Positions 1-64,000 of a stretch of 64,000 bases of DNA are shown piece after piece. Source of the stretch: Salinimicrobium sediminis (GTDB lineage: Bacteria; Bacteroidota; Bacteroidia; Flavobacteriales; Flavobacteriaceae); contig NZ_OCMF01000001.1 of the NCBI RefSeq assembly GCF_900215295.1, positions 1,240,001 to 1,304,000 of the forward strand. Direction: 5' to 3'. Within the stretch, counting starts at the first letter, position 1, and every line of letters begins with the position of its first letter. The notes beneath the pieces are model-generated. The model searched no databases, had not been told where the DNA came from, and saw nothing but the letters and a program-made list of their open reading frames with translations. The position numbers and the translations under genes were made by a program.

Positions 1-538
1 CCGGATGTATCCCTACAGAAACCCGCATAAGCATGTGTTGAGGTCTTTCAGCGATCTTTCCGTTGATCTTTAGCAGGTATGATCGTTCTAGTGTTTTAAA
101 TCCGAAGTAGTCGTATTGGAAATCCCGGTTATAGATGATCGTGGAATCCAGCAGATCCTTATTCTTTTGGATCACCTCGTAAACATCATCGGCAATTAGC
201 GCCGACTTCTGATTGGTTCTTGGATTTACATATTCGTAGAGGTCTGTGATCACTTCTGAAAAGCTTTTCTTAGTGTTCTTATGCAAATTGGAAACCGAAA
301 TTCTTGCCGCCAGCTTCGCATAGTCCGGGTGTGAGGTGGTCATCGTAGCTGCGATCTCTGCCGCCAGATTATCCAGTTCGCTGGTAGTTACTCCATCATA
401 GAGTCCTTCGATCACCCGCATCGCCACTTTTACCGGGTCTACGAGTTCATTAAGTCCATAACACAACTTCCTTATTCGGGCTGTGATCTTGTCAAACATT
501 ATGGGTTCTCTGCGGCCGTCTCTTTTTTCTACGAACAT
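1..538 (-). CDS. nrdA: Ribonucleoside-diphosphate reductase alpha subunit, N-terminal part (runs off the window)
   Basis: Reverse-strand reading from the ATG at 538 gives about 179 residues beginning [20 protein letters not shown], which is the ATP-cone regulatory domain of class Ia ribonucleotide reductase large subunits, followed by the start of the ten-helix N-terminal domain ([15 protein letters not shown] around residue 67). The protein reduces ribonucleotides to deoxyribonucleotides together with the NrdB subunit encoded just upstream at 677-1654. The catalytic cysteines lie outside the window. The gene is in the same direction as nrdB, 138 bp downstream of it, so the two are probably co-transcribed as nrdB-nrdA. 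Start choice is firm: it is the only ATG before the ATP-cone. Confidence 0.9.
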
Positions 539-676
539 AACTTGAGCTTTAAAGCCCCTCCCGCCCTCCCCAAAGGGGAGGAGCTGTGGGCGATTATTTG
601 AAAAGGAGGCTTTGCCAGGAGCAAAGCATTAAAAGGCTATTTTTTTATTCCCGTTCCCCCTCTGGGGGAAAGGGGG
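539..676. repeat. nrdB-nrdA spacer with three perfect hairpins
   Basis: The 138-bp spacer carries three perfect stem-loops: CCTCCCC at 565-571 with GGGGAGG at 575-581, GCTTTGC at 609-615 with GCAAAGC at 621-627, and TTCCCCC at 654-660 with GGGGGAA at 664-670. No clear T-run follows them on the transcribed (minus) strand, so they are not obvious terminators. They may be inserted short palindromes of the kind common in flavobacterial spacers, or may stabilise or attenuate the transcript between the two reductase subunits. Confidence 0.6.
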
Positions 677-1654
677 CTAGAAGTCGGCGTCGAAGCTGAT
701 CTTATCGGCGTCTTTGTCTTTGTTCATCACTCCTGCTTTTTGGTATTCCCCAACTCTCTTTTCAAAGAAGTTGGTCTTCCCCTGCAGGTTGATCATATCC
801 ATAAAGTCGAATGGATTTGCAGTGCCGTATTCTTTCTCACACTCAAGTTCTACTAATAATCTGTCGGCTACAAACTCGAGGTACTGCGTCATAAGCTTGG
901 AATTCATTCCAATGAGGCTCACGGGAAGGGATTCTGTAATGAACTCTCTTTCAATATTAAGAGCGTCAACAATGATCTCTCTTATTCGCTCTTTTGGCAC
1001 CTTGTTCACCAGGTGGTTATTGTGCAGGTGAACTGCAAAGTCGCAGTGCACGCCTTCGTCTCTGGAAATAAGTTCGTTGGAGAAGGTAAGTCCGGGCATG
1101 AGCCCGCGCTTCTTCAGCCAGAAGATGGAACAGAATGCCCCCGAAAAGAAGATCCCTTCAACAGCTGCAAAAGCAATAAGCCTTTCAGCAAAAGAATCAG
1201 ATTCGATCCACTTAAGGGCCCACTGCGCTTTCTTCTGAATTGCAGGGAATATTTCAATGGCTTTGAACAAATTGTTTTTTTCCTTTTCATCCTTAACGTA
1301 GGTATCGATGAGCAGGGAGTAGGTTTCAGAATGGATGTTCTCCATCATGATCTGGAATCCATAGAAGAATTTAGCTTCAGAATACTGAACTTCATTAACA
1401 AAGTTCTCTGCTAAATTTTCATTTACAATCCCGTCAGATGCGGCAAAAAAGGCGAGAATGTGCTTGATGAAATATCTTTCATCTCCCGTTAATTTGTGGT
1501 TCCAGTCGGTAAGGTCCTGGTGCAGGTCAATTTCTTCTGCAGTCCAGAAACTTGCTTCCATTTTCTTGTACCAATCCCAGATGTCGTGATGTTTAATGGG
1601 GAAGATCACGAATCTGTCCTTGTTTTCCTGTAAAATGGGTTCTAACTGGGCCAT
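677..1654 (-). CDS. nrdB: Ribonucleoside-diphosphate reductase beta subunit
   Basis: This is the 325-residue small subunit of class I ribonucleotide reductase, a ferritin-like di-iron protein that generates the radical used by NrdA. Visible family motifs are FWTAEEIDL (residues about 36-44), [13 protein letters not shown] with the radical tyrosine region (about 105-117), and [19 protein letters not shown] (about 166-184) followed by SRDEGVH, which together hold the carboxylate and histidine metal ligands. The length fits the family. The ATG at 1654 gives the usual start. It is the first gene of a probable nrdB-nrdA operon; a clear promoter box is not seen immediately upstream. Confidence 0.96.
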
Positions 1655-2014
1655 GATATATAAATTTGGTTGGTTAGCAATAATGGTTCTAACAAATATT
1701 GGGAATTATGTAAGAGTTTCTCCTACAGCAGCCGAAAGCTTTTCAACAAAGTTTTCAACACGACGCATGAAAATTGTTATTGAGGTTTTGTTAAAGATAA
1801 TAGCTACTATGCTGTAAACAAAAACATTAACCTCTGTTAACGAATTTAAGAACAGAAGGAGTCGCTGCACATTATCAAAAGCAAGAGCTTCTGAAAATAG
1901 CATTTTCAGAAGCTCTTTTATCATTCCATTTTCCTCCCGAAAAAGTGTTTCCTCCGGGCTGATAAATCCCAAAGAAGCATATGTTACCGACTCTTTTGGT
2001 GAGGTGTTGAAAAA
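1655..2014. other. Intergenic region between nrdB and the OmpA-family gene
   Basis: This 360-bp gap must hold the nrdB promoter and the 3' end of the OmpA-family transcript. The only strong structure is the 16-bp perfect hairpin at 1883-1917, listed separately. An 88-codon reverse-strand reading frame crosses the gap but has no recognisable domain, contains the hairpin, and is not called as a gene. No consensus TAnnTTTG box for nrdB was found. Confidence 0.5.
1883..1922 (-). terminator. 16-bp perfect hairpin, probable terminator of the OmpA-family gene
   Basis: AAGAGCTTCTGAAAAT (1883-1898) pairs perfectly with 1902-1917 around a three-base loop. It lies about 100 bp downstream of the OmpA-family stop codon on the minus strand. 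The T-tract is weak in that direction and a little better on the plus strand, so direction is uncertain and it may act both ways. Confidence 0.55.
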
Positions 2015-3280
2015 TTAAATTTTCACAAATTCAACCCTGCGGTTGTTTGCTTTTCCTTCGGGACTCGAGTTCTCGGCTACCGGAACAGATTCTCCCAGGC
2101 CTTTGTGCTGCATTCTGGAGCTATCGATTCCCATAGCAATAAGCGCATCTTTCACAGCGAGTGCCCTTTGTTCACTCAGCTGCAGGTTATGGGTGTCATC
2201 CCCGTCGCTGTCGGTGTGGCCTTCAATGCTGAACTTTAAATCGCCGTGTTCCTTCATCATGGCTGCGATTTCATTGATCACTCCCATAGATTCGGGTTTT
2301 AGACTCGCTTTGTTTACATCAAACAAAATTCCGCGGGTAATGAATTTTCCGTCTGCCATAACCCGATCATAAAGTTTTTTTCCACCCTCGGCGATCCGGA
2401 TATTTTTAACGGCAAGGATGTGGCCCTGTTGATTGTCTTCAATTTCGATACTAAACGCAGTAGGATCCAGGTCTATATTGGGAACGTTCAAAATTCGTTC
2501 TTCATCAATGAATAATTTTAAGGCCCGTTCATTGTAAGAAATGGCAATATGCTTCCACCCTGCTGTACCATCGGGTGTTGTAGGACCCTGCTTATCAAAG
2601 GTTTTATCGTCACCATTTTTAATAGATCGAATTCTTGCCCCATTCTTGTTTATAATCAGAGGATAAATTACCTGGTCATTCCCTATTCTTTTATAGGAGT
2701 TATCTCCCGGATAAAATCTTACTAAGATATGCTGCCAGTGAGAATAGGTGTCATTGAAGTAAGCATCAAATTCTATAGTAAAGACCTCGGGTAAGTAATC
2801 TTCCTTATCAATAAGAGGTGTTATTATCCCATTATGATCAAGCTTAATAATCTTAACCCCGTCTAAAGAAGCATTTTCTGCATTCCCTCTTACCAAATCC
2901 CAGCGAGATGGAAATTCCCCATTTTCTTCCCGGGAGAGATCATCCTCAAAGATTATTTCATCGCCGGGTACAAAATTATACTTGCTCCAGACCTTTGCAG
3001 GAGCGGAAGCTTTGGCGCCGGCAGGTTGCTCAACAGATGAATCTTGTTGAGAGACAGGAGCAGCCGGATCATCTGTAGAAGCTTCGGAAGCAGACTTTCC
3101 GTTAAGCACACCATCAATGGCCTTGTCGGTCTCTTTAGTTACTTTTTGATCGGTTTTTTTAAGAACGGATCTTTCAGCTGCCTGTTCAGCTTTTTTAGAG
3201 ATCTTTTTCAGAATTTGGGCTTCAGCAGGAAGAGAGAAACACAGGAATCCGGCCATGAGGAAGAACATAATTTTTTTCAT
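2015..3280 (-). CDS. OmpA family protein with central LamG-like region
   Basis: The chosen ATG at 3280 gives 421 residues with a clean signal peptide (MKKIMFFLMAGFLCFSLPAEA); a longer reading frame to 3388 only adds an unlikely leader. After a charged, Ala/Ser-rich linker (about 30-95) comes a beta-rich region (about 110-305) that resembles LamG/concanavalin-like domains, then a C-terminal OmpA peptidoglycan-binding domain (about 310-421) with the hallmark NxLSEQRAxAVxDAL and NNRRVEF-type motifs (LQLSEQRALAVKDAL, KANNRRVEFVKI). It should sit in the periplasm or outer membrane and tether to peptidoglycan. There is no partner gene; the flanking genes have spacers of 150 bp or more. The LamG assignment is by feel and less sure than the OmpA domain. 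Confidence 0.88.
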   Translation of the reverse strand: MKKIMFFLMAGFLCFSLPAEAQILKKISKKAEQAAERSVLKKTDQKVTKETDKAIDGVLNGKSASEASTDDPAAPVSQQDSSVEQPAGAKASAPAKVWSKYNFVPGDEIIFEDDLSREENGEFPSRWDLVRGNAENASLDGVKIIKLDHNGIITPLIDKEDYLPEVFTIEFDAYFNDTYSHWQHILVRFYPGDNSYKRIGNDQVIYPLIINKNGARIRSIKNGDDKTFDKQGPTTPDGTAGWKHIAISYNERALKLFIDEERILNVPNIDLDPTAFSIEIEDNQQGHILAVKNIRIAEGGKKLYDRVMADGKFITRGILFDVNKASLKPESMGVINEIAAMMKEHGDLKFSIEGHTDSDGDDTHNLQLSEQRALAVKDALIAMGIDSSRMQHKGLGESVPVAENSSPEGKANNRRVEFVKI

Positions 3281-3292
3281 AATGCGACAATT

Positions 3293-3321
3293 TAAAATTA
3301 CAAAAAAGGGAAAATGGTCAA
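3293..3321 (-). promoter_or_regulatory. Probable promoter of the OmpA-family gene
   Basis: On the minus strand a TTG (3321-3319) is followed after 18 bases by TAATTTTA (3300-3293), one base off the Bacteroidota -7 consensus TAnnTTTG, 12 bp upstream of the chosen ATG at 3280. This also supports the shorter start. Confidence 0.45.
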
Positions 3322-3442
3322 TAATCAAGGGGGTGGAGCCGGTTTTTAAACACCTGAAGGGGTGGTGATTACACATGGCTCTGACCAAATTTAATCAAAA
3401 GATCAATTGGTTCTTTAGAGGGTAAGAAATTTTTTTAGGGGA

Positions 3443-4021
3443 CTAAGCTTTTTGCTTGTTTAGTTTTTCTGCAATTTTTTCAAGTTCGGCATACCAGTCT
3501 TCTCCAAATTTGCGGATAAGGGCTTCTTTTACAAACTTATACACCGGCACCTGCAGCTCTTTTCCCAGGGTGCAGGCATCGTCACAAATGTACCAGTGAT
3601 GGTAGTTAACAGATGAGAATTCGGTGTAATCCTGCGTGCGAACAGGGTACAAATGACAGGAAACAGGTTTTTTCCAGTTGATGTCTCCCTGATTATAAGC
3701 TTCCTCAATTCCGCAGAGAGCTGTGCCTTTTTTGTCGAAGGTCACATATGCACAATCGGCACCATCAATTAATGGTGTCTCGTATTCTCCGTCTTCTCCT
3801 ATAATGGAAGTTCCCTGTTTTTCAATGGCTTCTATGCCTTCTTTACGCAGGTAAGGTTTGATCTTTGGATACAGATCTTCCAGGATGTGGGTTTCAGCCT
3901 CCTCCAGCGGGGCACCGGCATCTCCCGCAATACAGCAGGCCCCTTTGCAGGCAGAAAGGTTGCAAACAAAATCCTTTTCCAGGATCTCTTCAGAAACGAT
4001 AGTTTTTCCAAGCTGAAACAT
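3443..4021 (-). CDS. DUF3109 family cysteine-rich protein
   Basis: A 192-residue protein from the ATG at 4021 (MFQLGKTIVSEEILEKDFVC), which matches how DUF3109 proteins normally begin; a TTG start 14 codons earlier is possible but unlikely. Conserved cysteines are visible in CNLSACKGACC (residues about 20-30), CAYVTF, CGIEEA, VSCHLYPVR and ICDDAC, an arrangement that suggests a metal or iron-sulfur site as in the related YkgJ-type proteins. The function is unknown. The gene is monocistronic and divergent from marC, sharing a 127-bp promoter region with it. Confidence 0.85.
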   Translation of the reverse strand: MFQLGKTIVSEEILEKDFVCNLSACKGACCIAGDAGAPLEEAETHILEDLYPKIKPYLRKEGIEAIEKQGTSIIGEDGEYETPLIDGADCAYVTFDKKGTALCGIEEAYNQGDINWKKPVSCHLYPVRTQDYTEFSSVNYHHWYICDDACTLGKELQVPVYKFVKEALIRKFGEDWYAELEKIAEKLNKQKA

Positions 4022-4026
4022 GGTGG

Positions 4027-4034
4027 CAAATATA
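4027..4034 (-). promoter_or_regulatory. -7 box of the DUF3109 gene, very close to its ATG
   Basis: TATATTTG on the minus strand is a perfect TAnnTTTG match, only five bases from the ATG at 4021. If functional it would give a leaderless or nearly leaderless mRNA. No TTG lies at the usual 17-23 bp distance (the nearest is 26 bp), so confidence is moderate. Confidence 0.4.
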
Positions 4035-4101
4035 CTTTTTTTCAACAGGTTTTCTTTAGCCAAAATCCAATTTACATTTTGTTAAAATTTTCATATTAAA
4101 A

Positions 4102-4131
4102 TTGTTAACGGATCAATTCAAAGTACTTTTG
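4102..4131 (+). promoter_or_regulatory. Promoter of the marC operon
   Basis: TTG at 4102-4104, a 19-base spacer and TACTTTTG at 4124-4131 match the Bacteroidota primary-sigma consensus TTG-N(17-23)-TAnnTTTG exactly, 17 bp before the marC ATG. Confidence 0.75.
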
Positions 4132-4148
4132 CAGGCTAAATTCTGAGT

Positions 4149-4724
4149 ATGGAACTTAACTTCAGAGAAATAGCTACCGCCAGCATGATCCTTTTCGCGG
4201 TAATAGATATCATTGGAAGTATTCCCATTATTATTGATCTGCGGAAGAAGGCGGGACACATTCAAAGTGAAAAAGCTACCGTGGTTGCGGGAATTCTTAT
4301 GATCGCTTTTCTTTTTGTGGGAAAAGAGATCCTTAATCTTATTGGGATCGATGTAAACTCCTTTGCCGTGGCAGGAGCGCTTATCCTGTTCTTCCTTGCC
4401 CTGGAGATGATCCTTGGCATTCAGCTCTATAAAGATGATGCGCCCGAAACTGCTGCCGTTGTACCGCTTGCCTTTCCATTGATCGCAGGGGCGGGAACCA
4501 TGACCTCTATCCTTGCCTTAAGAGCAGAATATGCGACTGTTAATATTATTGCTGCCATAATTATAAATATTATTTTTGTCTACATTGTCCTCAAATCATC
4601 AGGTAAGATCGAGAACTTTCTGGGGAAACAGGGGATCAACGTGATCCGTAAGATTTTTGGGGTCATTCTCCTGGCTATTGCCGTTAAACTTTTTGCTACC
4701 AATATTAAGAGCTTATTCATATGA
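4149..4724 (+). CDS. marC: MarC family integral membrane protein
   Basis: A 191-residue protein with about six membrane segments and the MarC/UPF0056 pattern: FREIATASMILFAVIDIIGS at the N-terminus, LALEMILGIQ around residue 84 and FPLIAGAGTM around residue 114. MarC proteins are inner-membrane proteins of unsettled function; the old link to multiple antibiotic resistance has not held up. It heads a three-gene operon: the next gene overlaps it by four bases (ATGA) and that one overlaps an FAD oxidoreductase by one base, so the three are translationally coupled. Confidence 0.92.
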   Translation: MELNFREIATASMILFAVIDIIGSIPIIIDLRKKAGHIQSEKATVVAGILMIAFLFVGKEILNLIGIDVNSFAVAGALILFFLALEMILGIQLYKDDAPETAAVVPLAFPLIAGAGTMTSILALRAEYATVNIIAAIIINIIFVYIVLKSSGKIENFLGKQGINVIRKIFGVILLAIAVKLFATNIKSLFI

Positions 4725-4918
4725 AAGTCTTCATTTATTTTCTTATTGCCGTTGCCTCTGCGCTAATTATCTATAACCTCACTTTTGTTGATTTTCAGAA
4801 TGCATTTTCGGGAGATAGTAAAACTGCCTTGATAGGGGTACTGGCCTCAAGCATCGTGGTGGTTTTAATGGTGATCCTGTTAATGTCCCGTGCCATTTCA
4901 GAGAGATCTGAAGACTAA
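4721..4918 (+). CDS. Small two-helix membrane protein
   Basis: A 65-residue protein with two hydrophobic segments (residues about 2-20 and 38-57) separated by a short polar turn, ending in RAISERSED. No family is recognised with certainty. It is real by context: its ATG overlaps the marC stop as ATGA and its stop overlaps the next ATG (TAATG). The tight coupling suggests it works with MarC or with the oxidoreductase that follows. Confidence 0.75.
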   Translation: MKVFIYFLIAVASALIIYNLTFVDFQNAFSGDSKTALIGVLASSIVVVLMVILLMSRAISERSED

Positions 4919-5526
4919 TGAACTTTGATGTTCTGATCATTGGCGGAGGTGCTGCAGGATTGTCCTGTGCCCTGGTGCTCGGATCCGGACTTTCGAAACC
5001 ATGCTCTGATGGTAAAAAGGTGGCGTTGATCGCACATCAGCGATCTTCTCATCTTTCGAGTGCTCTCTTAAACAATGTCCTTGGAATTCCTGCCGGAACC
5101 GCCGGAAAAGATGTCCTCATTTCCGGAAGCAAACAGCTGCAGGAGCTTTATCCTGAAGTACAACAGCTCATAAAAGAAAAGGTTCAGGAAATATCATTTT
5201 TGGAAGGCGGCTTTAAGGTTGTTACCAACAAGAATACTTATACTTCTAAAAATGTGGTGTTAGCTACAGGTTATGCGCAGCCATTTCTGATAAAAGGATT
5301 AGAAGATTATGTGATCCCTCATAAAAAGGCGAAACCTTCCAAGGATAGAATACAACTCATAAATGTAGATCACCTGGTTTACCCGGGACTTTATGTGTCA
5401 GGAACCTTAGCCGGACACCGAAGTCAGTATGCTATTGCCTGTGGGAGTGGTGCGGCAGTTGCAACGGATATCCTTACCGCATGGAATTGCGGAGAGCACA
5501 CCCAGGTGCACGATAAAATGAAGTAA
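4918..5526 (+). CDS. Compact FAD-dependent oxidoreductase (thioredoxin-reductase-like)
   Basis: The N-terminus MNFDVLIIGGGAAGLSCAL is a classic dinucleotide-binding GxGxxG fold, with a second flavin contact at VVLATGYA (about residue 117) and a C-terminal FAD-binding stretch LYVSGTLAGHRSQYAIACGSG (about 159-178). At 202 residues it is much shorter than thioredoxin reductase: the NADPH-binding insertion and the CxxC redox pair are both missing. It therefore keeps only the FAD-binding half and must use another electron partner. Related short proteins are annotated as NAD(P)/FAD-dependent oxidoreductases. It is the last gene of the marC operon, converging with the S41 protease gene with only 2 bp between stops. 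Confidence 0.82.
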   Translation: MNFDVLIIGGGAAGLSCALVLGSGLSKPCSDGKKVALIAHQRSSHLSSALLNNVLGIPAGTAGKDVLISGSKQLQELYPEVQQLIKEKVQEISFLEGGFKVVTNKNTYTSKNVVLATGYAQPFLIKGLEDYVIPHKKAKPSKDRIQLINVDHLVYPGLYVSGTLAGHRSQYAIACGSGAAVATDILTAWNCGEHTQVHDKMK

Positions 5527-5528
5527 AT

Positions 5529-7133
5529 TTAATTTTTAAGTTTTTTGCTTTTTGAAAGCGCAATGATCTTTTCCAGTGCGAGATCATCTTCATTTACAAT
5601 CTGTTCAAAGACTGTGCTGCCAAACAACTGCTGCCCCATGGCGGCTTTGAGATATCTCCTAAGCACAGGCCTGTAATGCGAGAACCGCATTTCAAAATTT
5701 TCTCTCAGCATAAACGCACGGAATTCCCTCAGTACCTCGTCTGTGATCAATTCCCGCTCCATAAACTCTTCCTCACTTAGTGAATTATAAAAGCTTCTGT
5801 TCTTCTCGAGAACTTCGAAAATAAAAGCGTCCATATAGCCGTTGCGAAGCATGAGGTTCAGGCTTTGCCTTTCAAAATTGCTGTCCTTGGGAATAAAAAC
5901 ATCGGGGATGATCCCGCCACCACCATAAACTACCTTTCCTCCGGGAGTGACATATTTGAGGGAATCTTCCACATGAATACTGTCTGCACTCTGTAATTCC
6001 CCATTTTTATACCGGTTAAGGTAGTCGTTGAAATATTCTTCACTGCCATTGTCGTATGGCCGCTGGATAGACCTTCCCGTAGGGGTGTAATACCTTGCTA
6101 TGGTGAGTCTTACTGCACTACCATCGCCTAAAGCCATTTCCCGTTGAACAAGACCTTTGCCGTAGGAGCGTCTGCCTACAATGGTTCCTTTATCGTTGTC
6201 CTGTAAAGCTCCGGCAATGATCTCACTTGCCGATGCAGAATTTTCATTGATGAGTACATAAAGTTCGCCGGTTTCAAAGTTTCCTTCCTTTGTAGCGTAG
6301 GTCTTTTCAACAGCTCCTTTTTTATTCTTTGTGATGAGTACAAGTTTATCTTCAGGAAGAAATTCATCCACGATCTTAGTGGCTTCTGCAAGGTAACCCC
6401 CGGGATTATTCCTAAGGTCCAATACGATTTGGGTGGCACCTTTTTTCTTAAGGTTCAATAAACCTTCTTTAAATTCTTTATAGGTGGATTCTGCAAAGCG
6501 ATTAATTTTGATATACCCAAGATCATCGGTCAACATATAAACAGCATCAACGCTTTTCAAGGCAACCTTTCCGCGTTTCACATTGAACTCAAGAAGGTCG
6601 GGCTCCCCTTTACGATGCACTTTAAGAACCACCTTGGTATTTTCCTCCCCTTTTAATTTATTGGTGATCGAATCCTCGCTGATATTAGAGTCGAACAGAG
6701 GTTCGTCATTGGCATAAAGAATTCTATCTCCCCCTTTGATCCCCACCTTTTCACTCGGCCCGCCTTCCAGAGTCTGAATTACCGCAATAGTATCATTGAT
6801 GTTTCTAAAGCTCACTCCGATGCCAACAAAATCTCCTTTCATGCTCGCGCTGAGGTCTACATATTCAGATTTTGGAATATAAACCGAATGCGGATCGAGG
6901 TCTGTGAGGATCTCGTTCACGGTTACGTCCACAATACTGTCCATATCTACATCATCCACATATTCATATTCGATGTAATCAATTAGCCGTGCTAATTTTT
7001 CTTTCTTCTTATTAGGTTTGAGAAAAGAGTTGGAAGTATAACTGGAAAAATCCAGGGCAGCACCTATCAGGACGCCAATGGCGCAGGCGAAGCCTAAAAG
7101 TAGTGGCAGATATTTTTTGCTGTTATTTTTCAA
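5529..7133 (-). CDS. S41 family carboxy-terminal processing peptidase
   Basis: A 534-residue C-terminal processing protease: signal anchor (about 8-28), PDZ domain (about 85-180, GVSFRNINDTIAVIQTLEGG), and S41 catalytic domain with the Ser of NENSASASEIIAGAL near residue 300 and the Lys of RRSYGKGLVQ near residue 325, both present. It acts in the periplasm, trimming proteins with exposed C-termini. The start is a TTG at 7133, forming a TTGA overlap with the stop of the upstream deaminase gene; no ATG exists until well past the signal anchor, so the TTG start is well supported. It is co-transcribed with the deaminase gene. Confidence 0.93.
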   Translation of the reverse strand: MKNNSKKYLPLLLGFACAIGVLIGAALDFSSYTSNSFLKPNKKKEKLARLIDYIEYEYVDDVDMDSIVDVTVNEILTDLDPHSVYIPKSEYVDLSASMKGDFVGIGVSFRNINDTIAVIQTLEGGPSEKVGIKGGDRILYANDEPLFDSNISEDSITNKLKGEENTKVVLKVHRKGEPDLLEFNVKRGKVALKSVDAVYMLTDDLGYIKINRFAESTYKEFKEGLLNLKKKGATQIVLDLRNNPGGYLAEATKIVDEFLPEDKLVLITKNKKGAVEKTYATKEGNFETGELYVLINENSASASEIIAGALQDNDKGTIVGRRSYGKGLVQREMALGDGSAVRLTIARYYTPTGRSIQRPYDNGSEEYFNDYLNRYKNGELQSADSIHVEDSLKYVTPGGKVVYGGGGIIPDVFIPKDSNFERQSLNLMLRNGYMDAFIFEVLEKNRSFYNSLSEEEFMERELITDEVLREFRAFMLRENFEMRFSHYRPVLRRYLKAAMGQQLFGSTVFEQIVNEDDLALEKIIALSKSKKLKN

Positions 7134-7561
7134 CCGTTTAATTCGGTAATTTGTTCTATTTCAACTCCGGCTTTTTCCAAAAAGTCTATTCCGGAATTAT
7201 CTTTATAATCTATTTGATAGACCAGGCGGGTAATGCCACTCTGGTGTATCAATTTACTGCATTCCTTGCACGGAGACATCGTAATATACAAAGTAGCCCC
7301 TTTACATGACTGTGTAGAACCGGCTACTTTTAAAATGGCATTTGCTTCGGCATGAAGGACGTACCATTTTGTGTATCCTTCTTCATCTTCACAAGGATTT
7401 TCAAAACCGGTGGGGGTGCCGTTGTATCCGTCAGAAATGATCATTCTATCTTTTACAATAAGCGCGCCAACCTGTTTACGCTGGCAATGTGAAAGTTTTC
7501 CCCATTCCCGTGCTATTCTAAGATAGGCTTTGTCGAACTTAAGTTGCTTAATTTTTTGCAT
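7130..7561 (-). CDS. Deoxycytidylate deaminase family protein (ComEB-like)
   Basis: The ATG at 7561 gives 143 residues (MQKIKQLKFDKAYLRIAREW); a TTG seven codons earlier is less likely. The zinc-dependent cytidine/dCMP deaminase motifs are intact: HAEANAIL (His ligand and catalytic Glu, about residue 71) and MSPCKECSKLI (two Cys ligands, about residue 99). It probably converts dCMP to dUMP for thymidylate synthesis. Its stop codon overlaps the TTG start of the S41 protease gene, the usual order in flavobacteria. Confidence 0.92.
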   Translation of the reverse strand: MQKIKQLKFDKAYLRIAREWGKLSHCQRKQVGALIVKDRMIISDGYNGTPTGFENPCEDEEGYTKWYVLHAEANAILKVAGSTQSCKGATLYITMSPCKECSKLIHQSGITRLVYQIDYKDNSGIDFLEKAGVEIEQITELNG

Positions 7562-7669
7562 AGTCTTAAAAATCCCCTGCAAGATAAAAAGCTTTTTAAG
7601 TTGTTGAAACTTTGTGCTTTACTAAAATATTGCAAGGCTGAAATTAATCCAATAAAGGAAAGTTAAATT

Positions 7670-8257
7670 TTAAAGCGCAAGATAATTTTCTTTTAGTATA
7701 GGTAAAATGATTCCAATAACAATGGCTGAAACTACAAGGATCCAGTCCCTTCTCTTTACCCGCAACATATTTTGTAGAATAAATCCCAGGATCATCACAC
7801 ATAGAACCACAATGACCTGGGCAGTTTCAATTCCCAGGGCAAACTCCAGTAAAGGAAGAAGAACGCTATCTGTTCCCGACGCGATCATTTTAAAATAGGT
7901 AGAAAATCCTAAGCCGTGAATGATCCCGAAAAAAGCAGTGGTAAGGTAAAGTACACTTATATTATTCTTGCTCTCTTTTTTCTTGGCATTGATCATATTA
8001 AAAATAGCAGTGATCAAAATAGTAACGGGGATTAGAAATTCAATCCAGCTGCTGTCCACAAGTACGATCTCATAAACCGAAAGAAAGAGAGAAAGGGTGT
8101 GTCCAAGGGTAAAGATGGAGACAAGCCATAGCACCTGTTTCCATGAGTGGAAGGAGTAGGCAACCACAAGTACGATAAGGAAAAGAATATGATCATAGGC
8201 ATTCCAGTCAAGTACATGTTCCAGGCCTAATCTAAAATACAACCAGAATTGTGACAT
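7670..8257 (-). CDS. HupE/UreJ family membrane protein
   Basis: A 195-residue polytopic membrane protein with about six segments. The N-terminal FRLGLEHVLDWNAYDHILFL with conserved His and Asp, FTLGHTLSLFLSV and FFGIIHGLGFSTYF match the HupE/UreJ_2 family, in which the histidines are thought to bind nickel or another metal. Flavobacterial members are usually orphans without hydrogenase or urease genes, and none is seen here. It stands alone, with its ATG at 8257 and the tRNA-Leu gene on the other strand. Confidence 0.85.
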   Translation of the reverse strand: MSQFWLYFRLGLEHVLDWNAYDHILFLIVLVVAYSFHSWKQVLWLVSIFTLGHTLSLFLSVYEIVLVDSSWIEFLIPVTILITAIFNMINAKKKESKNNISVLYLTTAFFGIIHGLGFSTYFKMIASGTDSVLLPLLEFALGIETAQVIVVLCVMILGFILQNMLRVKRRDWILVVSAIVIGIILPILKENYLAL

Positions 8258-8382
8258 AATTCAAAAATGATAATCGCCGAAAGTACAATTTCTAGTTAAG
8301 ATGGGCAAAGGGAGAGGCTAAATCAACCTGTAATGAGGCGAATAATTTTCAGAATTTTTTATAAGCAAGAAGAAAAAATTCT

Positions 8383-8390
8383 TACTTTTG
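8383..8390 (+). promoter_or_regulatory. -7 box of tRNA-Leu
   Basis: TACTTTTG, a perfect TAnnTTTG match, ends 10 bp before the first base of the tRNA. No TTG at -33 distance is present. Confidence 0.6.
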
Positions 8391-8400
8391 CCCTCCACTT

Positions 8401-8482
8401 GCTCGAGTGGCGGAACTGGTAGACGCGCTGGATTCAAAATCCAGTGTCTTCGGACGTGCGGGTTCGATTCCCGCCTCGAGTA
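8401..8482 (+). tRNA. tRNA-Leu (anticodon CAA)
   Basis: A full class II cloverleaf: acceptor GCTCGAG (8401-8407) pairs with CTCGAGT (8475-8481, one G-U), anticodon stem CTGGA/TCCAG (8428-8432 and 8440-8444) with loop TTCAAAA and anticodon CAA at 8435-8437, a long variable arm with TTCG loop (8446-8455), and T arm GCGGG-TTCGATT-CCCGC (8458-8474). CCA is not encoded. The 3' end from 8461 on is duplicated twice more downstream, at 8815 and 9170, as part of the tandem GIY-YIG units. Confidence 0.97.
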
Positions 8483-8485
8483 CTT

Positions 8486-8518
8486 AAAACCCTCTTGTTA
8501 TTACAGAGGGTTTTTTTT
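8486..8518 (+). terminator. Rho-independent terminator after tRNA-Leu (first repeat unit)
   Basis: AAAACCCTC at 8486-8494 pairs with GAGGGTTTT at 8506-8514 and is followed by a run of eight T. It belongs to the repeat unit, since an identical copy is present in the second unit. Confidence 0.85.
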
Positions 8519-8530
8519 ATTATTGGCCGT

Positions 8531-8768
8531 ATGTATTATGTCTACGCTATCCAGTTTATCCTGTACTTATATTTATTTTGGTTTAACCCATAATCACGAA
8601 AGACGGATTAAACAGCATAACAGCGGACTGAATAAAACTACAAAACCTTATTTACCTTTTAAAGTTATATATCTGGAAGAATTTCAGGATCGACCCTCTG
8701 CCTGAAAGAGGGAAAAGTATTTAAAGTCAGGAATTGGCAAGGAGTTTCTTAAAAATTTAAAGGAGTAG
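8531..8768 (+). pseudogene. Broken GIY-YIG nuclease gene (unit A)
   Basis: Nearly identical to the intact gene at 8884-9123 but with a 2-bp deletion after codon 6 (GCTATCCAG here, GCTATATCCAG there) that shifts the frame into an early stop, and a second in-frame stop (TGA in place of AGA) near the catalytic helix. It is therefore the older or inactivated copy of the tandem pair, the one next to the tRNA. Confidence 0.88.
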
Positions 8769-8796
8769 CTTATTTTAATTTTTCTGAAAGTGCGGG

Positions 8797-8816
8797 CCTG
8801 CCTGCCGGCAGGCAGG
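8797..8816. repeat. 20-bp perfect palindrome inside a tRNA 3'-end copy
   Basis: CCTGCCTGCCGGCAGGCAGG. In the real tRNA the sequence is GTGCGGGTTCGATTCC; here 20 extra bases sit between GTGCGG and GTTCGATTCC, so the uninterrupted target can be read off. Identical copies lie at 9152-9171, 35061-35080 and 47741-47760. Confidence 0.9.
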
Positions 8817-8839
8817 TTCGATTCCCGCCTCGAGTACTT

Positions 8840-8871
8840 AAAACCCTCTTGTTATTACAGAGGGTTTTTTT
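8840..8871 (+). terminator. Terminator of repeat unit B
   Basis: Second copy of the hairpin AAAACCCTC/GAGGGTTTT with a T-run, located 13 bp before the intact GIY-YIG gene. It would shield that gene from transcription coming through unit A. Confidence 0.75.
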
Positions 8872-8883
8872 ATTATTGCCTGT

Positions 8884-9123
8884 ATGTATTATGTCTACGC
8901 TATATCCAGTTTATCCCGTACTTATATTTATGTTGGTTTAACCGATAATCACGAAAGACGGATTAAACAGCATAACAGCGGACTGAATAAAACTACAAAA
9001 CCTTATTTACCTTTTAAAGTTATATATCTGGAAGAATTTCAGGATCGACCCTCTGCCAGAAAGAGAGAAAAGTATTTGAAGTCAGGAATTGGCAAGGAGT
9101 TTCTTAAAAATTTAAAGGAGTAG
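8884..9123 (+). CDS. Small GIY-YIG nuclease family protein (unit B, intact)
   Basis: A 79-residue single-domain GIY-YIG protein of the UPF0213/YhbQ type. The motif is YVYAI (GIY position, residues 3-7) and YIYVGLT (YIG position, about 14-20), followed by the conserved Arg in NHERRIKQHNSG and the catalytic Glu in ARKREKYLKSG (about residue 62). All catalytic positions are present, so it may cut or nick DNA. It has no extra DNA-binding domain. It sits between a terminator and a 20-bp palindrome inside a 355-bp unit that copies the tRNA-Leu 3' end; no ordinary promoter is evident. It may be the mobility gene of the unit, but this is inference. Confidence 0.85.
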   Translation: MYYVYAISSLSRTYIYVGLTDNHERRIKQHNSGLNKTTKPYLPFKVIYLEEFQDRPSARKREKYLKSGIGKEFLKNLKE

Positions 9124-9151
9124 CTTATTTTAATTTTTCTGAAAGTGAGGG

Positions 9152-9171
9152 CCTGCCTGCCGGCAGGCAGG
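9152..9171. repeat. 20-bp perfect palindrome, second copy
   Basis: Same sequence as at 8797-8816, again inserted before GTTCGATTCCCGCC of a tRNA 3'-end copy; here the left flank is GTGAGG, one base different from the tRNA. Confidence 0.9.
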
Positions 9172-9213
9172 TTCGATTCCCGCCTCGAGTACTTATTGAA
9201 TTTAAATAAAGCT

Positions 9214-9250
9214 AAAACCACGTCAACTTAATTGTTTACGTGGTTTTTCT
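9214..9250 (+). terminator. Terminator beyond the tandem units
   Basis: AAAACCACGT (9214-9223) pairs with ACGTGGTTTT (9238-9247), followed by T-rich sequence. It is 19 bp after the third partial tRNA 3' end and is probably the ancestral tRNA-Leu terminator. Confidence 0.8.
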
Positions 9251-9328
9251 TTTACTTACCATGAAAGGTCAACCTGAACAAAAACCTGACGCTGTTTACA
9301 AAAGTGCAAATGCTCCGGGTATTTCAGC

Positions 9329-10096
9329 TTATAAGTCGAGCCATTTCTTAAAGGCTGATGCTTTGTTGCTGCTTATAACCTGGTCTCCCGGGGCAGAAGG
9401 TTCGGTTTGTAGAAGAAGACGACCTTTAAAATAGGGTTCTGCCCTCGCAACTGCATTAATGCTCACGATCAATTGACGGTTTGCCCTAAAAAACTTTTCA
9501 GGATCCAGCTTTTCTTCCAGTTGATCAAGAGTATAATCAATGACAAATCGTTGTTTGTCAAAGTTTACCAATAGCACAATTCCTTCTTCGGCCAGGAAAA
9601 AGGCGATTTCTTCCTGCTGAATAACCTTTATGCTTTGTCCACTTTTCACCATAAATCGGGATTTTTTTGCGACTGATGGTTTTAAAGGGCCGTTTCGTAA
9701 TAAATTCCTGATGTTCTCAAGCTCCTGTTGCATGTTTCCCTGCTGCAGGCTCTCGTGCTTTTTAATAGATCTTTCCAGTGCATCTTTTTTGATGGGTTTC
9801 AGCAAATAATCAACACTGTTTACCTTAAAAGCTTCAATGGCGAATTCATCAAAAGCGGTGGTGAAAATTACCGGACTTTGCAGGTCTACTTGTTTGAAGA
9901 TCTCAAAGCTGCTGCCGTCAGAAAGGTGAATATCACAGAATAGTACATCGGGCTGCTCATGTGTTTTTAACCACTTTACAGACTCTTCAACAGATTCCAG
10001 CTTTTCAAGGATTTGCGCGTTAGGGCGTAGCTGCAAGATCTGGTTTTCAAGAGCGTCGGCTGCAAAAGCTTCATCTTCAATTATGACTGTTCTCAT
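9329..10096 (-). CDS. LytTR family response regulator
   Basis: A 255-residue response regulator: receiver domain (about 1-120) with the acidic pocket in IIEDEAFA, phosphoacceptor Asp in VLFCDIHLSDGSS (about residue 56) and Lys in VDYLLKPIKKDAL (about 104), then a LytTR DNA-binding domain (about 150-255, FMVKSGQSIKVIQQEEIAFF and FFRANRQLIVSINAV). It is the transcription factor of a two-component pair: the kinase gene ends one base before its ATG. Its targets may include the divergent outer-membrane receptor gene at 11470. Confidence 0.94.
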   Translation of the reverse strand: MRTVIIEDEAFAADALENQILQLRPNAQILEKLESVEESVKWLKTHEQPDVLFCDIHLSDGSSFEIFKQVDLQSPVIFTTAFDEFAIEAFKVNSVDYLLKPIKKDALERSIKKHESLQQGNMQQELENIRNLLRNGPLKPSVAKKSRFMVKSGQSIKVIQQEEIAFFLAEEGIVLLVNFDKQRFVIDYTLDQLEEKLDPEKFFRANRQLIVSINAVARAEPYFKGRLLLQTEPSAPGDQVISSNKASAFKKWLDL

Positions 10097-10097
10097 T

Positions 10098-11282
10098 TTA
10101 CCGGAGCTTTAAAAGTGGCAGTTTTACTTTGAATTTTTCTTTTGAATTTTGGATTTTGACTTCTTTGTCTGAAAAGTAATCATAGCGTCTCCTAATGTTC
10201 TCAAGACCTGTATTCGTTGAGCTGACATGGTCAAGGCGGGGCTGAAGGTTATTCTGGACACACAAATAATCCTCTTCAACTGTTATTTCAATACTTAAAG
10301 GCTTTTTCCTTGTAGAGCCGTTATGTTTGATCGCATTTTCGATCAACATCTGGAGGGCTCCCGGAGGTATTTGTAGTTGTTCCACTTCGGCAGGAATGTC
10401 AAGTGCAAATTTAACCGCGCTTCCAAAACGGGTTTCTAAAAGAAAGATGTATGAATTTACAACCTCCAGTTCCTTTTTCAGCGGAATCAATTGTTGGTCA
10501 CTATTCTCCAGAAAGGCCCGGTAAAGATCTGAAAGGCGCTCTGTAAAGTCTGAAGCTCTTTCAGGATTTTGCGGAATCAGGGAACGAAGAACATTTAAGC
10601 TGTTAAATAAGAAATGTGGACTCACCTGTGATTTTAGACTTTGCAACTGGGCCTGAAAATTTTCCTTTTGAAGACGGGCAGCGCGTAACATTTCCTTTTG
10701 AAGTTGTTTTTTGCTTCTTTCCCTTTCTACAAAATAGTAGAAAAACAAAGTAATTATAGCCATCACCACGTTATTGAACCTTATCCTGTCCGGTGGGATA
10801 TCCACATTCGGAAAAATAAATCTGAAGGGAACGAGAAGACACAAGTAAAGTAAAATTACGGTGCTTATGATCACCAGTATCGCTTCCAATATACCCCTCA
10901 AAAGTGAGCCATAATTTGCCAGACGATAGTCATTAATGACTTTTGATATTCCTCTATGAACAAGGAATACAAGGAAAAGAAATAGAACGGTGGCAGAAAA
11001 TTCAAATGCCGCAAGGCGGTTAAAAATGGTTGAGCCATTTTCATTAAAGATGAGAGAGCCCTGGTGAATATACACCATGGTGAAGAATACCAGAAAACTT
11101 AAAATTAAAGCTCTCAATGCCAGTTTTAGGAGCCATTGTTTAAGAGGAATACCAGAAGAATGTTTTTCTTCTGAAGCAAGAATGCTATGCAACTTTCCTG
11201 TCTTAATGAGATGGAGAATTTCTTTGTTCAGGTAAATGTAAAGAATTAATAGCTTTTTAAGTAACGGTCGGTGCGCATCCAT
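10098..11282 (-). CDS. Sensor histidine kinase, LytS/YehU type
   Basis: A 394-residue membrane kinase with about four hydrophobic segments in residues 50-200, a short coiled linker, the His_kinase domain with the phosphorylated His in SQVSPHFLFNSLNVL (about residue 221), and a C-terminal HATPase with the N-box LIENAIKHNG (about 318-327). No large extracytoplasmic sensor is present, so it probably senses through its membrane segments. It is transcribed with the LytTR regulator immediately downstream. Confidence 0.93.
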   Translation of the reverse strand: MDAHRPLLKKLLILYIYLNKEILHLIKTGKLHSILASEEKHSSGIPLKQWLLKLALRALILSFLVFFTMVYIHQGSLIFNENGSTIFNRLAAFEFSATVLFLFLVFLVHRGISKVINDYRLANYGSLLRGILEAILVIISTVILLYLCLLVPFRFIFPNVDIPPDRIRFNNVVMAIITLFFYYFVERERSKKQLQKEMLRAARLQKENFQAQLQSLKSQVSPHFLFNSLNVLRSLIPQNPERASDFTERLSDLYRAFLENSDQQLIPLKKELEVVNSYIFLLETRFGSAVKFALDIPAEVEQLQIPPGALQMLIENAIKHNGSTRKKPLSIEITVEEDYLCVQNNLQPRLDHVSSTNTGLENIRRRYDYFSDKEVKIQNSKEKFKVKLPLLKLR

Positions 11283-11469
11283 AGTAATAGTTTTATTCCG
11301 GATGCAAATAAGTGGAAATCTTCAAAAACTCTTTTCCTTTCATTTATGCTATATCCCAATTCATTCCTTAAATATCCCGGTTCATCGCTTTACGGTTTCT
11401 GTGGTCGGCTAACAGATTGATATTTGTCCTGTGAACCAAAAAATCGAGTTTAATTAAAACTACAAAGTG

Positions 11470-13902
11470 ATGAAGTTGTATAGTCAATTATCAATCGTAT
11501 TATTTATTTTTCTTGGATACCTTAACCTATCGGCCCAGGGAGAAGAAGGACAGCTCAAAGGGAGTCTTTTTGACCAGGAACATGTGAGCATCCCATTTGC
11601 CACAGTTGCAATAATCAAATTACCCGATTCAACAGTAGTAACAGGAACTACTACCGATCTTGACGGGATTTTTGAATTGGACGCACCCGTTAAGGGAGAT
11701 TATCTTTTGCGCTTTAGTGCTATGGGATATGAATCCCGGTTTACTGATGCTTTCGAAATCACATCTCCGGGTTACCAACGAGATTTCGGACAGGTGATCT
11801 TACCTGCCGAAGTAACCATGCTCAATGAAGTAATGGTACAGGCCTGGAGACCGAGAGTAGAACTCGAAGCCGGGAAAATGGTAGTAAGGGTTGAGGGAAC
11901 TGCGATGGCTGCGGGCAGCACAGCATATGAGGTTGTATCCAAAAGCCCAGGAATTACCGCAGATCAGGATGGAGGTCTCAATCTTAATGGAAAATCGGGA
12001 GTAGAAGTAATGATCAACGGCCGGGAAACATTTCTTTCTGCCGATGAGCTAAAGAACTTTTTGGAAACCATGCCAGCTGAAAATATTGAAAAAATCGAAC
12101 TTGTGCATAGTCCTTCCGCGAAATATCCGGCCGCAGGAACTTCGGGTATTATCAATATCATTTTAAAGCAGAATGTAAAAACTGGTTTCAGTGGAACCGT
12201 ATATGGAGGGGTGGAGTTTAATGATGAAAACTGGTATAACGCAGGCGTCAATCTCAACTATGGACAGGAAAAATGGTCCGGTTTTGTAAATTTGGATGCA
12301 ACTAAATCAGGTTTTAACCGGGAACAGGAAGCTTTTCGTCAGTTTACTAACGAAGGAGAATTTGATTACTATGCTCAAACCGGGAAACAGCTGGAAACCC
12401 GATGGGTTCCGTCTATAAGGACAGGATTTGATTACCTTATTGATAAAAAACACACTATTGGGATAACCGGGAGCTACTCGTTTTATGAAGAAGACGGATC
12501 CTGGAACACAGAAACTGCCCTTGGGGAATATGCAGAAGGAGATCTGGTTAATATAATAGCAAAAAACAGTTCGGTCGAGGACTATGGAAATGGCAGGTTA
12601 AATGCTCATTATGTCGGAAAACTGGATACTATCGGAACTTTGCTGACTGCAGATGTGGATTATGTAAGGCTAAACAGGGACAGAGATTCTTACTTCGATA
12701 ATTTTTATACTTATTTTCAAGATGAGACAAATGAAACTGAACACCTGTTCAATCAAAGTTTTTCTACTTACGATATTATAGCAGCAAAGGCCGATCTCGA
12801 ATTACCTTTGACTGAAAAATCCGGACTTGCAATGGGTGTTAAGGGGAGTAAGGTAACTTCTGAAAGTGACCTGAAGTTTTACCTTGGAAAAGCAGGAGAA
12901 AGAACATTAGATCCTACACGGAGCAACAACTTTAATTATGAAGAAGAAATCTATGCCGCCTATTTAAGTTACAGGAATAAATTCAATGATACCTGGAACC
13001 TTCTGGCCGGGCTGCGGGCAGAGCAAACGATTGGAGAAGGCATTTCACCAACTACGGGCGACGTGAACAAAAGGGATTACCTTGACTTCTTTCCAAACAT
13101 TCAGTTAAGCCAAAAAGTGACGGAGAATTACGAGTTGAATTATTCCTATAACAGAAGGATTGACAGACCGAGATACAGTACGTTGAATCCTTTCCTGTTC
13201 TATTTGGATCCATATACATATATAGTAGGAAATCCCGATCTGGAAGCCTCAATAACTTCATCTTATAAGGTGACGCAAAACCTGTTCGGAAAATATCAGT
13301 TAATTCTCGGCTATGACCATACAGAAGGTCCTATAGGTGAATATCCGAGGATCAATGAAGAGACGGGTCAAACCATCTTCACAACTGCAAACCTGGAAAA
13401 AGAGACTTCGATTTTTGCCACCCTCGTAGTACCGGTCGAGATTGGTTCTTTTTGGAACTTGACAAATACATTAGTGGTAAATCAAATGAATCATGAAATA
13501 GTCTATGCAGACCGGTTGATTGAAAACGACAATTTGTATTATTCACTTCAGTCAAATAGTCAATTTAACCTGCCATGGGATATGAATATGGAAGTTATAG
13601 GTGCATATAATGGCCCTATGGCCTTAGGCATATATCAATTGGAAAGCAGATGGTATATCGATCTGGGGCTTAAAAAAAGTTTTTTATATGACAGGCTTGA
13701 TGTTACCCTTAAAGTAAAAGATATCTTTAATGGAATGAAGATGACTGTCACTGGGGAATATCCGGGCAGTACATTTAAAATGCAGCAGCATTTTTACAAC
13801 CAGGGTGTAAGTGTAAATCTAAGGTATAAACTTAGTCGCGCCGGTAAAGAAAAGGATACCCGCCAAAAAAACCTTGAAGAATTGAACAGGGCGGGAGGTT
13901 AA
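11470..13902 (+). CDS. TonB-dependent-receptor-like outer membrane beta-barrel protein
   Basis: The ATG at 11470 (a GTG precedes it directly) gives 810 residues: signal peptide (to about 23, NLSAQG), a carboxypeptidase-regulatory-like domain (about 28-110, GSLFDQEHVSIPFATVAII), a plug-like region (about 140-235, with GVEVMINGRETFLS and AGTSGIINIILKQN), and a C-terminal barrel of the OMP_b-brl_3 family ending RYKLSRAGKEKDTRQKNLEE. Such proteins take up or export unknown substrates in Bacteroidota. It is divergent from the LytTR kinase pair, which suggests control by it. No SusD partner is present. Confidence 0.9.
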   Translation: MKLYSQLSIVLFIFLGYLNLSAQGEEGQLKGSLFDQEHVSIPFATVAIIKLPDSTVVTGTTTDLDGIFELDAPVKGDYLLRFSAMGYESRFTDAFEITSPGYQRDFGQVILPAEVTMLNEVMVQAWRPRVELEAGKMVVRVEGTAMAAGSTAYEVVSKSPGITADQDGGLNLNGKSGVEVMINGRETFLSADELKNFLETMPAENIEKIELVHSPSAKYPAAGTSGIINIILKQNVKTGFSGTVYGGVEFNDENWYNAGVNLNYGQEKWSGFVNLDATKSGFNREQEAFRQFTNEGEFDYYAQTGKQLETRWVPSIRTGFDYLIDKKHTIGITGSYSFYEEDGSWNTETALGEYAEGDLVNIIAKNSSVEDYGNGRLNAHYVGKLDTIGTLLTADVDYVRLNRDRDSYFDNFYTYFQDETNETEHLFNQSFSTYDIIAAKADLELPLTEKSGLAMGVKGSKVTSESDLKFYLGKAGERTLDPTRSNNFNYEEEIYAAYLSYRNKFNDTWNLLAGLRAEQTIGEGISPTTGDVNKRDYLDFFPNIQLSQKVTENYELNYSYNRRIDRPRYSTLNPFLFYLDPYTYIVGNPDLEASITSSYKVTQNLFGKYQLILGYDHTEGPIGEYPRINEETGQTIFTTANLEKETSIFATLVVPVEIGSFWNLTNTLVVNQMNHEIVYADRLIENDNLYYSLQSNSQFNLPWDMNMEVIGAYNGPMALGIYQLESRWYIDLGLKKSFLYDRLDVTLKVKDIFNGMKMTVTGEYPGSTFKMQQHFYNQGVSVNLRYKLSRAGKEKDTRQKNLEELNRAGG

Positions 13903-13930
13903 CTAAGTTCATTCTTCTACAACTTCATCT

Positions 13931-13960
13931 GAAACCCGGCTTTGCCGGGTTTCTTTATTA
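13931..13960 (+). terminator. Terminator of the outer-membrane receptor gene
   Basis: GAAACCCGGC (13931-13940), loop TTT and GCCGGGTTTC (13944-13953), followed by TTTATTA, 28 bp after the stop codon. Confidence 0.85.
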
Positions 13961-14006
13961 AGTGAGAGGATTCAGCAAAATTAATTTTCTTCTGTCTGTG
14001 AATCTG

Positions 14007-14089
14007 CTCCTGCCAATATTTAGCAAAAGACCATTCCCGCCTCGGGTATACGGACTTCAAAATGAAACTTTTGAGGCCTTTTTATTTTT
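14007..14089 (+). repeat. Left copy of the ~80-bp direct repeat flanking the PspA-flotillin-ATPase module
   Basis: Similar along its length to 24292-24372, with a 27-bp identical core at 14025-14051 that contains ATTCCCGCCTCGGGTA. That stretch matches the tRNA-Leu 3' end of this window (ATTCCCGCCTCGAGTA) at 15 of 16 positions. It is followed by a terminator-like hairpin (GGACTTCAAAA with TTTTGAGGCC) and a T-run, mirroring the tRNA-plus-terminator arrangement. It may be one attachment site of an integrated island. Confidence 0.8.
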
Positions 14090-14097
14090 ATTTCGGT

Positions 14098-17000
14098 TTA
14101 CTTTTTGAAAACCTGAATTGATTCACCTTTTGCTAATTCCCCCTTCTCTGAGTTATTCTCCAATCCCTTTTGCAGCACCTGTTTTATCCCTTCAAGATTA
14201 TCTGAAAACTGCATCATTTGTGACAGGATCTGTGCCATTTCATTTTTATCTCCAAATCCTTTCAGTTTATTGTTCTTTACAAACGTTTCCTGGATGCTTC
14301 TCCATCGCTCCTGCTCCACCTTATCAAGCACATCAACGAGCTCCTTATATTTAAGAAGGTTTGCTTCAGCCGAAGAGGTCAGGGTTTGCGATTCGCTCTC
14401 ATAATGAGAAAGCAGCAGCCTGTTTAGTTCTTTATCGTTCATTATAGGTACTACCTTAGAAACGAGTTTATTCATATCCCGGTATGATCCCTGAAGCTTG
14501 AACGGAGGCTGGGTTCGATATTCATCTTCCATTGCTGCACTTTTAATATAGGCAGCATTTACCTTTAAAACAGTATCTCTTATTTCAATTACCTTCTTAA
14601 GTACAGAAGTATACTCCTGAATTTCCTGATTGCTGTGGCTTCCTACCAGCTGGGCCTCCTGATTATCATTTTCAATCCTGTCAATTAAGGTATAAATATC
14701 TTCAAAATGTGAACTGCTCAATTGTTGTAATAGTGGATTCGCAGTCAATGAATTCTCTATCAAACTCAGCTTGAAAAGCTGTTCGGTATCTCCGATAATA
14801 TCTCCAAGGTTATAGATGTCTGCACGGTTTGCGAGCATATCCGGGATCCTGAATTTATCACCGGTTTCCGTATAAGGGTTTCCGGCCATAATCACACAGA
14901 ACTTCTTTCCTCGCAGGTCGTAGGTTTTTGATTTACCGTTATAGATCCCTTCGATTTTCCTTGTTCCATCGGAAAGAGAAATAAATTTCTGAAGGAATTC
15001 CGGGTTGCAGTGCTGAATATCATCCAGGTAAAGCATCACATTATTTCCCATTTCAAAAGCCAGGTTCAGCTTCTTAAGTTCTTCCCTTGCAGCTGAATTC
15101 TTGGCAGACATTGGATCCACTGAAGTTATTTCGTGCCCTATTGCGGGGCCATTGATCCTGATAAAAATAAGCCCCAGTCGGTCTGCGATGTACTCCATCA
15201 GGGTAGTTTTTCCATAACCGGGAGGGGAAATCAGGAGAAGCATACCACTTCGGTCCGTCCTGGTTTTATCTCCAACAGTTCCTAACTGTTTCGCAAGATT
15301 GTCACCAAAAAGGGGGAAATAAACCTGATCGATCAGTTTATTTCTAACGAAAGAGGTCAGGACCCTGGGCTTTAATTCCTCCAGCTTCAGCTCCTCTTTT
15401 AAAGTTTTGGTAAGATCGTGCTTTACCTTTCTAAAAGTATTATACGCAGGAATATTTTTTCCGGTGAATTCTTCGAGTTCTGCAATAAATTTGTGATAAT
15501 TAAATAGAAATGTGCCTTCCTTAAAGGATGGATGTTCCCCGCTTAAACCAACAATCGTTCCGGTAGGAAAAACTGCTTTCGTTTTAGACACAGAATCATC
15601 TCCAAACATAATACAACACACAACCTCATCAATATAATTCACCAGCAAATTTTTGTCCAGGCTCACAGGTTCCTTCAGGCTGTTGACATAGGCCGAAACC
15701 CACTGCCTGATAAGCCTGATCTTCCCTTTATGATCTGCCACTTTTTCGTAGCTGTTCTTAAACCTCAGATCTGCCTGTTGCTCTTTTAATGCCTTCAGGA
15801 AATCTTCTTTAAGAGAAATTGCCACAGAACTTCGTACAAATTCATCATCATTCTGCAATTCTTCAAAAATATAGCCGGCAATCTTTTCATTCATTTCTGA
15901 AGGAAAAAGTCCTGTGTCTTCAGCAAAATGCTGAATGTGTTTGCACAGTTTCTGAATCAGAAAATCATATTCCCCTGTATCCGGAAAAACGGTAAGAACT
16001 TCACCTGATGCTTTTAGAGTTTGATCCATTTTTTCCCGCGCTTCCGGCTCCAGACTATACCAGAAGTACTGTGCATAACTTCTTATTTGGGGCGTAAAAG
16101 TTAGTAACCCCAATTCATGATGTTTATGAACCAGCACTGACAAAATTTTTGAAGCATCTACATCGTGTACTCCTTTAATATATCCTTCCGAATAATCACT
16201 GCTGCTTTCCTTTTGAACAATCTTCAAAAGTTCATCTTCTGAAACATTCAGCAATTCTTCAATAGGTAGTTTTCTGAATAATTTATAGGCAAGGTAAGAG
16301 CTTCTGTAGATCTGATAATTTTCAGAAACCAATTCCTGCTCCCAAAGTTGAGTTAAGCCCAGAAGGGTCTCATCATTTAACTCCTGATAAAAATCTGTTC
16401 CCGTTATATGATAATGTGGTACTCCGGCTTTAAGGACCAGGGTGAGATCCAGTGGCTGTTTGTTAACTCCAAATTTGTGTTTTCCCAGTCTGATAACATT
16501 ATCTCCGTCTTCATAGAGATCAAGTTTATCCTTCAGCTTCCTCAGTGCATTTTCACGGGCAGTTTTTAAACTGGTTTCAATCTCTTCAGCTTTTCCACTG
16601 TCATCCAGCTCTACCAGCTGCTTAATGATGTCCCTCACCTTGTTGATCATGAGGTCTGAAGCAAAGTATCCATGAATTTCAGAGGCAGAACCTAACCTTT
16701 CTGCCTTGGAATTTGCTCCTTTCAGGATCCTTTCAGCAGCATTTTGAAGGGCCATGGCTTTTTTGTTCCGCTTTTCAACCAATGCATTTTTTCTGGCTTC
16801 AAAGGCTCCATGAACTTCTTCCCTTTTTTCAATTATAAGCGAAATAAATTCTTCGAATTCAGTAAATTTTCCCTCCAGCTCTTCAAGCTGAATGGAAATT
16901 TTTATTTGAAATTCATCACATTTTTCGGGAGTGTTTGCAATATCCAGGTAGTTTATGATACTCTGGTCAATAAGCTTTAGCTGTGCAGCAAAATCTGCAC

Positions 17001-19041
17001 GGGCTTCTGCACTTCCAAGAGATTTCTTTTTGTTTCTTAAAGCCGCTTTCAGCTGATTTATAGTGGAAAAAATCAGGGAAATATTGTCAATTATCTTTGT
17101 AGAGTGAGCTGTGTCTTCTATATCAAGATTTGATACAATTTCGATAAGCATTTCGAGATCGGCGGCGATCTGGTTCACCTCTTCCTCCAGCTTTTTTATC
17201 TCGACAACTTTGCTGACTTTCTCCAGCGCCGCCTGCTTCTCCTGAATCGAATTCTGATAAGGCTGCAATGCCTTTTCATCCAGTAAAAATTTGACGCATT
17301 TTTCAGAAATCTTCAGCGTTTGTTCTGCTATTTCTTCCTCTAACTTTTGAACAAATTCAGCATCTACATAACGTACATCTTTCAGATTAATAGCTTCTCC
17401 CCTAAGCTTCCGAAGTTCCGTCAGAAAAAAGACGAAGTCATTAATGGATTTATAGGAGGAACTTTTCAGCTTTCCGAATAAAGCCTCAGCTCTTTCTCTT
17501 ATTTCCTTAGTTTGCTGCTGCACATTTTTCTTAAGCTGTACAACTTTCTGAAACTCATCAATAGCCGCATTTGCAGCTTTATTAATTTCACCCAAAGGAA
17601 TATTAAGCTGCTGTGCCTCAACTTCCGGCAACCAGTAATAAGAATCGAGAATGTCTTTGGAAAACTTCGAAATGTCAAGATAAAGGCCCCCGTAGCTGTC
17701 TTCTTTATTTAAAAGATTTACAAGTCCGTTAACTTCTGCCATTGCTCTAACAATGTCTTTATTCCCAATCTTGTAAAGCAGTGTCTCCTCGTGCTGGGAA
17801 GGGATAAAATCACCTTTTAAATAGGGGGTTTGCCATATTTGTATTACATGATGTTTTGTCTGTTCATTTTCATTCTTGAAATAGCAAAGTTCCCCGTTCT
17901 TGAGAATTGTAAATCCGTTACAAATAATAGGTGTCTGAATCTCCTGGGTAATGATGTTGTATGACATTAAATTATATAAACCTTCCTCCGGAGAATAAAA
18001 GACATACAGATAATCTTCCCCATTGGGAGATGCTATCTTCTGCTCAAATTTTACTTTTTCAATGCCGTTACCAAGGATCTTGTATTCCCCCGTTTGTAAA
18101 TAATATCCTGTAGGAAAAATTATTCCCTGATCATCGGGAAGTAAAAGACAGGAATTTTTTATGCTATCAATTTTCTTTACCTCTTTAAGCTTGTGGTTGT
18201 ATACAAAATATCGCGGATCCTCCTGGAAAGGCTTGATTTCAAGTACCAAAAGGTTTCCAAGATCTGCATAAAGATACTGCCCATCATCCAGGGTCTGGTC
18301 CAGATGTTCCACCGGTTCAGCAAGAATTCCTTTTCCCTCTTTGGTATTATCCTCTATTTTTATTGTAAGATCTCCACCAATTGTCTCCACAAAAACACGG
18401 TCGAGAATTGAGACGTGGGAATGCACTCCATATCGGTGCATATCCCTTGTAGCTTCCAGCCATTTAAATTCGTGCTGTGCCTGGTATTTGAACTCATGGT
18501 CACTCCTGTTGTCAATGTACTGAAGCTTGTTATCCTTTATGATCCACTTGAAGGTCTTAATGTCTGTTACACTTTCACTAAGCTGAAAGACCATATGCAG
18601 ATAATTACCAATCAATGCAAATTTTGAAAAGATCGTATTCCTGTAATACTTGTAGAGATTTGCAAAATCTGAGATAAATGTCTCATCCTGCAAAATGTCC
18701 AGTGGCCGGGGCTCAAATTTATTGTCTTTGAACTCGTAGATACTAAAAACATCAGATAAAGTAATCTCTGTTCGCAGCCCAAAGTGGACATTGTAACCAA
18801 AAACACAGGTATTGCCCAGGGAAATCATATCCCGGGCAATGCAATTATTTTCGGTATTGATGCGATCATTGGAAATGAGTTTTGTCTCCAGGGAACCAAA
18901 AACTTCCTTCCGGTCCACGTTCAGTTTCTGCAATCGCTCTTGTAGCTCCGTTTTCTGTTTTTGCAAACGGTTTCGGATGATCTCATAGGTGCCGCCGTCC
19001 AGAGTATGGACATCGTTATTTTTTACTTGGTCTACTGCCAT
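14098..19041 (-). CDS. Giant coiled-coil AAA+ ATPase (DUF3686, 'DNA repair ATPase' family)
   Basis: A 1647-residue soluble protein. Residues about 1-480 look beta-rich and propeller-like and fit what databases call DUF3686; about 490-840 are strongly coiled-coil; about 850-1230 are helical; a AAA+ module follows with Walker A PPGYGKTTL near residue 1278 and Walker B NVMLYLDDI near residue 1337, then a helical C-terminus. The family name 'DNA repair ATPase' comes from weak SMC-like similarity of the coiled coil, and no repair role is shown. Here it is the last gene of an operon with flotillin, YqiJ-like, PspA and YbjN-like genes, pointing to a membrane-associated machine. A hairpin and 144 bp separate it from the flotillin gene. 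Confidence 0.85.
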   Translation of the reverse strand: MAVDQVKNNDVHTLDGGTYEIIRNRLQKQKTELQERLQKLNVDRKEVFGSLETKLISNDRINTENNCIARDMISLGNTCVFGYNVHFGLRTEITLSDVFSIYEFKDNKFEPRPLDILQDETFISDFANLYKYYRNTIFSKFALIGNYLHMVFQLSESVTDIKTFKWIIKDNKLQYIDNRSDHEFKYQAQHEFKWLEATRDMHRYGVHSHVSILDRVFVETIGGDLTIKIEDNTKEGKGILAEPVEHLDQTLDDGQYLYADLGNLLVLEIKPFQEDPRYFVYNHKLKEVKKIDSIKNSCLLLPDDQGIIFPTGYYLQTGEYKILGNGIEKVKFEQKIASPNGEDYLYVFYSPEEGLYNLMSYNIITQEIQTPIICNGFTILKNGELCYFKNENEQTKHHVIQIWQTPYLKGDFIPSQHEETLLYKIGNKDIVRAMAEVNGLVNLLNKEDSYGGLYLDISKFSKDILDSYYWLPEVEAQQLNIPLGEINKAANAAIDEFQKVVQLKKNVQQQTKEIRERAEALFGKLKSSSYKSINDFVFFLTELRKLRGEAINLKDVRYVDAEFVQKLEEEIAEQTLKISEKCVKFLLDEKALQPYQNSIQEKQAALEKVSKVVEIKKLEEEVNQIAADLEMLIEIVSNLDIEDTAHSTKIIDNISLIFSTINQLKAALRNKKKSLGSAEARADFAAQLKLIDQSIINYLDIANTPEKCDEFQIKISIQLEELEGKFTEFEEFISLIIEKREEVHGAFEARKNALVEKRNKKAMALQNAAERILKGANSKAERLGSASEIHGYFASDLMINKVRDIIKQLVELDDSGKAEEIETSLKTARENALRKLKDKLDLYEDGDNVIRLGKHKFGVNKQPLDLTLVLKAGVPHYHITGTDFYQELNDETLLGLTQLWEQELVSENYQIYRSSYLAYKLFRKLPIEELLNVSEDELLKIVQKESSSDYSEGYIKGVHDVDASKILSVLVHKHHELGLLTFTPQIRSYAQYFWYSLEPEAREKMDQTLKASGEVLTVFPDTGEYDFLIQKLCKHIQHFAEDTGLFPSEMNEKIAGYIFEELQNDDEFVRSSVAISLKEDFLKALKEQQADLRFKNSYEKVADHKGKIRLIRQWVSAYVNSLKEPVSLDKNLLVNYIDEVVCCIMFGDDSVSKTKAVFPTGTIVGLSGEHPSFKEGTFLFNYHKFIAELEEFTGKNIPAYNTFRKVKHDLTKTLKEELKLEELKPRVLTSFVRNKLIDQVYFPLFGDNLAKQLGTVGDKTRTDRSGMLLLISPPGYGKTTLMEYIADRLGLIFIRINGPAIGHEITSVDPMSAKNSAAREELKKLNLAFEMGNNVMLYLDDIQHCNPEFLQKFISLSDGTRKIEGIYNGKSKTYDLRGKKFCVIMAGNPYTETGDKFRIPDMLANRADIYNLGDIIGDTEQLFKLSLIENSLTANPLLQQLSSSHFEDIYTLIDRIENDNQEAQLVGSHSNQEIQEYTSVLKKVIEIRDTVLKVNAAYIKSAAMEDEYRTQPPFKLQGSYRDMNKLVSKVVPIMNDKELNRLLLSHYESESQTLTSSAEANLLKYKELVDVLDKVEQERWRSIQETFVKNNKLKGFGDKNEMAQILSQMMQFSDNLEGIKQVLQKGLENNSEKGELAKGESIQVFKK

Positions 19042-19155
19042 TGTGGTGGTACTAACTTTAAACTAAAGACTCAGGACAAATAATTCCGGGAGATAGAATA
19101 TAGATTATTCCCTTCTCCTGAAATAAAATTCAGGATATAAGGTAACTAATAGATA

Positions 19156-19179
19156 AGGTGCCCCGCTTCCGGGGCACCT
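19156..19179 (-). terminator. GC-rich hairpin between flotillin and ATPase genes
   Basis: AGGTGCCCC (19156-19164) pairs perfectly with GGGGCACCT (19171-19179), starting seven bases after the flotillin stop. There is no T-run in the direction of transcription, so it could partly terminate, or protect the upstream mRNA, and so lower ATPase expression relative to flotillin. Confidence 0.5.
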
Positions 19180-19185
19180 GGTCTA

Positions 19186-21270
19186 CTACTTATGATTTGA
19201 GTTCAATGGAAGAGGCTTATTAGCCAGTCCAAGTCCATCGGCAAGGGTGAATAAATTGCCAAAAATGGTTTGCTCTTCCTCATCTGTTGACTTCTGCTTT
19301 AAATTATTCAGCAGGGTGGCAATACTCAGGTTCTTGATGTCTTCTGATGAGATCCCATATTTATCAGTGAACATCTTGATCTTGTCCAGAAGGTCACCTT
19401 TGACGTTATCACTGCCTAAAATAGCAGTTTTCACATCCTGTATGTTCCTGCTGTTATCAACCAGCCTGTCATAACCTTTGGCTTTGGTGATCTGGCTGAT
19501 TATCTGGTCAAAGAACATAGTCTCTCCTCCAACGATATCTATTTTGGCTGCTCTCAACGCATCTCCAAGTACTGCTGCCTGCGCATCTGCGATATCTTTC
19601 TGGATATTGATATGAGCAAGATCTACCTGCAGATCCTTATCCAGGCGCAATTTGAATTCTTCGTGGTCTTTTCCAACACCATCCAGTTTTTTCATTGCAT
19701 TTGCTTTTTCTTCGATACCTGCAGCATCGGCAAGTGCTTTTTCTTTAACAACAGCGGCTTCAGCAAGACCATCTTTACGTTTAGCATCGGCTTTAGCTTC
19801 AATTCCTGCAGCCTCAGCTTTGGCTTTCTTCTCAATAATGGTGGCTTCAACAATTCCCTGACGCTCGTTAGCATCGGCTTTTGCATGCATTACCTGTGCT
19901 TCAGACATTCCAATTGTGGCTTCTTCTTTAGCCTGAGCCTCTGCAAGGATCTTCCTGGCCTCTGCCTGCTTGATACTTGCTTCTTTTTCAGCCAAAGCTT
20001 CAATATTAATTTCTTCTGCTCTTTGTTTTGCAGCTTCTTTAGAAGCTTCTGCTGCTTTGGTAACTTTAATAAGTCCTTCCTGGGCCTCGGCTTCAGCAAT
20101 GGTGATTTTCACCTGCTTCTCACGTTCAGCAGTTTTAAAGGCCTCAATATCTTTCATATTTTCCTGCTCTTCAACAACTCCTTTTTCAAGGGTCACACGA
20201 TCGCGTATCACATCCTGGATATTTTTCTTCTCAACCTCAACCACTTTCTCTTTCTCAATTTGAGCCAGAGTTACAACTCGTTCTCTCTCTGTAGCTTCCA
20301 GCATCCTGTCTTTTTCCACCCGCTCTGTTTCCACAGCTTCGGTACGTTGCTTGTTTTTAAGGGCAACAATGATCTGGCGCTCCATATTCTCTTCAGCAAC
20401 CTTTACTTTCTCCTGGGTAATAATACGCGCAGATTCAGATTTCAAACGTTCTTCTTCAGAAACCTTGGCAATTTCAGCTTCCTCCCTGGATCTAATATTT
20501 GCGATCTCACGTTTTTGCTGCTCTTCTTTCTCAGCTAACTGCTTATCGAGCTCAAGTATGGCTTCTCTTGCCTCGACATCCTGTTTCCGGATAGTTTTCT
20601 CTTCATCCCGCTTAATTAGGTTTGCCTTTATGTTTTGGATTGCAGTTAATTCAGTAATTTTTTTGATACCCTGCGCATCAAGGATATTATCTGCTTTCAA
20701 TGCAGTGACAGATGTTTGCTCAAGGAAGTCAATTGCACAATCCTCCAGCGTATAACCGTTAAGATCTGTACCAATGATATCTACAATTTCATCACGGAAT
20801 TCGCGACGGGCTTCATATAGTTCAATGAACTCAAACTTTTTACCCACAGTTTTAAGCGCTTCAGAAAATTTTGCCTCAAAAAGATCTTCCAGAGTTTCAA
20901 TTTTAGAAGCTCTTGCCACACCAATGGTCTGGGCTACTTTTTTAATGTATTCGATATCGTTGTTCACCCTTACAAAAAAGGCAACTTTGATATCTGCACG
21001 CATATTGTCTTTACAAATAAGACCTTCGTGTGCAAGACGTTCGATCTGGATCTTCTTAACCGAAACATCCATGATTTCGACCTTGTGAAAAACAGGGATT
21101 ACATAAAGACCTTTATCTGTTGCAACCTGGGTACCTCCAAAACCGGTACGAATAAGTGCCTGGCCCTGCGGAACTTTTTTGTAGAACATCGCAATGATCG
21201 CGAAGTATACTATAATGAGGAATAAGAGGACTCCTATTCCAATACCTATGATGGGTAAAACTGTTTCCAT
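19186..21270 (-). CDS. Flotillin family protein (YqiK-like SPFH protein)
   Basis: A 694-residue flotillin: N-terminal membrane segment (about 5-28, IGIGVLLFLIIVYFAIIAMF), the SPFH/Band 7 domain (about 30-200, KKVPQGQALIRTGFGG and LNGYTLEDCAID), then a long Ala/Glu-rich coiled coil with many EA repeats (about 215-520) and a C-terminal region. Flotillins form oligomeric rings that scaffold membrane microdomains. The gene is preceded by a YqiJ-like gene 11 bp upstream, the same pairing as yqiJ-yqiK of E. coli. The coiled-coil section yields a long plus-strand frame, which is only a composition artefact. Confidence 0.93.
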   Translation of the reverse strand: METVLPIIGIGIGVLLFLIIVYFAIIAMFYKKVPQGQALIRTGFGGTQVATDKGLYVIPVFHKVEIMDVSVKKIQIERLAHEGLICKDNMRADIKVAFFVRVNNDIEYIKKVAQTIGVARASKIETLEDLFEAKFSEALKTVGKKFEFIELYEARREFRDEIVDIIGTDLNGYTLEDCAIDFLEQTSVTALKADNILDAQGIKKITELTAIQNIKANLIKRDEEKTIRKQDVEAREAILELDKQLAEKEEQQKREIANIRSREEAEIAKVSEEERLKSESARIITQEKVKVAEENMERQIIVALKNKQRTEAVETERVEKDRMLEATERERVVTLAQIEKEKVVEVEKKNIQDVIRDRVTLEKGVVEEQENMKDIEAFKTAEREKQVKITIAEAEAQEGLIKVTKAAEASKEAAKQRAEEINIEALAEKEASIKQAEARKILAEAQAKEEATIGMSEAQVMHAKADANERQGIVEATIIEKKAKAEAAGIEAKADAKRKDGLAEAAVVKEKALADAAGIEEKANAMKKLDGVGKDHEEFKLRLDKDLQVDLAHINIQKDIADAQAAVLGDALRAAKIDIVGGETMFFDQIISQITKAKGYDRLVDNSRNIQDVKTAILGSDNVKGDLLDKIKMFTDKYGISSEDIKNLSIATLLNNLKQKSTDEEEQTIFGNLFTLADGLGLANKPLPLNSNHK

Positions 21271-21281
21271 TTTTTTGAATT

Positions 21282-21998
21282 TTAATCGTTATATAATTGA
21301 ACTAAATAATAATTGTGATCGGGAGATCTTTTAATGATTAGGACATTGCTCCCATAGGGAAGAGCTTCTCCTGTTAGGGATTTTACGTAAACGGACATAG
21401 AATTGCCGTCGACACGAACCTCTGCATTTCCCATTTTTTCTTCGGAAATTGTAGAGAGTAAAAGAGCTTTTCGGCCTAGATAATCTATAGGTGCATCCCC
21501 ATCTTTATTCAGGTTTTTAAAGAAACCCTTGAAAGGGGTGGTCAGGATTTTGGTCACAATTAGCGCCGGGAACAGCGCCAGGAGCATAACCACAAAGCCG
21601 AAGAAGTTGTCATATGAATAAGTAAGTGTAGTTACCAGGGCTGTCATAAACCACCAGATAAATATCCAAAAAGTGAAAGTGAACATGAAAGGCAGGCCTA
21701 CAAAATTGAAATAGATCAAAAATATTTGCCACCATTTAAGAGGTTTACGCTTTTTCCCGATCACGTCCTCCTGGTTGACTTCGGCATTTGAAATATCCTG
21801 AAAGTCCATATTGCCGCCTTCCATACCGGTAGTTACATCAACAGCCTGGCCTGCATCAATATCTACGTCTACATCAAAGTCCAGGTCAAAATCGATTCCT
21901 CCTATCATGGTCAACAGCCAGTAAAGAATGAGCACGATGAGCAGGATGGACAGAACGAAATTAACTTCAGAGAATAATATGTTATAGAGATTCGCCAA
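21282..21998 (-). CDS. YqiJ/NfeD-like membrane protein with OB-fold tail
   Basis: A 238-residue protein with an N-terminal membrane segment (about 10-33), an acidic stretch (IDFDLDFDVDVDIDAG, 35-50), two or three further membrane segments (about 90-160), and a C-terminal OB-like domain (about 170-238: DYLGRKALLLST, GNAEVRVDGNSMSVYV, NVLIIKRS). This is the layout of YqiJ/NfeD proteins that partner flotillins. Its start is a TTG two bases after the pspA stop; no in-frame ATG precedes the first membrane segment, so TTG is the best choice. It lies directly upstream of the flotillin gene. Confidence 0.83.
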   Translation of the reverse strand: MANLYNILFSEVNFVLSILLIVLILYWLLTMIGGIDFDLDFDVDVDIDAGQAVDVTTGMEGGNMDFQDISNAEVNQEDVIGKKRKPLKWWQIFLIYFNFVGLPFMFTFTFWIFIWWFMTALVTTLTYSYDNFFGFVVMLLALFPALIVTKILTTPFKGFFKNLNKDGDAPIDYLGRKALLLSTISEEKMGNAEVRVDGNSMSVYVKSLTGEALPYGSNVLIIKRSPDHNYYLVQLYND

Positions 21999-22000
21999 GT

Positions 22001-22717
22001 TTATGCTTCTTTAGAGTCATTTAGACCCAGTTTTTCTTTAAGTTTTGCTAGATCGTCATTCGCTTTGGCGGTAGAGGTATCTGCTGCTTTATCTATTTCG
22101 TCATCTATAGATTTTTTAGCATTTGCTATATCTCCATATGCTTCGGCAAGGGCTTCCTCCCGGGCAACTTTTTCTTTCATACGTTCCAGCATGGAAACCG
22201 TCCCTGTACTGTCAATCTCTGCCATTTGCTTGTTAAGACTTTTTGTGGCGTTGCTTACTTTAACTCTTGCCTTTAAGGTCTTTAACTCATTTTCCCATTT
22301 TCCGATATTACCTTTAATGGTTTGAATCGTCTTTTGAAGCTGAGCTACATTGTTGTCAAACTTATCTGATTCTTCTTTGGATTTCAGAACCTGCTGTTCT
22401 GCAGCCTCTTTTTGCACAAGAGCTTCCTTTGCAAGTCTGTCGGCTTCAGTTGCGTCAATTTCTTTGCTATGACCTTTTTTCAGAATTATAATTGCTTTAT
22501 TCTGGTATTCTTCGGCTTTGTTCTGATATTCATCCTGGTCATTTTTAGCACGAATGGCAAGTGCTTTAACCTGCGCCAGGGCTTCAAGGCTTTTATCAAG
22601 ATCCTGTTTCATATCTCTAATACCCTGTTCCGTCATTTTAATGGGATCTTCCATATTGTCTATAGCGGAATTTGTTTCGGCCTGGCCTATTTTGAATAAT
22701 CGTTTAAACACATTCAT
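22001..22717 (-). CDS. pspA: PspA/IM30 family membrane-remodelling protein
   Basis: A 238-residue, almost entirely alpha-helical protein (MNVFKRLFKIGQAETNSAID, then long charged coiled coils such as KEESDKFDNNVAQLQKTIQ), which is the PspA/Vipp1 pattern; the amphipathic N-terminal helix (VFKRLFKIGQA) is visible. PspA binds stressed inner membrane and forms ESCRT-III-like assemblies. It is the second gene of the operon, 21 bp after the YbjN-like gene and 2 bp before the YqiJ-like gene. No PspF, PspB or PspC gene is nearby, so regulation differs from the enterobacterial system. Confidence 0.93.
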   Translation of the reverse strand: MNVFKRLFKIGQAETNSAIDNMEDPIKMTEQGIRDMKQDLDKSLEALAQVKALAIRAKNDQDEYQNKAEEYQNKAIIILKKGHSKEIDATEADRLAKEALVQKEAAEQQVLKSKEESDKFDNNVAQLQKTIQTIKGNIGKWENELKTLKARVKVSNATKSLNKQMAEIDSTGTVSMLERMKEKVAREEALAEAYGDIANAKKSIDDEIDKAADTSTAKANDDLAKLKEKLGLNDSKEA

Positions 22718-22738
22718 AATCTTAAGTTTTAGTTGTTG

Positions 22739-23134
22739 TTAGTATTTTGAAAATTCTATGATCTTATCTGAAAATTCGCTCATCAAGAGGCTAAGAGAAT
22801 TTAAACTTCCTTCCAGTTCATTAATATCCAGATTCTCAATTTGGAGAGTATCCCGAAAGATGACCTTTTCACCGGATTCATCCAGAACAAAAGCTCCGTG
22901 AATGATATCTCTGTTCTTTTGAAGTAGACTTTTAAAGATCTTTTCCGACTGAGCATTAATTCTGAAGATGAATTGCTCCAAAATTAGTATTGGCGGTGCT
23001 ACTCCCAGGATCAGGTTTTTAATTCCATAACTTTCCTTTTGTGCCACCAGGATACAATCCTGAGGAGCTTCACGGCTAATGTCAAAATCAAGTTCAAGTA
23101 AGAAATCCCTGGTAATGTGGTAATGATCTTTCAT
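22739..23134 (-). CDS. YbjN/DUF2170-like (type III chaperone fold) protein
   Basis: A 131-residue acidic protein whose pattern, AQKESYGIKNLILGVAPPIL followed by NRDIIHGAFVLDESGEKVIF and ENLDINELEGSLNSL, matches the YbjN/DUF2170 (YjfI) type with a type III secretion chaperone-like fold. YjfI-like proteins are known neighbours of pspA, and here too it is directly upstream of pspA as the first gene of the operon. It is probably an adaptor that binds PspA or the ATPase; this is inference. The family call rests on pattern memory and context. Confidence 0.7.
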   Translation of the reverse strand: MKDHYHITRDFLLELDFDISREAPQDCILVAQKESYGIKNLILGVAPPILILEQFIFRINAQSEKIFKSLLQKNRDIIHGAFVLDESGEKVIFRDTLQIENLDINELEGSLNSLSLLMSEFSDKIIEFSKY

Positions 23135-23360
23135 GAATGGTTGGTTAGAGTGTTAAAAATTTCTAAAATAGTAATATTACAAAATTCTTCTAAAGTCTTG
23201 ACTACAAAATCACCAGAATGATATAGTCAACAATAAAAAAAGTTAAAGCAATCATAATTAAAGATGTTAGAGGTTAGGTTTTCATTTTTACAATGAACCA
23301 CTTCCTGGCTTTTCTGATATTTACGGCCGGTCATCAGGATCCCAAGGAATTGTCTCATAT

Positions 23361-23391
23361 AATTAGCAAAGCCTAAATGTTTTTGCTAATT
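23361..23391. promoter_or_regulatory. Operator O1: perfect inverted repeat
   Basis: AATTAGCAAA (23361-23370) and its exact reverse complement TTTGCTAATT (23382-23391), 11 bases apart, giving a 21-bp centre-to-centre spacing of two helical turns. The right half overlaps the -7 box of the XRE gene. This is a likely dimer or tetramer site for the XRE protein encoded next to it. Confidence 0.75.
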
Positions 23392-23394
23392 TTG
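23387..23394 (+). promoter_or_regulatory. -7 box of the XRE regulator gene
   Basis: TAATTTTG, a perfect TAnnTTTG match, 51 bp before the ATG and overlapping operator O1. No TTG is found at the usual -33 distance. Confidence 0.6.
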
Positions 23395-23422
23395 TTAGAC
23401 CAAGATACAAATAAAAAGTTTG

Positions 23423-23443
23423 TTTGCAAATTTAATTAGCAAA
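23423..23443. promoter_or_regulatory. Operator O2 at the start codon of the XRE gene
   Basis: TTTGCAAATT (23423-23432) and AATTAGCAAA (23434-23443) form an inverted repeat with one mismatch and reuse the O1 half-site. It ends two bases before the ATG at 23446, so bound protein would block early transcription: autorepression. Confidence 0.7.
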
Positions 23444-23445
23444 TT

Positions 23446-24201
23446 ATGTCATTTTTTGGAAAAAATATTAGGAAAATCAGAAGTGTCAAATCCTTAAGTC
23501 AGCAAGCTTTTGCTGAATTGTTTGACTTAAAGCGCGGAACTTTAGGGGCTTATGAAGAGGGGAGAAGCGAGCCGAGAATCGAAACAATTATTATGATTGC
23601 TAAGCATTTTAGCATTCCTATTGATGATCTACTTACCCAGGAACTCACTGTAAATAAATTACTAAAGTTTAAAGGCAATCTTGCTTCTGAAGATCAGGAA
23701 CTTGTGAAGGAGCAATTTGCCAAAATACCATGTATTATCAGAAATAACAGCAGGGACTATTTGCTATACTACAATAAGGAAGAATTTATTAAAAGAATGC
23801 CCTGCCTATGTCTTCCCCTAAACCGGGAAAATAATTACCGGGGTTACACAGTTGACAACCTGGAAATGAGCAGCAACGATAAAGGGCTTTTTCCAAAAGA
23901 TGTGGTTATTGGAGAATATGTTCCGCAAAAGGAATATAAAAATCTTGATAATGGAAGTCTTGTTCTTGTTGTTCTTAAAGATATGCTTGTACTACGGCGT
24001 CTTTATATAACCAATGCCAAAGTTGTGCTGAGAGCGGAGCATAAGAATATAGAGGAGATCACCGCAACTCTTAAAGAGGTGAAGGAAATGTGGCGCATTT
24101 GCTATGTTTTTTACCACCGCCTGCCTCCAATAGGAGAGGCATTGGAAGATAAATTGCTTTATCTTGAAAGAGAAATGGAGAAGATCAGGTCGAAGATGTG
24201 A
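23446..24201 (+). CDS. XRE-family transcriptional regulator with S24-like C-terminal domain
   Basis: A 251-residue protein: XRE helix-turn-helix (about 5-62, SLSQQAFAELFDLKRGTLGAYEEG), then a C-terminal part (about 110-200) that resembles the LexA/CI S24 domain (LFPKDVVIGEYV, LDNGSLVLVVLKDMLVLRRL). The catalytic dyad appears lost: the Ser position reads Glu-Met and the Lys position of the VKR motif is Arg. It is thus probably a dimerising, non-cleaving regulator. It is divergent from the pspA-flotillin-ATPase operon and has two copies of an AATTAGCAAA inverted repeat in its own promoter. It most likely represses itself and perhaps the operon. Confidence 0.83.
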   Translation: MSFFGKNIRKIRSVKSLSQQAFAELFDLKRGTLGAYEEGRSEPRIETIIMIAKHFSIPIDDLLTQELTVNKLLKFKGNLASEDQELVKEQFAKIPCIIRNNSRDYLLYYNKEEFIKRMPCLCLPLNRENNYRGYTVDNLEMSSNDKGLFPKDVVIGEYVPQKEYKNLDNGSLVLVVLKDMLVLRRLYITNAKVVLRAEHKNIEEITATLKEVKEMWRICYVFYHRLPPIGEALEDKLLYLEREMEKIRSKM

Positions 24202-24291
24202 TTTGTTTAATATATTTGAAATTTTAAAGGTATTTTTTGCACATGAAAGCCGCAGGTTTAAGTGCATTTGCGGACCTAGGAAGAACCTTTT

Positions 24292-24372
24292 CTCCTGCAA
24301 TTAATTATAAAAGACCATTCCCGCCTCGGGTATACAGGCTTCAATAATGACATTTTTGGGCCTTTTTTTATT
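24292..24372 (+). repeat. Right copy of the ~80-bp direct repeat flanking the module
   Basis: Counterpart of 14007-14089 with the 27-bp identical core at 24309-24335 (containing ATTCCCGCCTCGGGTA), followed by AGGCTTCAAT...TTGGGCCT and a T-run that may act as terminator of the XRE gene. It lies between the XRE gene and the housekeeping prs promoter, that is, at the right edge of the module. Confidence 0.8.
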
Positions 24373-24407
24373 CAACAGTTTGTTTAATAAACCTTTTGAT
24401 ATCAACC

Positions 24408-24436
24408 TTGGTACACAAAATTAATTTCTAAATTTG
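24408..24436 (+). promoter_or_regulatory. Promoter of prs
   Basis: TTG at 24408-24410, 18-base spacer, TAAATTTG at 24429-24436: an exact match to the Bacteroidota consensus, 28 bp before the prs ATG. Confidence 0.75.
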
Positions 24437-24464
24437 CAGGGCAACAACAAACAACACCACACCA

Positions 24465-25406
24465 ATGCCTGAAGTTACCACCGCAGCAAAGATCTTCACC
24501 TGTAATCAAAGCCGTGATCTCGCCGAAAAAATCGCCAAAGCTTATGGAGCTAAACTGGGAAAAGTCATCACTTCCACCTATAGTGACGGAGAATTCCAGC
24601 CTTCTTTCGAGGAATCGGTAAGAGGATCGAGAGTTTTTATAATTGGTTCTACCCATCCGGGAGCAGACCATCTCATGGAACTTTTGCTGATGCTTGATGC
24701 TGCAAAAAGGGCTTCGGCAAGACATATTACCGCAGTTATTCCTTATTACGGATGGGCGCGGCAGGATAGAAAAGACAAACCCAGAGTTCCAATCGCTGCT
24801 AAACTGGTAGCCAAGATGCTGGAAACTGCCGGGGCGACGAGGATTATTACCATGGACTTGCATGCTGACCAGATCCAGGGCTTTTTTGAAAAACCTGTAG
24901 ATCATCTCTTTGCTTCTACAGTATTTCTTCCCTATTTGCGCAGCCTCAACCTTGAAAATCTCACCATTGCCTCACCCGATATGGGAGGGTCAAAAAGAGC
25001 CTATGCCTATTCCAAGACCATGGAAAGCGATGTAGTGATCTGTTACAAACAGCGCGCGAAGGCAAATGTGATCTCTCACATGGAACTTATTGGAAATGTA
25101 GAAGGCCGTAATGTAGTTCTTGTAGACGATATGGTAGATACTGCGGGCACGTTGACCAAAGCTGCCGATGTGATGATGGAAAGAGGAGCTTTAAGTGTTC
25201 GTGCTATTTGTACTCATCCCGTTCTTTCAGGAGAAGCTTATGAAAGAATCGAAAGATCAAAACTTCTTGAGCTAATTGTCACCGATTCCATTCCGCTGAA
25301 AAAGGAGAGCAAGAAGATCCGTGTGGTCACCTGTGCCGATCTGTTTGCAGATGTAATGAACCGCGTACACAACAACAGGTCTATCAGCTCCAATTTTATA
25401 ATGTAA
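24465..25406 (+). CDS. prs: Ribose-phosphate pyrophosphokinase
   Basis: A 313-residue enzyme that makes PRPP from ribose 5-phosphate and ATP for nucleotide, histidine and tryptophan synthesis. Family motifs are complete: SDGEFQPSFEESVRG (flexible loop region), RQDRKDKPRVPI (about 102-113), MDLHADQIQGFF (about 131-142) and the PRPP-binding VVLVDDMVDTAGTL (about 219-232). Length and ATG are standard. It is followed by rplY, a conserved flavobacterial order. Confidence 0.97.
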   Translation: MPEVTTAAKIFTCNQSRDLAEKIAKAYGAKLGKVITSTYSDGEFQPSFEESVRGSRVFIIGSTHPGADHLMELLLMLDAAKRASARHITAVIPYYGWARQDRKDKPRVPIAAKLVAKMLETAGATRIITMDLHADQIQGFFEKPVDHLFASTVFLPYLRSLNLENLTIASPDMGGSKRAYAYSKTMESDVVICYKQRAKANVISHMELIGNVEGRNVVLVDDMVDTAGTLTKAADVMMERGALSVRAICTHPVLSGEAYERIERSKLLELIVTDSIPLKKESKKIRVVTCADLFADVMNRVHNNRSISSNFIM

Positions 25407-25549
25407 GCCGAAGTTAGAGGTTAGAAGTACGAAGTGGGAATTGGATGGGAGACATTGGATTTCCCCTTAATTTTAATCTGAAAACAATACCTGTTCATCC
25501 TGTTTAAAATAATTAGGCCTCAGCCTTTTAATAGCTGAAAAAAAAGATT

Positions 25550-25557
25550 TACTTTTG
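25550..25557 (+). promoter_or_regulatory. -7 box of rplY
   Basis: TACTTTTG, a perfect TAnnTTTG match, 19 bp before the ATG; the -33 TTG is not evident. Confidence 0.55.
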
Positions 25558-25576
25558 CAGCCTAAAATTTTTAACA

Positions 25577-26215
25577 ATGAAATCAATTACGATCAACGGA
25601 TCTAAAAGAGAAAGCGTGGGCAAGAAAGCTACTAAAGCCCTACGTAATGCTGGACAGGTTCCTTGCGTACTATACGGGGGAGATCAGCCTATTCACTTTG
25701 CAGCAGATGAGATTGCCTTCAAGGACCTGGTGTACACTCCAGATGTACACACTGTGGAAATTGATCTAAAAGACGGAGGAAAGTTTAATGCTGTTCTTCA
25801 GGACATTCAATTTCACCCTGTAACCGATGCTATTTTGCACATTGATTTCTATCAGATCTTTGAAGATAAAGAGATCACGATGGAAATTCCTGTACATACC
25901 AAAGGAGTTGCACGTGGAGTAAGAAATGGTGGGGTGTTGAGATTCAACCTTCGCCGCATGAGAGTAAAAGGACTTCCTGGAAATCTTCCTGATTTTATCG
26001 AAGCCGATATCACTCCGCTTAAGATTGGTAACAAACTTTATGTTACTGCCCTTAAAAGCGATGATTACAAAATCATGCACCCAGATAACACTGTGGTTTG
26101 CCAGGTTAGAACTTCACGTAATGTTGTTGCTCTTGAAGATGAAGAGGAAGAAGGAGAAGAAACTCCGGCAGATGAAGTACCTGCAACTGAAGTTGACCAG
26201 AAAGAAAACGAATAA
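25577..26215 (+). CDS. rplY: 50S ribosomal protein L25 / general stress protein Ctc
   Basis: A 212-residue long-form L25 (Ctc/TL5 type): N-terminal 5S-rRNA-binding beta barrel (about 1-92, [20 protein letters not shown]-like start [40 protein letters not shown]), then the C-terminal beta domain (about 95-185), and an acidic Glu/Thr-rich tail. It binds 5S rRNA in the large subunit. It has its own -7 box and a strong terminator, so it is probably monocistronic. Confidence 0.95.
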
Positions 26216-26240
26216 GGAGTTAAAGCCTAATTCAAAAGAT

Positions 26241-26270
26241 AAAGCATCCCCAATCGGGATGCTTTTTTTA
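26241..26270 (+). terminator. Terminator of rplY
   Basis: AAAGCATCCC (26241-26250), loop CAATC, GGGATGCTTT (26256-26265) and a T-run, 25 bp after the stop codon. Confidence 0.9.
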
Positions 26271-26290
26271 TTTTTACCGAAAAGACCCGC

Positions 26291-26914
26291 ATGCTCTCTT
26301 TCTTCGGAAAAATTTTTGCTAAGCAACCAAAAGAGGAAATACCCCCTATGAAAAAGTTCCTTATTGTAGGCCTTGGAAACATTGGCCCAAAATATCATAA
26401 CACCAGGCATAATATAGGTTTTAAGGTATTAGATCACCTGGCTGAAAAGGAAGGCCTTGTTTTTGAGTCCCAAAAACTGGGAGACCTTGCTACCTATAAA
26501 TTCAAAGGCCGTACTTTTTTGCTCCTGAAGCCTTCCACATACATGAACCTTAGCGGGAAAGCAGTAAATTACTGGTTACAAAAGGAAAAGGTGCCGCTGG
26601 AACATTTGCTGGTGATCACAGATGATCTTAATTTACCTTTTGGAACTCTTAGGGTGAAGACCAAAGGCAGTGACGGCGGTCATAACGGGCTTAAAGATAT
26701 TCAGTCGCAATTGGGTACTACTCAGTACAATCGTTTCCGGTTCGGGATAAGCGATGAATTTACCAAAGGCCGGCAGGTAGATTATGTGCTGGGGGAATGG
26801 GATGAGGAAGAAAATAAAAAGCTTCCGGAGAGATTGGATAAATCCCTTGAGATCATTCGATCTTTTGGGACGGCAGGAATCAATAATACAATGAATACCT
26901 TTAACGGGAAATAG
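26291..26914 (+). CDS. pth: Peptidyl-tRNA hydrolase
   Basis: Cleaves peptidyl-tRNA released from stalled ribosomes. The core begins MKKFLIVGLGNIGPKYHNTR at residue 20; catalytic His is in NTRHNIGF, Asn in PSTYMNLSG, and Asp in VITDDLNLPFGTLR. The ATG at 26291 adds a basic 19-residue leader (MLSFFGKIFAKQPKEE) that I recall in flavobacterial homologues; 26348 is the alternative start. ribF begins nine bases after its stop, so the two are one transcript. Confidence 0.95.
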   Translation: MLSFFGKIFAKQPKEEIPPMKKFLIVGLGNIGPKYHNTRHNIGFKVLDHLAEKEGLVFESQKLGDLATYKFKGRTFLLLKPSTYMNLSGKAVNYWLQKEKVPLEHLLVITDDLNLPFGTLRVKTKGSDGGHNGLKDIQSQLGTTQYNRFRFGISDEFTKGRQVDYVLGEWDEEENKKLPERLDKSLEIIRSFGTAGINNTMNTFNGK

Positions 26915-26923
26915 CATTTAGCC

Positions 26924-27862
26924 TTGAAAGAACATAAAGGAGCGCACGCCTTCAGCAGCAATCATCATACAGTAGTGACCATTGGCACTTTTGACGGGGT
27001 GCACGTGGGGCATCAAAAAATTATTGAAAGACTGGTCAATACAGCCAGGGCCGGAAATCTTGAATCGGCCATACTTACTTTTTTTCCTCACCCAAGGATG
27101 GTATTGCAAAAGGATGCAGGGATTAAATTGATCAACACCATTGAAGAACGAAAAGAGATCCTCGAAAAAAGCGGAATAGATCATTTGATCATTCATCCTT
27201 TCACTCAGCAATTCTCCAGGCTTTCTGCCCGTGAATTTGTGAGGGATATCCTCGTGCATAAATTAAAGGCCAAAAAGATCATCATTGGCTATGACCACAG
27301 GTTTGGCCGCAATCGTACAGCAGATATCAATGACCTGAGAGAATTCGGAAAGGAATATGATTTTGAAGTAGAAGAGATCTCAAAGCAGGATATCGAAGAC
27401 GTTGCAGTAAGTTCCACCAAAATAAGAAAGGCTTTACTGGAAGGAGAGGTAGAAAAAGCTAACAGATTCCTTAGCTATCCTTTTGCCCTTGCAGGTAAGG
27501 TGGTAAGTGGCAGGGGGCTTGGTAAAGAGTTCAACTATCCAACAGCCAACATCAATGTGGAAGAAGCCTATAAACTAATTCCTAAAAATGGGGTTTACGT
27601 AGTGAGATCTGTCATTGATGGGGAGCCGGTATTTGGAATGATGAATATTGGCACCAATCCTACTGTTGGCGGGACAGAAAAGACGATTGAAACTTACTTT
27701 TTTGGAATTGATAAAGATCTTTACGGGAAGTTTCTTTCTGTGCAACTCCTTACGCGTATTCGCGATGAGAAAAAATACGATTCTGTTGAAAATTTAAAGA
27801 TCGCTATGAAGCAGGACGAAGCTTTTAGTAAACAATTCATTAAAGACAATTATGCTGAATAA
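26924..27862 (+). CDS. ribF: Bifunctional riboflavin kinase / FAD synthetase
   Basis: A 312-residue enzyme that makes FMN from riboflavin and FAD from FMN. The N-terminal nucleotidyltransferase domain (about 1-165) has TIGTFDGVHVGHQK and IIGYDHRFGRNRT, followed by VSSTKIRKAL; the C-terminal riboflavin kinase domain (about 180-306) has GRGLGKEFNYPTANI and NIGTNPTVGG. The start is a TTG at 26924: no ATG lies before the first motif. It is nine bases from pth and overlaps the next gene by 11 bp. No FMN riboswitch is visible upstream. Confidence 0.95.
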   Translation: MKEHKGAHAFSSNHHTVVTIGTFDGVHVGHQKIIERLVNTARAGNLESAILTFFPHPRMVLQKDAGIKLINTIEERKEILEKSGIDHLIIHPFTQQFSRLSAREFVRDILVHKLKAKKIIIGYDHRFGRNRTADINDLREFGKEYDFEVEEISKQDIEDVAVSSTKIRKALLEGEVEKANRFLSYPFALAGKVVSGRGLGKEFNYPTANINVEEAYKLIPKNGVYVVRSVIDGEPVFGMMNIGTNPTVGGTEKTIETYFFGIDKDLYGKFLSVQLLTRIRDEKKYDSVENLKIAMKQDEAFSKQFIKDNYAE

Positions 27863-29174
27863 ATGGCTATTTACCCGCATAGATAATTCTGCACTCATTG
27901 TATTTAGGATTATTTTTGGGGCTCTGTTAGCTATTGAGGCCTTTGGTGCCATTTTTACCGGCTGGATCCGCCGGGCATTTATAGAACCCGATTTCACTTT
28001 TACCTTTATAGGCTTTGAATTCCTGCAACCGCTTCCCGGGAATGGGATGCTTTGGTATTATGGGGTTCTCGGCTTGTTCGGCATCTTTGTGATGCTGGGA
28101 TATAAGTACAGGTTTAGCATTTTCATGTATACCATCATGTGGGCGGCAGTGTACCTCATGCAAAAATCCTCCTATAATAACCACTATTACCTGCTCATGC
28201 TGCTGTGTTTTCTAATGCTGCTGCTCCCTGCGAATCGTTATGCTTCTTTGGATGTATGGCAAACCCCGCAACTAAAGAAGATCAGCATGCCGCGATGGGT
28301 GTGGGTGCTCATCGTTGGGCAAATGTGGATCGTTTATACCTACGCAGCCATTGCCAAGATCTACCCCGACTGGTTTAATGCAAGCCTGCCAGCCATGCTC
28401 ATGAAGGCGCGGGAACATTACTGGCTGGTAGGAGATTTTCTTCAGCAAACCTGGGTGCATTACAGTATAGCCTGGTTCGGATTCTTTTTTGACCTGTTGA
28501 TTATCCCCTTATTACTCTGGAAAAGGACGCGGATTTTCGCATTTTTGGCAGCTATATTTTTTCACCTTTTCAACAGCTTCATTTTTCACATTGGAATTTT
28601 CCCTTACCTCGCACTGGCTTTTGCCCTTTTCTTCTTTCCCACACAAAAGATCAACGGGTATTTCCTGTGGAAAAAAACACATTATGATGCTGCCGAAGTT
28701 GAGGTGCCAAAAAGCCGGAATTTGATCGTCGGTTTTCTGGCTACCTGGCTGCTGGTACAATTCCTGCTGCCTTTGAGGCATTGGGCAATTAAGGATGACG
28801 TGCTGTGGACAGAAGAAGGACACAGGTTGAGCTGGCGCATGATGCTGAGGTCAAAAGCGGGAATTTTTCAGTATAAAATTGTGGATAAGCAAAAGCCGCA
28901 GGACACCATTTTTCTTAAGCATCAAAATTATCTTACTGCAAAACAAATACGTGCCCTGGGCTCAAAACCCGATATGATTTGGCAGTTTGCCCAACGCATT
29001 GAGGAAGGTTATCAAAAAAGCGGAAAAGAGGTAGAGATCTTTATTGACAGCAAGGTTAGCGTTAACGGAAGGCCTTATGCGCCTTTTATAGATCCTAAAG
29101 TCGATCTCGCCGCCGAAGAATGGGATCATTTTAGGCATCACGAGTGGATTTTACCTTCTCCGGTTGAGGAATAG
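27852..29174 (+). CDS. HTTM / vitamin K-dependent gamma-carboxylase-like membrane protein
   Basis: A 440-residue membrane protein with about eight hydrophobic segments in residues 15-310 and a soluble C-terminal tail. The N-terminal DNSALIVFRIIFGALLAIEA and the conserved HYYLLMLLCFLMLLLPANRY and MWIVYTYAAIAKIYPDWFNA place it in the HTTM superfamily related to the vitamin K-dependent gamma-carboxylase. Bacterial members have no known substrate. It overlaps ribF by 11 bp, an arrangement that suggests co-expression, but a functional link is not clear. Confidence 0.87.
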   Translation: MLNKWLFTRIDNSALIVFRIIFGALLAIEAFGAIFTGWIRRAFIEPDFTFTFIGFEFLQPLPGNGMLWYYGVLGLFGIFVMLGYKYRFSIFMYTIMWAAVYLMQKSSYNNHYYLLMLLCFLMLLLPANRYASLDVWQTPQLKKISMPRWVWVLIVGQMWIVYTYAAIAKIYPDWFNASLPAMLMKAREHYWLVGDFLQQTWVHYSIAWFGFFFDLLIIPLLLWKRTRIFAFLAAIFFHLFNSFIFHIGIFPYLALAFALFFFPTQKINGYFLWKKTHYDAAEVEVPKSRNLIVGFLATWLLVQFLLPLRHWAIKDDVLWTEEGHRLSWRMMLRSKAGIFQYKIVDKQKPQDTIFLKHQNYLTAKQIRALGSKPDMIWQFAQRIEEGYQKSGKEVEIFIDSKVSVNGRPYAPFIDPKVDLAAEEWDHFRHHEWILPSPVEE

Positions 29175-29179
29175 TTTCT

Positions 29180-29187
29180 TATTTTTG
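29180..29187 (+). promoter_or_regulatory. -7 box of serS
   Basis: TATTTTTG matches TAnnTTTG and lies 50 bp before the serS ATG; the only nearby TTG is 13 bp upstream, closer than usual. Confidence 0.4.
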
Positions 29188-29237
29188 TTCCTTTATCCTT
29201 GAAATGCCTTTTCGGCAAATCTTCAAAAACCAATTCT

Positions 29238-30509
29238 ATGTTACAGGTAGCCAATATCAGGGCGAATAAAGAGGCATATATTACAGCCTTAAAAAAGCGA
29301 AATTTCGATGCTGAAGCAGTTTTTTCTGAAGTTCTGGAACTCGATGAAACCCGTCGTTCCACGCAGACTGAACTGGATGAAAAATTAGCCGAATCCAACC
29401 GGCTGTCAAAAGAGATCGGGCTTCTATTCAAGACCGGTGAACACCTGAAGGCGAATCAGCTGAAGCAGCAAACTTCCGATCTTAAGGAAATTACCAAGGA
29501 ACTTTCCGAAAAGCTTGCAGCTACCACGATGGCCCTTAACAGGCAATTGTACAACATTCCGAATATTCCGAATGAATTGGTTCCGGCAGGAGCTTCCGAA
29601 GAAGATAATGTGGAGGTGTATAAGGAAGGGGAGGTGCCGCAATTGGCCGCCGATGCCCTGCCTCACTGGGAGCTGGCAAAAAAATATGACATTATAGATT
29701 TTGAGCTGGGGAATAAGATCACCGGCGCCGGATTCCCGGTTTATAAAGGCAAGGGTGCAAGGCTGCAAAGAGCGCTGATCTCTTACTTCTTGGATAAAAA
29801 CGTAGCTGCAGGCTATACCGAATTCCAGATGCCGCTCATGGTCAATGAGGCTTCAGGTTATGGAACCGGTCAGTTGCCCGATAAGGAGGGTCAGATGTAT
29901 CATGTTACTGAAGATAACCTGTATCTCATTCCCACTGCCGAGGTGCCTATTACCAACATGTTTAGGGATGATATGCTTTCAGATAAAGATTTGCCTATTG
30001 CCTGCACCGGATATACTCCCTGTTTTAGACGGGAAGCCGGTTCCTATGGCGCGCACGTACGCGGACTTAACCGTCTGCACCAGTTTGATAAGGTGGAGAT
30101 CGTTAGGATCGAAAAACCGGAAAATTCCTATGCTGCCCTGGATGGAATGGTAGAGCAGGTGAAGGAAATTCTGCGGGAGCTAAAACTGCCTTACCGTATT
30201 TTAAGGCTTTGCGGGGGTGATCTTGGATTTACTTCTGCACTAACCTATGATTTTGAAGTATTTTCAACGGCCCAGGATCGCTGGCTGGAGATAAGCTCCT
30301 GTTCGAACTTTGAAACCTTTCAGGCGAACAGGCTTAAGCTTCGTTATAAAGATAAAGATGGGAAAAAAGAACTGGTTCACACGCTTAATGGAAGCGCCCT
30401 GGCCCTTCCCCGTGTACTTGCCGGAATTCTTGAGAATTACCAGCTGCCAAACGGGATCAAGGTTCCCGATGTGCTGGTGCCTTACACCGGCTTTGATATG
30501 ATCAATTAG
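29238..30509 (+). CDS. serS: Seryl-tRNA synthetase
   Basis: A 423-residue class II synthetase from the ATG at 29238 (MLQVANIRANKEAYITALKK); a TTG 13 codons upstream is rejected. The N-terminal coiled-coil arm that clasps tRNA-Ser spans about 28-100. Motif 2 is FRREAGSYGAHVRGLNRLHQ (about 259-278) and motif 3 is NGSALALPRVLAGILENYQ (about 377-395). It charges tRNA-Ser. A strong terminator follows. Confidence 0.97.
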   Translation: MLQVANIRANKEAYITALKKRNFDAEAVFSEVLELDETRRSTQTELDEKLAESNRLSKEIGLLFKTGEHLKANQLKQQTSDLKEITKELSEKLAATTMALNRQLYNIPNIPNELVPAGASEEDNVEVYKEGEVPQLAADALPHWELAKKYDIIDFELGNKITGAGFPVYKGKGARLQRALISYFLDKNVAAGYTEFQMPLMVNEASGYGTGQLPDKEGQMYHVTEDNLYLIPTAEVPITNMFRDDMLSDKDLPIACTGYTPCFRREAGSYGAHVRGLNRLHQFDKVEIVRIEKPENSYAALDGMVEQVKEILRELKLPYRILRLCGGDLGFTSALTYDFEVFSTAQDRWLEISSCSNFETFQANRLKLRYKDKDGKKELVHTLNGSALALPRVLAGILENYQLPNGIKVPDVLVPYTGFDMIN

Positions 30510-30531
30510 TACATAGCATTTTAATATTTAC

Positions 30532-30570
30532 AAACCTCACAGGTTTTCAAACCCTGTGAGGTTTTCTTTT
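30532..30570 (+). terminator. Terminator of serS
   Basis: AAACCTCACAGG (30532-30543) pairs with CCTGTGAGGTTT (30553-30564), followed by TTCTTTT, 22 bp after the serS stop. Confidence 0.88.
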
Positions 30571-30642
30571 GCATTAGAATAAAATCCTCTCTTTCAGGTT
30601 CTAAAAAACGCATTTTACTATCTTTATAAAAATATTTTCGGG

Positions 30643-32427
30643 ATGCGGCTTTTCTACTTCCTTGTCATCTTTTTTTTCTTCGGTTTTTCCGGCTATTCAC
30701 AGAGTGAGCAGCTGGCGAAGAACTATTTTGACAGGGGAGAATTTAAAAAGGCCGAAAACATCTATGAAAAACTTTTTGCCAGGGAACCTAGCAATTCAAG
30801 TTTTTTCTACGGCTTGATCGCCACCTATCAGCAACTGGAAAAATATTCCGAAGCTGAAAAACTCCTGCAGGACCGTATCAACAATACTGCAAATGCGCCG
30901 CATTACCTGGTAGAGCTGGGGCATAATTACGAGTTGCAGCAAAGAAATGAGCAGGCAGAGCAGTTTTATAAGGAAGCATTACGTGCAATAGAATCCCGTC
31001 CAAATTTCGCTTTTTCAATTGCCAGGACCTTTGAGAAATACAGCAAGCTTGATCATGCCGTTTCCGCCTATGAGCTGGGCATGAAAATGAATTCTGATGC
31101 CGAATATAATATTCAGCTTGCGCGGCTTTACGGGGAGCAGGGGCAGATCGAGAAGATGTTCAGCAACTATATTGACGTTTTGGGAAGTAATCCTAACCTG
31201 TTGCCGGGGGTGAGCCGCATTTACGGGCAATTCATAACAGATGATCCTGCCAATGAAGCCAATGTCATCTTCCGCCGATTGCTGCTTAAAAGGCTGCAGG
31301 AGGACCAGAATATTCTCTATAACGAAATGCTGAGCTGGCTTTTTGTGCAGCAAAAGGAATTTCAAAAGGCATTTCAGCAGGAGAAAGCGATCTACAGGAG
31401 AGGGCAGCAGGGATTGGGGTCAATCTTACGACTCACGGTAATGGCAAGGGAAGAAGGGCAGCCCGAAACTGCGCTTGAACTTCTGGATTTTGTTATTGCC
31501 GAAACTCCTTCAGAAGAATTGAAGTTGCAGGCACATCAGCTAAGGTTGAATATTTTGCAGGAAACGCTTCCAAAGGAAAAATATTCAGAAATAGAGAGTG
31601 CTTATACTGTCCTTTTTGAGACCTATGGCAGTGCTCCCAATACTTTATCGCTCTACATTGACTATTCTAATTTTCTGGCTTTTAAACAGGGAAAAATAGC
31701 AGAGGCAGAAGCTGTCCTCAAGCAATTTTTTGAAAGGGACCTGAAGAAACTCGAGGAAGCAGCTCTAAAAATGGCATTGGCAGACATCCTTGTGCTCGAT
31801 GAAAAATTCAATCAGGCTTTGATCTATTATACGCAGGTGCAAAATCTTGTGGAGAATGATGTGATCGCACAAATGGCGAGATTTAAGGTAGCCAAGACCA
31901 GCTATTACAAAGGCGATTTTGAATGGGCGAACATTCAGCTGGATGTGCTAAAATCTGCCACCTCTCAGCTCATTGCCAATGATGCAATGGAACTGAGCTT
32001 ATTGATAAGCGAGAATTCCCTTGAAGATTCCACTCAAACTGCATTAAAAAAATATGCCAGGGCCGATCTTTTGGCATTTCAGGAACGTAATGGCAATGCC
32101 ATAAAGGTTCTGGATTCCGTGCTTACCCAACATAAAGGAGAGAAGATCGAGGATGATGCCCTGCTAAAACAGGCGCGCCTTTATGAAGAAATGGGTGAAT
32201 TTGAAAAAGCTGAAAACAACTACCTCTCAATCGTAGAACATTACAAAAACGGGGTTTTAGGAGATAATGCTCATTTCTATCTTGCCGAATTATATGCCGG
32301 GAAGCTGGAAAAGCCCGAAAAGGCGCAGGAGTTTTATGAAAAAATTATCTTTAATTACGCCGATAGTATTTACTTTGTCGATGCCCGGAAAAAGTTCAGA
32401 CGGCTTCGGGGCGATGAGATCGAATAA
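30643..32427 (+). CDS. TPR-repeat periplasmic protein
   Basis: A 594-residue secreted protein with a signal peptide (MRLFYFLVIFFFFGFSGYSQ) and tetratricopeptide repeats through most of its length, clear at about 25-160 (AKNYFDRGEFKKAENIYEKL, ELGHNYELQQRNEQAEQFYK) and again at about 500-585 (LKQARLYEEMGEFEKAENNY). TPR proteins scaffold other proteins; no partner is obvious. It may be co-transcribed with DUF4286, rsmA and mgtE downstream, as the gaps are small (41 bp or less). Confidence 0.85.
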   Translation: MRLFYFLVIFFFFGFSGYSQSEQLAKNYFDRGEFKKAENIYEKLFAREPSNSSFFYGLIATYQQLEKYSEAEKLLQDRINNTANAPHYLVELGHNYELQQRNEQAEQFYKEALRAIESRPNFAFSIARTFEKYSKLDHAVSAYELGMKMNSDAEYNIQLARLYGEQGQIEKMFSNYIDVLGSNPNLLPGVSRIYGQFITDDPANEANVIFRRLLLKRLQEDQNILYNEMLSWLFVQQKEFQKAFQQEKAIYRRGQQGLGSILRLTVMAREEGQPETALELLDFVIAETPSEELKLQAHQLRLNILQETLPKEKYSEIESAYTVLFETYGSAPNTLSLYIDYSNFLAFKQGKIAEAEAVLKQFFERDLKKLEEAALKMALADILVLDEKFNQALIYYTQVQNLVENDVIAQMARFKVAKTSYYKGDFEWANIQLDVLKSATSQLIANDAMELSLLISENSLEDSTQTALKKYARADLLAFQERNGNAIKVLDSVLTQHKGEKIEDDALLKQARLYEEMGEFEKAENNYLSIVEHYKNGVLGDNAHFYLAELYAGKLEKPEKAQEFYEKIIFNYADSIYFVDARKKFRRLRGDEIE

Positions 32428-32468
32428 CTACTAATTAAAATTCTCCTTTTTGCTAAGGATCTTTGGCT

Positions 32469-32777
32469 ATGTACATCTATAATGTCACAACAAATATTCA
32501 GGAAGATGTTCACGATAAATGGGTGGAATGGATGAAGACCGAACATATTCCCGACATGCTTAAAACCGGGAAATTCACCAAAGCGCTTATGACCCGTGTC
32601 ATCGTAAATGAGGAAATGGGCGGCGTCACCTATTCGGTTCAATATACTACCCAGAATAAGCAAATGCTGGAGCGGTATTATGCCGAAGATGCACAGGAAC
32701 TGAGGGGGAAAACTGCACCTTTTGAAGGGAAGTTTGTCGCCTTCAGGACCGAGCTGGAAGTAATTTCTGAGCAATAA
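32469..32777 (+). CDS. DUF4286 family protein
   Basis: A 102-residue soluble protein from ATG 32469 ([20 protein letters not shown]); the in-frame TTG two codons earlier is rejected. The start pattern and [39 protein letters not shown] fit DUF4286, which looks like a dimeric alpha-beta barrel fold. The function is unknown. It lies 11 bp before rsmA, a pairing seen in other flavobacteria. Confidence 0.85.
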
Positions 32778-32788
32778 AACCACCTTAC

Positions 32789-33631
32789 ATGAAGAAAAGT
32801 TTCAAAAAGAAAGGTGGCAATCACCAACGATCTGCTATGTCTCAATCTGCGGAAGGAGATGTTAAAGCTAAAAAACATCTTGGACAACATTTTCTTACCG
32901 ACGAAGGTGTGGCCGAAAAAATAGCCGGGACTCTTAGCTACAGCGGATATGAAAAGGTCCTGGAAATTGGTCCCGGGATGGGAGTGCTCACAAAATATCT
33001 GCTTAAGAAGGACCTGGATGTTCACGTGATCGAGATCGATCGCGAGAGTGTGGCTTATTTGCAGGAACATTATCCTGCGTTGCAGGGAAAGATCCATGAG
33101 AAGGATTTTTTAAAATATGATGTGAGCGAGATCTTTGGGCAGGAACAATTCGCGATCATTGGGAATTTTCCATACAATATTTCAACTCAGATAGTTTTTA
33201 AAATGCTGGAGCTTCGGGAGTATATTCCTGAGTTTTCGGGGATGTTCCAAAAGGAAGTCGCACAACGCATCTGTGAAAAGGAAGGCAATAAGACCTACGG
33301 AATTCTTTCAGTTCTGGTGCAGGCCTTTTATGAAGCCGAGTACCTTTTTACCGTACCGCCTTCAGTTTTTAATCCGCCGCCAAAAGTTGACAGCGGAGTC
33401 CTTCGGCTAACCCGCAAAGAAGACCTTTCGCTGCCCTGCGATGAAAAGTTGTTTTTCAGGGTAGTGAAGACCGCATTTCAGCAGCGAAGAAAAACCTTGA
33501 GGAACAGTTTGAAGATCTTCGACCTGCCCGAAAATATTACAGAAGATAGTATCTTTGGTCTGCGGCCGGAGCAGCTAAGCACTGCCCGGTTTATTGAACT
33601 CACTCAAAAGATCCAGCCTCATGCAGTTTGA
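32789..33631 (+). CDS. rsmA: 16S rRNA dimethyladenosine transferase
   Basis: KsgA-type methyltransferase that dimethylates two adjacent adenosines near the 3' end of 16S rRNA. The SAM-binding motif I is [15 protein letters not shown], the catalytic motif IV is [10 protein letters not shown], and the family signature [13 protein letters not shown] is at about residue 26. The ATG at 32789 adds a basic 16-residue leader; the ATG at 32837 ([13 protein letters not shown]) is an equally plausible start. mgtE overlaps its last 11 bases. Confidence 0.95.
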
Positions 33632-34973
33632 GATAACCGAAGATTACATCGAGCACATCCAGCTTCTCATTGAGGAGCATCGCGATGATGAACTGCTTAA
33701 GCTGCTGGATGAAGTGCACCATGCCGATATCGCCGAGATCATCGATGAGCTAACGCTTGACGAGGCGACCTACATCATCAAATTGCTCGACAGCACCAAA
33801 ACTTCCGAAGCTCTTATGGAGCTGGAGGAAGACGTGCGGGAGCGCATTTTAGACAATCTTTCGGCTAAGGAGATCGCCGAAGAGCTCGAGTATATGGACA
33901 CCGATGATGCCGCCGATATCATCGCCGAACTTTCTGAAGAGCGAAAGCAGGAGGTGATCCAGGAAATGTCTGACGAAGAACACGCAGAGCATATCGTCGA
34001 GCTGCTTCGTTACGATGAGAATTCTGCCGGAGGTCTTATGGCGAAGGAACTGGTAAAGGTCAATGAGAACTGGAGCGTGAATGGATCTCTGGCCGAAATG
34101 AAGGCCCAGGGTGAAAATGTGACCCGTGTGCATTCCATTTATGTGGTCGATGACAAAGGTAAACTCAAGGGCAGGCTTTCACTTAAAGATCTGCTTACCG
34201 CCTCAAGTAAGGCCAATATCAGCGATGTATATATTGATAAGGTAGATTATGTTACCGTTCACACTAAAGGGGAAGAAGTCGCCCGAATCATGCAGAAGTA
34301 TGACCTGGAAGCGATTCCGGTGGTAGATGAGATGGGTAGGCTCGTGGGGCGTGTAACTATTGATGATATTGTGGATTTTATTCGGGATGAAGCCGAAAGG
34401 GATTATCAGCTCGCTGCCGGTATTTCTGAAGATGTCGAGGCAGATGATTCCATCCTGCGCCTTACCCGGGCGAGGTTGCCCTGGTTGATTCTGGCACTTT
34501 TGGGAGGTTTTGTATCGGTGACCGTTTTAGGGACTTTTGATGCCGCCATGCAGGAACATGCAGCTTTATTTTTCTTCGTGCCGCTTATTGCCGCAATGGC
34601 GGGAAATGTGGGGGTTCAGTCTTCAGCAATTGTTTTACAGGGTTTAGCCAATGATAGTCTGAGCGGATCCCTTTTGAACCGGCTTATCAAAGAGATTTTA
34701 TTAAGCCTCCTGAACGGTGCTGCGCTTGCACTGCTGCTCATCGTTGGCGGAATTTTTCTTCTCGGGTTTGACTTCTGGTTTGGGCTTACGGTGGGGATCT
34801 CCCTGGTTTCGGTAATTGTGATCGCTTCTTTGATAGGAACCTTTGTGCCTATTATTTTGGATAAATTCGGGATCGATCCGGCTATGGCAACGGGCCCCTT
34901 TATCACCACCAGTAATGATATTTTTGGAATCCTGATCTACTTTTCCATAGCCAAGCTCATCCTGGGCTTTTAA
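33621..34973 (+). CDS. mgtE: MgtE family magnesium transporter
   Basis: A 450-residue magnesium channel: N-terminal superhelical MgtE_N domain (about 1-125, very acidic), two CBS domains (about 130-255) that sense cytoplasmic magnesium, and five membrane segments (about 285-450) with the conserved [17 protein letters not shown] and [18 protein letters not shown] pore motifs. The ATG at 33621 ([14 protein letters not shown]) is chosen over an upstream TTG. It overlaps rsmA by 11 bp. Confidence 0.95.
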
Positions 34974-35040
34974 TCTCCCAAAACCAATTTTTAATTTTTT
35001 AAAAATGAAATTTGGAATTTGGAATTTGTAATTTTTTTAT

Positions 35041-35140
35041 GGGTGCTGCTGCGCACCGGGCCTGCCTGCCGGCAGGCAGGCTTTCCGCTATATTTTTTTG
35101 CCCTTAAGAGGCAAAAAAGATGCCGCTGCAATCCCTGCCC
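35041..35140 (+). repeat. Conserved-end hairpin element, copy 1 (interrupted by the 20-bp palindrome)
   Basis: Within the 219-bp mgtE-cupin gap. It shares CTTTCCGCTNATA at one end and CCGCTGCAATCNCT at the other with the element at 44621-44710, whereas the central hairpins differ in sequence (here TTTTTTGCC 35094-35102 with GGCAAAAAA 35110-35118). Conserved ends with an exchangeable stem suggest a mobile or structured-RNA repeat. Confidence 0.65.
35060..35081. repeat. 20-bp perfect palindrome, third copy (22 bp with flanks)
   Basis: CCTGCCTGCCGGCAGGCAGG at 35061-35080, extended to 22 bp by flanking G and C. It splits CACCGGG from CTTTCCGCT, the left end of the conserved-end element. Confidence 0.9.
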
Positions 35141-35192
35141 CAACTTCTATTTTGTAATTTAGAATCTTCTGAAAGTTTCCACAATATCATTT

Positions 35193-35558
35193 ATGAAAGC
35201 AATCGATCCAAAAGAAAAACTTACCCGCTTCAGCAATCACTGGCATCCACGACAAATAGGCGTTGTCAATGATATGCAGGTACTGGTAGCGAAGGTAAAA
35301 GATGAATTCGTTTGGCATCAGCACGATGAGGAAGATGAATTGTTCCAGGTGATAAAAGGCACCTTATACCTTCAGTTTGAAGATCGCACAGAGACTGTGA
35401 AAGAAGGAGAGATCATTATTGTTCCCAAAGGAGTAAAGCACTGTCCTATGACCAAAGACGGGGAGGAAGTCCATATTATGCTTTTTGAAAAGCTGAGCAC
35501 CAAACATACCGGAAACGTGCAGGACAGTCTCACTCAATCTGACTATCCAAAAATCTGA
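35193..35558 (+). CDS. Cupin domain protein
   Basis: A 121-residue single-cupin protein. Metal ligands of the cupin barrel are visible in VWHQHDEEDELFQVIKGTLY (His, His, Glu, about residues 45-64) and in KGVKHCPM (His, about 91). Small cupins of this kind bind sugars or metals; the specific reaction is not known. The gene is six bases before a 2-hydroxyacid dehydrogenase and probably shares its transcript. Confidence 0.85.
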   Translation: MKAIDPKEKLTRFSNHWHPRQIGVVNDMQVLVAKVKDEFVWHQHDEEDELFQVIKGTLYLQFEDRTETVKEGEIIIVPKGVKHCPMTKDGEEVHIMLFEKLSTKHTGNVQDSLTQSDYPKI

Positions 35559-35564
35559 TCTTTC

Positions 35565-36512
35565 ATGACCATTCTTCACGCTGACTCTAATCATCCAATT
35601 CTTTTACAGCAACTCGAAGCAGCCGGATTCAGGAATATTGAAGGCTACACTTTAACGCCACAGGAGATCCTGCGGGATCAACACCTCTATGACGGAATAG
35701 TAATAAGGAGCCGCTTTCATATTGGCAAAGATTTCCTTGAAGCTGCACCCAATCTAAAGTTCATTGCACGGGTTGGGGCGGGGCTGGAAAGTATTGATGT
35801 GGAATATGCAGAAAAACGCGGCGTTAAACTGTTTTCTGCCCCCGAAGGAAACCGAAATGCAGTGGGAGAACATGCGCTGGGGATGCTGCTGTCCCTTTTC
35901 AACAAATTGAATCAGGCAGACAGGCAGGTGAGGGAAGGGCTGTGGTACAGGGAAGCCAACCGCGGTGTTGAACTGGAAGGAAAGACTGTAGGGATCATTG
36001 GCTACGGGAATATGGGAAAATCCTTTGCTAAGAAGCTGCAGGGTTTCGATGTAAAGGTGCTTTGTTATGACATTTTAGAAGGGGTAGGAGATGCCAATGC
36101 CAAACAGGTTTCCCTGGAGAAATTCCGAAGAGAATGTGATGTAGTGAGCCTGCACACGCCCTGGACGCCTGAGACCAATAGGATGGTCGACAAAGAATTT
36201 ATAGCTGCCTTTGCAAAGCCATTCTGGTTGCTCAATACTGCCCGCGGAAAAAGTGTAGTAACCGAAGATCTTGTTGCAGCCCTTAATTCCGGAAAAATTC
36301 TCGGCGCAGGCCTGGATGTACTGGAGTATGAAAAAGGCTCTTTTGAAAGCCTGTTTGCTGAAGGTGCCGAAATGCCAAAAGCTCTTCAGGAGCTGCTGGT
36401 GATGCCAAATGTGTTGCTGAGTCCGCATGTGGCGGGATGGACCGTGGAATCCCACCGGAAGCTTGCAGATACCATTGCTCACAAGATCATATCCCACTTT
36501 CATAATCAATAA
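35565..36512 (+). CDS. D-2-hydroxyacid dehydrogenase (phosphoglycerate-dehydrogenase-like)
   Basis: A 315-residue NAD-dependent dehydrogenase. The Rossmann motif is VGIIGYGNMGKSFA (about 139-152); catalytic Arg is in NTARGKSVV (about 226), Glu in VLEYEKGSF and His in LSPHVAGWT (about 288). The N-terminal FIARVGAGLESIDVEYAEKR is typical. No ACT domain is present, unlike SerA of the regulated type. The substrate cannot be fixed from sequence; 3-phosphoglycerate is only one possibility. Confidence 0.9.
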   Translation: MTILHADSNHPILLQQLEAAGFRNIEGYTLTPQEILRDQHLYDGIVIRSRFHIGKDFLEAAPNLKFIARVGAGLESIDVEYAEKRGVKLFSAPEGNRNAVGEHALGMLLSLFNKLNQADRQVREGLWYREANRGVELEGKTVGIIGYGNMGKSFAKKLQGFDVKVLCYDILEGVGDANAKQVSLEKFRRECDVVSLHTPWTPETNRMVDKEFIAAFAKPFWLLNTARGKSVVTEDLVAALNSGKILGAGLDVLEYEKGSFESLFAEGAEMPKALQELLVMPNVLLSPHVAGWTVESHRKLADTIAHKIISHFHNQ

Positions 36513-36561
36513 AAAGTAAAGACGCACCACTAGTTCGTCTTTGTTTTAAATATAGGAAAAT

Positions 36562-36948
36562 ATGAAAAAACGAGTAACCGGCATCGGCGGGATCTTCTTC
36601 AAAAGTAAAGATCCCAAAGCCACAAAAGATTGGTACAGCAAACATTTAGGTTTTAACACCGATCAGTGGGGGAGCACCTTCTGGTGGAAGGACAAAGAAG
36701 GAAACGACTGCTCCACCCAGTGGAGCCCCATGAAGGAAGACACCGACTACTATGAACCTTCAAAAAAGCAATTTATGGTCAACTACCGGGTAGAAAATCT
36801 GGAAGAACTGCTGGAGGAGTTGAAGAACGAAGGTGTGGATATCGTGGGGGAAATGCAAACTTTCGACTACGGGAAATTTGGATGGATCATGGATCCCGAA
36901 GGCAATAAGATCGAGCTGTGGGAGCCTATTGACAAAGCATTTCTGTAG
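36562..36948 (+). CDS. VOC superfamily (glyoxalase-like) protein
   Basis: A 128-residue vicinal-oxygen-chelate protein with the paired beta-alpha-beta-beta-beta layout: GIGGIFFKSKDPKATKDWYS at the start and GWIMDPEGNKIELWEPID near the end. The Glu of IELWEP is a usual metal ligand. It could be a dioxygenase, a lyase or a resistance protein; no closer call is possible. It stands 49 bp after the hydroxyacid dehydrogenase gene. Confidence 0.87.
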   Translation: MKKRVTGIGGIFFKSKDPKATKDWYSKHLGFNTDQWGSTFWWKDKEGNDCSTQWSPMKEDTDYYEPSKKQFMVNYRVENLEELLEELKNEGVDIVGEMQTFDYGKFGWIMDPEGNKIELWEPIDKAFL

Positions 36949-37051
36949 CGATGGGAATAAGATTAGGTCGATTAAACGGCCATGCCATAGGCACATCCTG
37001 CTAAAATTATACTAATCTTCGGCGATCTTTTCCCCTCCCGGAATAAGGCTT

Positions 37052-37059
37052 TACCTTTG
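37052..37059 (+). promoter_or_regulatory. -7 box of the MFS transporter gene
   Basis: TACCTTTG matches TAnnTTTG and lies 23 bp before the TTG start codon; no -33 TTG is evident. Confidence 0.5.
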
Positions 37060-37082
37060 CAGGTTTAAAGAAGATCAGGGAT

Positions 37083-38300
37083 TTGAAAGACTATTTTTAC
37101 TTTCTTAAGGGGAACTTCAGGACCGTAAGCTTTGGATGGCTGCTCACGCTGCTCTCCGGCTTTGGTCAAACCTTTTTGATCTCCTTGTATGTGCCTGAGA
37201 TTATAAGGTCCTTTAATATTTCTGAAGGTGCCTTTGGAGCTATTTATGCCGGTTGTACGGTTGCCGCCTCTTTTATTATGCTCTCTGTAGGTCATACGGT
37301 GGACCACAAGCCGGTAAAAAAAGTAACAGCCTTTACCGTTGCCGGTCTGGGATTATCGAGCATTCTTTTGGGAGCTTCCCAGAACATCATCATGCTCATA
37401 GTTGCCATTACGGGCCTTCGGCTTGCCGGGCAGGGGCTCCTAACCCACATAAGCATGACCATCATGTCAAAGCAGTTTGTGGCAGACAGAGGAAAGGCTC
37501 TGAGTTTTTCTTCCCTTGGATTTTCTGTAGGAGAGGCTATTTTTCCACTGCTCATCGCTTTCCTTATAGGCTGGTTCGACTGGAGAATAGCTGCAGTTGC
37601 CAGTGGTGTTGTCTTACTCCTTTACCTGATTAGGCTTAGGTTTAACAGGCTTGAAAATTTTGATGAAAAGCTGTCCAAGCAAGGCAGCCCTTCTCCCTGG
37701 TCTCTGCTTAAGGATTATAAAAGTGTGGTGTTGGACAAAAGATTTGGAGTTATGATGCCCGCTAGTTTTATTCTGAGTTTTGCGGCAACCGCCATCTTCT
37801 TTTACCAATACGTATTTGTGGAGAACAAAGGCTGGTCGGTACAGCTATACGCAACTTTCTTTACCGTGTATGCCATTACCCGTTTCCTGTTTTCCCTTTT
37901 TGGGGGAGTATGGGTGGATAAATTTACCGCCAGGAAATTATTCAGGTATTATTTGATCCCTGTAAATCTGGGGCTGCTTCCCTTCGCTTTTATGGACAAT
38001 ATTATTGGAGCCCTGATTTTTTTAATCACAGCAGGAATAACGATGGGAGTCTCCGGAACTGTAAAAACAGCCCTGATCGCTGAACTTTATGGAACCGAAA
38101 AGATGGGAGTAATAAGAAGTGTTTTTACTATGTTTTCTGTTATAAGCACCGCTTTAGGCCCATTGGTGGTGGGACTATTAATGGATGCCGGAGTGACTTT
38201 TGAATATATTATGGCAGGGATCTTTGTATTAATGGCTGCGATCGTCATTAACTCTCAACGCATCAGATCCTACCGAAAGCAACCTGCAGAGGTTTATTAA
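37083..38300 (+). CDS. Major facilitator superfamily transporter
   Basis: A 405-residue transporter with 12 predicted membrane segments, the MFS-type loop GHTVDHKPVKKV after segment 2 (about 76-87) and GVWVDKFTARKLF after segment 8. The substrate is unknown. The start is a TTG at 37083, the only start codon before the first membrane segment, with a TAnnTTTG box upstream that supports it. It converges with ywbE. Confidence 0.9.
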   Translation: MKDYFYFLKGNFRTVSFGWLLTLLSGFGQTFLISLYVPEIIRSFNISEGAFGAIYAGCTVAASFIMLSVGHTVDHKPVKKVTAFTVAGLGLSSILLGASQNIIMLIVAITGLRLAGQGLLTHISMTIMSKQFVADRGKALSFSSLGFSVGEAIFPLLIAFLIGWFDWRIAAVASGVVLLLYLIRLRFNRLENFDEKLSKQGSPSPWSLLKDYKSVVLDKRFGVMMPASFILSFAATAIFFYQYVFVENKGWSVQLYATFFTVYAITRFLFSLFGGVWVDKFTARKLFRYYLIPVNLGLLPFAFMDNIIGALIFLITAGITMGVSGTVKTALIAELYGTEKMGVIRSVFTMFSVISTALGPLVVGLLMDAGVTFEYIMAGIFVLMAAIVINSQRIRSYRKQPAEVY

Positions 38301-38340
38301 AACTTTTTTTCCCTTTAATGGGTAAGTAAAAGTCTCTGGT

Positions 38341-38370
38341 AATTGTTCATTGCTAATTGATAATTGTTCA
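38341..38370. repeat. AT-rich dispersed repeat, copy 1
   Basis: On the minus strand it reads TATCAATTAGCAATGAACAA, one base off TATCAATTAGCAATAAACAA at 45841-45860. It overlaps the 3' end of ywbE. The two copies are the only ones noticed in the window. Confidence 0.6.
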
Positions 38371-38568
38371 GGCAAGGGAATCGATGATCTCCTGCACCCT
38401 TCCCACTTCTCCTGTTTCCAGCCTAACTTTTATGCCATGGGGATGCATGGGAGATTTTGTGAGGATATCCTGCACAACTCCTTTAGTGATGCGGCCGGAG
38501 CGCTGGTCATGTTTCTGTACAATTCCAACTCTGGTGCCGGGAGAAATGTCTTTTCGTGAAGGTTTCAA
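38368..38568 (-). CDS. YwbE family protein
   Basis: A 66-residue basic protein that matches the YwbE/DUF2196 family almost throughout: RKDISPGTRVGIVQKHDQRS, GVVQDILTKSPMHPHGIKVR and GEVGRVQEI. It probably has an SH3/OB-like barrel and may bind nucleic acid; no function is known. The start is a TTG at 38568, as there is no in-frame ATG after the SDR stop at 38601. It is the last gene of a reverse-strand run from 42915. Confidence 0.85.
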   Translation of the reverse strand: MKPSRKDISPGTRVGIVQKHDQRSGRITKGVVQDILTKSPMHPHGIKVRLETGEVGRVQEIIDSLA

Positions 38569-38600
38569 AAATGTGTTTTTAAAAAGTTTTTCCTGAACAA

Positions 38601-39251
38601 TTAACCCTTGCTCAAATTGATCATGGCAGACTTGATAGGTTCATCTCCTTCCACAGCCTCAAAGGTCATATTCTTTACCAGGGGATCTGCCAGGGACATG
38701 ATGAGCAAAAAAGCCACGTCATCTCTCGGAATTTCTCCTGCTGAATCCAGTTTTTCAGCCAGTTTGACCTTGCCCATTCCCAAATCATCTGTAAGGGCGC
38801 CGGCTCTTACAATGGTATAGTCCAAACCGCTTTTCCGCAGATGTTCATCGGCAGTGGCTTTGGCTTTGAGATAATGCTCCAGCTTTTTATGCTTTGAAGG
38901 CTCATCTGCACCCATGGAACTCAGCATAATGAACTTTTTGATTTTAGCCTTTTTTGAAGCATCAATAATTTTGATGGCTCCTTTTTCATCCACTTCTGTG
39001 GTCTTTTCCGGGCCTGTATCGCCCCCAGAACCTGCCGTAAAGATTACCTTATCGATTCCTTTGAGTACATGGCTAAGGTCTTCCTGTTCCAGGTCTCCCA
39101 ATACCCACTGCACCTCCATATCTTCAAAAATGGTTTTTTGCTCTTCGTTCCTGATCATCGCCACCGGCTCAAAACTCTGGCTGTTATTGAGGATTTCAAT
39201 GATTCTTTTTCCGGTACTTCCGTTGGCTCCAACGATAAGGATCTTTTCCAT
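38601..39251 (-). CDS. NAD(P)H-binding SDR protein (YwnB/NmrA-like)
   Basis: A 216-residue atypical short-chain dehydrogenase: ILIVGANGSTGKRIIEILNN (GxxGxxG motif, residues 4-23), LGDLEQEDL, KFIMLSSMGADEPSKH and LDYTIVRAGALTD. The catalytic Tyr-x3-Lys is not in its classic form, as in other NmrA-like proteins. It probably binds NADP and acts as a reductase or redox sensor. It lies 68 bp after the OlsF-like gene and 32 bp before ywbE. Confidence 0.9.
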   Translation of the reverse strand: MEKILIVGANGSTGKRIIEILNNSQSFEPVAMIRNEEQKTIFEDMEVQWVLGDLEQEDLSHVLKGIDKVIFTAGSGGDTGPEKTTEVDEKGAIKIIDASKKAKIKKFIMLSSMGADEPSKHKKLEHYLKAKATADEHLRKSGLDYTIVRAGALTDDLGMGKVKLAEKLDSAGEIPRDDVAFLLIMSLADPLVKNMTFEAVEGDEPIKSAMINLSKG

Positions 39252-39319
39252 AATTGCATTTTTAAGTCTGAAACAGCAAGTTAAGCATCAAAAAAGGCAA
39301 ATCCAAAGCTATATTTTAC

Positions 39320-41158
39320 CTATGACTCGCCAGATTCTTTTGCGGCAGCTTCATTTTTACGCATTTCTGTGACCTTGCGTTCAAGTTCCTGCTGAAACTC
39401 CTCCATCACAGGTCTTACAGTACTTTCGGGTAAATCGGCGATCTTGATATACATCAATCCGTCTATGGCATCATTGAACAACGGGTCCACATTGAAAGCC
39501 ACCACTTTCGCATTCTGCTTGATATACTTTTTAATGAGCACCGGTAATCTCATACTTCCAGGCTCCACTTCGTCAATGATCTTATCAAACTTGTTAAGAT
39601 CTGCCTGGGTTTCATCAAAAATAAAGTCTTTATCTCCATCCTTCAGCTTTACCTTAAACTCCTTTTTTGGTCTCACATATTGAGCAACATAAGGATCATA
39701 ATAATGTGACCTCATGAATTCGATCATCAGAGATTTTGAGAAATTGGAGAATTTGTTGCTTATGCTCACCCCGCCAATAAGATATTTATGCTTCGGAAAC
39801 CTGAGGGTACAGTGCACGATTCCCTTCCACAGCAGAAAGAGCGGCATTGGCCGTTGCTGATATTCTTTGGTAATGAAGGCCCGTCCCATTTCTATGGACT
39901 CGCTCATCATTTTGTAAAGCTCGGGTTCGAACCTAAAGAGGTCCTGCAGGTAAAACCCTTGTATTCCATGTTCTGCGAAGATCTCGGCGCCCATTCCCAT
40001 TCTGTACGCCCCGGCAATTTTCCTTGCTTCATTGTCCCAAAGGAACATGTGGTAATAATAATCATCGAACTTATCAAGGTCGACAGGGTTGTTGGTGCCT
40101 TCGCCTATGGCCCTAAAGGTAATTTCCCGAAGCCGTCCAATCTCCTTCAGAATATTGGGAATGATCTCTTTTTTAGCTAAAAACACCTCGTAATTCTTGC
40201 TTTCAAGAAGGCGCTTGTCCAGTTTTCGGCAAGTCTCAACTTCCTCGAGCATAAGATCGCACTGAGTTTCCTCCACGATCTTTTTAGGTTGCTTCGGAAT
40301 TTTGAAATTCTTGGGAATACTTTTCAAAAACGGCTTTTTTTCAAAGGCATTGGCCAGCATATAGGTCTTTCGGCGTAAAAAGGCAGTAAGCGATTCAACA
40401 GTGGTTATCTCCTGAATATCCTGCGGATTAATAGCATTACCAATTCGCACCTTGATCTTGCGCTTCTTTTGAGAGAGCATTTCACTTGGAAGCTTCGCCG
40501 TTCTCAAAATATCGCTTACCGAGGCCAGCCTGTAAAAGAAAGTACTGTTTTTGGCATGAAAATAAATAGGGATGACGGGAACTTTTGCTTTTAGAATGAG
40601 TTTCATCGCAGCGGGATCCCAGGGGCGATCAACGATCCTGCGTTCCTCGCGATAGGTGGAAACCTCTCCGGCAGGGAAGATACCCAGGGGTTTTCCCTCC
40701 CGCAGGTGCATGATGGCTTCTTTAATTCCTTTGGTGCTGGACTGTACTTCCTTATGCTCTTCAAAAGGATTTACCGGCATAATGTAAGGCTGCAAAGGTT
40801 CGATGCGCTGCAGCAGAAAATTCGCAATGACCTTGAAATCTTCCCGTTGAGAAAGTAATAGTTTTAAAAGGATCATGCCATCAATTCCACCCAGGGGATG
40901 ATTGGAAATGGTAATAAATGGTCCGGATTTTGGAATCCGCTTCAGGTCTTCCTGCGGAATTTCAAAATCGATCTCAAAAGCCTTCAGAAGAGAATCTATG
41001 AACTGTGGTGCGGGCAAATTTTTCCGTTTTTCATACTCCTTATTGATCACAGAAAGTTTTGTTGTTTTCAAGAGAACCCAACCCATAGAAGTTCCTAAAA
41101 ATCCGAGTTTATCCAAATTCATGACCTTGGCAACTTCTTTTGCACTCACAATTCCCAT
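39320..41158 (-). CDS. Fused acyltransferase, OlsF-like (ornithine/aminolipid synthesis)
   Basis: A 612-residue fusion. The N-terminal half (about 75-300) is a PlsC-type acyltransferase with SNHPLGGIDG (about 85-94) and GIFPAGEVSTYR; the C-terminal half (about 330-560) is a GNAT-like N-acyltransferase of the OlsB type (EITFRAIGEGTNNPVDLDKF, GFYLQDLFRFEPEL, HKYLIGGVSISNKFS). This matches OlsF, which makes lyso- then full ornithine lipid in Serratia and Flavobacterium; here the amino acid headgroup cannot be told. It is 27 bp downstream of an aspartate kinase gene. Confidence 0.85.
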   Translation of the reverse strand: MGIVSAKEVAKVMNLDKLGFLGTSMGWVLLKTTKLSVINKEYEKRKNLPAPQFIDSLLKAFEIDFEIPQEDLKRIPKSGPFITISNHPLGGIDGMILLKLLLSQREDFKVIANFLLQRIEPLQPYIMPVNPFEEHKEVQSSTKGIKEAIMHLREGKPLGIFPAGEVSTYREERRIVDRPWDPAAMKLILKAKVPVIPIYFHAKNSTFFYRLASVSDILRTAKLPSEMLSQKKRKIKVRIGNAINPQDIQEITTVESLTAFLRRKTYMLANAFEKKPFLKSIPKNFKIPKQPKKIVEETQCDLMLEEVETCRKLDKRLLESKNYEVFLAKKEIIPNILKEIGRLREITFRAIGEGTNNPVDLDKFDDYYYHMFLWDNEARKIAGAYRMGMGAEIFAEHGIQGFYLQDLFRFEPELYKMMSESIEMGRAFITKEYQQRPMPLFLLWKGIVHCTLRFPKHKYLIGGVSISNKFSNFSKSLMIEFMRSHYYDPYVAQYVRPKKEFKVKLKDGDKDFIFDETQADLNKFDKIIDEVEPGSMRLPVLIKKYIKQNAKVVAFNVDPLFNDAIDGLMYIKIADLPESTVRPVMEEFQQELERKVTEMRKNEAAAKESGES

Positions 41159-41185
41159 ATAAATCTGTTTAAGAGGTTAAGCCAA

Positions 41186-42436
41186 CTACGGTATGGCAAC
41201 TATTTGAACGGTTTCCCGGGTAATTTGTTTCAAAAGGATCTTCTTCTCTTTCTCCAGCTCCTGTACAGCGACTTCATCAAAATGACGTATGGTGTACAGG
41301 GAGACCCCGGTGTTATAGCTCACTCTAAAAGTTGCTTTCAGGTGATTGAGCAACTTTTCTAAGTTATTAAATTTATTGTCAATACACACCGAAAAACTAA
41401 TGGCCGAGTTCTGAATTAGATCCACTTTGATCTGATATTTATGAAAGAGGCTGAAGATCTCGCTGATATTCTTTTCGAGGATAAACGAAAAATCCAGGGA
41501 AGATAATGAGATCAATACCTGATCTTTTTTCACTATAAAACAAGGGATCTTCGGAAGGATTGGCTGCCCTTTTCTCACTGCGGTTCCGGGATTCACCGGG
41601 TGCAAAAATGATTTTACATAAAGCGGAATTTCCTTTCGCTGTAATGGCTGCAGGGTCTTGGGATGAATGACCGATGCTCCGTAAAATGCGAGTTCAATGG
41701 CTTCTTCATAAGAAATGTGCTCCAGCAGCTGTGGATCCTTAAACACCCGTGGATCTGCATTGAGTACTCCGGGTACATCTTTCCAGATAGTGACACTGTC
41801 GGCATTAAGGCAAAAGGCGAAAATCCCGGCGGTATAGTCACTCCCCTCCCTGCCCAAAGTGGTTGAAAAGTTATTTGGATCTGCCCCAATAAACCCCTGT
41901 GTGATCGTTAGATTTTGGGGATTTACTCTTAATTTGATCTGCGTCTGGGTTTCCTCCCACTGTACCTGGGCATCCCGATAGGTACTGTCTGTGCGAATGC
42001 AAAAACGAGCGTCTAAAAAGTCATTTTTGACATCTTTATAGGAAAAGTAAGTGCTAACGATGGTGGAGGAGAGGAGTTCTCCATAGATTACTACCTGGTC
42101 ATAGACAAAATCGTAATTGGTAGAACGGTTATGGTTCAGAAAATTCTCCAGCTCTTTAAATAATTCACTTACTGAATTAAAGGCTGAATGATCTTTGTTC
42201 TCAAACAGGCCCAGCATGATCTCCAGGTGGTATTCTTTTACCGGTTGAAGAGCACCTTTAAAATTCCCTTTTTGAAGATAATCTTTTACAACTTCTTCAA
42301 GGGCGTTGGTGATCTTTCCCATAGCCGAGACCACAACAAGTTTTTCAGCAGTGCCTTCTCCCTGCAATACCTGCAGCACATTCTTTACGCCGGCGGCATC
42401 TTTTAAAGATGCACCCCCAAATTTGAAGACCTTCAT
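41186..42436 (-). CDS. Aspartate kinase
   Basis: A 416-residue monofunctional kinase that phosphorylates aspartate in the lysine, threonine and methionine pathways. Motifs: KFGGASLKDAAG at the N-terminus (the usual KFGGTS has Ala for Thr), TTLGREGSDYTAGIFA (about 190-205) and VWKDVPGV-type IWKDVPGVLNADP (about 218). The C-terminal 120 residues hold ACT-like repeats for feedback control. Its ATG overlaps the stop of the upstream GNAT gene (ATGA). Confidence 0.93.
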   Translation of the reverse strand: MKVFKFGGASLKDAAGVKNVLQVLQGEGTAEKLVVVSAMGKITNALEEVVKDYLQKGNFKGALQPVKEYHLEIMLGLFENKDHSAFNSVSELFKELENFLNHNRSTNYDFVYDQVVIYGELLSSTIVSTYFSYKDVKNDFLDARFCIRTDSTYRDAQVQWEETQTQIKLRVNPQNLTITQGFIGADPNNFSTTLGREGSDYTAGIFAFCLNADSVTIWKDVPGVLNADPRVFKDPQLLEHISYEEAIELAFYGASVIHPKTLQPLQRKEIPLYVKSFLHPVNPGTAVRKGQPILPKIPCFIVKKDQVLISLSSLDFSFILEKNISEIFSLFHKYQIKVDLIQNSAISFSVCIDNKFNNLEKLLNHLKATFRVSYNTGVSLYTIRHFDEVAVQELEKEKKILLKQITRETVQIVAIP

Positions 42437-42915
42437 GAGTTGGTTGCTACGAATTTGGTGATCCCGTTCTCATCCATCTGTACCGTATACCAGTCTTTAA
42501 GAATGTTTGCGCCGCTGCGTTCGTAAAAATCTATAGCGTGTTTGTTCCAGTCCAGCACTACCCATTCCACCCGTTTTAAACCCTGTTCCTTTGCATAAGC
42601 GATGACCTTACGGTAAAGAGCATTTCCAATGCCTGTGCCGCGCATTTCTTCTCTCACTATGAGGTCTTCCAGGTGAAGTGTTCGGCCCTTCCAGGTGGAA
42701 AAACGGTAATAGACCAGAGCCATTCCTTCAATCTTTCCATTGACTTCGGCTACAAAAACGTGGAAAAGGGGATTTTCTCCAAAACCTTCTTTTTCGAGGG
42801 TTTCAACTGTGGTGATCACAGCATCGGGTTCATTTTCAAATGCTGCAAGCTCCTTGATAAGTTCCAGTACCTCCGGCATGTCTTCTATTCTCGCGTCTCT
42901 AATTTCAGGTTTCAT
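42433..42915 (-). CDS. GNAT N-acetyltransferase (diamine acetyltransferase-like)
   Basis: A 160-residue GNAT protein. Motif A is VREEMRGTGIGNALYRKVIA (about 88-107), and the stretch RFSTWKGRTLHLEDLIV together with VVLDWNKHAIDFYERSGA resembles the SSAT/thialysine acetyltransferase group. A polyamine, diamine or lysine analogue is a likely substrate. Coupled by a four-base overlap to aspartate kinase, which fits a role near lysine metabolism; this is inference. Confidence 0.88.
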   Translation of the reverse strand: MKPEIRDARIEDMPEVLELIKELAAFENEPDAVITTVETLEKEGFGENPLFHVFVAEVNGKIEGMALVYYRFSTWKGRTLHLEDLIVREEMRGTGIGNALYRKVIAYAKEQGLKRVEWVVLDWNKHAIDFYERSGANILKDWYTVQMDENGITKFVATNS

Positions 42916-42972
42916 AGATATGGTTTAATGACAAAAATAGAGATTTGATTTTAAGATTAAATTACGAAAACG

Positions 42973-43006
42973 TTGTAGTGGCTTAGAATAATTTGGTTTA
43001 GTTTTG
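42973..43006 (+). promoter_or_regulatory. Promoter of fbp
   Basis: TTG at 42973-42975, 23-base spacer and TAGTTTTG at 42999-43006, a perfect -7 box, 26 bp before the ATG. Confidence 0.6.
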
Positions 43007-43032
43007 TCCGGTAAAGCATACCAACCACTTCA

Positions 43033-44043
43033 ATGATTAAAAAAAATCAAACATTAGGCGAATTCATAATTGAGAACCAGGCAGAATTTGCTTACTCTTC
43101 AGGAGAACTTTCAAGATTAATTAATTCCATCAGGCTCGCGGCAAAAGTTGTGAACCATGAGGTGAATAAAGCCGGACTCGTAGATATCACCGGTGCAGCA
43201 GGTGAAACTAACGTGCAGGGGGAAGATCAGCAAAAGTTGGATGTCTATGCCAATGAAAAATTTATTCAAACCCTTACCAACAGAGAAATAGTGTGCGGTA
43301 TCGCTTCCGAAGAAATGGAAGATTTTATCACCATTGCAGGACAAAATGGTGATCATAAGAACAAATATGTTGTATTAATGGATCCTCTTGACGGAAGTTC
43401 CAACATTGACGTAAATGTTTCAGTGGGTACAATTTTCTCTATTTACAGAAGGGTGAGCCCTATTGGCACTCCCGTGCAGCTGGAAGATTTTCTTCAGCCG
43501 GGAAATAAGCAGGTGGCTGCGGGTTACATTGTTTATGGAACTTCTACGATGCTCGTTTACACCACGGGCCACGGGGTGAATGGTTTTACGCTCAATCCTG
43601 CTCTTGGTTCCTGGTATCTTTCCCATCCTAATATGCAATACCCGGAGGATGGCAGGATTTATTCAGTAAACGAAGGGAACTATGTGCATTTTCCACAAGG
43701 TGTGAAAAATTATATTAAGTATTGCCAGGAAGAAAAAGAAGACAGGCCTTATACCTCAAGGTACATTGGGTCTCTGGTTTCAGATTTTCACCGGAATATG
43801 ATCAAAGGCGGGATCTATTTCTACCCCACAAGTTCTAAAGCTCCGGACGGAAAGCTCAGGTTGTTGTATGAATGTAATCCTATGGCTTTTATTGCTGAAC
43901 AGGCCGGCGGGAAAGCCAGCGACGGCTTTAACCGAATCCTGGACATCGATCCAAAGGAGCTGCATCAACGCGTACCCTTCTTTTGCGGAAGTAAAAATAT
44001 GGTGCTAAAGGCCGAAGAATTTATGGCCAAAGACCCTGAATAA
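43033..44043 (+). CDS. fbp: Fructose-1,6-bisphosphatase, class I
   Basis: A 336-residue gluconeogenic enzyme hydrolysing fructose 1,6-bisphosphate. Metal-binding motifs are ASEEMEDF (about 93-100) and [20 protein letters not shown] (about 113-132); the substrate loop [17 protein letters not shown]-type is seen as [20 protein letters not shown] (about 250-269), then [16 protein letters not shown]. Length and start are standard. Confidence 0.97.
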
Positions 44044-44136
44044 CATCAGGTTCAAAAAAGCTAATTTCCGAAGAAATTTTGTCTTAATAAAGTCTTGATT
44101 CTTGCCTCTTGGTTCTTAGCTCTTTAACACTGCGGT

Positions 44137-44562
44137 CTATTTTTCTTTATTCAGCAGGTAGCGGTAATCTTCAAAGCTCATTCCGCTAAAGATCTGGATA
44201 GAGCGTTTGATGATCCCTTCAGAAACAGATGGAGAGAAGCCAAGGCCTATCGCGTATTTTCGCAGTAGTTCTTCCTCTTCCTCCTCGATATCATGGTCTG
44301 AATAAATGATCCTGAATAAATCGTAAAGCCGCTCGAGCCGTCCCTCTACCGAATTATTTGGATGAATAGGAAAGGCATTAGGGTTCTTAAGCACCTTTGT
44401 GTATTCATCTTCACCAATGTCCAGTTTCCTTGCGAACCTTTTTAGCTGTGCTTCTTCATATTTATTGATTTCTCCGTCTGCAGCGGCAAGATTGACAATA
44501 GCGGCAAAATGCCCTAAATTCCTAAGGTGTTCCCCGGTTCCAAAAAGGTCTGAAAATGACAT
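44137..44562 (-). CDS. TerB family tellurite resistance-like protein
   Basis: A 141-residue all-helical TerB-like protein: FAAIVNLAAADGEINKYEEAQLKRFARKL (about 18-46) and IIYSDHDIEEEEEELLRKYAIGLGF carry the paired acidic metal-binding pattern of the fold. It is isolated, without other Ter genes, so tellurite resistance itself is not implied. Confidence 0.88.
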   Translation of the reverse strand: MSFSDLFGTGEHLRNLGHFAAIVNLAAADGEINKYEEAQLKRFARKLDIGEDEYTKVLKNPNAFPIHPNNSVEGRLERLYDLFRIIYSDHDIEEEEEELLRKYAIGLGFSPSVSEGIIKRSIQIFSGMSFEDYRYLLNKEK

Positions 44563-44620
44563 ATCACTAATTTTTTTTCAAATATAGCAAATAGCGCAGT
44601 AATTATACTTTGTGTTTGGG

Positions 44621-44710
44621 GGTTTCCCCTGCCTTCCCGGCAGGGGCCGCGCTTTCCGCTCATAGTCCCTCGCCTTTGCAGGCTGCGGGAGCTATCCGCT
44701 GCAATCGCTA
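44621..44710 (+). repeat. Conserved-end hairpin element, copy 2
   Basis: Starts with a palindrome variant CCCCTGCC (44626-44633), loop TTCCC, GGCAGGGG (44639-44646), then GCTTTCCGCTCATA, an imperfect central stem (about 44664-44692) and CCGCTGCAATCGCT. Compare 35041-35140. The CTGCC...GGCAGG stem stands exactly where the 20-bp palindrome is in copy 1, so the two may be related. Confidence 0.65.
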
Positions 44711-44790
44711 ACCCATCAAAAAGAGTCTGGCAGTTTTAATTTTTTCCTAATGCTACAGCTGCCCTGTAGAAATATTCCTAACTTGAATTT

Positions 44791-45840
44791 ATGCTGCTTA
44801 AAAAACAGAAAAAACCCCTGCTTTGTTTTGATGAGAAAGGGATCTACTGCGAACCCGCAGGAGTCTACCTTGATCCCTGGAAGCCGGTCGATAAAGCCAT
44901 TATTACTCACGGTCATGCCGATCATTCACGTTGGGGGCATAAGCAGTATATCACCCATCACACCAATGTTCCAATAATTAAACACAGGTTAGGGGATATT
45001 GAAGTTTCCGGAAGGGACTACGGCGAAACTTTCAGCATCAATAATGTGAAATTTTCCCTTCATCCTGCCGGGCACATCATAGGTTCTTCCCAGGTGAGAG
45101 TAGAGCATAAGGGCGAGGTGTGGGTGTTTAGTGGAGATTATAAGACCGAAGATGATGGTTTGGCTGTGCCCTATGAACCTGTGAAATGCGATGCTTTTAT
45201 AACGGAATGTACCTTTGGATTACCGGCCTTCAAATGGCTTCCGCAGGAACAGGTGATGAACGATATCAACAGCTGGTGGCAACAGAATCAGTCTGAAGGT
45301 AAAACTTCTATTCTCTTCGGATATTCCCTCGGAAAAGCCCAACGGCTGCTGAAATTTTTAGATCCGTCTATAGGTAAGATATTCACCCACGGAGCAATTG
45401 AAAACATGACCGAAGTAGTCCGGCCTTTTGCTGAACTTCCGGAAACCACCCGCATCACCAGGGAAACAAAGAAAGAAGAGATCAGAGGCGGTATGGTACT
45501 GGCGCCACCCAGTGCCCATGGCAGCACCTGGATCAGGAAAATGGTGCCATACGAGACGGGGATGGCCAGCGGCTGGATGGCTTTTCGTGGCGCGCGCCGC
45601 CGCAGGGCCGTTGACCGCGGATTTGTACTCTCAGATCATTGCGATTGGCAGGGTTTATTATCATCTATAAAAGCTACAGGTTGCGACCGGGTGATCTGTA
45701 CCCACGGCTATTCCGAGATATTTTGCCGGTTCCTTAACGAGATTGGCTACGACGCCCGCACCGCTGATACCCAGTACGAAGGGGAACTGGCAGAGATGAA
45801 TCCGAAGTCGGAGGATAAGGATATTGACAATGAACAATAA
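44791..45840 (+). CDS. Ligase-associated DNA damage response exonuclease (MBL fold)
   Basis: A 349-residue metallo-beta-lactamase-fold nuclease of the CPSF/SNM1-like type: IITHGHADHSRWGHK (HxHxDH, about 36-50), HPAGHIIGSSQVRV, VFSGDYKTEDDG and ICTHGYSE near the end. It is the first of four co-directional genes (exonuclease, ligase, Lhr-like helicase, PdeM) that form the ligase-associated DNA repair cluster. Its last codons (DIDNEQ) lie inside a dispersed AT-rich repeat. Confidence 0.92.
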   Translation: MLLKKQKKPLLCFDEKGIYCEPAGVYLDPWKPVDKAIITHGHADHSRWGHKQYITHHTNVPIIKHRLGDIEVSGRDYGETFSINNVKFSLHPAGHIIGSSQVRVEHKGEVWVFSGDYKTEDDGLAVPYEPVKCDAFITECTFGLPAFKWLPQEQVMNDINSWWQQNQSEGKTSILFGYSLGKAQRLLKFLDPSIGKIFTHGAIENMTEVVRPFAELPETTRITRETKKEEIRGGMVLAPPSAHGSTWIRKMVPYETGMASGWMAFRGARRRRAVDRGFVLSDHCDWQGLLSSIKATGCDRVICTHGYSEIFCRFLNEIGYDARTADTQYEGELAEMNPKSEDKDIDNEQ

Positions 45841-45862
45841 TATCAATTAGCAATAAACAATA
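45831..45862. repeat. AT-rich dispersed repeat, copy 2, and direct repeats beyond
   Basis: TATCAATTAGCAATAAACAA matches copy 1 at 38341-38370 in the opposite orientation with one mismatch. It overlaps the exonuclease stop. Beyond it, 45869-45896 has short GTGATCAGTGGTCAGTGATC-type tandem repeats and 45928-45957 repeated AATTAACC, as also at 51735-51768. Confidence 0.6.
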
Positions 45863-45968
45863 AAAAAGTGATCAGTGGTCAGTGATCGGTGATCAGAAAA
45901 AAGAATAATGAAAAAATTCCATTTTCCCAATTAACCAATTAACCAATCACTAATCACCAAGAACCAGC

Positions 45969-47558
45969 GTGAACGAATTCGCAGCACTTATAAGGGAACT
46001 TGACAGCACCAACAAAACCACGGTGAAGGTGGCGGCGTTGACGCGCTATTTTCAGCGGGTACCGAATAAGGATAAGGTGTGGGCTATAGCTATTTTATCC
46101 CATCGTCGTCCGCCAAGGCCAGTCAATACTACCTTGCTTCGCACATTTGCTGCCGACCTGGCCAACATTCCGCTTTGGTTGTTCGAAGAATCCTATCACA
46201 TTGTGGGTGATTTGGCTGAAACCATTGCCCTTGTAATACCACCGGCAGAAGAATCGAGTGAAAAAAGCTTAACACAATACCTGGAGGAGATTATCGATTT
46301 GAAATCAGCCACCGAAGCTGATAAGAAGGAATATCTTCACGAAAATTGGGCGGCACTGAACTATTACGAGCGCTTCGTTTTTACCAAACTGATTACCGGA
46401 AGTTTCAGGATTGGAGTGAGTCAGAAGTTGATGACCCGTGCGCTTTCCAAAGCTACAGAAATCGATGAAGATGTGTTGGCCTATAAATTGATGGGCGACT
46501 GGGATCCGCAGAAAATTACCTTTCAAAAGCTCATTTTAGAGGAGAATGAAGAAGATTTTCTTTCCAAACCTTATCCCTTCTACCTGGCTTATGCTATCGA
46601 AGGCGAACCTGAAGATCTCGGTGATCCTGCCGATTGGAGTGCTGAGCATAAATGGGATGGGATAAGATCACAGGTAGTGATTCGCAACAGGGAGATCTTT
46701 GTGTGGAGCCGGGGAGAGGAATTGGTGACCGATAAGTATCCTGAATTTTCTTCCTTTTTGGAGCTCATTCCTGACGGAACAGTAATAGACGGAGAGATCC
46801 TGCCGTTTCCTGGTGGAAATATCGGAACCTTCAATGACCTTCAAACCCGCATCGGCCGAAAAACAGTCTCCAAAGCGCTTCTGAATAAAGTCCCTGTGAT
46901 CCTTAAAGCTTATGATGTGCTGGAGTGGGAGGGAAAAGACATCCGCACTTTGCCCTTTTTGGAAAGAAGAAAGATCCTGGAGAGGCTGCATACAACGGTA
47001 GGAACAGAAAAACATCCGTTTCACCTTTCAAAAACAATTTCATTCAATAAATGGGAAGAAGCTGCAGCCGAAAGGGAGCGGGCCCGGGAGGAGAAGAGTG
47101 AAGGCTTGATGCTGAAGCGCTGGGATTCCCCTTACCTGGTGGGAAGAAAAAAGGGAGACTGGTGGAAATGGAAGGTAGAACCGCTTACGGTAGATGCCGT
47201 TCTCACCTACGCCATGCGAGGCCACGGCCGCCGTTCTAATTTGTTTACAGATTACACTTTCGCCCTGTGGCAGGATGAGGAGCTCGTCACCTTCGCTAAA
47301 GCTTATTCCGGACTCACAGATGCCGAATTCCGTCAGGTAGACGCCTGGATTAAAAGAAATACATTAGAACGTTTCGGCCCCGTTCGTTCAGTGAAACCGG
47401 AATTGGTTTTCGAAATAGCCTTCGAAGGCATAGCCGAATCCAACCGGCATAAAAGCGGGGTGGCCACCCGCTTCCCGCGGATTTTAAGGTGGAGACAGGA
47501 TAAGAAAATAGAAGAAGCAAATACAATAGAAGAATTGAAGCAGTTGATTCCTAAGTAA
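45969..47558 (+). CDS. ATP-dependent DNA ligase (ligase-associated repair cluster)
   Basis: A 529-residue ligase. The N-terminal DNA-binding domain spans about 1-185; motif I is AEHKWDGIRSQVV with the adenylated Lys at about residue 222 (KxDG); IDGEILPF is motif III, EGLMLKRWDSPY motif IV and GDWWKWKVEP motif V; an OB domain follows. It seals nicks with ATP as cofactor and is distinct from the replicative NAD-dependent LigA. The start is a GTG at 45969. Confidence 0.95.
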   Translation: MNEFAALIRELDSTNKTTVKVAALTRYFQRVPNKDKVWAIAILSHRRPPRPVNTTLLRTFAADLANIPLWLFEESYHIVGDLAETIALVIPPAEESSEKSLTQYLEEIIDLKSATEADKKEYLHENWAALNYYERFVFTKLITGSFRIGVSQKLMTRALSKATEIDEDVLAYKLMGDWDPQKITFQKLILEENEEDFLSKPYPFYLAYAIEGEPEDLGDPADWSAEHKWDGIRSQVVIRNREIFVWSRGEELVTDKYPEFSSFLELIPDGTVIDGEILPFPGGNIGTFNDLQTRIGRKTVSKALLNKVPVILKAYDVLEWEGKDIRTLPFLERRKILERLHTTVGTEKHPFHLSKTISFNKWEEAAAERERAREEKSEGLMLKRWDSPYLVGRKKGDWWKWKVEPLTVDAVLTYAMRGHGRRSNLFTDYTFALWQDEELVTFAKAYSGLTDAEFRQVDAWIKRNTLERFGPVRSVKPELVFEIAFEGIAESNRHKSGVATRFPRILRWRQDKKIEEANTIEELKQLIPK

Positions 47559-47810
47559 ATTGAGGTGCGACGGACCACCCCATCTCCGCTCCGCGGATCC
47601 ACCCCTCCTTAAAACATGGAGGGGAGCTTTACCGAAACAACTTTGCTGTTTCGCTTGGTAAAACCTGGGTTTAGTAAAGCCAAGAAGTGAAGTAAAATTT
47701 TAAATAGTAGTACAAATAGCTCCTTCCCTTGCTAAGGGAACCTGCCTGCCGGCAGGCAGGGGTGGCTCCGGCGAATAGCCGGAGACGGAAGGGTCCAACC
47801 ACGCAGAATC
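47559..47810. other. Ligase-helicase spacer with palindromes
   Basis: This 252-bp gap between co-directional cluster genes has hairpin CCCCTCC/GGAGGGG (about 47602-47624), the 20-bp palindrome at 47741-47760 and a GGCTCCGGCGAATAGCCGGAG hairpin-like stretch (about 47764-47784). No gene is seen. The other junctions of the cluster are shorter, so these repeats seem to have entered an operon. Confidence 0.55.
47741..47760. repeat. 20-bp perfect palindrome, fourth copy
   Basis: Same CCTGCCTGCCGGCAGGCAGG, here between CCCTTGCTAAGGGAA and GGGTGGCTCCGG, 51 bp before the helicase ATG. Confidence 0.9.
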
Positions 47811-50288
47811 ATGAATAAGAGAGAACTCATAAAACTCGCCAACGACTGGTTCAAATCCCGGTCCTGGAAATCTTTTGCTTTTCAAATGGAGTCCTGGAAG
47901 GCATTTTTGGAGGGTAAGCATGGCCTGCTCAATGCCCCCACCGGAAGCGGAAAAACCTATGCCCTATGGATCCCTATTGTTCTCGATTACATCAAGCAAA
48001 ACCCCGATTATAAAACCAAACATAAACCGGGCTTGAAGGCTATTTGGATCACGCCCCTGCGGGCACTCTCGGTCGAAATTGAGCAGGCAGCCAACAGGTT
48101 CGCTCAGGATCTGGGAAGCCAATTGACAGTGGGCATCCGCACCGGGGACACCTCTCAAAAGTTACGTGCCGCCCAGAAGAGACAAATGCCCGACCTTCTT
48201 ATCACCACACCCGAAAGTCTACAGCTGCTACTTGCTTCAAAAGGCTATGAAAAGGTCTTTCAGGATCTTAATGCGATTGTAATTGACGAGTGGCACGAGC
48301 TGCTGGGAACCAAACGCGGAGTGCAGATCGAACTGGCTCTTTCCCGCCTAAAAACTGTAGCTCCAAAAATGAAGATCTGGGGCATTTCTGCTACTATCGG
48401 AAACCTTCAGGAGGCACGGGAGGTGCTGCTGGGTCCGGGATCGAAAGCTTTTGAGAATTCGGTGTTGATCAGGGCCGATATTCAGAAGAAGATCACGGTA
48501 AAATCTATCATTCCCGAGAAGATGGAAACCTTTCCCTGGAGGGGACATTTGGGGCTGCATCTCATTGATGAGGTGGTTCCTATCATCCGGAAGTCGAGAA
48601 CTACCTTGCTTTTCACCAATACCCGTTCTCAATGTGAGATCTGGTTTCAAAGAATACTTCAGAAGTATCCGGAGTTCGCCGGGGAACTGGCCATGCACCA
48701 CGGGAGTATCAATAAAGAGACAAGACTGTGGGTAGAGCAGGCTATCCGGGATGAGCAGCTAAAGGCGGTGGTAGCAACCTCCAGCCTGGATCTGGGAGTG
48801 GATTTTGCACCGGTGGAGACCATTATCCAGATTGGGGGACCCAAAGGTGTGGCCAGATTTCTTCAGCGGGCAGGCCGAAGTGGTCACCAGCCGGGAAAAG
48901 AGAGTGTGATCTACTTTTTGCCCACCCACGCTATGGAACTTATTGAAGCTTCAGCTTTACAAAAGGCGGTGAAAAATACAGTAGTTGAGGACCGGATCCC
49001 GTATCTCAATTCTTTTGATGTTCTGGTTCAGTATTTAACGACTCTTGCAGTTTCTGACGGATTTTTTCCGAAGGATATTTATCCTGAAGTTAAATCCACC
49101 TTCTGCTATCAGGCGCTTTCCGAAGAACAGTGGGAATGGCTGCTGAATTTCATCACCCAAGGGAGTCAGACGTTGCAGGCGTATGACGAGTATAAAAAAG
49201 TGGAAATCGAGGAGAACGGACTTTTTAAAGTGAACAACAGAGCAGTTGCCATGCGGCATCGCCTGCAGATTGGAACTATTGTGAGCGATGCGGTGCTGGC
49301 GGTAAAATATCTTGGTGGCGGCTATATTGGCACTATTGAGGAATGGTTTATTTCTAAATTGAACCCCGGGGATGTGTTCACTTTCGCCGGAAAGAACCTG
49401 GAGCTGTACCAGATCAAGAATATGCAGGTTATCGTAAAGAAGTCGAAGGTAAAGAATTCCCGTTTCCCCAGCTGGGCAGGCGGCAGGATGAGTTTTTCGG
49501 CACAAATGAGTGAGCTGCTTCGGGAGGAGATGTTTGTAGCTTCAGAAATTGAAGAGGCTTCTTCAGCAGAAACTTCAACAGAACTCCAGGCGATGCATAA
49601 CATTTTTCAGAGGCAAAAAAGAGAATCCATCATCCCGAAAAAGGATGAATTCCTGATAGAAACCTTTAAAACTCGGGAAGGATATCATGCAATTTTTTAC
49701 CCTTTTGAAGGCCGCTTTGTACACGAAGCTATGGCAAGTTTACTCGCCTACCGGATCAGTCTGCTGTCACCCATCACTTTCTCTCTTGCCTTTAATGACT
49801 ACGGATTCGAACTGCTTTCTGATCAGCAGATAGATATGCAGCAGGTGTTTGACAACGACCTTTTTTCTGCCGAATACCTTATGGATGACCTTCAGAAAAG
49901 TTTGAACTCGACTGAAATGGCACGCCGGAAATTTCGGGATATTGCCGTCATCGCTGGAATGGTTTTCACCGGTTTTCCGAATAAGATGATCAAGACCAAG
50001 CATCTTCAGTCGAATTCCCAGCTTCTTTTCAGCGTTTTCAGGGATTATGAGCCGGACAATTTATTGTTTCAGCAGGCGTTTAGGGAGACATTCGAGCACC
50101 AGTTAGAGGAAGGAAGATTAAGATTGGCGATGGAACGCATTTCGGAACAAAAATTGGTCTGGAAGCAATGTGAAAAACCGACACCTTTTGCCTTCCCTAT
50201 CATTACCGACAGGATGCGCGAGAAATTATCTTCAGAAAAACTGGAGGATAGAATTAAGAAAATGATGGCTCAATGGGGAGACCTGTAG
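47811..50288 (+). CDS. Ligase-associated DEXH-box helicase (Lhr-like)
   Basis: An 825-residue SF2 helicase: Walker A NAPTGSGKTYAL (about 43-54), DEXH box VIDEWHELLG (about 158-167), SATIGN (about 193), MHHGSINKETR and TSSLDLGVDFA, and motif VI RAGRSGHQPGK (about 358-368). A C-terminal winged-helix and Lhr-core region follows (about 420-825). It unwinds DNA or DNA-RNA hybrids. It is part of the ligase cluster and overlaps or abuts the PdeM gene. Confidence 0.95.
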   Translation: MNKRELIKLANDWFKSRSWKSFAFQMESWKAFLEGKHGLLNAPTGSGKTYALWIPIVLDYIKQNPDYKTKHKPGLKAIWITPLRALSVEIEQAANRFAQDLGSQLTVGIRTGDTSQKLRAAQKRQMPDLLITTPESLQLLLASKGYEKVFQDLNAIVIDEWHELLGTKRGVQIELALSRLKTVAPKMKIWGISATIGNLQEAREVLLGPGSKAFENSVLIRADIQKKITVKSIIPEKMETFPWRGHLGLHLIDEVVPIIRKSRTTLLFTNTRSQCEIWFQRILQKYPEFAGELAMHHGSINKETRLWVEQAIRDEQLKAVVATSSLDLGVDFAPVETIIQIGGPKGVARFLQRAGRSGHQPGKESVIYFLPTHAMELIEASALQKAVKNTVVEDRIPYLNSFDVLVQYLTTLAVSDGFFPKDIYPEVKSTFCYQALSEEQWEWLLNFITQGSQTLQAYDEYKKVEIEENGLFKVNNRAVAMRHRLQIGTIVSDAVLAVKYLGGGYIGTIEEWFISKLNPGDVFTFAGKNLELYQIKNMQVIVKKSKVKNSRFPSWAGGRMSFSAQMSELLREEMFVASEIEEASSAETSTELQAMHNIFQRQKRESIIPKKDEFLIETFKTREGYHAIFYPFEGRFVHEAMASLLAYRISLLSPITFSLAFNDYGFELLSDQQIDMQQVFDNDLFSAEYLMDDLQKSLNSTEMARRKFRDIAVIAGMVFTGFPNKMIKTKHLQSNSQLLFSVFRDYEPDNLLFQQAFRETFEHQLEEGRLRLAMERISEQKLVWKQCEKPTPFAFPIITDRMREKLSSEKLEDRIKKMMAQWGDL

Positions 50289-50296
50289 CTTCAAAA

Positions 50297-50935
50297 ATGA
50301 CAAAAACACTTACACTTTTTAACCAGACTTTTATTTTACATCCTTCCGGAGCTATGTTTTGGGAGGAAGAAGACCTGCTGGTGATAAGTGATGTGCACCT
50401 GGGGAAGGTTTCTCATTTCCGGAAATTTGGAAGTGCAGTGCCGCAGAAGGCCATTGCCGGGAATTTCAAAAAAATGGATGAGGTGATCGGCTTTTTTGAC
50501 CCCTCTAAAATTGCATTTTTGGGAGATCTTTTTCACAGTTCGCTTAATAAGGAATGGCTTCTTTTTGAGCAATGGATGGAAACCGTTTCTGCTGAAGTTA
50601 TTCTTGTGGAAGGAAATCACGACATTATTTCTCCGCTGAAATACGAAGCCCTCGGAATTTTTATTACTTCGGAAATGGTCATAAAGAATTTCCTTTTCAC
50701 ACATCATCCTGAAGAAAGAGAAGGATTTTTTAATTTTTCCGGACATATACATCCCGGCGTGAAGATCAATGGTCATGGCCGGCAACAACTGAAGCTTTCC
50801 TGTTTTTTCAAATCCAAAGATCAGCTCATCCTGCCCGCATTTGGAGAATTCACCGGAAAACACATTCTCATACCGCAGGGAGATGATGAGGTGTATGTGG
50901 TGACAAAAGAAGAAGTGATTTATTTGAATGATTGA
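50297..50935 (+). CDS. pdeM: Ligase-associated DNA damage response endonuclease PdeM
   Basis: A 212-residue calcineurin-like metallophosphoesterase from ATG 50297 (MTKTLTLFNQTFILHPSG); an in-frame ATG at 50273 overlapping the helicase end would add eight residues. The metal site motifs are all present: ISDVHLGKVSHFRK, FLGDLFHS, VEGNHD, FTHHPEE and FSGHIHPG. It is the last gene of the repair cluster and probably acts as an endonuclease or phosphodiesterase with the helicase. Confidence 0.93.
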   Translation: MTKTLTLFNQTFILHPSGAMFWEEEDLLVISDVHLGKVSHFRKFGSAVPQKAIAGNFKKMDEVIGFFDPSKIAFLGDLFHSSLNKEWLLFEQWMETVSAEVILVEGNHDIISPLKYEALGIFITSEMVIKNFLFTHHPEEREGFFNFSGHIHPGVKINGHGRQQLKLSCFFKSKDQLILPAFGEFTGKHILIPQGDDEVYVVTKEEVIYLND

Positions 50936-51035
50936 AAAAGATTCAAGAGCCAAGAGCCTAGAGACAAGACTTATTCATGCTAAACCCTTTAGTTGATTCT
51001 TCGAAATTGAGATAGAAATTAATTATCTTAGTAAA

Positions 51036-51221
51036 ATGGAGCCAAATATAAAAATTAAGATAGTGAAATTGTTGGATGAGATGCCAGAGGATTTGCTGAA
51101 GGAGGTCTATATTGTTCTTGAAAATTATGTGGAGGAAAAACCAAACAAATTAAAACTGTCCAGGAACCTCAATAAAATTCTTGAAGAGGATCAAAACCTT
51201 CTCCAAAGACTTTCAAAATGA
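51036..51221 (+). CDS. Putative antitoxin of a Doc-type toxin-antitoxin pair
   Basis: A 61-residue protein (MEPNIKIKIVKLLDEMPEDL) with a helical N-terminus and a basic-acidic tail. No Phd-type DNA-binding pattern is visible. It is called an antitoxin only because of context: its stop overlaps the start of the Doc-like gene by four bases (ATGA) and it is small and upstream, as in type II toxin-antitoxin operons. Confidence 0.72.
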   Translation: MEPNIKIKIVKLLDEMPEDLLKEVYIVLENYVEEKPNKLKLSRNLNKILEEDQNLLQRLSK

Positions 51222-51592
51222 TCTCATTAGATGAGGTACTGCAAATCCATGAGATCCTTATAAAGCGATTTGGAGGTACTTCCGGATTGAGAGATAAGAA
51301 CCTTCTTGAATCTTCTTTGCAGAGACCGTTCGCTACCTTTGATGGAGAAGAACTCTATCCAACTTCCGTTGAAAAAGCCGCTGCGATTATAGAAAGTATA
51401 GTGTCAAACCATCCTTTTATGGACGGGAATAAAAGGACCGGGTATACTGTGATGAGATTAATACTCTTGAATGAAAATTTAGATATTTCTGCTTCAGAAG
51501 ATGAAAAATATGATTTTGTAATCCGAATAGCTGAAGGTAAATCTGATTTCGAACAAATCAAGAAATGGATTAACGAGAATTTGAAGAAGTGA
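51218..51592 (+). CDS. doc: Doc/Fic family toxin
   Basis: A 124-residue single-domain Fic/Doc protein. The active-site motif is HPFMDGNKRTGY (about residues 66-77): the catalytic His is present and the NK pair at the GNK position is that of Doc, which phosphorylates EF-Tu, rather than of AMPylating Fic proteins (GNGR). The N-terminal ISLDEVLQIHEILIKRFGG is typical of Doc. It is probably a growth-arresting toxin controlled by the small gene it overlaps. The target is inferred from the family. Confidence 0.9.
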   Translation: MISLDEVLQIHEILIKRFGGTSGLRDKNLLESSLQRPFATFDGEELYPTSVEKAAAIIESIVSNHPFMDGNKRTGYTVMRLILLNENLDISASEDEKYDFVIRIAEGKSDFEQIKKWINENLKK

Positions 51593-51847
51593 TAACCTTG
51601 TTGCCTGAGACTAAAATTTCACACAGAGTCCACAAAGTTTAAAAAGAAAGATCACAAAGAGATCTACGGACATCAGCGAAATCTGCGGGAACCTTATAAG
51701 CAAAGGCAACAGCTGAAAAACTCATAACGTTCCAATTAACCAATCCCCAATTAACCAATCCCTTCTCTCTAATTTAACTTCTGTTTAAAACTCACCCCCT
51801 TTAAGCATTGAACTATAAACTTTATCTTTGCCCCAAATTTTTAATTT
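51593..51847. other. Doc-mfd intergenic region
   Basis: This 255-bp gap contains repeated AATTAACCAATCC motifs (51737-51767), also present before the ligase gene, and the mfd -7 box. Nothing else is recognised. Confidence 0.5.
51823..51830 (+). promoter_or_regulatory. -7 box of mfd
   Basis: TATCTTTG, a perfect TAnnTTTG match, 17 bp before the TTG start at 51848; the nearest TTG is only 12 bp upstream. Confidence 0.5.
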
Positions 51848-54800
51848 TTGAGTAAATCTTCTATTGCCCAAAGCTTTGCACAGTCGGCTCAACAGCTTGA
51901 ACTGGGGAAAGCCCTTGCCCTGCCGCGAACTCATGTTGAACTCAAAGGCCTTGTTGGGTCGGCACTTTCGTTTGTGGTGGCGAACGCTTTTGAGGAAGCT
52001 GAAAAGCCTTTTTTGCTGATCTTCAATGACAAAGAAGAGGCTGCTTATTATCTAAATGACCTCGAGCAGCTGTTGGGTGATAAGAATGTGCTATTCTATC
52101 CCGGAAGTTATCGCCGGCCTTACCAACTGGAGGAAACCGATAATGCCAATGTACTGCTGCGGGCAGAAGTGCTCAACAGAATCAATTCCCGAAAGAAACC
52201 GGCTCTAATAATAACTTACCCGGATGCTCTTTTTGAGAAGGTAGTAACGCGGAAGGAACTTGAGAAAAATACGCTGAAGATCAAAGTTGGCGACGAACTG
52301 TCCATTGATTTTGTAAACGAGGTGATGTTCGAGTACAAGTTCCAAAGGGTGGACTTTGTGACCGAACCCGGAGAGTTTTCCGTGCGTGGAGGGATCCTGG
52401 ATGTATTCTCTTTTAGTAATGATGAGCCTTACAGGATAGAGTTCTTTGGAGATGAGGTGGAAAGCATCAGGACCTTTGATGTGGAGACGCAGCTGTCGAC
52501 AGATCAGGTGAAGAAGATCAGTGTGATCCCGAATGTGGAGCACAAAAGGCTTCAGGAGGTGCGGGAGAGTTTTCTGAAGTATATTTCAGATAAGACAGTG
52601 ATCTTTAGTCAGGATCCGTCGCTGATGTTTGACAGGATTGACAAGCTCTTCAGCAAAGCCGAAGAAGCATTCAAGGATCTTTCCGAAGAAATTAAGCATA
52701 ACGAACCGGAAGAATTGTTCTGCAATTCGGCACTTTTGAAAGAGCAGATGCAGGAGTATTCGCTGGTAGTGACAAGTTCAAACCAGATCCTGAAACAAGT
52801 TCAGGGTGACGCAGAGGTTAAGCAGATTGCATTCAGCACAAAACCGCAACCTTCCTTCAACAAGAATTTTGAGCTGCTTATTCAGAACCTGAGGGAGAAT
52901 ACGGAAGATGGTTATACGAATTATATTTTTTGTGTCAGCGAGCAGCAGGCCAAGCGTTTCCATGACATTTTTGACGATATGGAGGGGGAGGTGAAGTATA
53001 AGACCGTGGTGCTTTCCATGTATCAGGGATTTATTGATGATACTTTGAAGATGGTTTGCTATACAGATCACCAGATCTTTGAGCGCTACCACAAATTCCA
53101 CCTAAAGAACGGCTATGCAAAGAAGCAGGCGATCACGCTGAAGGAGCTCACCAACCTGGAAGTAGGGGATTATGTAACCCATATTGACCACGGAATAGGG
53201 AAGTTTGGCGGACTGCAAAAGATAGACGTCGAGGGCAAGAAACAGGAGGCGATCAAACTTATATATGGGGAGCGGGACATTCTGTACCTGAGTATTCACT
53301 CGCTGCACAAGATCTCAAAATATAACGGCAAAGACGGGAAGCCGCCCAAGATCTATAAACTGGGAAGCAACGCCTGGAAGAACCTGAAACAAAAGACCAA
53401 GGCGCGGGTAAAACATATCGCCTTCAACCTTATTGAGTTGTACGCGAAGCGCAGGCTGCAGAAAGGTTTTGCCTACGGGCCTGATTCTTACCTGCAGCAC
53501 GAGCTCGAGGCCTCCTTCCTTTATGAAGACACGCCCGATCAAAGTACCGCCACAGCAGATGTAAAGGCCGATATGGAAAATGAACGGCCCATGGATCGCC
53601 TGGTGTGTGGGGATGTTGGCTTCGGAAAGACAGAAGTTGCGATAAGAGCAGCTTTTAAAGCAGTAGACAACGGAAAACAGGTGGCTGTGCTGGTGCCCAC
53701 AACAATTTTGGCCTTTCAGCATTACAAGACCTTCACCGAACGCCTGAAGGATTTCCCCGTAACTGTAGATTATCTGAACCGCTTTAGAACGGCAAAAGAA
53801 AGAAAGACCACGCTGGAAGAGCTGGAGAATGGAAAGGTAGATATCGTCATAGGTACTCATCAACTAGTTAATAAGGCGGTAAAATTTAAAGATCTGGGGC
53901 TGCTGGTTGTGGATGAGGAGCAGAAATTCGGGGTGGCCGTAAAAGACAAGCTGAAGACCATCAAAGAAAATGTCGATACGTTGACGTTGACAGCAACGCC
54001 CATTCCGCGTACGCTGCAATTCAGTTTGATGGCTGCAAGGGATCTTTCTACGATTACTACTCCGCCGCCAAACCGATATCCTATCGAGTCGCATGTGATC
54101 AGATTTTCAGAAGAGACCATTCGCGACGCGATCTCTTATGAGATCCAGCGGGGTGGGCAGGTATTTTTCATCCATAACCGGGTGGAAAATATCAAAGAAG
54201 TTGCAGGTATGATACAGCGCCTGGTTCCTGATGCAAAGATCGGGATTGGGCATGGTCAAATGGAAGGGAAGAAGCTGGAGACTTTGATGCTGAAGTTCAT
54301 GAATGGGGAATTCGACGTGCTGGTTTCGACAACAATCGTGGAAAGCGGACTCGATGTGCCAAACGCAAATACCATTTTCATCAATAACGCGAATAACTTC
54401 GGGCTCTCAGACCTTCACCAAATGCGTGGGCGGGTAGGCCGGAGCAACAAAAAAGCATTCTGCTATTTCATCACTCCGCCGTACTCGGCAATGACCGATG
54501 ATGCCCGGAAGCGGATCACAGCCCTGGAGCAATTCAGCGAACTGGGCAGCGGGTTCAATATTGCGATGAAAGATCTTGAAATTCGTGGCGCAGGTGACCT
54601 TTTAGGAGGGGAACAAAGCGGATTCATCAACGAAATTGGCTTTGACACTTACCAGAAGATCCTGAATGAAGCCATAGAGGAACTGAAGGAAAATGAATTC
54701 AGGGATCTGTATGATGGCCAGGACACAGACGATAAGGAATACGTAAAAGATACGCAGATCGACACCGACTTTGAACTGTTATTCCCGGATGATTATATCA

Positions 54801-55234
54801 ACAATATTTCTGAAAGGCTGAACCTTTACACCCAGCTCAACAACCTGAAAACCGAAGACGAGCTTCAGAAATTTGAAGCCGAACTCGTGGACCGGTTTGG
54901 GGAATTGCCTGCAGAGGCCGAAGATCTTTTGAACAGCGTCCGTATCAAATGGATAGCTTCGAAGATTGGGCTTGAGAAGATCGTGATGAAGCAGGGCAAA
55001 CTGATAGGCTATTTTATTGCCGATCAACAGTCGCGTTTCTACCAGAGCAAAGCCTTTACCAGAGTGCTGCAATATGTGCAAACGCATCCTCACAGCTGCA
55101 CCATGAAGGAAAAGAAGACCCGCAGCGGGCTGAGGTTGTTGCTGACGTTTGAGAAAGTGACGTCTGTGGATCGTGCTTTAAAGGTGCTACAACCGCTTGA
55201 TGTGAAGGCGACGGTTGAGGTACAGGAAAAGTAA
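51848..55234 (+). CDS. mfd: Transcription-repair coupling factor
   Basis: A 1128-residue SF2 translocase that removes stalled RNA polymerase and recruits UvrA. Order: UvrB-like N-terminal domains (about 20-330), RNA polymerase-binding CarD-like domain (about 435-500, LEVGDYVTHIDHGIGKFGGL), helicase core with Walker A CGDVGFGKTEVAIRAAFKAV (about 588-607) and DEEQ box VVDEEQKFGV (about 692), TRG-like and motif VI region MRGRVGRSNKKAF, then a C-terminal TRCF domain. The start is a TTG (TTG AGT AAA, MSKSSIAQSFAQS), consistent with flavobacterial homologues and with the -7 box 17 bp upstream. Confidence 0.97.
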   Translation: MSKSSIAQSFAQSAQQLELGKALALPRTHVELKGLVGSALSFVVANAFEEAEKPFLLIFNDKEEAAYYLNDLEQLLGDKNVLFYPGSYRRPYQLEETDNANVLLRAEVLNRINSRKKPALIITYPDALFEKVVTRKELEKNTLKIKVGDELSIDFVNEVMFEYKFQRVDFVTEPGEFSVRGGILDVFSFSNDEPYRIEFFGDEVESIRTFDVETQLSTDQVKKISVIPNVEHKRLQEVRESFLKYISDKTVIFSQDPSLMFDRIDKLFSKAEEAFKDLSEEIKHNEPEELFCNSALLKEQMQEYSLVVTSSNQILKQVQGDAEVKQIAFSTKPQPSFNKNFELLIQNLRENTEDGYTNYIFCVSEQQAKRFHDIFDDMEGEVKYKTVVLSMYQGFIDDTLKMVCYTDHQIFERYHKFHLKNGYAKKQAITLKELTNLEVGDYVTHIDHGIGKFGGLQKIDVEGKKQEAIKLIYGERDILYLSIHSLHKISKYNGKDGKPPKIYKLGSNAWKNLKQKTKARVKHIAFNLIELYAKRRLQKGFAYGPDSYLQHELEASFLYEDTPDQSTATADVKADMENERPMDRLVCGDVGFGKTEVAIRAAFKAVDNGKQVAVLVPTTILAFQHYKTFTERLKDFPVTVDYLNRFRTAKERKTTLEELENGKVDIVIGTHQLVNKAVKFKDLGLLVVDEEQKFGVAVKDKLKTIKENVDTLTLTATPIPRTLQFSLMAARDLSTITTPPPNRYPIESHVIRFSEETIRDAISYEIQRGGQVFFIHNRVENIKEVAGMIQRLVPDAKIGIGHGQMEGKKLETLMLKFMNGEFDVLVSTTIVESGLDVPNANTIFINNANNFGLSDLHQMRGRVGRSNKKAFCYFITPPYSAMTDDARKRITALEQFSELGSGFNIAMKDLEIRGAGDLLGGEQSGFINEIGFDTYQKILNEAIEELKENEFRDLYDGQDTDDKEYVKDTQIDTDFELLFPDDYINNISERLNLYTQLNNLKTEDELQKFEAELVDRFGELPAEAEDLLNSVRIKWIASKIGLEKIVMKQGKLIGYFIADQQSRFYQSKAFTRVLQYVQTHPHSCTMKEKKTRSGLRLLLTFEKVTSVDRALKVLQPLDVKATVEVQEK

Positions 55235-55274
55235 TACTTCTTAAAAATGACATTTTTGAGAGGTGATCTTGAGC

Positions 55275-55310
55275 AGACCTAACAGTCAAAACCTGTTAGG
55301 AGTCTTTCAT
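55275..55310 (+). terminator. Probable terminator of mfd
   Basis: AGACCTAACAG (55275-55285) pairs with CTGTTAG-(GA)-GTCT (55293-55305, two-base bulge), followed by TTCATTTCCC; it lies 41 bp after the stop. Confidence 0.6.
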
Positions 55311-55400
55311 TTCCCTAAAATACCCTTAAGAGCTTCTGCTGTTTTTACTGCTTTGCTTAACTTGTAGGAAATCAATTATTTCTAACCAACCGGCATAAGC

Positions 55401-56660
55401 ATGCGGCAGCTTATTATTAAAGTTCCAAAAGGCAATAAAGAAGAAATTCTGGGGCTGGTAACAGAATTTAAAGGCAAGAACACCATCTGTCTTTCTGAAG
55501 AAAAACATGATGTTTTTGTGCTTTTTCTGCCCAACCAGAAAGTGAATAACTTCCTCAAACACCTTGATAAATATGAGCAACCCGAGATAAGCCTCATTCC
55601 GCGTGGAGTGATCACTCTTTATCCTCCTGCTTCAGATTCTCCCGACCAGGTGGCCGATGTACAGCCAAAAAGTTCCCTGGAGATCTACCTTGGAGGCATT
55701 CAAAGTGTAGGTTCTATAAAAGGCCTTATTGGATACTCTATTGCGGCCGGGATAATTGTTTGGATAGGGCTTTACACTACCACTGTTTTCTTGCTGGTGG
55801 CAGCCATGTTGGTGGCTCCCTTTGCGGGACCTGCCATGAATGCCGCCCTGGCAACTTCAGCCGGGAAAATGCCGCTTCTAAAAAGTAGTCTGGCACGTTA
55901 TGGGCTGGCAATTGGTACAGGGATCCTCGTAAGTTTTCTTATGACCGTGATCTTTCCGCTGGAGACCCTCACCCCATTAATGGTAGAAATAAGTCAGGTA
56001 TCAAAAGTGGCAATTTTACTACCTCTAATATCGGGTTTTGCAGGAGCAATAAATATTGTGCAGTCCGAAAGAGATAGCCTGGTATCGGGTGCGGCGGTAG
56101 GGATACTTGTTGCTGCCTCACTTGCCCCGCCGGTAGGACTCATAGGTGCGGGGCTGTATTTACTGGACTGGGAGATCATTAGCAGCAGTGTATTCCGTGT
56201 AGTCCTGCAGCTGTTGGGAATTCACCTGGCTGCCACACTCGTTTTCTATTTCTACGGAAAAGTTACTCCCAAAGGAGTCCGTTTTTTGCAGGGAAGCAGC
56301 AAGATGACCTGGTTCACCAGCTCATTCGTAGTGCTGGCAATTGCCGGAATGATGTTTTGGCAGTTCAGCCGGCCTCCATTTCTGCGCAAGGCCAGTATGA
56401 ATACCGAGCTTACCGAAGAACTCGATAAAGCGCTCAATGAACTTGAATATATTGAGGTAATAGGAAAAGATGTGAACTTTACCAATACCAGGATAAAGGG
56501 GAACCCCACAGTGAGCTATAATGTGACCGTGCTTCCTAAAGATACCGGTTTAGCTGACGCTGTTCTGAAAAAAAGAATAATAGATCACCTTAAACAAAAT
56601 ATTAAACATCAGGACGACAATATCTATGAGGTATACCAGGTAAACATAGCAGAAGACTAG
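55401..56660 (+). CDS. DUF389 family membrane protein
   Basis: A 419-residue protein: a ferredoxin-like soluble N-terminus (about 1-75, IIKVPKGNKEEILGLVTEFK), a DUF389 membrane core of about six segments (about 105-320, VFLLVAAMLVAPFAGPAMNA and ILVAASLAPPVGLIGAGLYL), and a soluble C-terminus (about 325-419). Families of this type (TIGR00341/TIGR00271) have no known function. It is 20 bp from the DUF421 gene, and the two are probably co-transcribed. Confidence 0.9.
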   Translation: MRQLIIKVPKGNKEEILGLVTEFKGKNTICLSEEKHDVFVLFLPNQKVNNFLKHLDKYEQPEISLIPRGVITLYPPASDSPDQVADVQPKSSLEIYLGGIQSVGSIKGLIGYSIAAGIIVWIGLYTTTVFLLVAAMLVAPFAGPAMNAALATSAGKMPLLKSSLARYGLAIGTGILVSFLMTVIFPLETLTPLMVEISQVSKVAILLPLISGFAGAINIVQSERDSLVSGAAVGILVAASLAPPVGLIGAGLYLLDWEIISSSVFRVVLQLLGIHLAATLVFYFYGKVTPKGVRFLQGSSKMTWFTSSFVVLAIAGMMFWQFSRPPFLRKASMNTELTEELDKALNELEYIEVIGKDVNFTNTRIKGNPTVSYNVTVLPKDTGLADAVLKKRIIDHLKQNIKHQDDNIYEVYQVNIAED

Positions 56661-56680
56661 AATGAATTCAGGAACAGATC

Positions 56681-57214
56681 ATGGATGATACTACATTTTT
56701 ATGGAACGGGGTCCAGCCGCTAATAAGGATCGTGGTTGTGGGGGTTACGGCCTATTTGGCCATTGTCCTTATCTTAAGGGTCTCGGGTAAAAGAACCCTT
56801 GCCAGCATGAGTGCCTTTGATTTTGTAATTGCCGTGGCTGTGGGTGCTGTTTTCGGCCGTACTCTTACCACCAAGGATCTTTCAATTTCCGAAGCCGTGA
56901 CTGCCTTTATTTTACTTGCTGTTTTACAGTTCATTTTTGCCTATTTTGAAGGAAAGTCAAAGGTGTTCAAGAAGATATTCAATACTTCGCCAACCCTGCT
57001 TTTCTATGATGGAAAGTTTATTGAAAAGAACCTTCATAAAGAGAGATTGGACGAAAGTAAAGTACTTAGTGCAGTCAGAAAAAAAGGCTTTGGCAGTATG
57101 GACGATGTTGCCGCCGTGATTCTGGAGATCGATGCCCAGCTTTCGGTAATCGGAAAATCAAAGGAAGGTAAATCTTCAACTTTTCAAGAACTACTGGACG
57201 AAACGGAGCTTTAA
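56681..57214 (+). CDS. DUF421 (YetF-like) membrane protein
   Basis: A 177-residue protein with three membrane segments (about 13-32, 42-60 and 67-86) and the YetF signature RVSGKRTLASMSAFDFVIAV (about 34-53), then a soluble C-terminal domain (FYDGKFIEKNLHKERLDESK). The function is unknown. Its stop codon overlaps that of yraN on the other strand by three bases. Confidence 0.92.
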   Translation: MDDTTFLWNGVQPLIRIVVVGVTAYLAIVLILRVSGKRTLASMSAFDFVIAVAVGAVFGRTLTTKDLSISEAVTAFILLAVLQFIFAYFEGKSKVFKKIFNTSPTLLFYDGKFIEKNLHKERLDESKVLSAVRKKGFGSMDDVAAVILEIDAQLSVIGKSKEGKSSTFQELLDETEL

Positions 57215-57570
57215 AAATGTAGAAAGGCATCCTCAATGTGCTCCAGCCTTGTCCCCGCTTTGTTCTTTATGATGGCCACTATGTCAAAACGTACCTCGAC
57301 GTCCAGGTTATGCTCATTCACAAAATGATCAATAGCTTTTACCAGCTGTTTGATCTGTTTCTTTTTTACAAAATCCTGAGGATCTCCAAAATCGGGAGTG
57401 CTGCGGGTTTTGACTTCGACCACCGCAAGAATATTGTTTTTCCTGGCAATGATATCGACTTCGGCTTTTTGGTAAATGAAGTTGCGGGCCACGACTTCGT
57501 ATCCCTTAGCCAAAAGATGGGTGACAGCCATCTCTTCTCCCTTTTTCCCAAGTTCATTATGTTGTGCCAT
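57211..57570 (-). CDS. yraN: YraN family (UPF0102) nuclease-like protein
   Basis: A 119-residue protein with the restriction-endonuclease-like core: GKKGEEMAVTHLLAKGYEVV (Glu, about 9-28), KAEVDIIARKNNILAVVEVK (Asp-(x)n-ExK, about 36-55). The D and ExK catalytic residues are present. Cellular role unproved. Convergent with the DUF421 gene. Confidence 0.93.
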   Translation of the reverse strand: MAQHNELGKKGEEMAVTHLLAKGYEVVARNFIYQKAEVDIIARKNNILAVVEVKTRSTPDFGDPQDFVKKKQIKQLVKAIDHFVNEHNLDVEVRFDIVAIIKNKAGTRLEHIEDAFLHF

Positions 57571-57630
57571 ACGGGATGGAAATTATGAGGTTCCAAAAAT
57601 GATAAAGAGATTACTCCTTTTTGGAACCTG

Positions 57631-58209
57631 CTATTCAGGTTGGTAAAGCACAGCCTGCACTTTTAAATTAAGGGCTTCAATTTCTTCAGGAGTGGCATCC
57701 ACGATCTGGTCTCCAATAAATTTTCCGGGAGGTGTATTTTGCGGCGCCAAAAAGACGCGAATATTGGAGTCGGAAAGTTTTCCGCCGTTCCAGTCCACAG
57801 CACCACTGTAATCCCATCCAAAACCATAGAATTTGATTGAATTACCGTTTAGGCGCACCAATTCTTCATAGGTGGTACCAACTTTAATTCCGTCAAGGGC
57901 TTCCCAGCGTCCATTCTTATCAAAACGCAGTTGATGAAGTTGAGTGCGGGCATCATCTTTCCAGGTGATCAAAAGCTCATCTGAAGTGCCCGGATATAAG
58001 ATGCTGTAAGGTCTTTCCACAGTGCCTTCCTCAAAAAGATCTGTGCCTTCAGAGATTTGAGCATCGGGATATATGGTATTTAGATCATTCGCGGCAATAA
58101 CTTCGGCCAGGTTCACGAGCTGGAATTTTTCCGCAGATGAAGAACTAACTTTTTTGCTTTTACAGCCTGCAGCTATTAAAAGCAGCCCCAGGATAAGAAT
58201 TTTTCTCAT
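57631..58209 (-). CDS. Lipoprotein of unknown function
   Basis: A 192-residue secreted protein with a clean lipobox (MRKILILGLLLIAAGCKSKK, Cys 16 as lipidation site). The rest has no recognised domain, but GIKVGTTYEELVRLNGNSIK resembles motifs found in bacterial periplasmic proteins of BLIP/DUF-like type. Lys-Ser-Lys after the Cys fits export to the outer membrane. It stands 60 bp from yraN and faces away from metG. Confidence 0.75.
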   Translation of the reverse strand: MRKILILGLLLIAAGCKSKKVSSSSAEKFQLVNLAEVIAANDLNTIYPDAQISEGTDLFEEGTVERPYSILYPGTSDELLITWKDDARTQLHQLRFDKNGRWEALDGIKVGTTYEELVRLNGNSIKFYGFGWDYSGAVDWNGGKLSDSNIRVFLAPQNTPPGKFIGDQIVDATPEEIEALNLKVQAVLYQPE

Positions 58210-58290
58210 GCTTAGTTTTTTATAAAATTGCGGAACATTTAGCGCACCTCCATCCCCTTTTACTAAAATTTAACGTGTAATCCCCTGCAC

Positions 58291-58318
58291 TTGCTTAACT
58301 TTACAGCCTTTAAATTTG
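58291..58318 (+). promoter_or_regulatory. Promoter of metG, ending 3 bp before the ATG
   Basis: TTG at 58291-58293, a 17-base spacer and TAAATTTG at 58311-58318 match the consensus exactly. The ATG is at 58322, so initiation at the normal distance would start at or inside the start codon, giving a leaderless mRNA. Confidence 0.6.
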
Positions 58319-58321
58319 TAC

Positions 58322-60433
58322 ATGAATTCACCAAAAAGATATACGATCACAGCGGCCCTTCCTTATACCAACGGGCCCATACATATTGGCCATTTAGCAG
58401 GAGTTTACGTCCCGGCAGATATCTATGCGCGTTTCCAGAGAATGCAGGGGAAAGATGTGGCTTTTGTGTGTGGGAGTGATGAGCATGGGGTTCCAATCAC
58501 CATCAAAGCAAAAAAGGAAGGCGTTTCTCCTCAGGATGTGGTTGATAAGTATCATAAGATCATCAAGCAAAGCTTCAGGGACTTCGGAATTTCTTTCGAC
58601 AACTATTCCCGTACCTCTGCTAAAGTTCACCATAAAACGGCTTCGGAATTTTTTAAAAAATTATACGATGCCGGAAAGTTTACCGAAGAAACTACGCAGC
58701 AGCTTTACGATGAGGAGGCAGAACAATTCCTGGCAGATAGATTTGTAGTAGGTACCTGCCCCAAGTGTGGCTATGAAGAAAGCTACGGTGACCAATGTGA
58801 GAAATGCGGTACCAGCCACAATGCGACCGATCTGATCAACCCGAAGTCTACATTTTCTGGCTCAAAGCCTGTGCTAAGGGAAACACGCCACTGGTTTTTG
58901 CCCCTTGATCAATATGAGACCTGGTTAAAAGACTGGATTCTGGAAGGACATAAAAAAGACTGGAAGCCGAATGTTTACGGACAGGTGAAATCATGGATCG
59001 ATGATGGTTTAAGACCAAGAGCAGTGACGCGCGATCTCGATTGGGGGATTCCTGTACCTGTTGAAGGTGCCGAAGGCAAGGTGTTGTATGTGTGGTTTGA
59101 TGCGCCAATCGGTTATATCTCTTCAACAAAGGAATGGGCCGAAAAGACCGGAAGGGATTGGGAGCCTTATTGGAAAGATGAAGACACCAAACTTCTGCAC
59201 TTTATTGGAAAGGATAATATCGTTTTCCACTGTATTATTTTCCCTGCAATGCTAAAGGCCGAAGGCAGCTATATTTTGCCTGATAATGTGCCGGCCAATG
59301 AATTCCTGAATCTCGAGGGTAACAAGCTTTCTACCTCCAAGAACTGGGCGGTGTGGTTGCATGAATATCTGGAAGAATTTCCCGGGCAGCAGGATGTGCT
59401 GAGGTATGCACTTACAGCGAATGCACCCGAAACAAAGGATAACGACTTTACCTGGAAAGATTTCCAGGCGAGAAATAATAACGAACTGGTTGCCATTTTT
59501 GGAAACTTCATCAACCGGGTAGTAGTACTTACCAATAAATACTATGACGGGATTGTTCCTAACCCTGCAGAATTTTCGGAAGTTGATGAACAGACTTTGG
59601 CAGAGCTTAAAGCCTATCCTGCAGTGATCGCCAGTTCCATTGATCGCTACAGGTTTAGAGAGGCGCAGGGTGAATTGATGAATGTTGCCCGCCTCGGGAA
59701 TAAATATCTGGCAGATGAAGAGCCGTGGAAACTTATCAAGACCGATGAGGAAAGGGTAAAGACCATCATGTATGTAGCGCTGCAGATAGCTTCTGCATTG
59801 GCCACCTTGAGTGAACCTTTCCTGCCATTTACTGCAGAAAAATTAAAGAGGATGCTTGATCATGGAAGATCATCTTCAGAAGCAACGATCAACACAGGCG
59901 GTGCAACTCCTGAAATTTCCGAGGAGAATGAATGGGAGCAGATTGGCGGAGACGCAGAATTATTACCTGCCGGACATCAAATAGGAAAGGCAGAACTGCT
60001 TTTCTTAAAAATTGAAGACGAACAAATTCAGAAGCAATTGGACAAACTGGAAGCAACCAAAGCCGCAAACTTAGCCGATAACAAAAAAGCCGAACCCCAG
60101 AAGGAAACCGCCACTTTTGAAGATTTCTCAAAAATGGATCTTAGAGTGGGGACTATTGTAGAAGCCGCAAAAATGCCGAAGGCCAATAAACTTTTGGTGC
60201 TGAAAGTGGATACCGGATTAGATGTTCGGACCATTGTTTCCGGAATAGCTGAAAGCTTTAAGCCCGAAGATATTATTGGAAAGAAAGTAACTGTTCTTGT
60301 AAATCTCGCTCCGAGAAAATTACGCGGCGTAGAAAGTGAAGGGATGATCCTAATGACCGAAAATGCTTCGGGTAAACTGGTATTTCTTAATCCCGACGAA
60401 GACGGGGTGAAGGAGGGAACGGTGATTTCTTAA
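58322..60433 (+). CDS. metG: Methionyl-tRNA synthetase
   Basis: A 703-residue class I synthetase of the large type from ATG 58322 ([20 protein letters not shown]); an earlier TTG is rejected. HIGH is seen as [10 protein letters not shown] (about 18-27), the KMSKS motif as [10 protein letters not shown] (about 334), and the zinc knuckle as [18 protein letters not shown] (about 145-162). The C-terminal EMAP-II/Trbp111-like tRNA-binding domain is at about 590-703 ([20 protein letters not shown]). It charges tRNA-Met and initiator tRNA. Confidence 0.97.
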
Positions 60434-60786
60434 AATCAGATCTCGGCTCCGGCTACCTGAGCGGCATTCGATAGGCCTGAGTTGACAGCAAACTGTATCC
60501 ACGAGCGGTGTCGTATCCAAATGCCTCCCCGAGCGGAGTCGTATTCAAAGGTCTCCCCGAGCGGAGTCGAGGGGTTTCTTGGGAAGACGAATTTCGTTTC
60601 TGCATAAGAGATTTTTAGGAGTCTTTTAATGGGGTTAGCGGTAAAGGAAGTAGTTAGGTAGTTGCCGTAGGCTTGAGATCTCGACTCGGCTCGACCTGAT
60701 AAAACAATTGTCTCCCGGAGCAGCCTGTGCTGAGCGGTGAAGTAGAGTCGAGGGGTTGATTTTGAAGACGCTCAAAATTCGGTTAG
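60434..60786. repeat. GC-rich inverted-repeat region upstream of the third GIY-YIG gene
   Basis: Copies of CGAGCGGAGTCG are at 60530-60541 and 60558-60569, a variant CGAGCGGTGTCG at 60502-60513, and in the opposite sense CGACTCGGCTCG at 60682-60693; a decayed copy is near 60726-60752. Longer context is CCCCGAGCGGAGTCGAGGGG. No gene is seen in these 353 bp. Confidence 0.8.
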
Positions 60787-61140
60787 ATGAAGTTGTATTT
60801 TGTATACATTCTTGAATGCTCAGATAAACTTCTATACACAGGAATAACAAATGATATTTCCAGAAGGTTAGATGAGCATAATGCAGGTGTAAACAAGAAC
60901 AGTTTCACGTTTAAAAGGAGACCCGTAGAAGTTATTTTTCATCAGGAATTTAAGGATGTGAATCAGGCAATCTGGTTTGAAAAGAAAATCAAAAGGTGGA
61001 GCGCCCAGAAGAAGAGGGCTTTAGCCAATGATGATGAAATGCTCTTAAACTGCTGGCTGAATGCAGAAATGAGAGTCATTCTAAAAATAAGTATAATTAA
61101 AAGGGCAACTTTTAAAGAGGCCTGTACCAGCCGGTCTTGA
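60787..61140 (+). CDS. GIY-YIG nuclease family protein with repeat neighbours
   Basis: A 117-residue protein. The GIY-YIG domain occupies about 1-85: LYFVYILEC (GIY position), LLYTGITND (YIG position), SRRLDEHNAG with the conserved Arg, and the catalytic Glu in AIWFEKKIKRWS (about 63). The C-terminal 30 residues are not typical and may be read-through into degenerate sequence. Related to the gene at 8884 only through the shared fold, not as a recent copy. It lies between two clusters of CGAGCGGAGTCG-type inverted repeats, in opposite orientation on the two sides. Confidence 0.87.
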   Translation: MKLYFVYILECSDKLLYTGITNDISRRLDEHNAGVNKNSFTFKRRPVEVIFHQEFKDVNQAIWFEKKIKRWSAQKKRALANDDEMLLNCWLNAEMRVILKISIIKRATFKEACTSRS

Positions 61141-61322
61141 GGGATAGTCGAAAGGCTCGACCTGAGATGACGTTGTCTCCTGGGCATCTCGTCTGCGAGC
61201 GGCATAGGCTTTGTCAAAGGATCTCATATGAAAAAGCATTAATATTAGATACTAAAACTAGGTCTCGACTCCGCTCGACCAGACAATTGGTAGCGATAGT
61301 CTACGCTCGACCTGACAAAAAA
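61141..61322. repeat. GC-rich inverted-repeat region downstream of the third GIY-YIG gene
   Basis: CGACTCCGCTCG at 61266-61277 is the exact reverse complement of the upstream copies; related fragments (AGTCGAAAGGCTCGACCTGA at 61146-61165 and CTACGCTCGACCTG at 61301-61314) follow the same pattern. The HDAC-like gene starts at 61323 right after. Confidence 0.75.
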
Positions 61323-62225
61323 ATGCTAAAAATCGCTTTCCATCCAATTTACGTACTGCCTTTACCCAAAGGCCACCGTTTCCCGATGGAAAAGTATGAG
61401 CTGGTGCCGCAACAACTTTTACACGAAGGAACCTGTTCTCAGGATAATTTTTTTGAACCCGATTATCCCGATGAAGCCGATGTCCTTGCTGTTCACGACC
61501 AGAGTTATGTCGAAGCCCTGAAAGATCAAACCCTCAGCTACAGGGAAGCCAGGAAAATTGGGCTGCCATTGTCTGAACGGCTTGTGGAAAGGGAATTCAT
61601 TATTACTTCCGGAACTATTAAGGCAGCCGAATATGCCCTGAAAAATGGAGTAGCCATGAACATTGCGGGGGGCACTCACCACGCTTATACCAATCAGGGA
61701 GAAGGATTTTGTATGTTCAATGATCAGGCGGTAGCGGCGAGATGGCTGCAGCGGAACAATTTGGCAAAGAAGATTTTAATCGTCGACCTGGATGTGCACC
61801 AGGGAAACGGAACGGCGGAAATTTTTCAGAATGATCCTTCGGTTTTCACGTTTTCCATGCACGGCAAAAACAATTACCCCTTCAAAAAGGAAAAATCTGA
61901 CCTTGATATCGAATTGGAAAACGGCACAGGAGACGAGGAATATCTCAAGATCCTCAAGAAAACTTTGCCCCGCCTAATCGAGGAACAAAGACCTGACTTT
62001 ATTTTCTACCTGAGCGGCGTTGACATCCTGGCGACTGATAAACTTGGGAAACTCGGCTGCACCGAAGCCGGATGTAAGGAACGGGATCGTTATGTACTAC
62101 AGACCTGTCACGATTTAAAGATCCCCGTGGAGGTGAGCATGGGTGGTGGCTATTCGGCCCACATCAGGAATATTGTAGATGCACACGCGAACACTTTTCG
62201 GCTGGCGCAGGAGATATATTTTTAG
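61323..62225 (+). CDS. Histone deacetylase family protein (class IV-like)
   Basis: A 300-residue protein from ATG 61323 (MLKIAFHPIYVLPLPKGHRF); the longer reading frame back to 61137 runs through repeats and is rejected. Zinc-site and catalytic motifs are GGTHHAYTNQGEGFCMFND (about 118-136), VDLDVHQGNGTAEIF (about 154-168) and YLSGVDILATDKLG (about 231-244). Bacterial homologues deacetylate acetylpolyamines, acetoin-related compounds or unknown proteins; the substrate here cannot be told. Confidence 0.93.
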   Translation: MLKIAFHPIYVLPLPKGHRFPMEKYELVPQQLLHEGTCSQDNFFEPDYPDEADVLAVHDQSYVEALKDQTLSYREARKIGLPLSERLVEREFIITSGTIKAAEYALKNGVAMNIAGGTHHAYTNQGEGFCMFNDQAVAARWLQRNNLAKKILIVDLDVHQGNGTAEIFQNDPSVFTFSMHGKNNYPFKKEKSDLDIELENGTGDEEYLKILKKTLPRLIEEQRPDFIFYLSGVDILATDKLGKLGCTEAGCKERDRYVLQTCHDLKIPVEVSMGGGYSAHIRNIVDAHANTFRLAQEIYF

Positions 62226-62333
62226 GCTCTTTTTCAGAAAATTGCAGGAATATTTTTTATAAGTACTGTGGCTCAATGGATTAAATTATTAAATTTAATC
62301 ACCCTCCGCCTTTTTTAATCTAAAACTTTATTT

Positions 62334-64000
62334 ATGAAAAGAGTTTCTTTGCTGCTCTTGTTCCTGCTGCTTCTTGTTCAGGAACAAAATGCCCAGACCT
62401 TCAAGGCTGATGACATTGACATTAAGTACGAAAAGTTTGTTTTGCCTAATGGACTTACACTTTTAGTACATGAAGACCACAAAGCACCAATTGTAGCCGT
62501 CAACGTATGGTATCATGTAGGCTCTAAAAATGAAAAACCCGGAAAAAGCGGTTTTGCACACCTTTTTGAACATTTAATGTTCAACGGAAGTGAAAATTAC
62601 AATGATGATTATTTTCAGGCAATCGAAAGGATTGGGGGTACAGATGTAAATGGGACCACCAACCAGGACCGGACAAATTATTTCCAGAACGTCCCGGTCT
62701 CGGCACTGGACCAGGTCTTGTTCCTGGAGTCAGATCGTATGGGTCATCTGCTTGGAGCCGTCGACCAGGAACTACTTGATGAACAACGGGGAGTGGTTCA
62801 GAATGAAAAAAGGCAGGGGGAGAATCAACCTTATGGCCAGCAATGGAATTATCTTACCAAAGCCATGTATCCAAAAGGTCATCCTTACTCCTGGACGGTC
62901 ATTGGAGAAATGGAAGATCTAAACGCCGCTTCCCTGGAAGATGTACATGAATGGTTTAAATCTTATTATGGAGCAGCTAACGCGGTTGTTGTTATTGCCG
63001 GAGATATTAAACCAAAGGATGCTCATGATAAAGTACTGAAGTATTTCGGGGATATACCGGCTGGTCCCACCATCGAGCGACAGGAGGTGAATATTCCGGT
63101 TCATAATGGTAACACCTATCAGGTTTATGAAGACAGGGTGCCCGAGAGCAGGGTGTTGTTCGCATGGAATACACCGCAGTACGGAAGCCGGGAAGATATT
63201 TATTTCGATCTTATTTCGGCTATTCTGAGCAGCGGAAAAAATTCACGACTTTATAAGAAGCTGGTTTATGAAGATCAGACAGCTTCCAGCGTACAGGCAT
63301 TCCAGGCTTCAGGAGAAATTGCGAGCCGCTTCATAAGTTACGCAAACGTAAAACCGGGTGAAGATGTGGAAAAAGTAGAAAATGTGCTTCTGAATGAAAT
63401 TCAGAACCTGGCGGAAAACGGTCCTACCGAAGCCGAGCTGAAAAGGGTTAAAGCCGAATATATGGCCAATTTTATCAAAGGCCTTGAACGAATCGGCGGA
63501 TTTGGAGGAGTGTCTGATATACTTGCCTCAAGCCAGACTTACCACGATGATCCTACCCACTATAAAAAAGTTCTTAAGTATGTTGAAAATGCGACTCCTC
63601 AGGATATTCAGAAAACTGCCCAGAAATGGCTGAGTCAGGGGAGGCATACTTTAATAGCTAATCCTTTTCCGGAGTATTCTGTGACAAAATCTGAAGTTGA
63701 CAGATCAAAGTTGCCTGAACTTGGGGAGCAAAAAGCTTCCAAATTTCCGAAGATAGAAAGAGCCACCCTTTCTAATGGTATGGAGATCGTGCTGGCGAAA
63801 CGCGAGGGAGTGCCTACTATTGTGATGGATCTAATGTTCGATGCGGGACATAAGAGTGATCACCTTAGCAGCCCCGGGACTGCAGAACTGTCAATGAACC
63901 TTCTTGATGAAGGAACAAAGAATATGAATTCTCTTGAAATAAGCGAAAAACTGCAGCTTTTAGGAGCAGAGCTCAACTCCCGGTCAGATTTGGATTTCTC
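62334..64000 (+). CDS. M16 family zinc metallopeptidase, N-terminal part (runs off the window)
   Basis: The first 555 residues of an exported peptidase, with signal peptide MKRVSLLLLFLLLLVQEQNA and the inverted zinc motif HLFEHLMFNG (HxxEH, about residue 76), followed by the downstream Glu in EQRGVVQNEKRQ. A second M16 repeat starts at about residue 475 (RATLSNGMEIVLAKREGVPT). Such proteins degrade peptides in the periplasm; they often act as two-gene or two-repeat pairs. The end lies outside the window. Confidence 0.93.
   Translation, partial: MKRVSLLLLFLLLLVQEQNAQTFKADDIDIKYEKFVLPNGLTLLVHEDHKAPIVAVNVWYHVGSKNEKPGKSGFAHLFEHLMFNGSENYNDDYFQAIERIGGTDVNGTTNQDRTNYFQNVPVSALDQVLFLESDRMGHLLGAVDQELLDEQRGVVQNEKRQGENQPYGQQWNYLTKAMYPKGHPYSWTVIGEMEDLNAASLEDVHEWFKSYYGAANAVVVIAGDIKPKDAHDKVLKYFGDIPAGPTIERQEVNIPVHNGNTYQVYEDRVPESRVLFAWNTPQYGSREDIYFDLISAILSSGKNSRLYKKLVYEDQTASSVQAFQASGEIASRFISYANVKPGEDVEKVENVLLNEIQNLAENGPTEAELKRVKAEYMANFIKGLERIGGFGGVSDILASSQTYHDDPTHYKKVLKYVENATPQDIQKTAQKWLSQGRHTLIANPFPEYSVTKSEVDRSKLPELGEQKASKFPKIERATLSNGMEIVLAKREGVPTIVMDLMFDAGHKSDHLSSPGTAELSMNLLDEGTKNMNSLEISEKLQLLGAELNSRSDLDF

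Follow-up and report, generated by a model that had tools for sequence, protein, structure and literature searches.

Why is an intact tRNA-Leu(CAA) gene of Salinimicrobium sediminis followed by two tandem units that repeat its own 3′ end and carry a gene for a very small GIY-YIG nuclease? The locus lies in the window analysed here, a stretch of 64,000 nucleotides (contig NZ_OCMF01000001.1, positions 1,240,001 to 1,304,000, forward strand). We consider it probable that the answer is a mobile element of the homing type, with a single gene and with the tRNA gene as its target. Such an element would cut a conserved gene and put back the half that it displaces, the cutting, the repair route and the movement being inferred. 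Since more than 100 relatives of the gene sit at tRNA genes and the tRNA is left whole, the unit resembles a selfish DNA element of very small size.

The tRNA-Leu(CAA) gene is flanked by a HupE/UreJ gene on one side and by a gene for a LytTR response regulator on the other. The array is composed of the following features (window positions).

8384 to 8397, plus strand: promoter-like region ACTTTTGCCCTCCA just 5′ of tRNA-Leu, conserved by alignment at the same site in four congeners
8401 to 8483, plus strand: tRNA-Leu(CAA), intact (ARAGORN)
8463 to 8816, plus strand: unit 1, 354 bp, with tRNA 3′ end, terminator, broken GIY-YIG gene, 7-nt T-arm stub and palindrome
8487 to 8518, plus strand: terminator-like inverted repeat with T run in unit 1, read from the sequence
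8531 to 8768, plus strand: GIY-YIG gene copy 1, disrupted by a 2-bp deletion and by a TGA
8797 to 8816, no strand: 20-bp palindrome splitting the redundant T-arm at the end of unit 1
8817 to 9171, plus strand: unit 2, 355 bp, parts in the same order as in unit 1
8884 to 9123, plus strand: GIY-YIG nuclease gene copy 2, intact, 79 aa (open reading frame, Pfam, AlphaFold2)
9152 to 9171, no strand: second 20-bp palindrome, at the end of unit 2
9172 to 9192, plus strand: orphan tRNA-Leu 3′ end TTCGATTCCCGCCTCGAGTAC
9203 to 9258, plus strand: terminator-like inverted repeat past the array

The original prediction, made from the letters alone, thus holds for the anatomy of the locus: two units behind tRNA-Leu(CAA), each with the tRNA 3′ end, a terminator, the 79-aa GIY-YIG gene and a palindrome, a closing orphan, and a tRNA-proximal gene copy that is inactivated (2-bp deletion at about the seventh codon, TGA further on) next to an intact distal one. 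Its statement that no integrase is present was likewise confirmed: the main open frame of the units is the GIY-YIG gene, neither a tyrosine nor a serine recombinase was found in them, and at 354 and 355 bp they leave no room for one. The palindrome, which had been counted as a part of the cassette, is indeed present in both units (CCTGCCTGCCGGCAGGCAGG), but its place is within the redundant tRNA piece, which it divides. The T-stem copy preceding it consists of 7 nt (GTGCGGG in unit 1, GTGAGGG in unit 2) and the remainder of the T-arm, TTCGATTCCCGCC, follows directly 3′ of the palindrome. At the junction of unit 1, GTGCGGG^palindrome^TTCGATTCC, the redundant T-arm is split seamlessly, at a single exact point with no nucleotide lost and none repeated. 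Units 1 and 2 are 98% identical across a 293-nt stretch. Under an insertion model, nucleotides 8463 to 8483 of the intact tRNA would be the 3′ part contributed by unit 1. The repeat at 9203 to 9258 is probably the original terminator of tRNA-Leu, and the ACTTTTGCCCTCCA region its promoter; both assignments are inferred. The tRNA-Leu gene itself is uninterrupted according to ARAGORN, and no match to an intron family was obtained, the tRNA being the sole match at the gathering threshold in locus L001.

The intact 79-aa product matches the GIY-YIG family of Pfam (PF01541) with E=1.1e-17 over residues 1 to 67, and Y5, Y16, G18, R26 and E62 are among the residues invariant in an alignment of 31 relatives. 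AlphaFold2 predicted a single compact fold (mean pLDDT 93.9). The protein comprises the catalytic domain only, a separate DNA-binding domain being absent. The nearest solved sequences are 1ywl (E=1.7e-9) and 1zg2 (E=1.7e-8), the latter also being the best fold match of the model; their family, UPF0213, we take to be the YhbQ-type standalone GIY-YIG proteins. In sequence and fold together, UPF0213 and the SLX1 nuclease domain are nearest and I-TevI is more distant. That the protein cuts DNA is inferred, as no cleavage has been observed. A phage or plasmid origin was considered and rejected, with only distant matches available (11 phage records at 36-37% identity and 1 plasmid).

The genome of the window contains PF01541 matches at 14 places. 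Eight of these lie in four tRNA clusters (two at Leu, two at Arg(TCT), three at Phe and one at Asn), all with the tRNA first, and each tRNA has a different hairpin. The remaining six have no tRNA within 1.5 kb, and three of them (L203, L204, L206) are small genes embedded in repeats. L204 is situated in the window itself (60796 to 61014, plus strand) with repeats of the type CTCGACTCCGCTCGACC. L203 (G000:C8:1450810-1451745) is surrounded by a cluster of 8 copies of a palindromic 25-mer, ATGCTGAAACAAGTTCAGCATGACG, which has 15 copies in all; the other 7 copies are dispersed in the genome, 4 of the 7 retain the palindrome via paired stem changes, and a dispersed copy with 3 mismatches is found at 52787 to 52811 (plus strand) of the window. 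At L212 (G000:C8:1152423 region), two intact tRNA-Asn genes are followed by an incomplete tRNA-Asn 3′ piece with CTGTCCCGAGCGAAGTCGAGGG at its border, then by a GIY-YIG gene and a second orphan that is split by CCCCGATAGCTATCGGGG.

If the array had been inserted, close relatives should include empty sites, and to look for them had been proposed together with the original prediction. The arrangement of HupE and tRNA-Leu is kept in 4 of 11 congeners. In G006 and G007 the site is empty with a homologous promoter region; as these two are near-identical at the site, they count as approximately one observation. The site of G010, again with a homologous promoter region, is filled in the order orphan, gene, tRNA and carries two palindromes. 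G011, the closest congener, likewise has a homologous promoter region but an altered site (L065, ~2240-2390) in which an orphan tRNA-Leu 5′ piece is followed by a tRNA-Leu(CAA) of different sequence and then by unrelated DNA, perhaps another self-restoring insert.

Related genes were collected in two ways. A scan of genome contigs, performed once, yielded 48 loci, 46 of which have a tRNA gene on the same strand within 800 bp; one of the two exceptions (L029), located at the edge of a contig, seems to begin within the 3′ end of a tRNA. A profile built from 31 relatives was then run against 249 genomes of the family Flavobacteriaceae and found a match with E<=1e-12 in at least 117 of them. We examined 89 loci from this search, 30 as returned and 59 from the matches listed, down to about E=2e-17; five matches listed within this range (G279 C3, G267 C67 and C72, G227 C81, G122 C190) and all weaker ones were omitted. 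In both sets together, a tRNA gene lies within 400 bp on the same strand at 120 of 137 loci, and on the opposite strand at none. One locus occurs in both collections, leaving 119 of 136 distinct loci at a tRNA. The tRNAs involved cover 18 anticodons; a look for the unit at other tRNA genes had been proposed as a check of the original prediction. Because the profile was built from tRNA-linked relatives, these frequencies hold for this lineage and not for GIY-YIG proteins in general. For the 17 relatives without a tRNA within 400 bp, an Rfam search of 12 loci revealed no other structured RNAs except a tmRNA in L180, together with a weak tRNA in L119, and a laxer RNA search of 16 loci, including 7 tRNA-less relatives (among L150-L177), added nothing new for those 7.

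The window layout is not the prevailing one. Among the 120 tRNA-linked loci, the gene follows the tRNA in 30, as in the window, and precedes it in 90, where the tRNA starts at a median of 14 nt past the end of the gene match. To score orphans, we required a far-side piece of the same tRNA with an alignment score of at least 12 and used tRNAs of another isotype as control. Such a piece was detected in 92 of the 120 loci (75/90 gene-first, 17/30 tRNA-first) compared to 16 of 600 control comparisons (13/450 and 3/150, respectively). The 28 loci below the threshold divide into 15 of the 90 gene-first and 13 of the 30 tRNA-first loci, the tRNA-Asn group making up 8 of the latter 13; inspection by eye revealed short or degraded pieces in some of the 28 (L035, L053) and none in others. 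At least two consecutive gene matches are present in 18 of the 137 loci, with a maximum of 8, and in the arrays L098, L121 and L130 every unit has its own split orphan. The proposal that a one-gene nuclease element inserts at a tRNA end and restores it is supported by the recurrence at tRNA genes and by the empty and filled sites, although mobility itself was not observed. It needs correction in that the 3′ end is not the rule, the 5′ half being the one duplicated in 90 loci versus 30.

The nuclease lineage and the tRNA isotype are linked. On a tree of 131 proteins, the isotype label (12 isotypes and 'none', 13 in all) changes 25 times compared to 80 times when shuffled, and none of 200 shuffles was as low. 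The tree rests on 77 columns and is weakly resolved, 74 of its 127 inner branches being open. Its Leu group mixes records of Flavobacterium, Bacteroidales, Ignavibacteriae and Patescibacteria, the last being metagenome bins, which can be wrong. Across phyla, the isotype is predicted by the nuclease lineage; the simplest reading is that the nuclease determines the target and that the element moves between distant hosts, a movement that is inferred. Targets are not confined to tRNAs. In L152, L153, L169 and L170, genes that start with the motif (I/V)TGGAGFIG are interrupted at the same codons, GGAGF^IG, and the gene start is doubled, with orphan and restored start differing from each other. Two of these four genes were checked in Pfam and encode NAD-dependent epimerases/dehydratases. 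In L150, the insertion lies in another gene, which is left broken.

These data can be joined in the following way. The 79-aa GIY-YIG nuclease would cut the tRNA gene at a preferred point, and repair from an element-bearing copy would then insert the nuclease gene together with the displaced tRNA half. The tRNA would be whole again, presumably at little cost to the host, and at the other end a short redundant tRNA piece would remain, often split by a palindrome at the presumed cut point. Displacement of the 3′ half would result in the order tRNA, gene, orphan seen in the window, and displacement of the 5′ half in the order orphan, gene, tRNA. The palindrome might mark the cut and make the spare piece uncuttable. 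In the orphan-gene-tRNA layout the tRNA promoter would often lie 5′ of the orphan, putting nuclease gene and tRNA on one transcript. A promoter-like TTTGC was found 5′ of the orphan in 38 of 71 gene-first loci and between the gene and the intact tRNA in 3 of 71, and judging from this position the intact tRNA seems to depend on read-through from the nuclease gene. Given such a shared transcript, which is inferred, loss of the insert could cost the host the tRNA. Tandem units may arise by re-insertion or by unequal recombination between tRNA pieces, and our data do not separate the two. The homing reading has the difficulty that the enzyme consists of the catalytic domain alone, with no part for DNA binding. 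Moreover, the restored tRNA retains the presumed target, so that self-protection is unexplained.

The palindromes require separate consideration. With a strict detector, which produces a few false detections (e.g., L063, L161), an insert inside the orphan was found in 79 of the 120 loci (64/90 gene-first, 15/30 tRNA-first). The split positions cluster at tRNA nucleotide 22 (23-24 in Leu), 8-9, 15, 32 and 61-65, which in our own mapping coincide with, or come close to, the limits of cloverleaf helices. Inserts sharing one tRNA position have widely different sequences, and a single mobile palindrome sequence for all loci was rejected for this reason. The 12-bp core of the window palindrome occurs at 8 sites in its genome, the reversed control at none. 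One 20-bp copy in the window (35061-35080) overlaps the end of an Rfam Flavo-1 RNA match (~35070-35143, minus strand), and another (47741-47760) lies inside a minus-strand open frame of 87 aa that reads LPAGRQ there. In the family, the 20-mer is found in 50 of 249 genomes (reversed control 0), and many of the copies listed are away from gene matches. Twenty such regions were inspected. Two of them in genome G223, L183 at tRNA-Thr and L184 at tRNA-Gly, are tandem units of 112 and 108 bp without a nuclease gene, built in the order tRNA 3′ end, spacer, inverted arm, palindrome, orphan. Of the others, L191 is a tRNA-Leu orphan at a contig end, L199 has the palindrome in a 16S rRNA/tRNA-Ile spacer and L190 in a 104-bp tandem repeat; the rest are intergenic, in open frames or beside other inverted repeats, with no common rule visible among them.

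This distribution invites a different explanation, namely two-part transposition, in which the GIY-YIG protein mobilises short palindromes, these land preferentially in copies of tRNAs, and units with the gene represent the autonomous form. It gains support from the tie between 20-mer and gene, a match with E<=1e-12 being present in 42 of 50 palindrome genomes versus 75 of 199 palindrome-less ones (Fisher p=2.9e-9) and in all 21 genomes that have at least two copies, as well as from the gene-less palindrome units at tRNA-Thr and tRNA-Gly, from the lack of a target duplication at the 20-bp inserts and from the other small GIY-YIG gene, L203, among copies of a different palindromic repeat. The association is, however, partly built in, as the orphan palindromes belong to the counted loci, and the wide differences between inserts at one position make a single recognised sequence unlikely. 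We regard two-part transposition as possible but doubtful. The gene-less units matter in another respect, since a unit without a GIY-YIG gene in related genomes had been named as a finding that would refute the original prediction. G223 also carries the nuclease gene; its gene-less units look like non-autonomous copies and were read as such. With similar reserve we suggest, as a conjecture only, that small GIY-YIG proteins of Bacteroidota and Patescibacteria drive an unrecognised class of DNA elements. It would comprise autonomous units (a nuclease gene with duplicated parts of a conserved gene on either side) and non-autonomous ones (a palindrome with a gene piece, or bare palindromes), spreading seamlessly without transposase or integrase, with the target set by the nuclease lineage and the dispersed palindromes as offspring.

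The closest rival to homing is a target-duplicating insertion. Two distant nicks would create a long target-site duplication of 20-80 bp without any tRNA half being carried along, after which one copy remains functional and the other decays and collects palindromes. The position of the duplicated stretch would account for both layouts and, where a split is seen, the duplicated piece covers both of its sides. In 5 of 71 gene-first loci the duplication reaches 22-58 nt into the native flank, which on sequence grounds points to local duplication there. On the other hand, 64 of the 71 have no match scoring at least 8 past tRNA nucleotide 1, the repeat stopping near the end of the tRNA gene, and the first 21 nt of the orphan equal the tRNA in 35 of 71, with a mean agreement of 0.44 in the 20 nt outside. 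Duplicates so delimited are unlike plain local duplication, and we consider a target-duplicating insertion unlikely.

A role at the RNA level, in which the hairpin-split tRNA piece forms a leader or tail whose structure serves the regulation or processing of the nuclease mRNA, would fit the many splits at or near cloverleaf helix boundaries and the shared transcript inferred from the promoter position. The inserts also fold well: compared to mononucleotide shuffles, 74 unique inserts gave a median z of -2.7, with 48 of 74 below -2. Nevertheless, folding does not differ between the sense and the antisense strand (28 lower, 39 higher, 7 equal; p=0.24), so that selection on the transcript strand is unsupported, and the insertions in epimerase-type genes lack any tRNA. 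A transcript-level role of the palindrome was rejected on the absence of a strand preference when both strands of the 74 inserts were folded, and the RNA-level device as a whole appears very improbable. Finally, although slippage can yield direct repeats of 20-40 bp around a gene and unit 2 of the window, 98% identical to unit 1, resembles a tandem duplication, an old local duplication of the tRNA 3′ end that caught an unrelated nuclease gene with nothing mobile involved is hardly tenable, being largely contradicted by the recurrence at 120 loci with 18 anticodons, each time on the strand of the tRNA, the empty sites of congeners (an old duplication shared by all relatives would have refuted the original prediction) and the link between isotype and lineage.

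If the homing reading is right, the unit would be a near-minimal bacterial selfish element, made up of a single gene of 79 codons plus a patch that repairs the essential gene broken by the insertion, and a bacterial equivalent of the mobile ORFs known from fungal mitochondria, aimed at highly conserved genes; this conservation of the targets would explain the spread across phyla. It would then be possible to test directly how a bare GIY-YIG domain locates its target, and there would be a lead on the origin of the short palindromes scattered in Bacteroidota genomes. Of practical use, it would account for a class of partial tRNAs and of tRNA-like repeats in tandem.

Several known systems share single traits with this family. 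UPF0213 proteins are likewise standalone GIY-YIG proteins and nearest in sequence and fold; our literature searches found no report linking them to tRNAs or palindromes. Integrative elements with tyrosine recombinases at tRNA 3′ ends also restore the displaced 3′ end, whereas the present units have no recombinase and duplicate the 5′ half more often than the 3′ half. REP sequences are thought to be mobilised by REP-associated transposases (RAYTs), which are HUH/Y1 transposases. As in REP/RAYT systems and REPINs, short dispersed palindromes are tied in abundance to a single-gene enzyme, but the palindrome-linked gene here, for which only linkage is established, is a GIY-YIG and not an HUH/Y1 gene, and the palindromes occupy preferred positions within tRNA copies. 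The GIY-YIG homing endonucleases studied so far usually possess a DNA-binding domain beside the catalytic one. With the free-standing members of this group our family has in common the conserved catalytic core, occupied and empty alleles and the lack of a self-splicing intron host; unlike in intron-less homing elements, the DNA-binding part is missing.

Two known systems come closest, phage SegB and the mobile ORFs found in mitochondria of fungi. In T-even phages, SegB is encoded by an intron-less GIY-YIG gene among tRNA genes and, according to the available parts of PMC13096335 and PMC2988022, cleaves tRNA-containing DNA and drives tandem amplification, probably via microhomology between the 5′ region of the tRNA-Tyr gene and the 3′ region of segB. 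The free-standing GIY-YIG enzyme, the location at tRNAs and the tandem amplification are thus shared with SegB and other Seg homing endonucleases. SegB lies between phage tRNA genes, whereas the genes described here lie on bacterial chromosomes and, in the window, encode 79 aa with the catalytic domain only; their lineage tracks the isotype, whereas the accessible portion of PMC13096335 reports no isotype preference for SegB. Neither a split-and-restored tRNA gene nor palindromes are described for SegB in what was available of PMC13096335 and PMC2988022. For bacterial tRNA genes, no description of splitting and restoration by a GIY-YIG gene was found in the open-licence literature, and the accessible text of PMC1564403 and PMC10448857 does not mention it. 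The mobile ORFs (Allomyces atp6; Glomus atp6, atp9, cox2 and nad3) combine an endonuclease gene with a duplicated gene end, so that the host gene is whole and the native orphan lies on the far side. In Glomus, the available part of PMC3630166, on which this description rests, indicates LAGLIDADG enzymes in three of the four cases, GIY-YIG in atp9, and a restored 3′ end whose carried copy has clearly diverged. Their targets are the 3′ ends of protein-coding mitochondrial genes, in contrast to the family of the window, which is found mostly at tRNA genes, at either end, and often with an identical carried copy. The mobile ORFs are the best mechanistic precedent, to which the present family adds bacterial tRNA targets, an enzyme reduced to its catalytic domain and a link to palindromes that are present elsewhere in the nuclease-bearing genomes.
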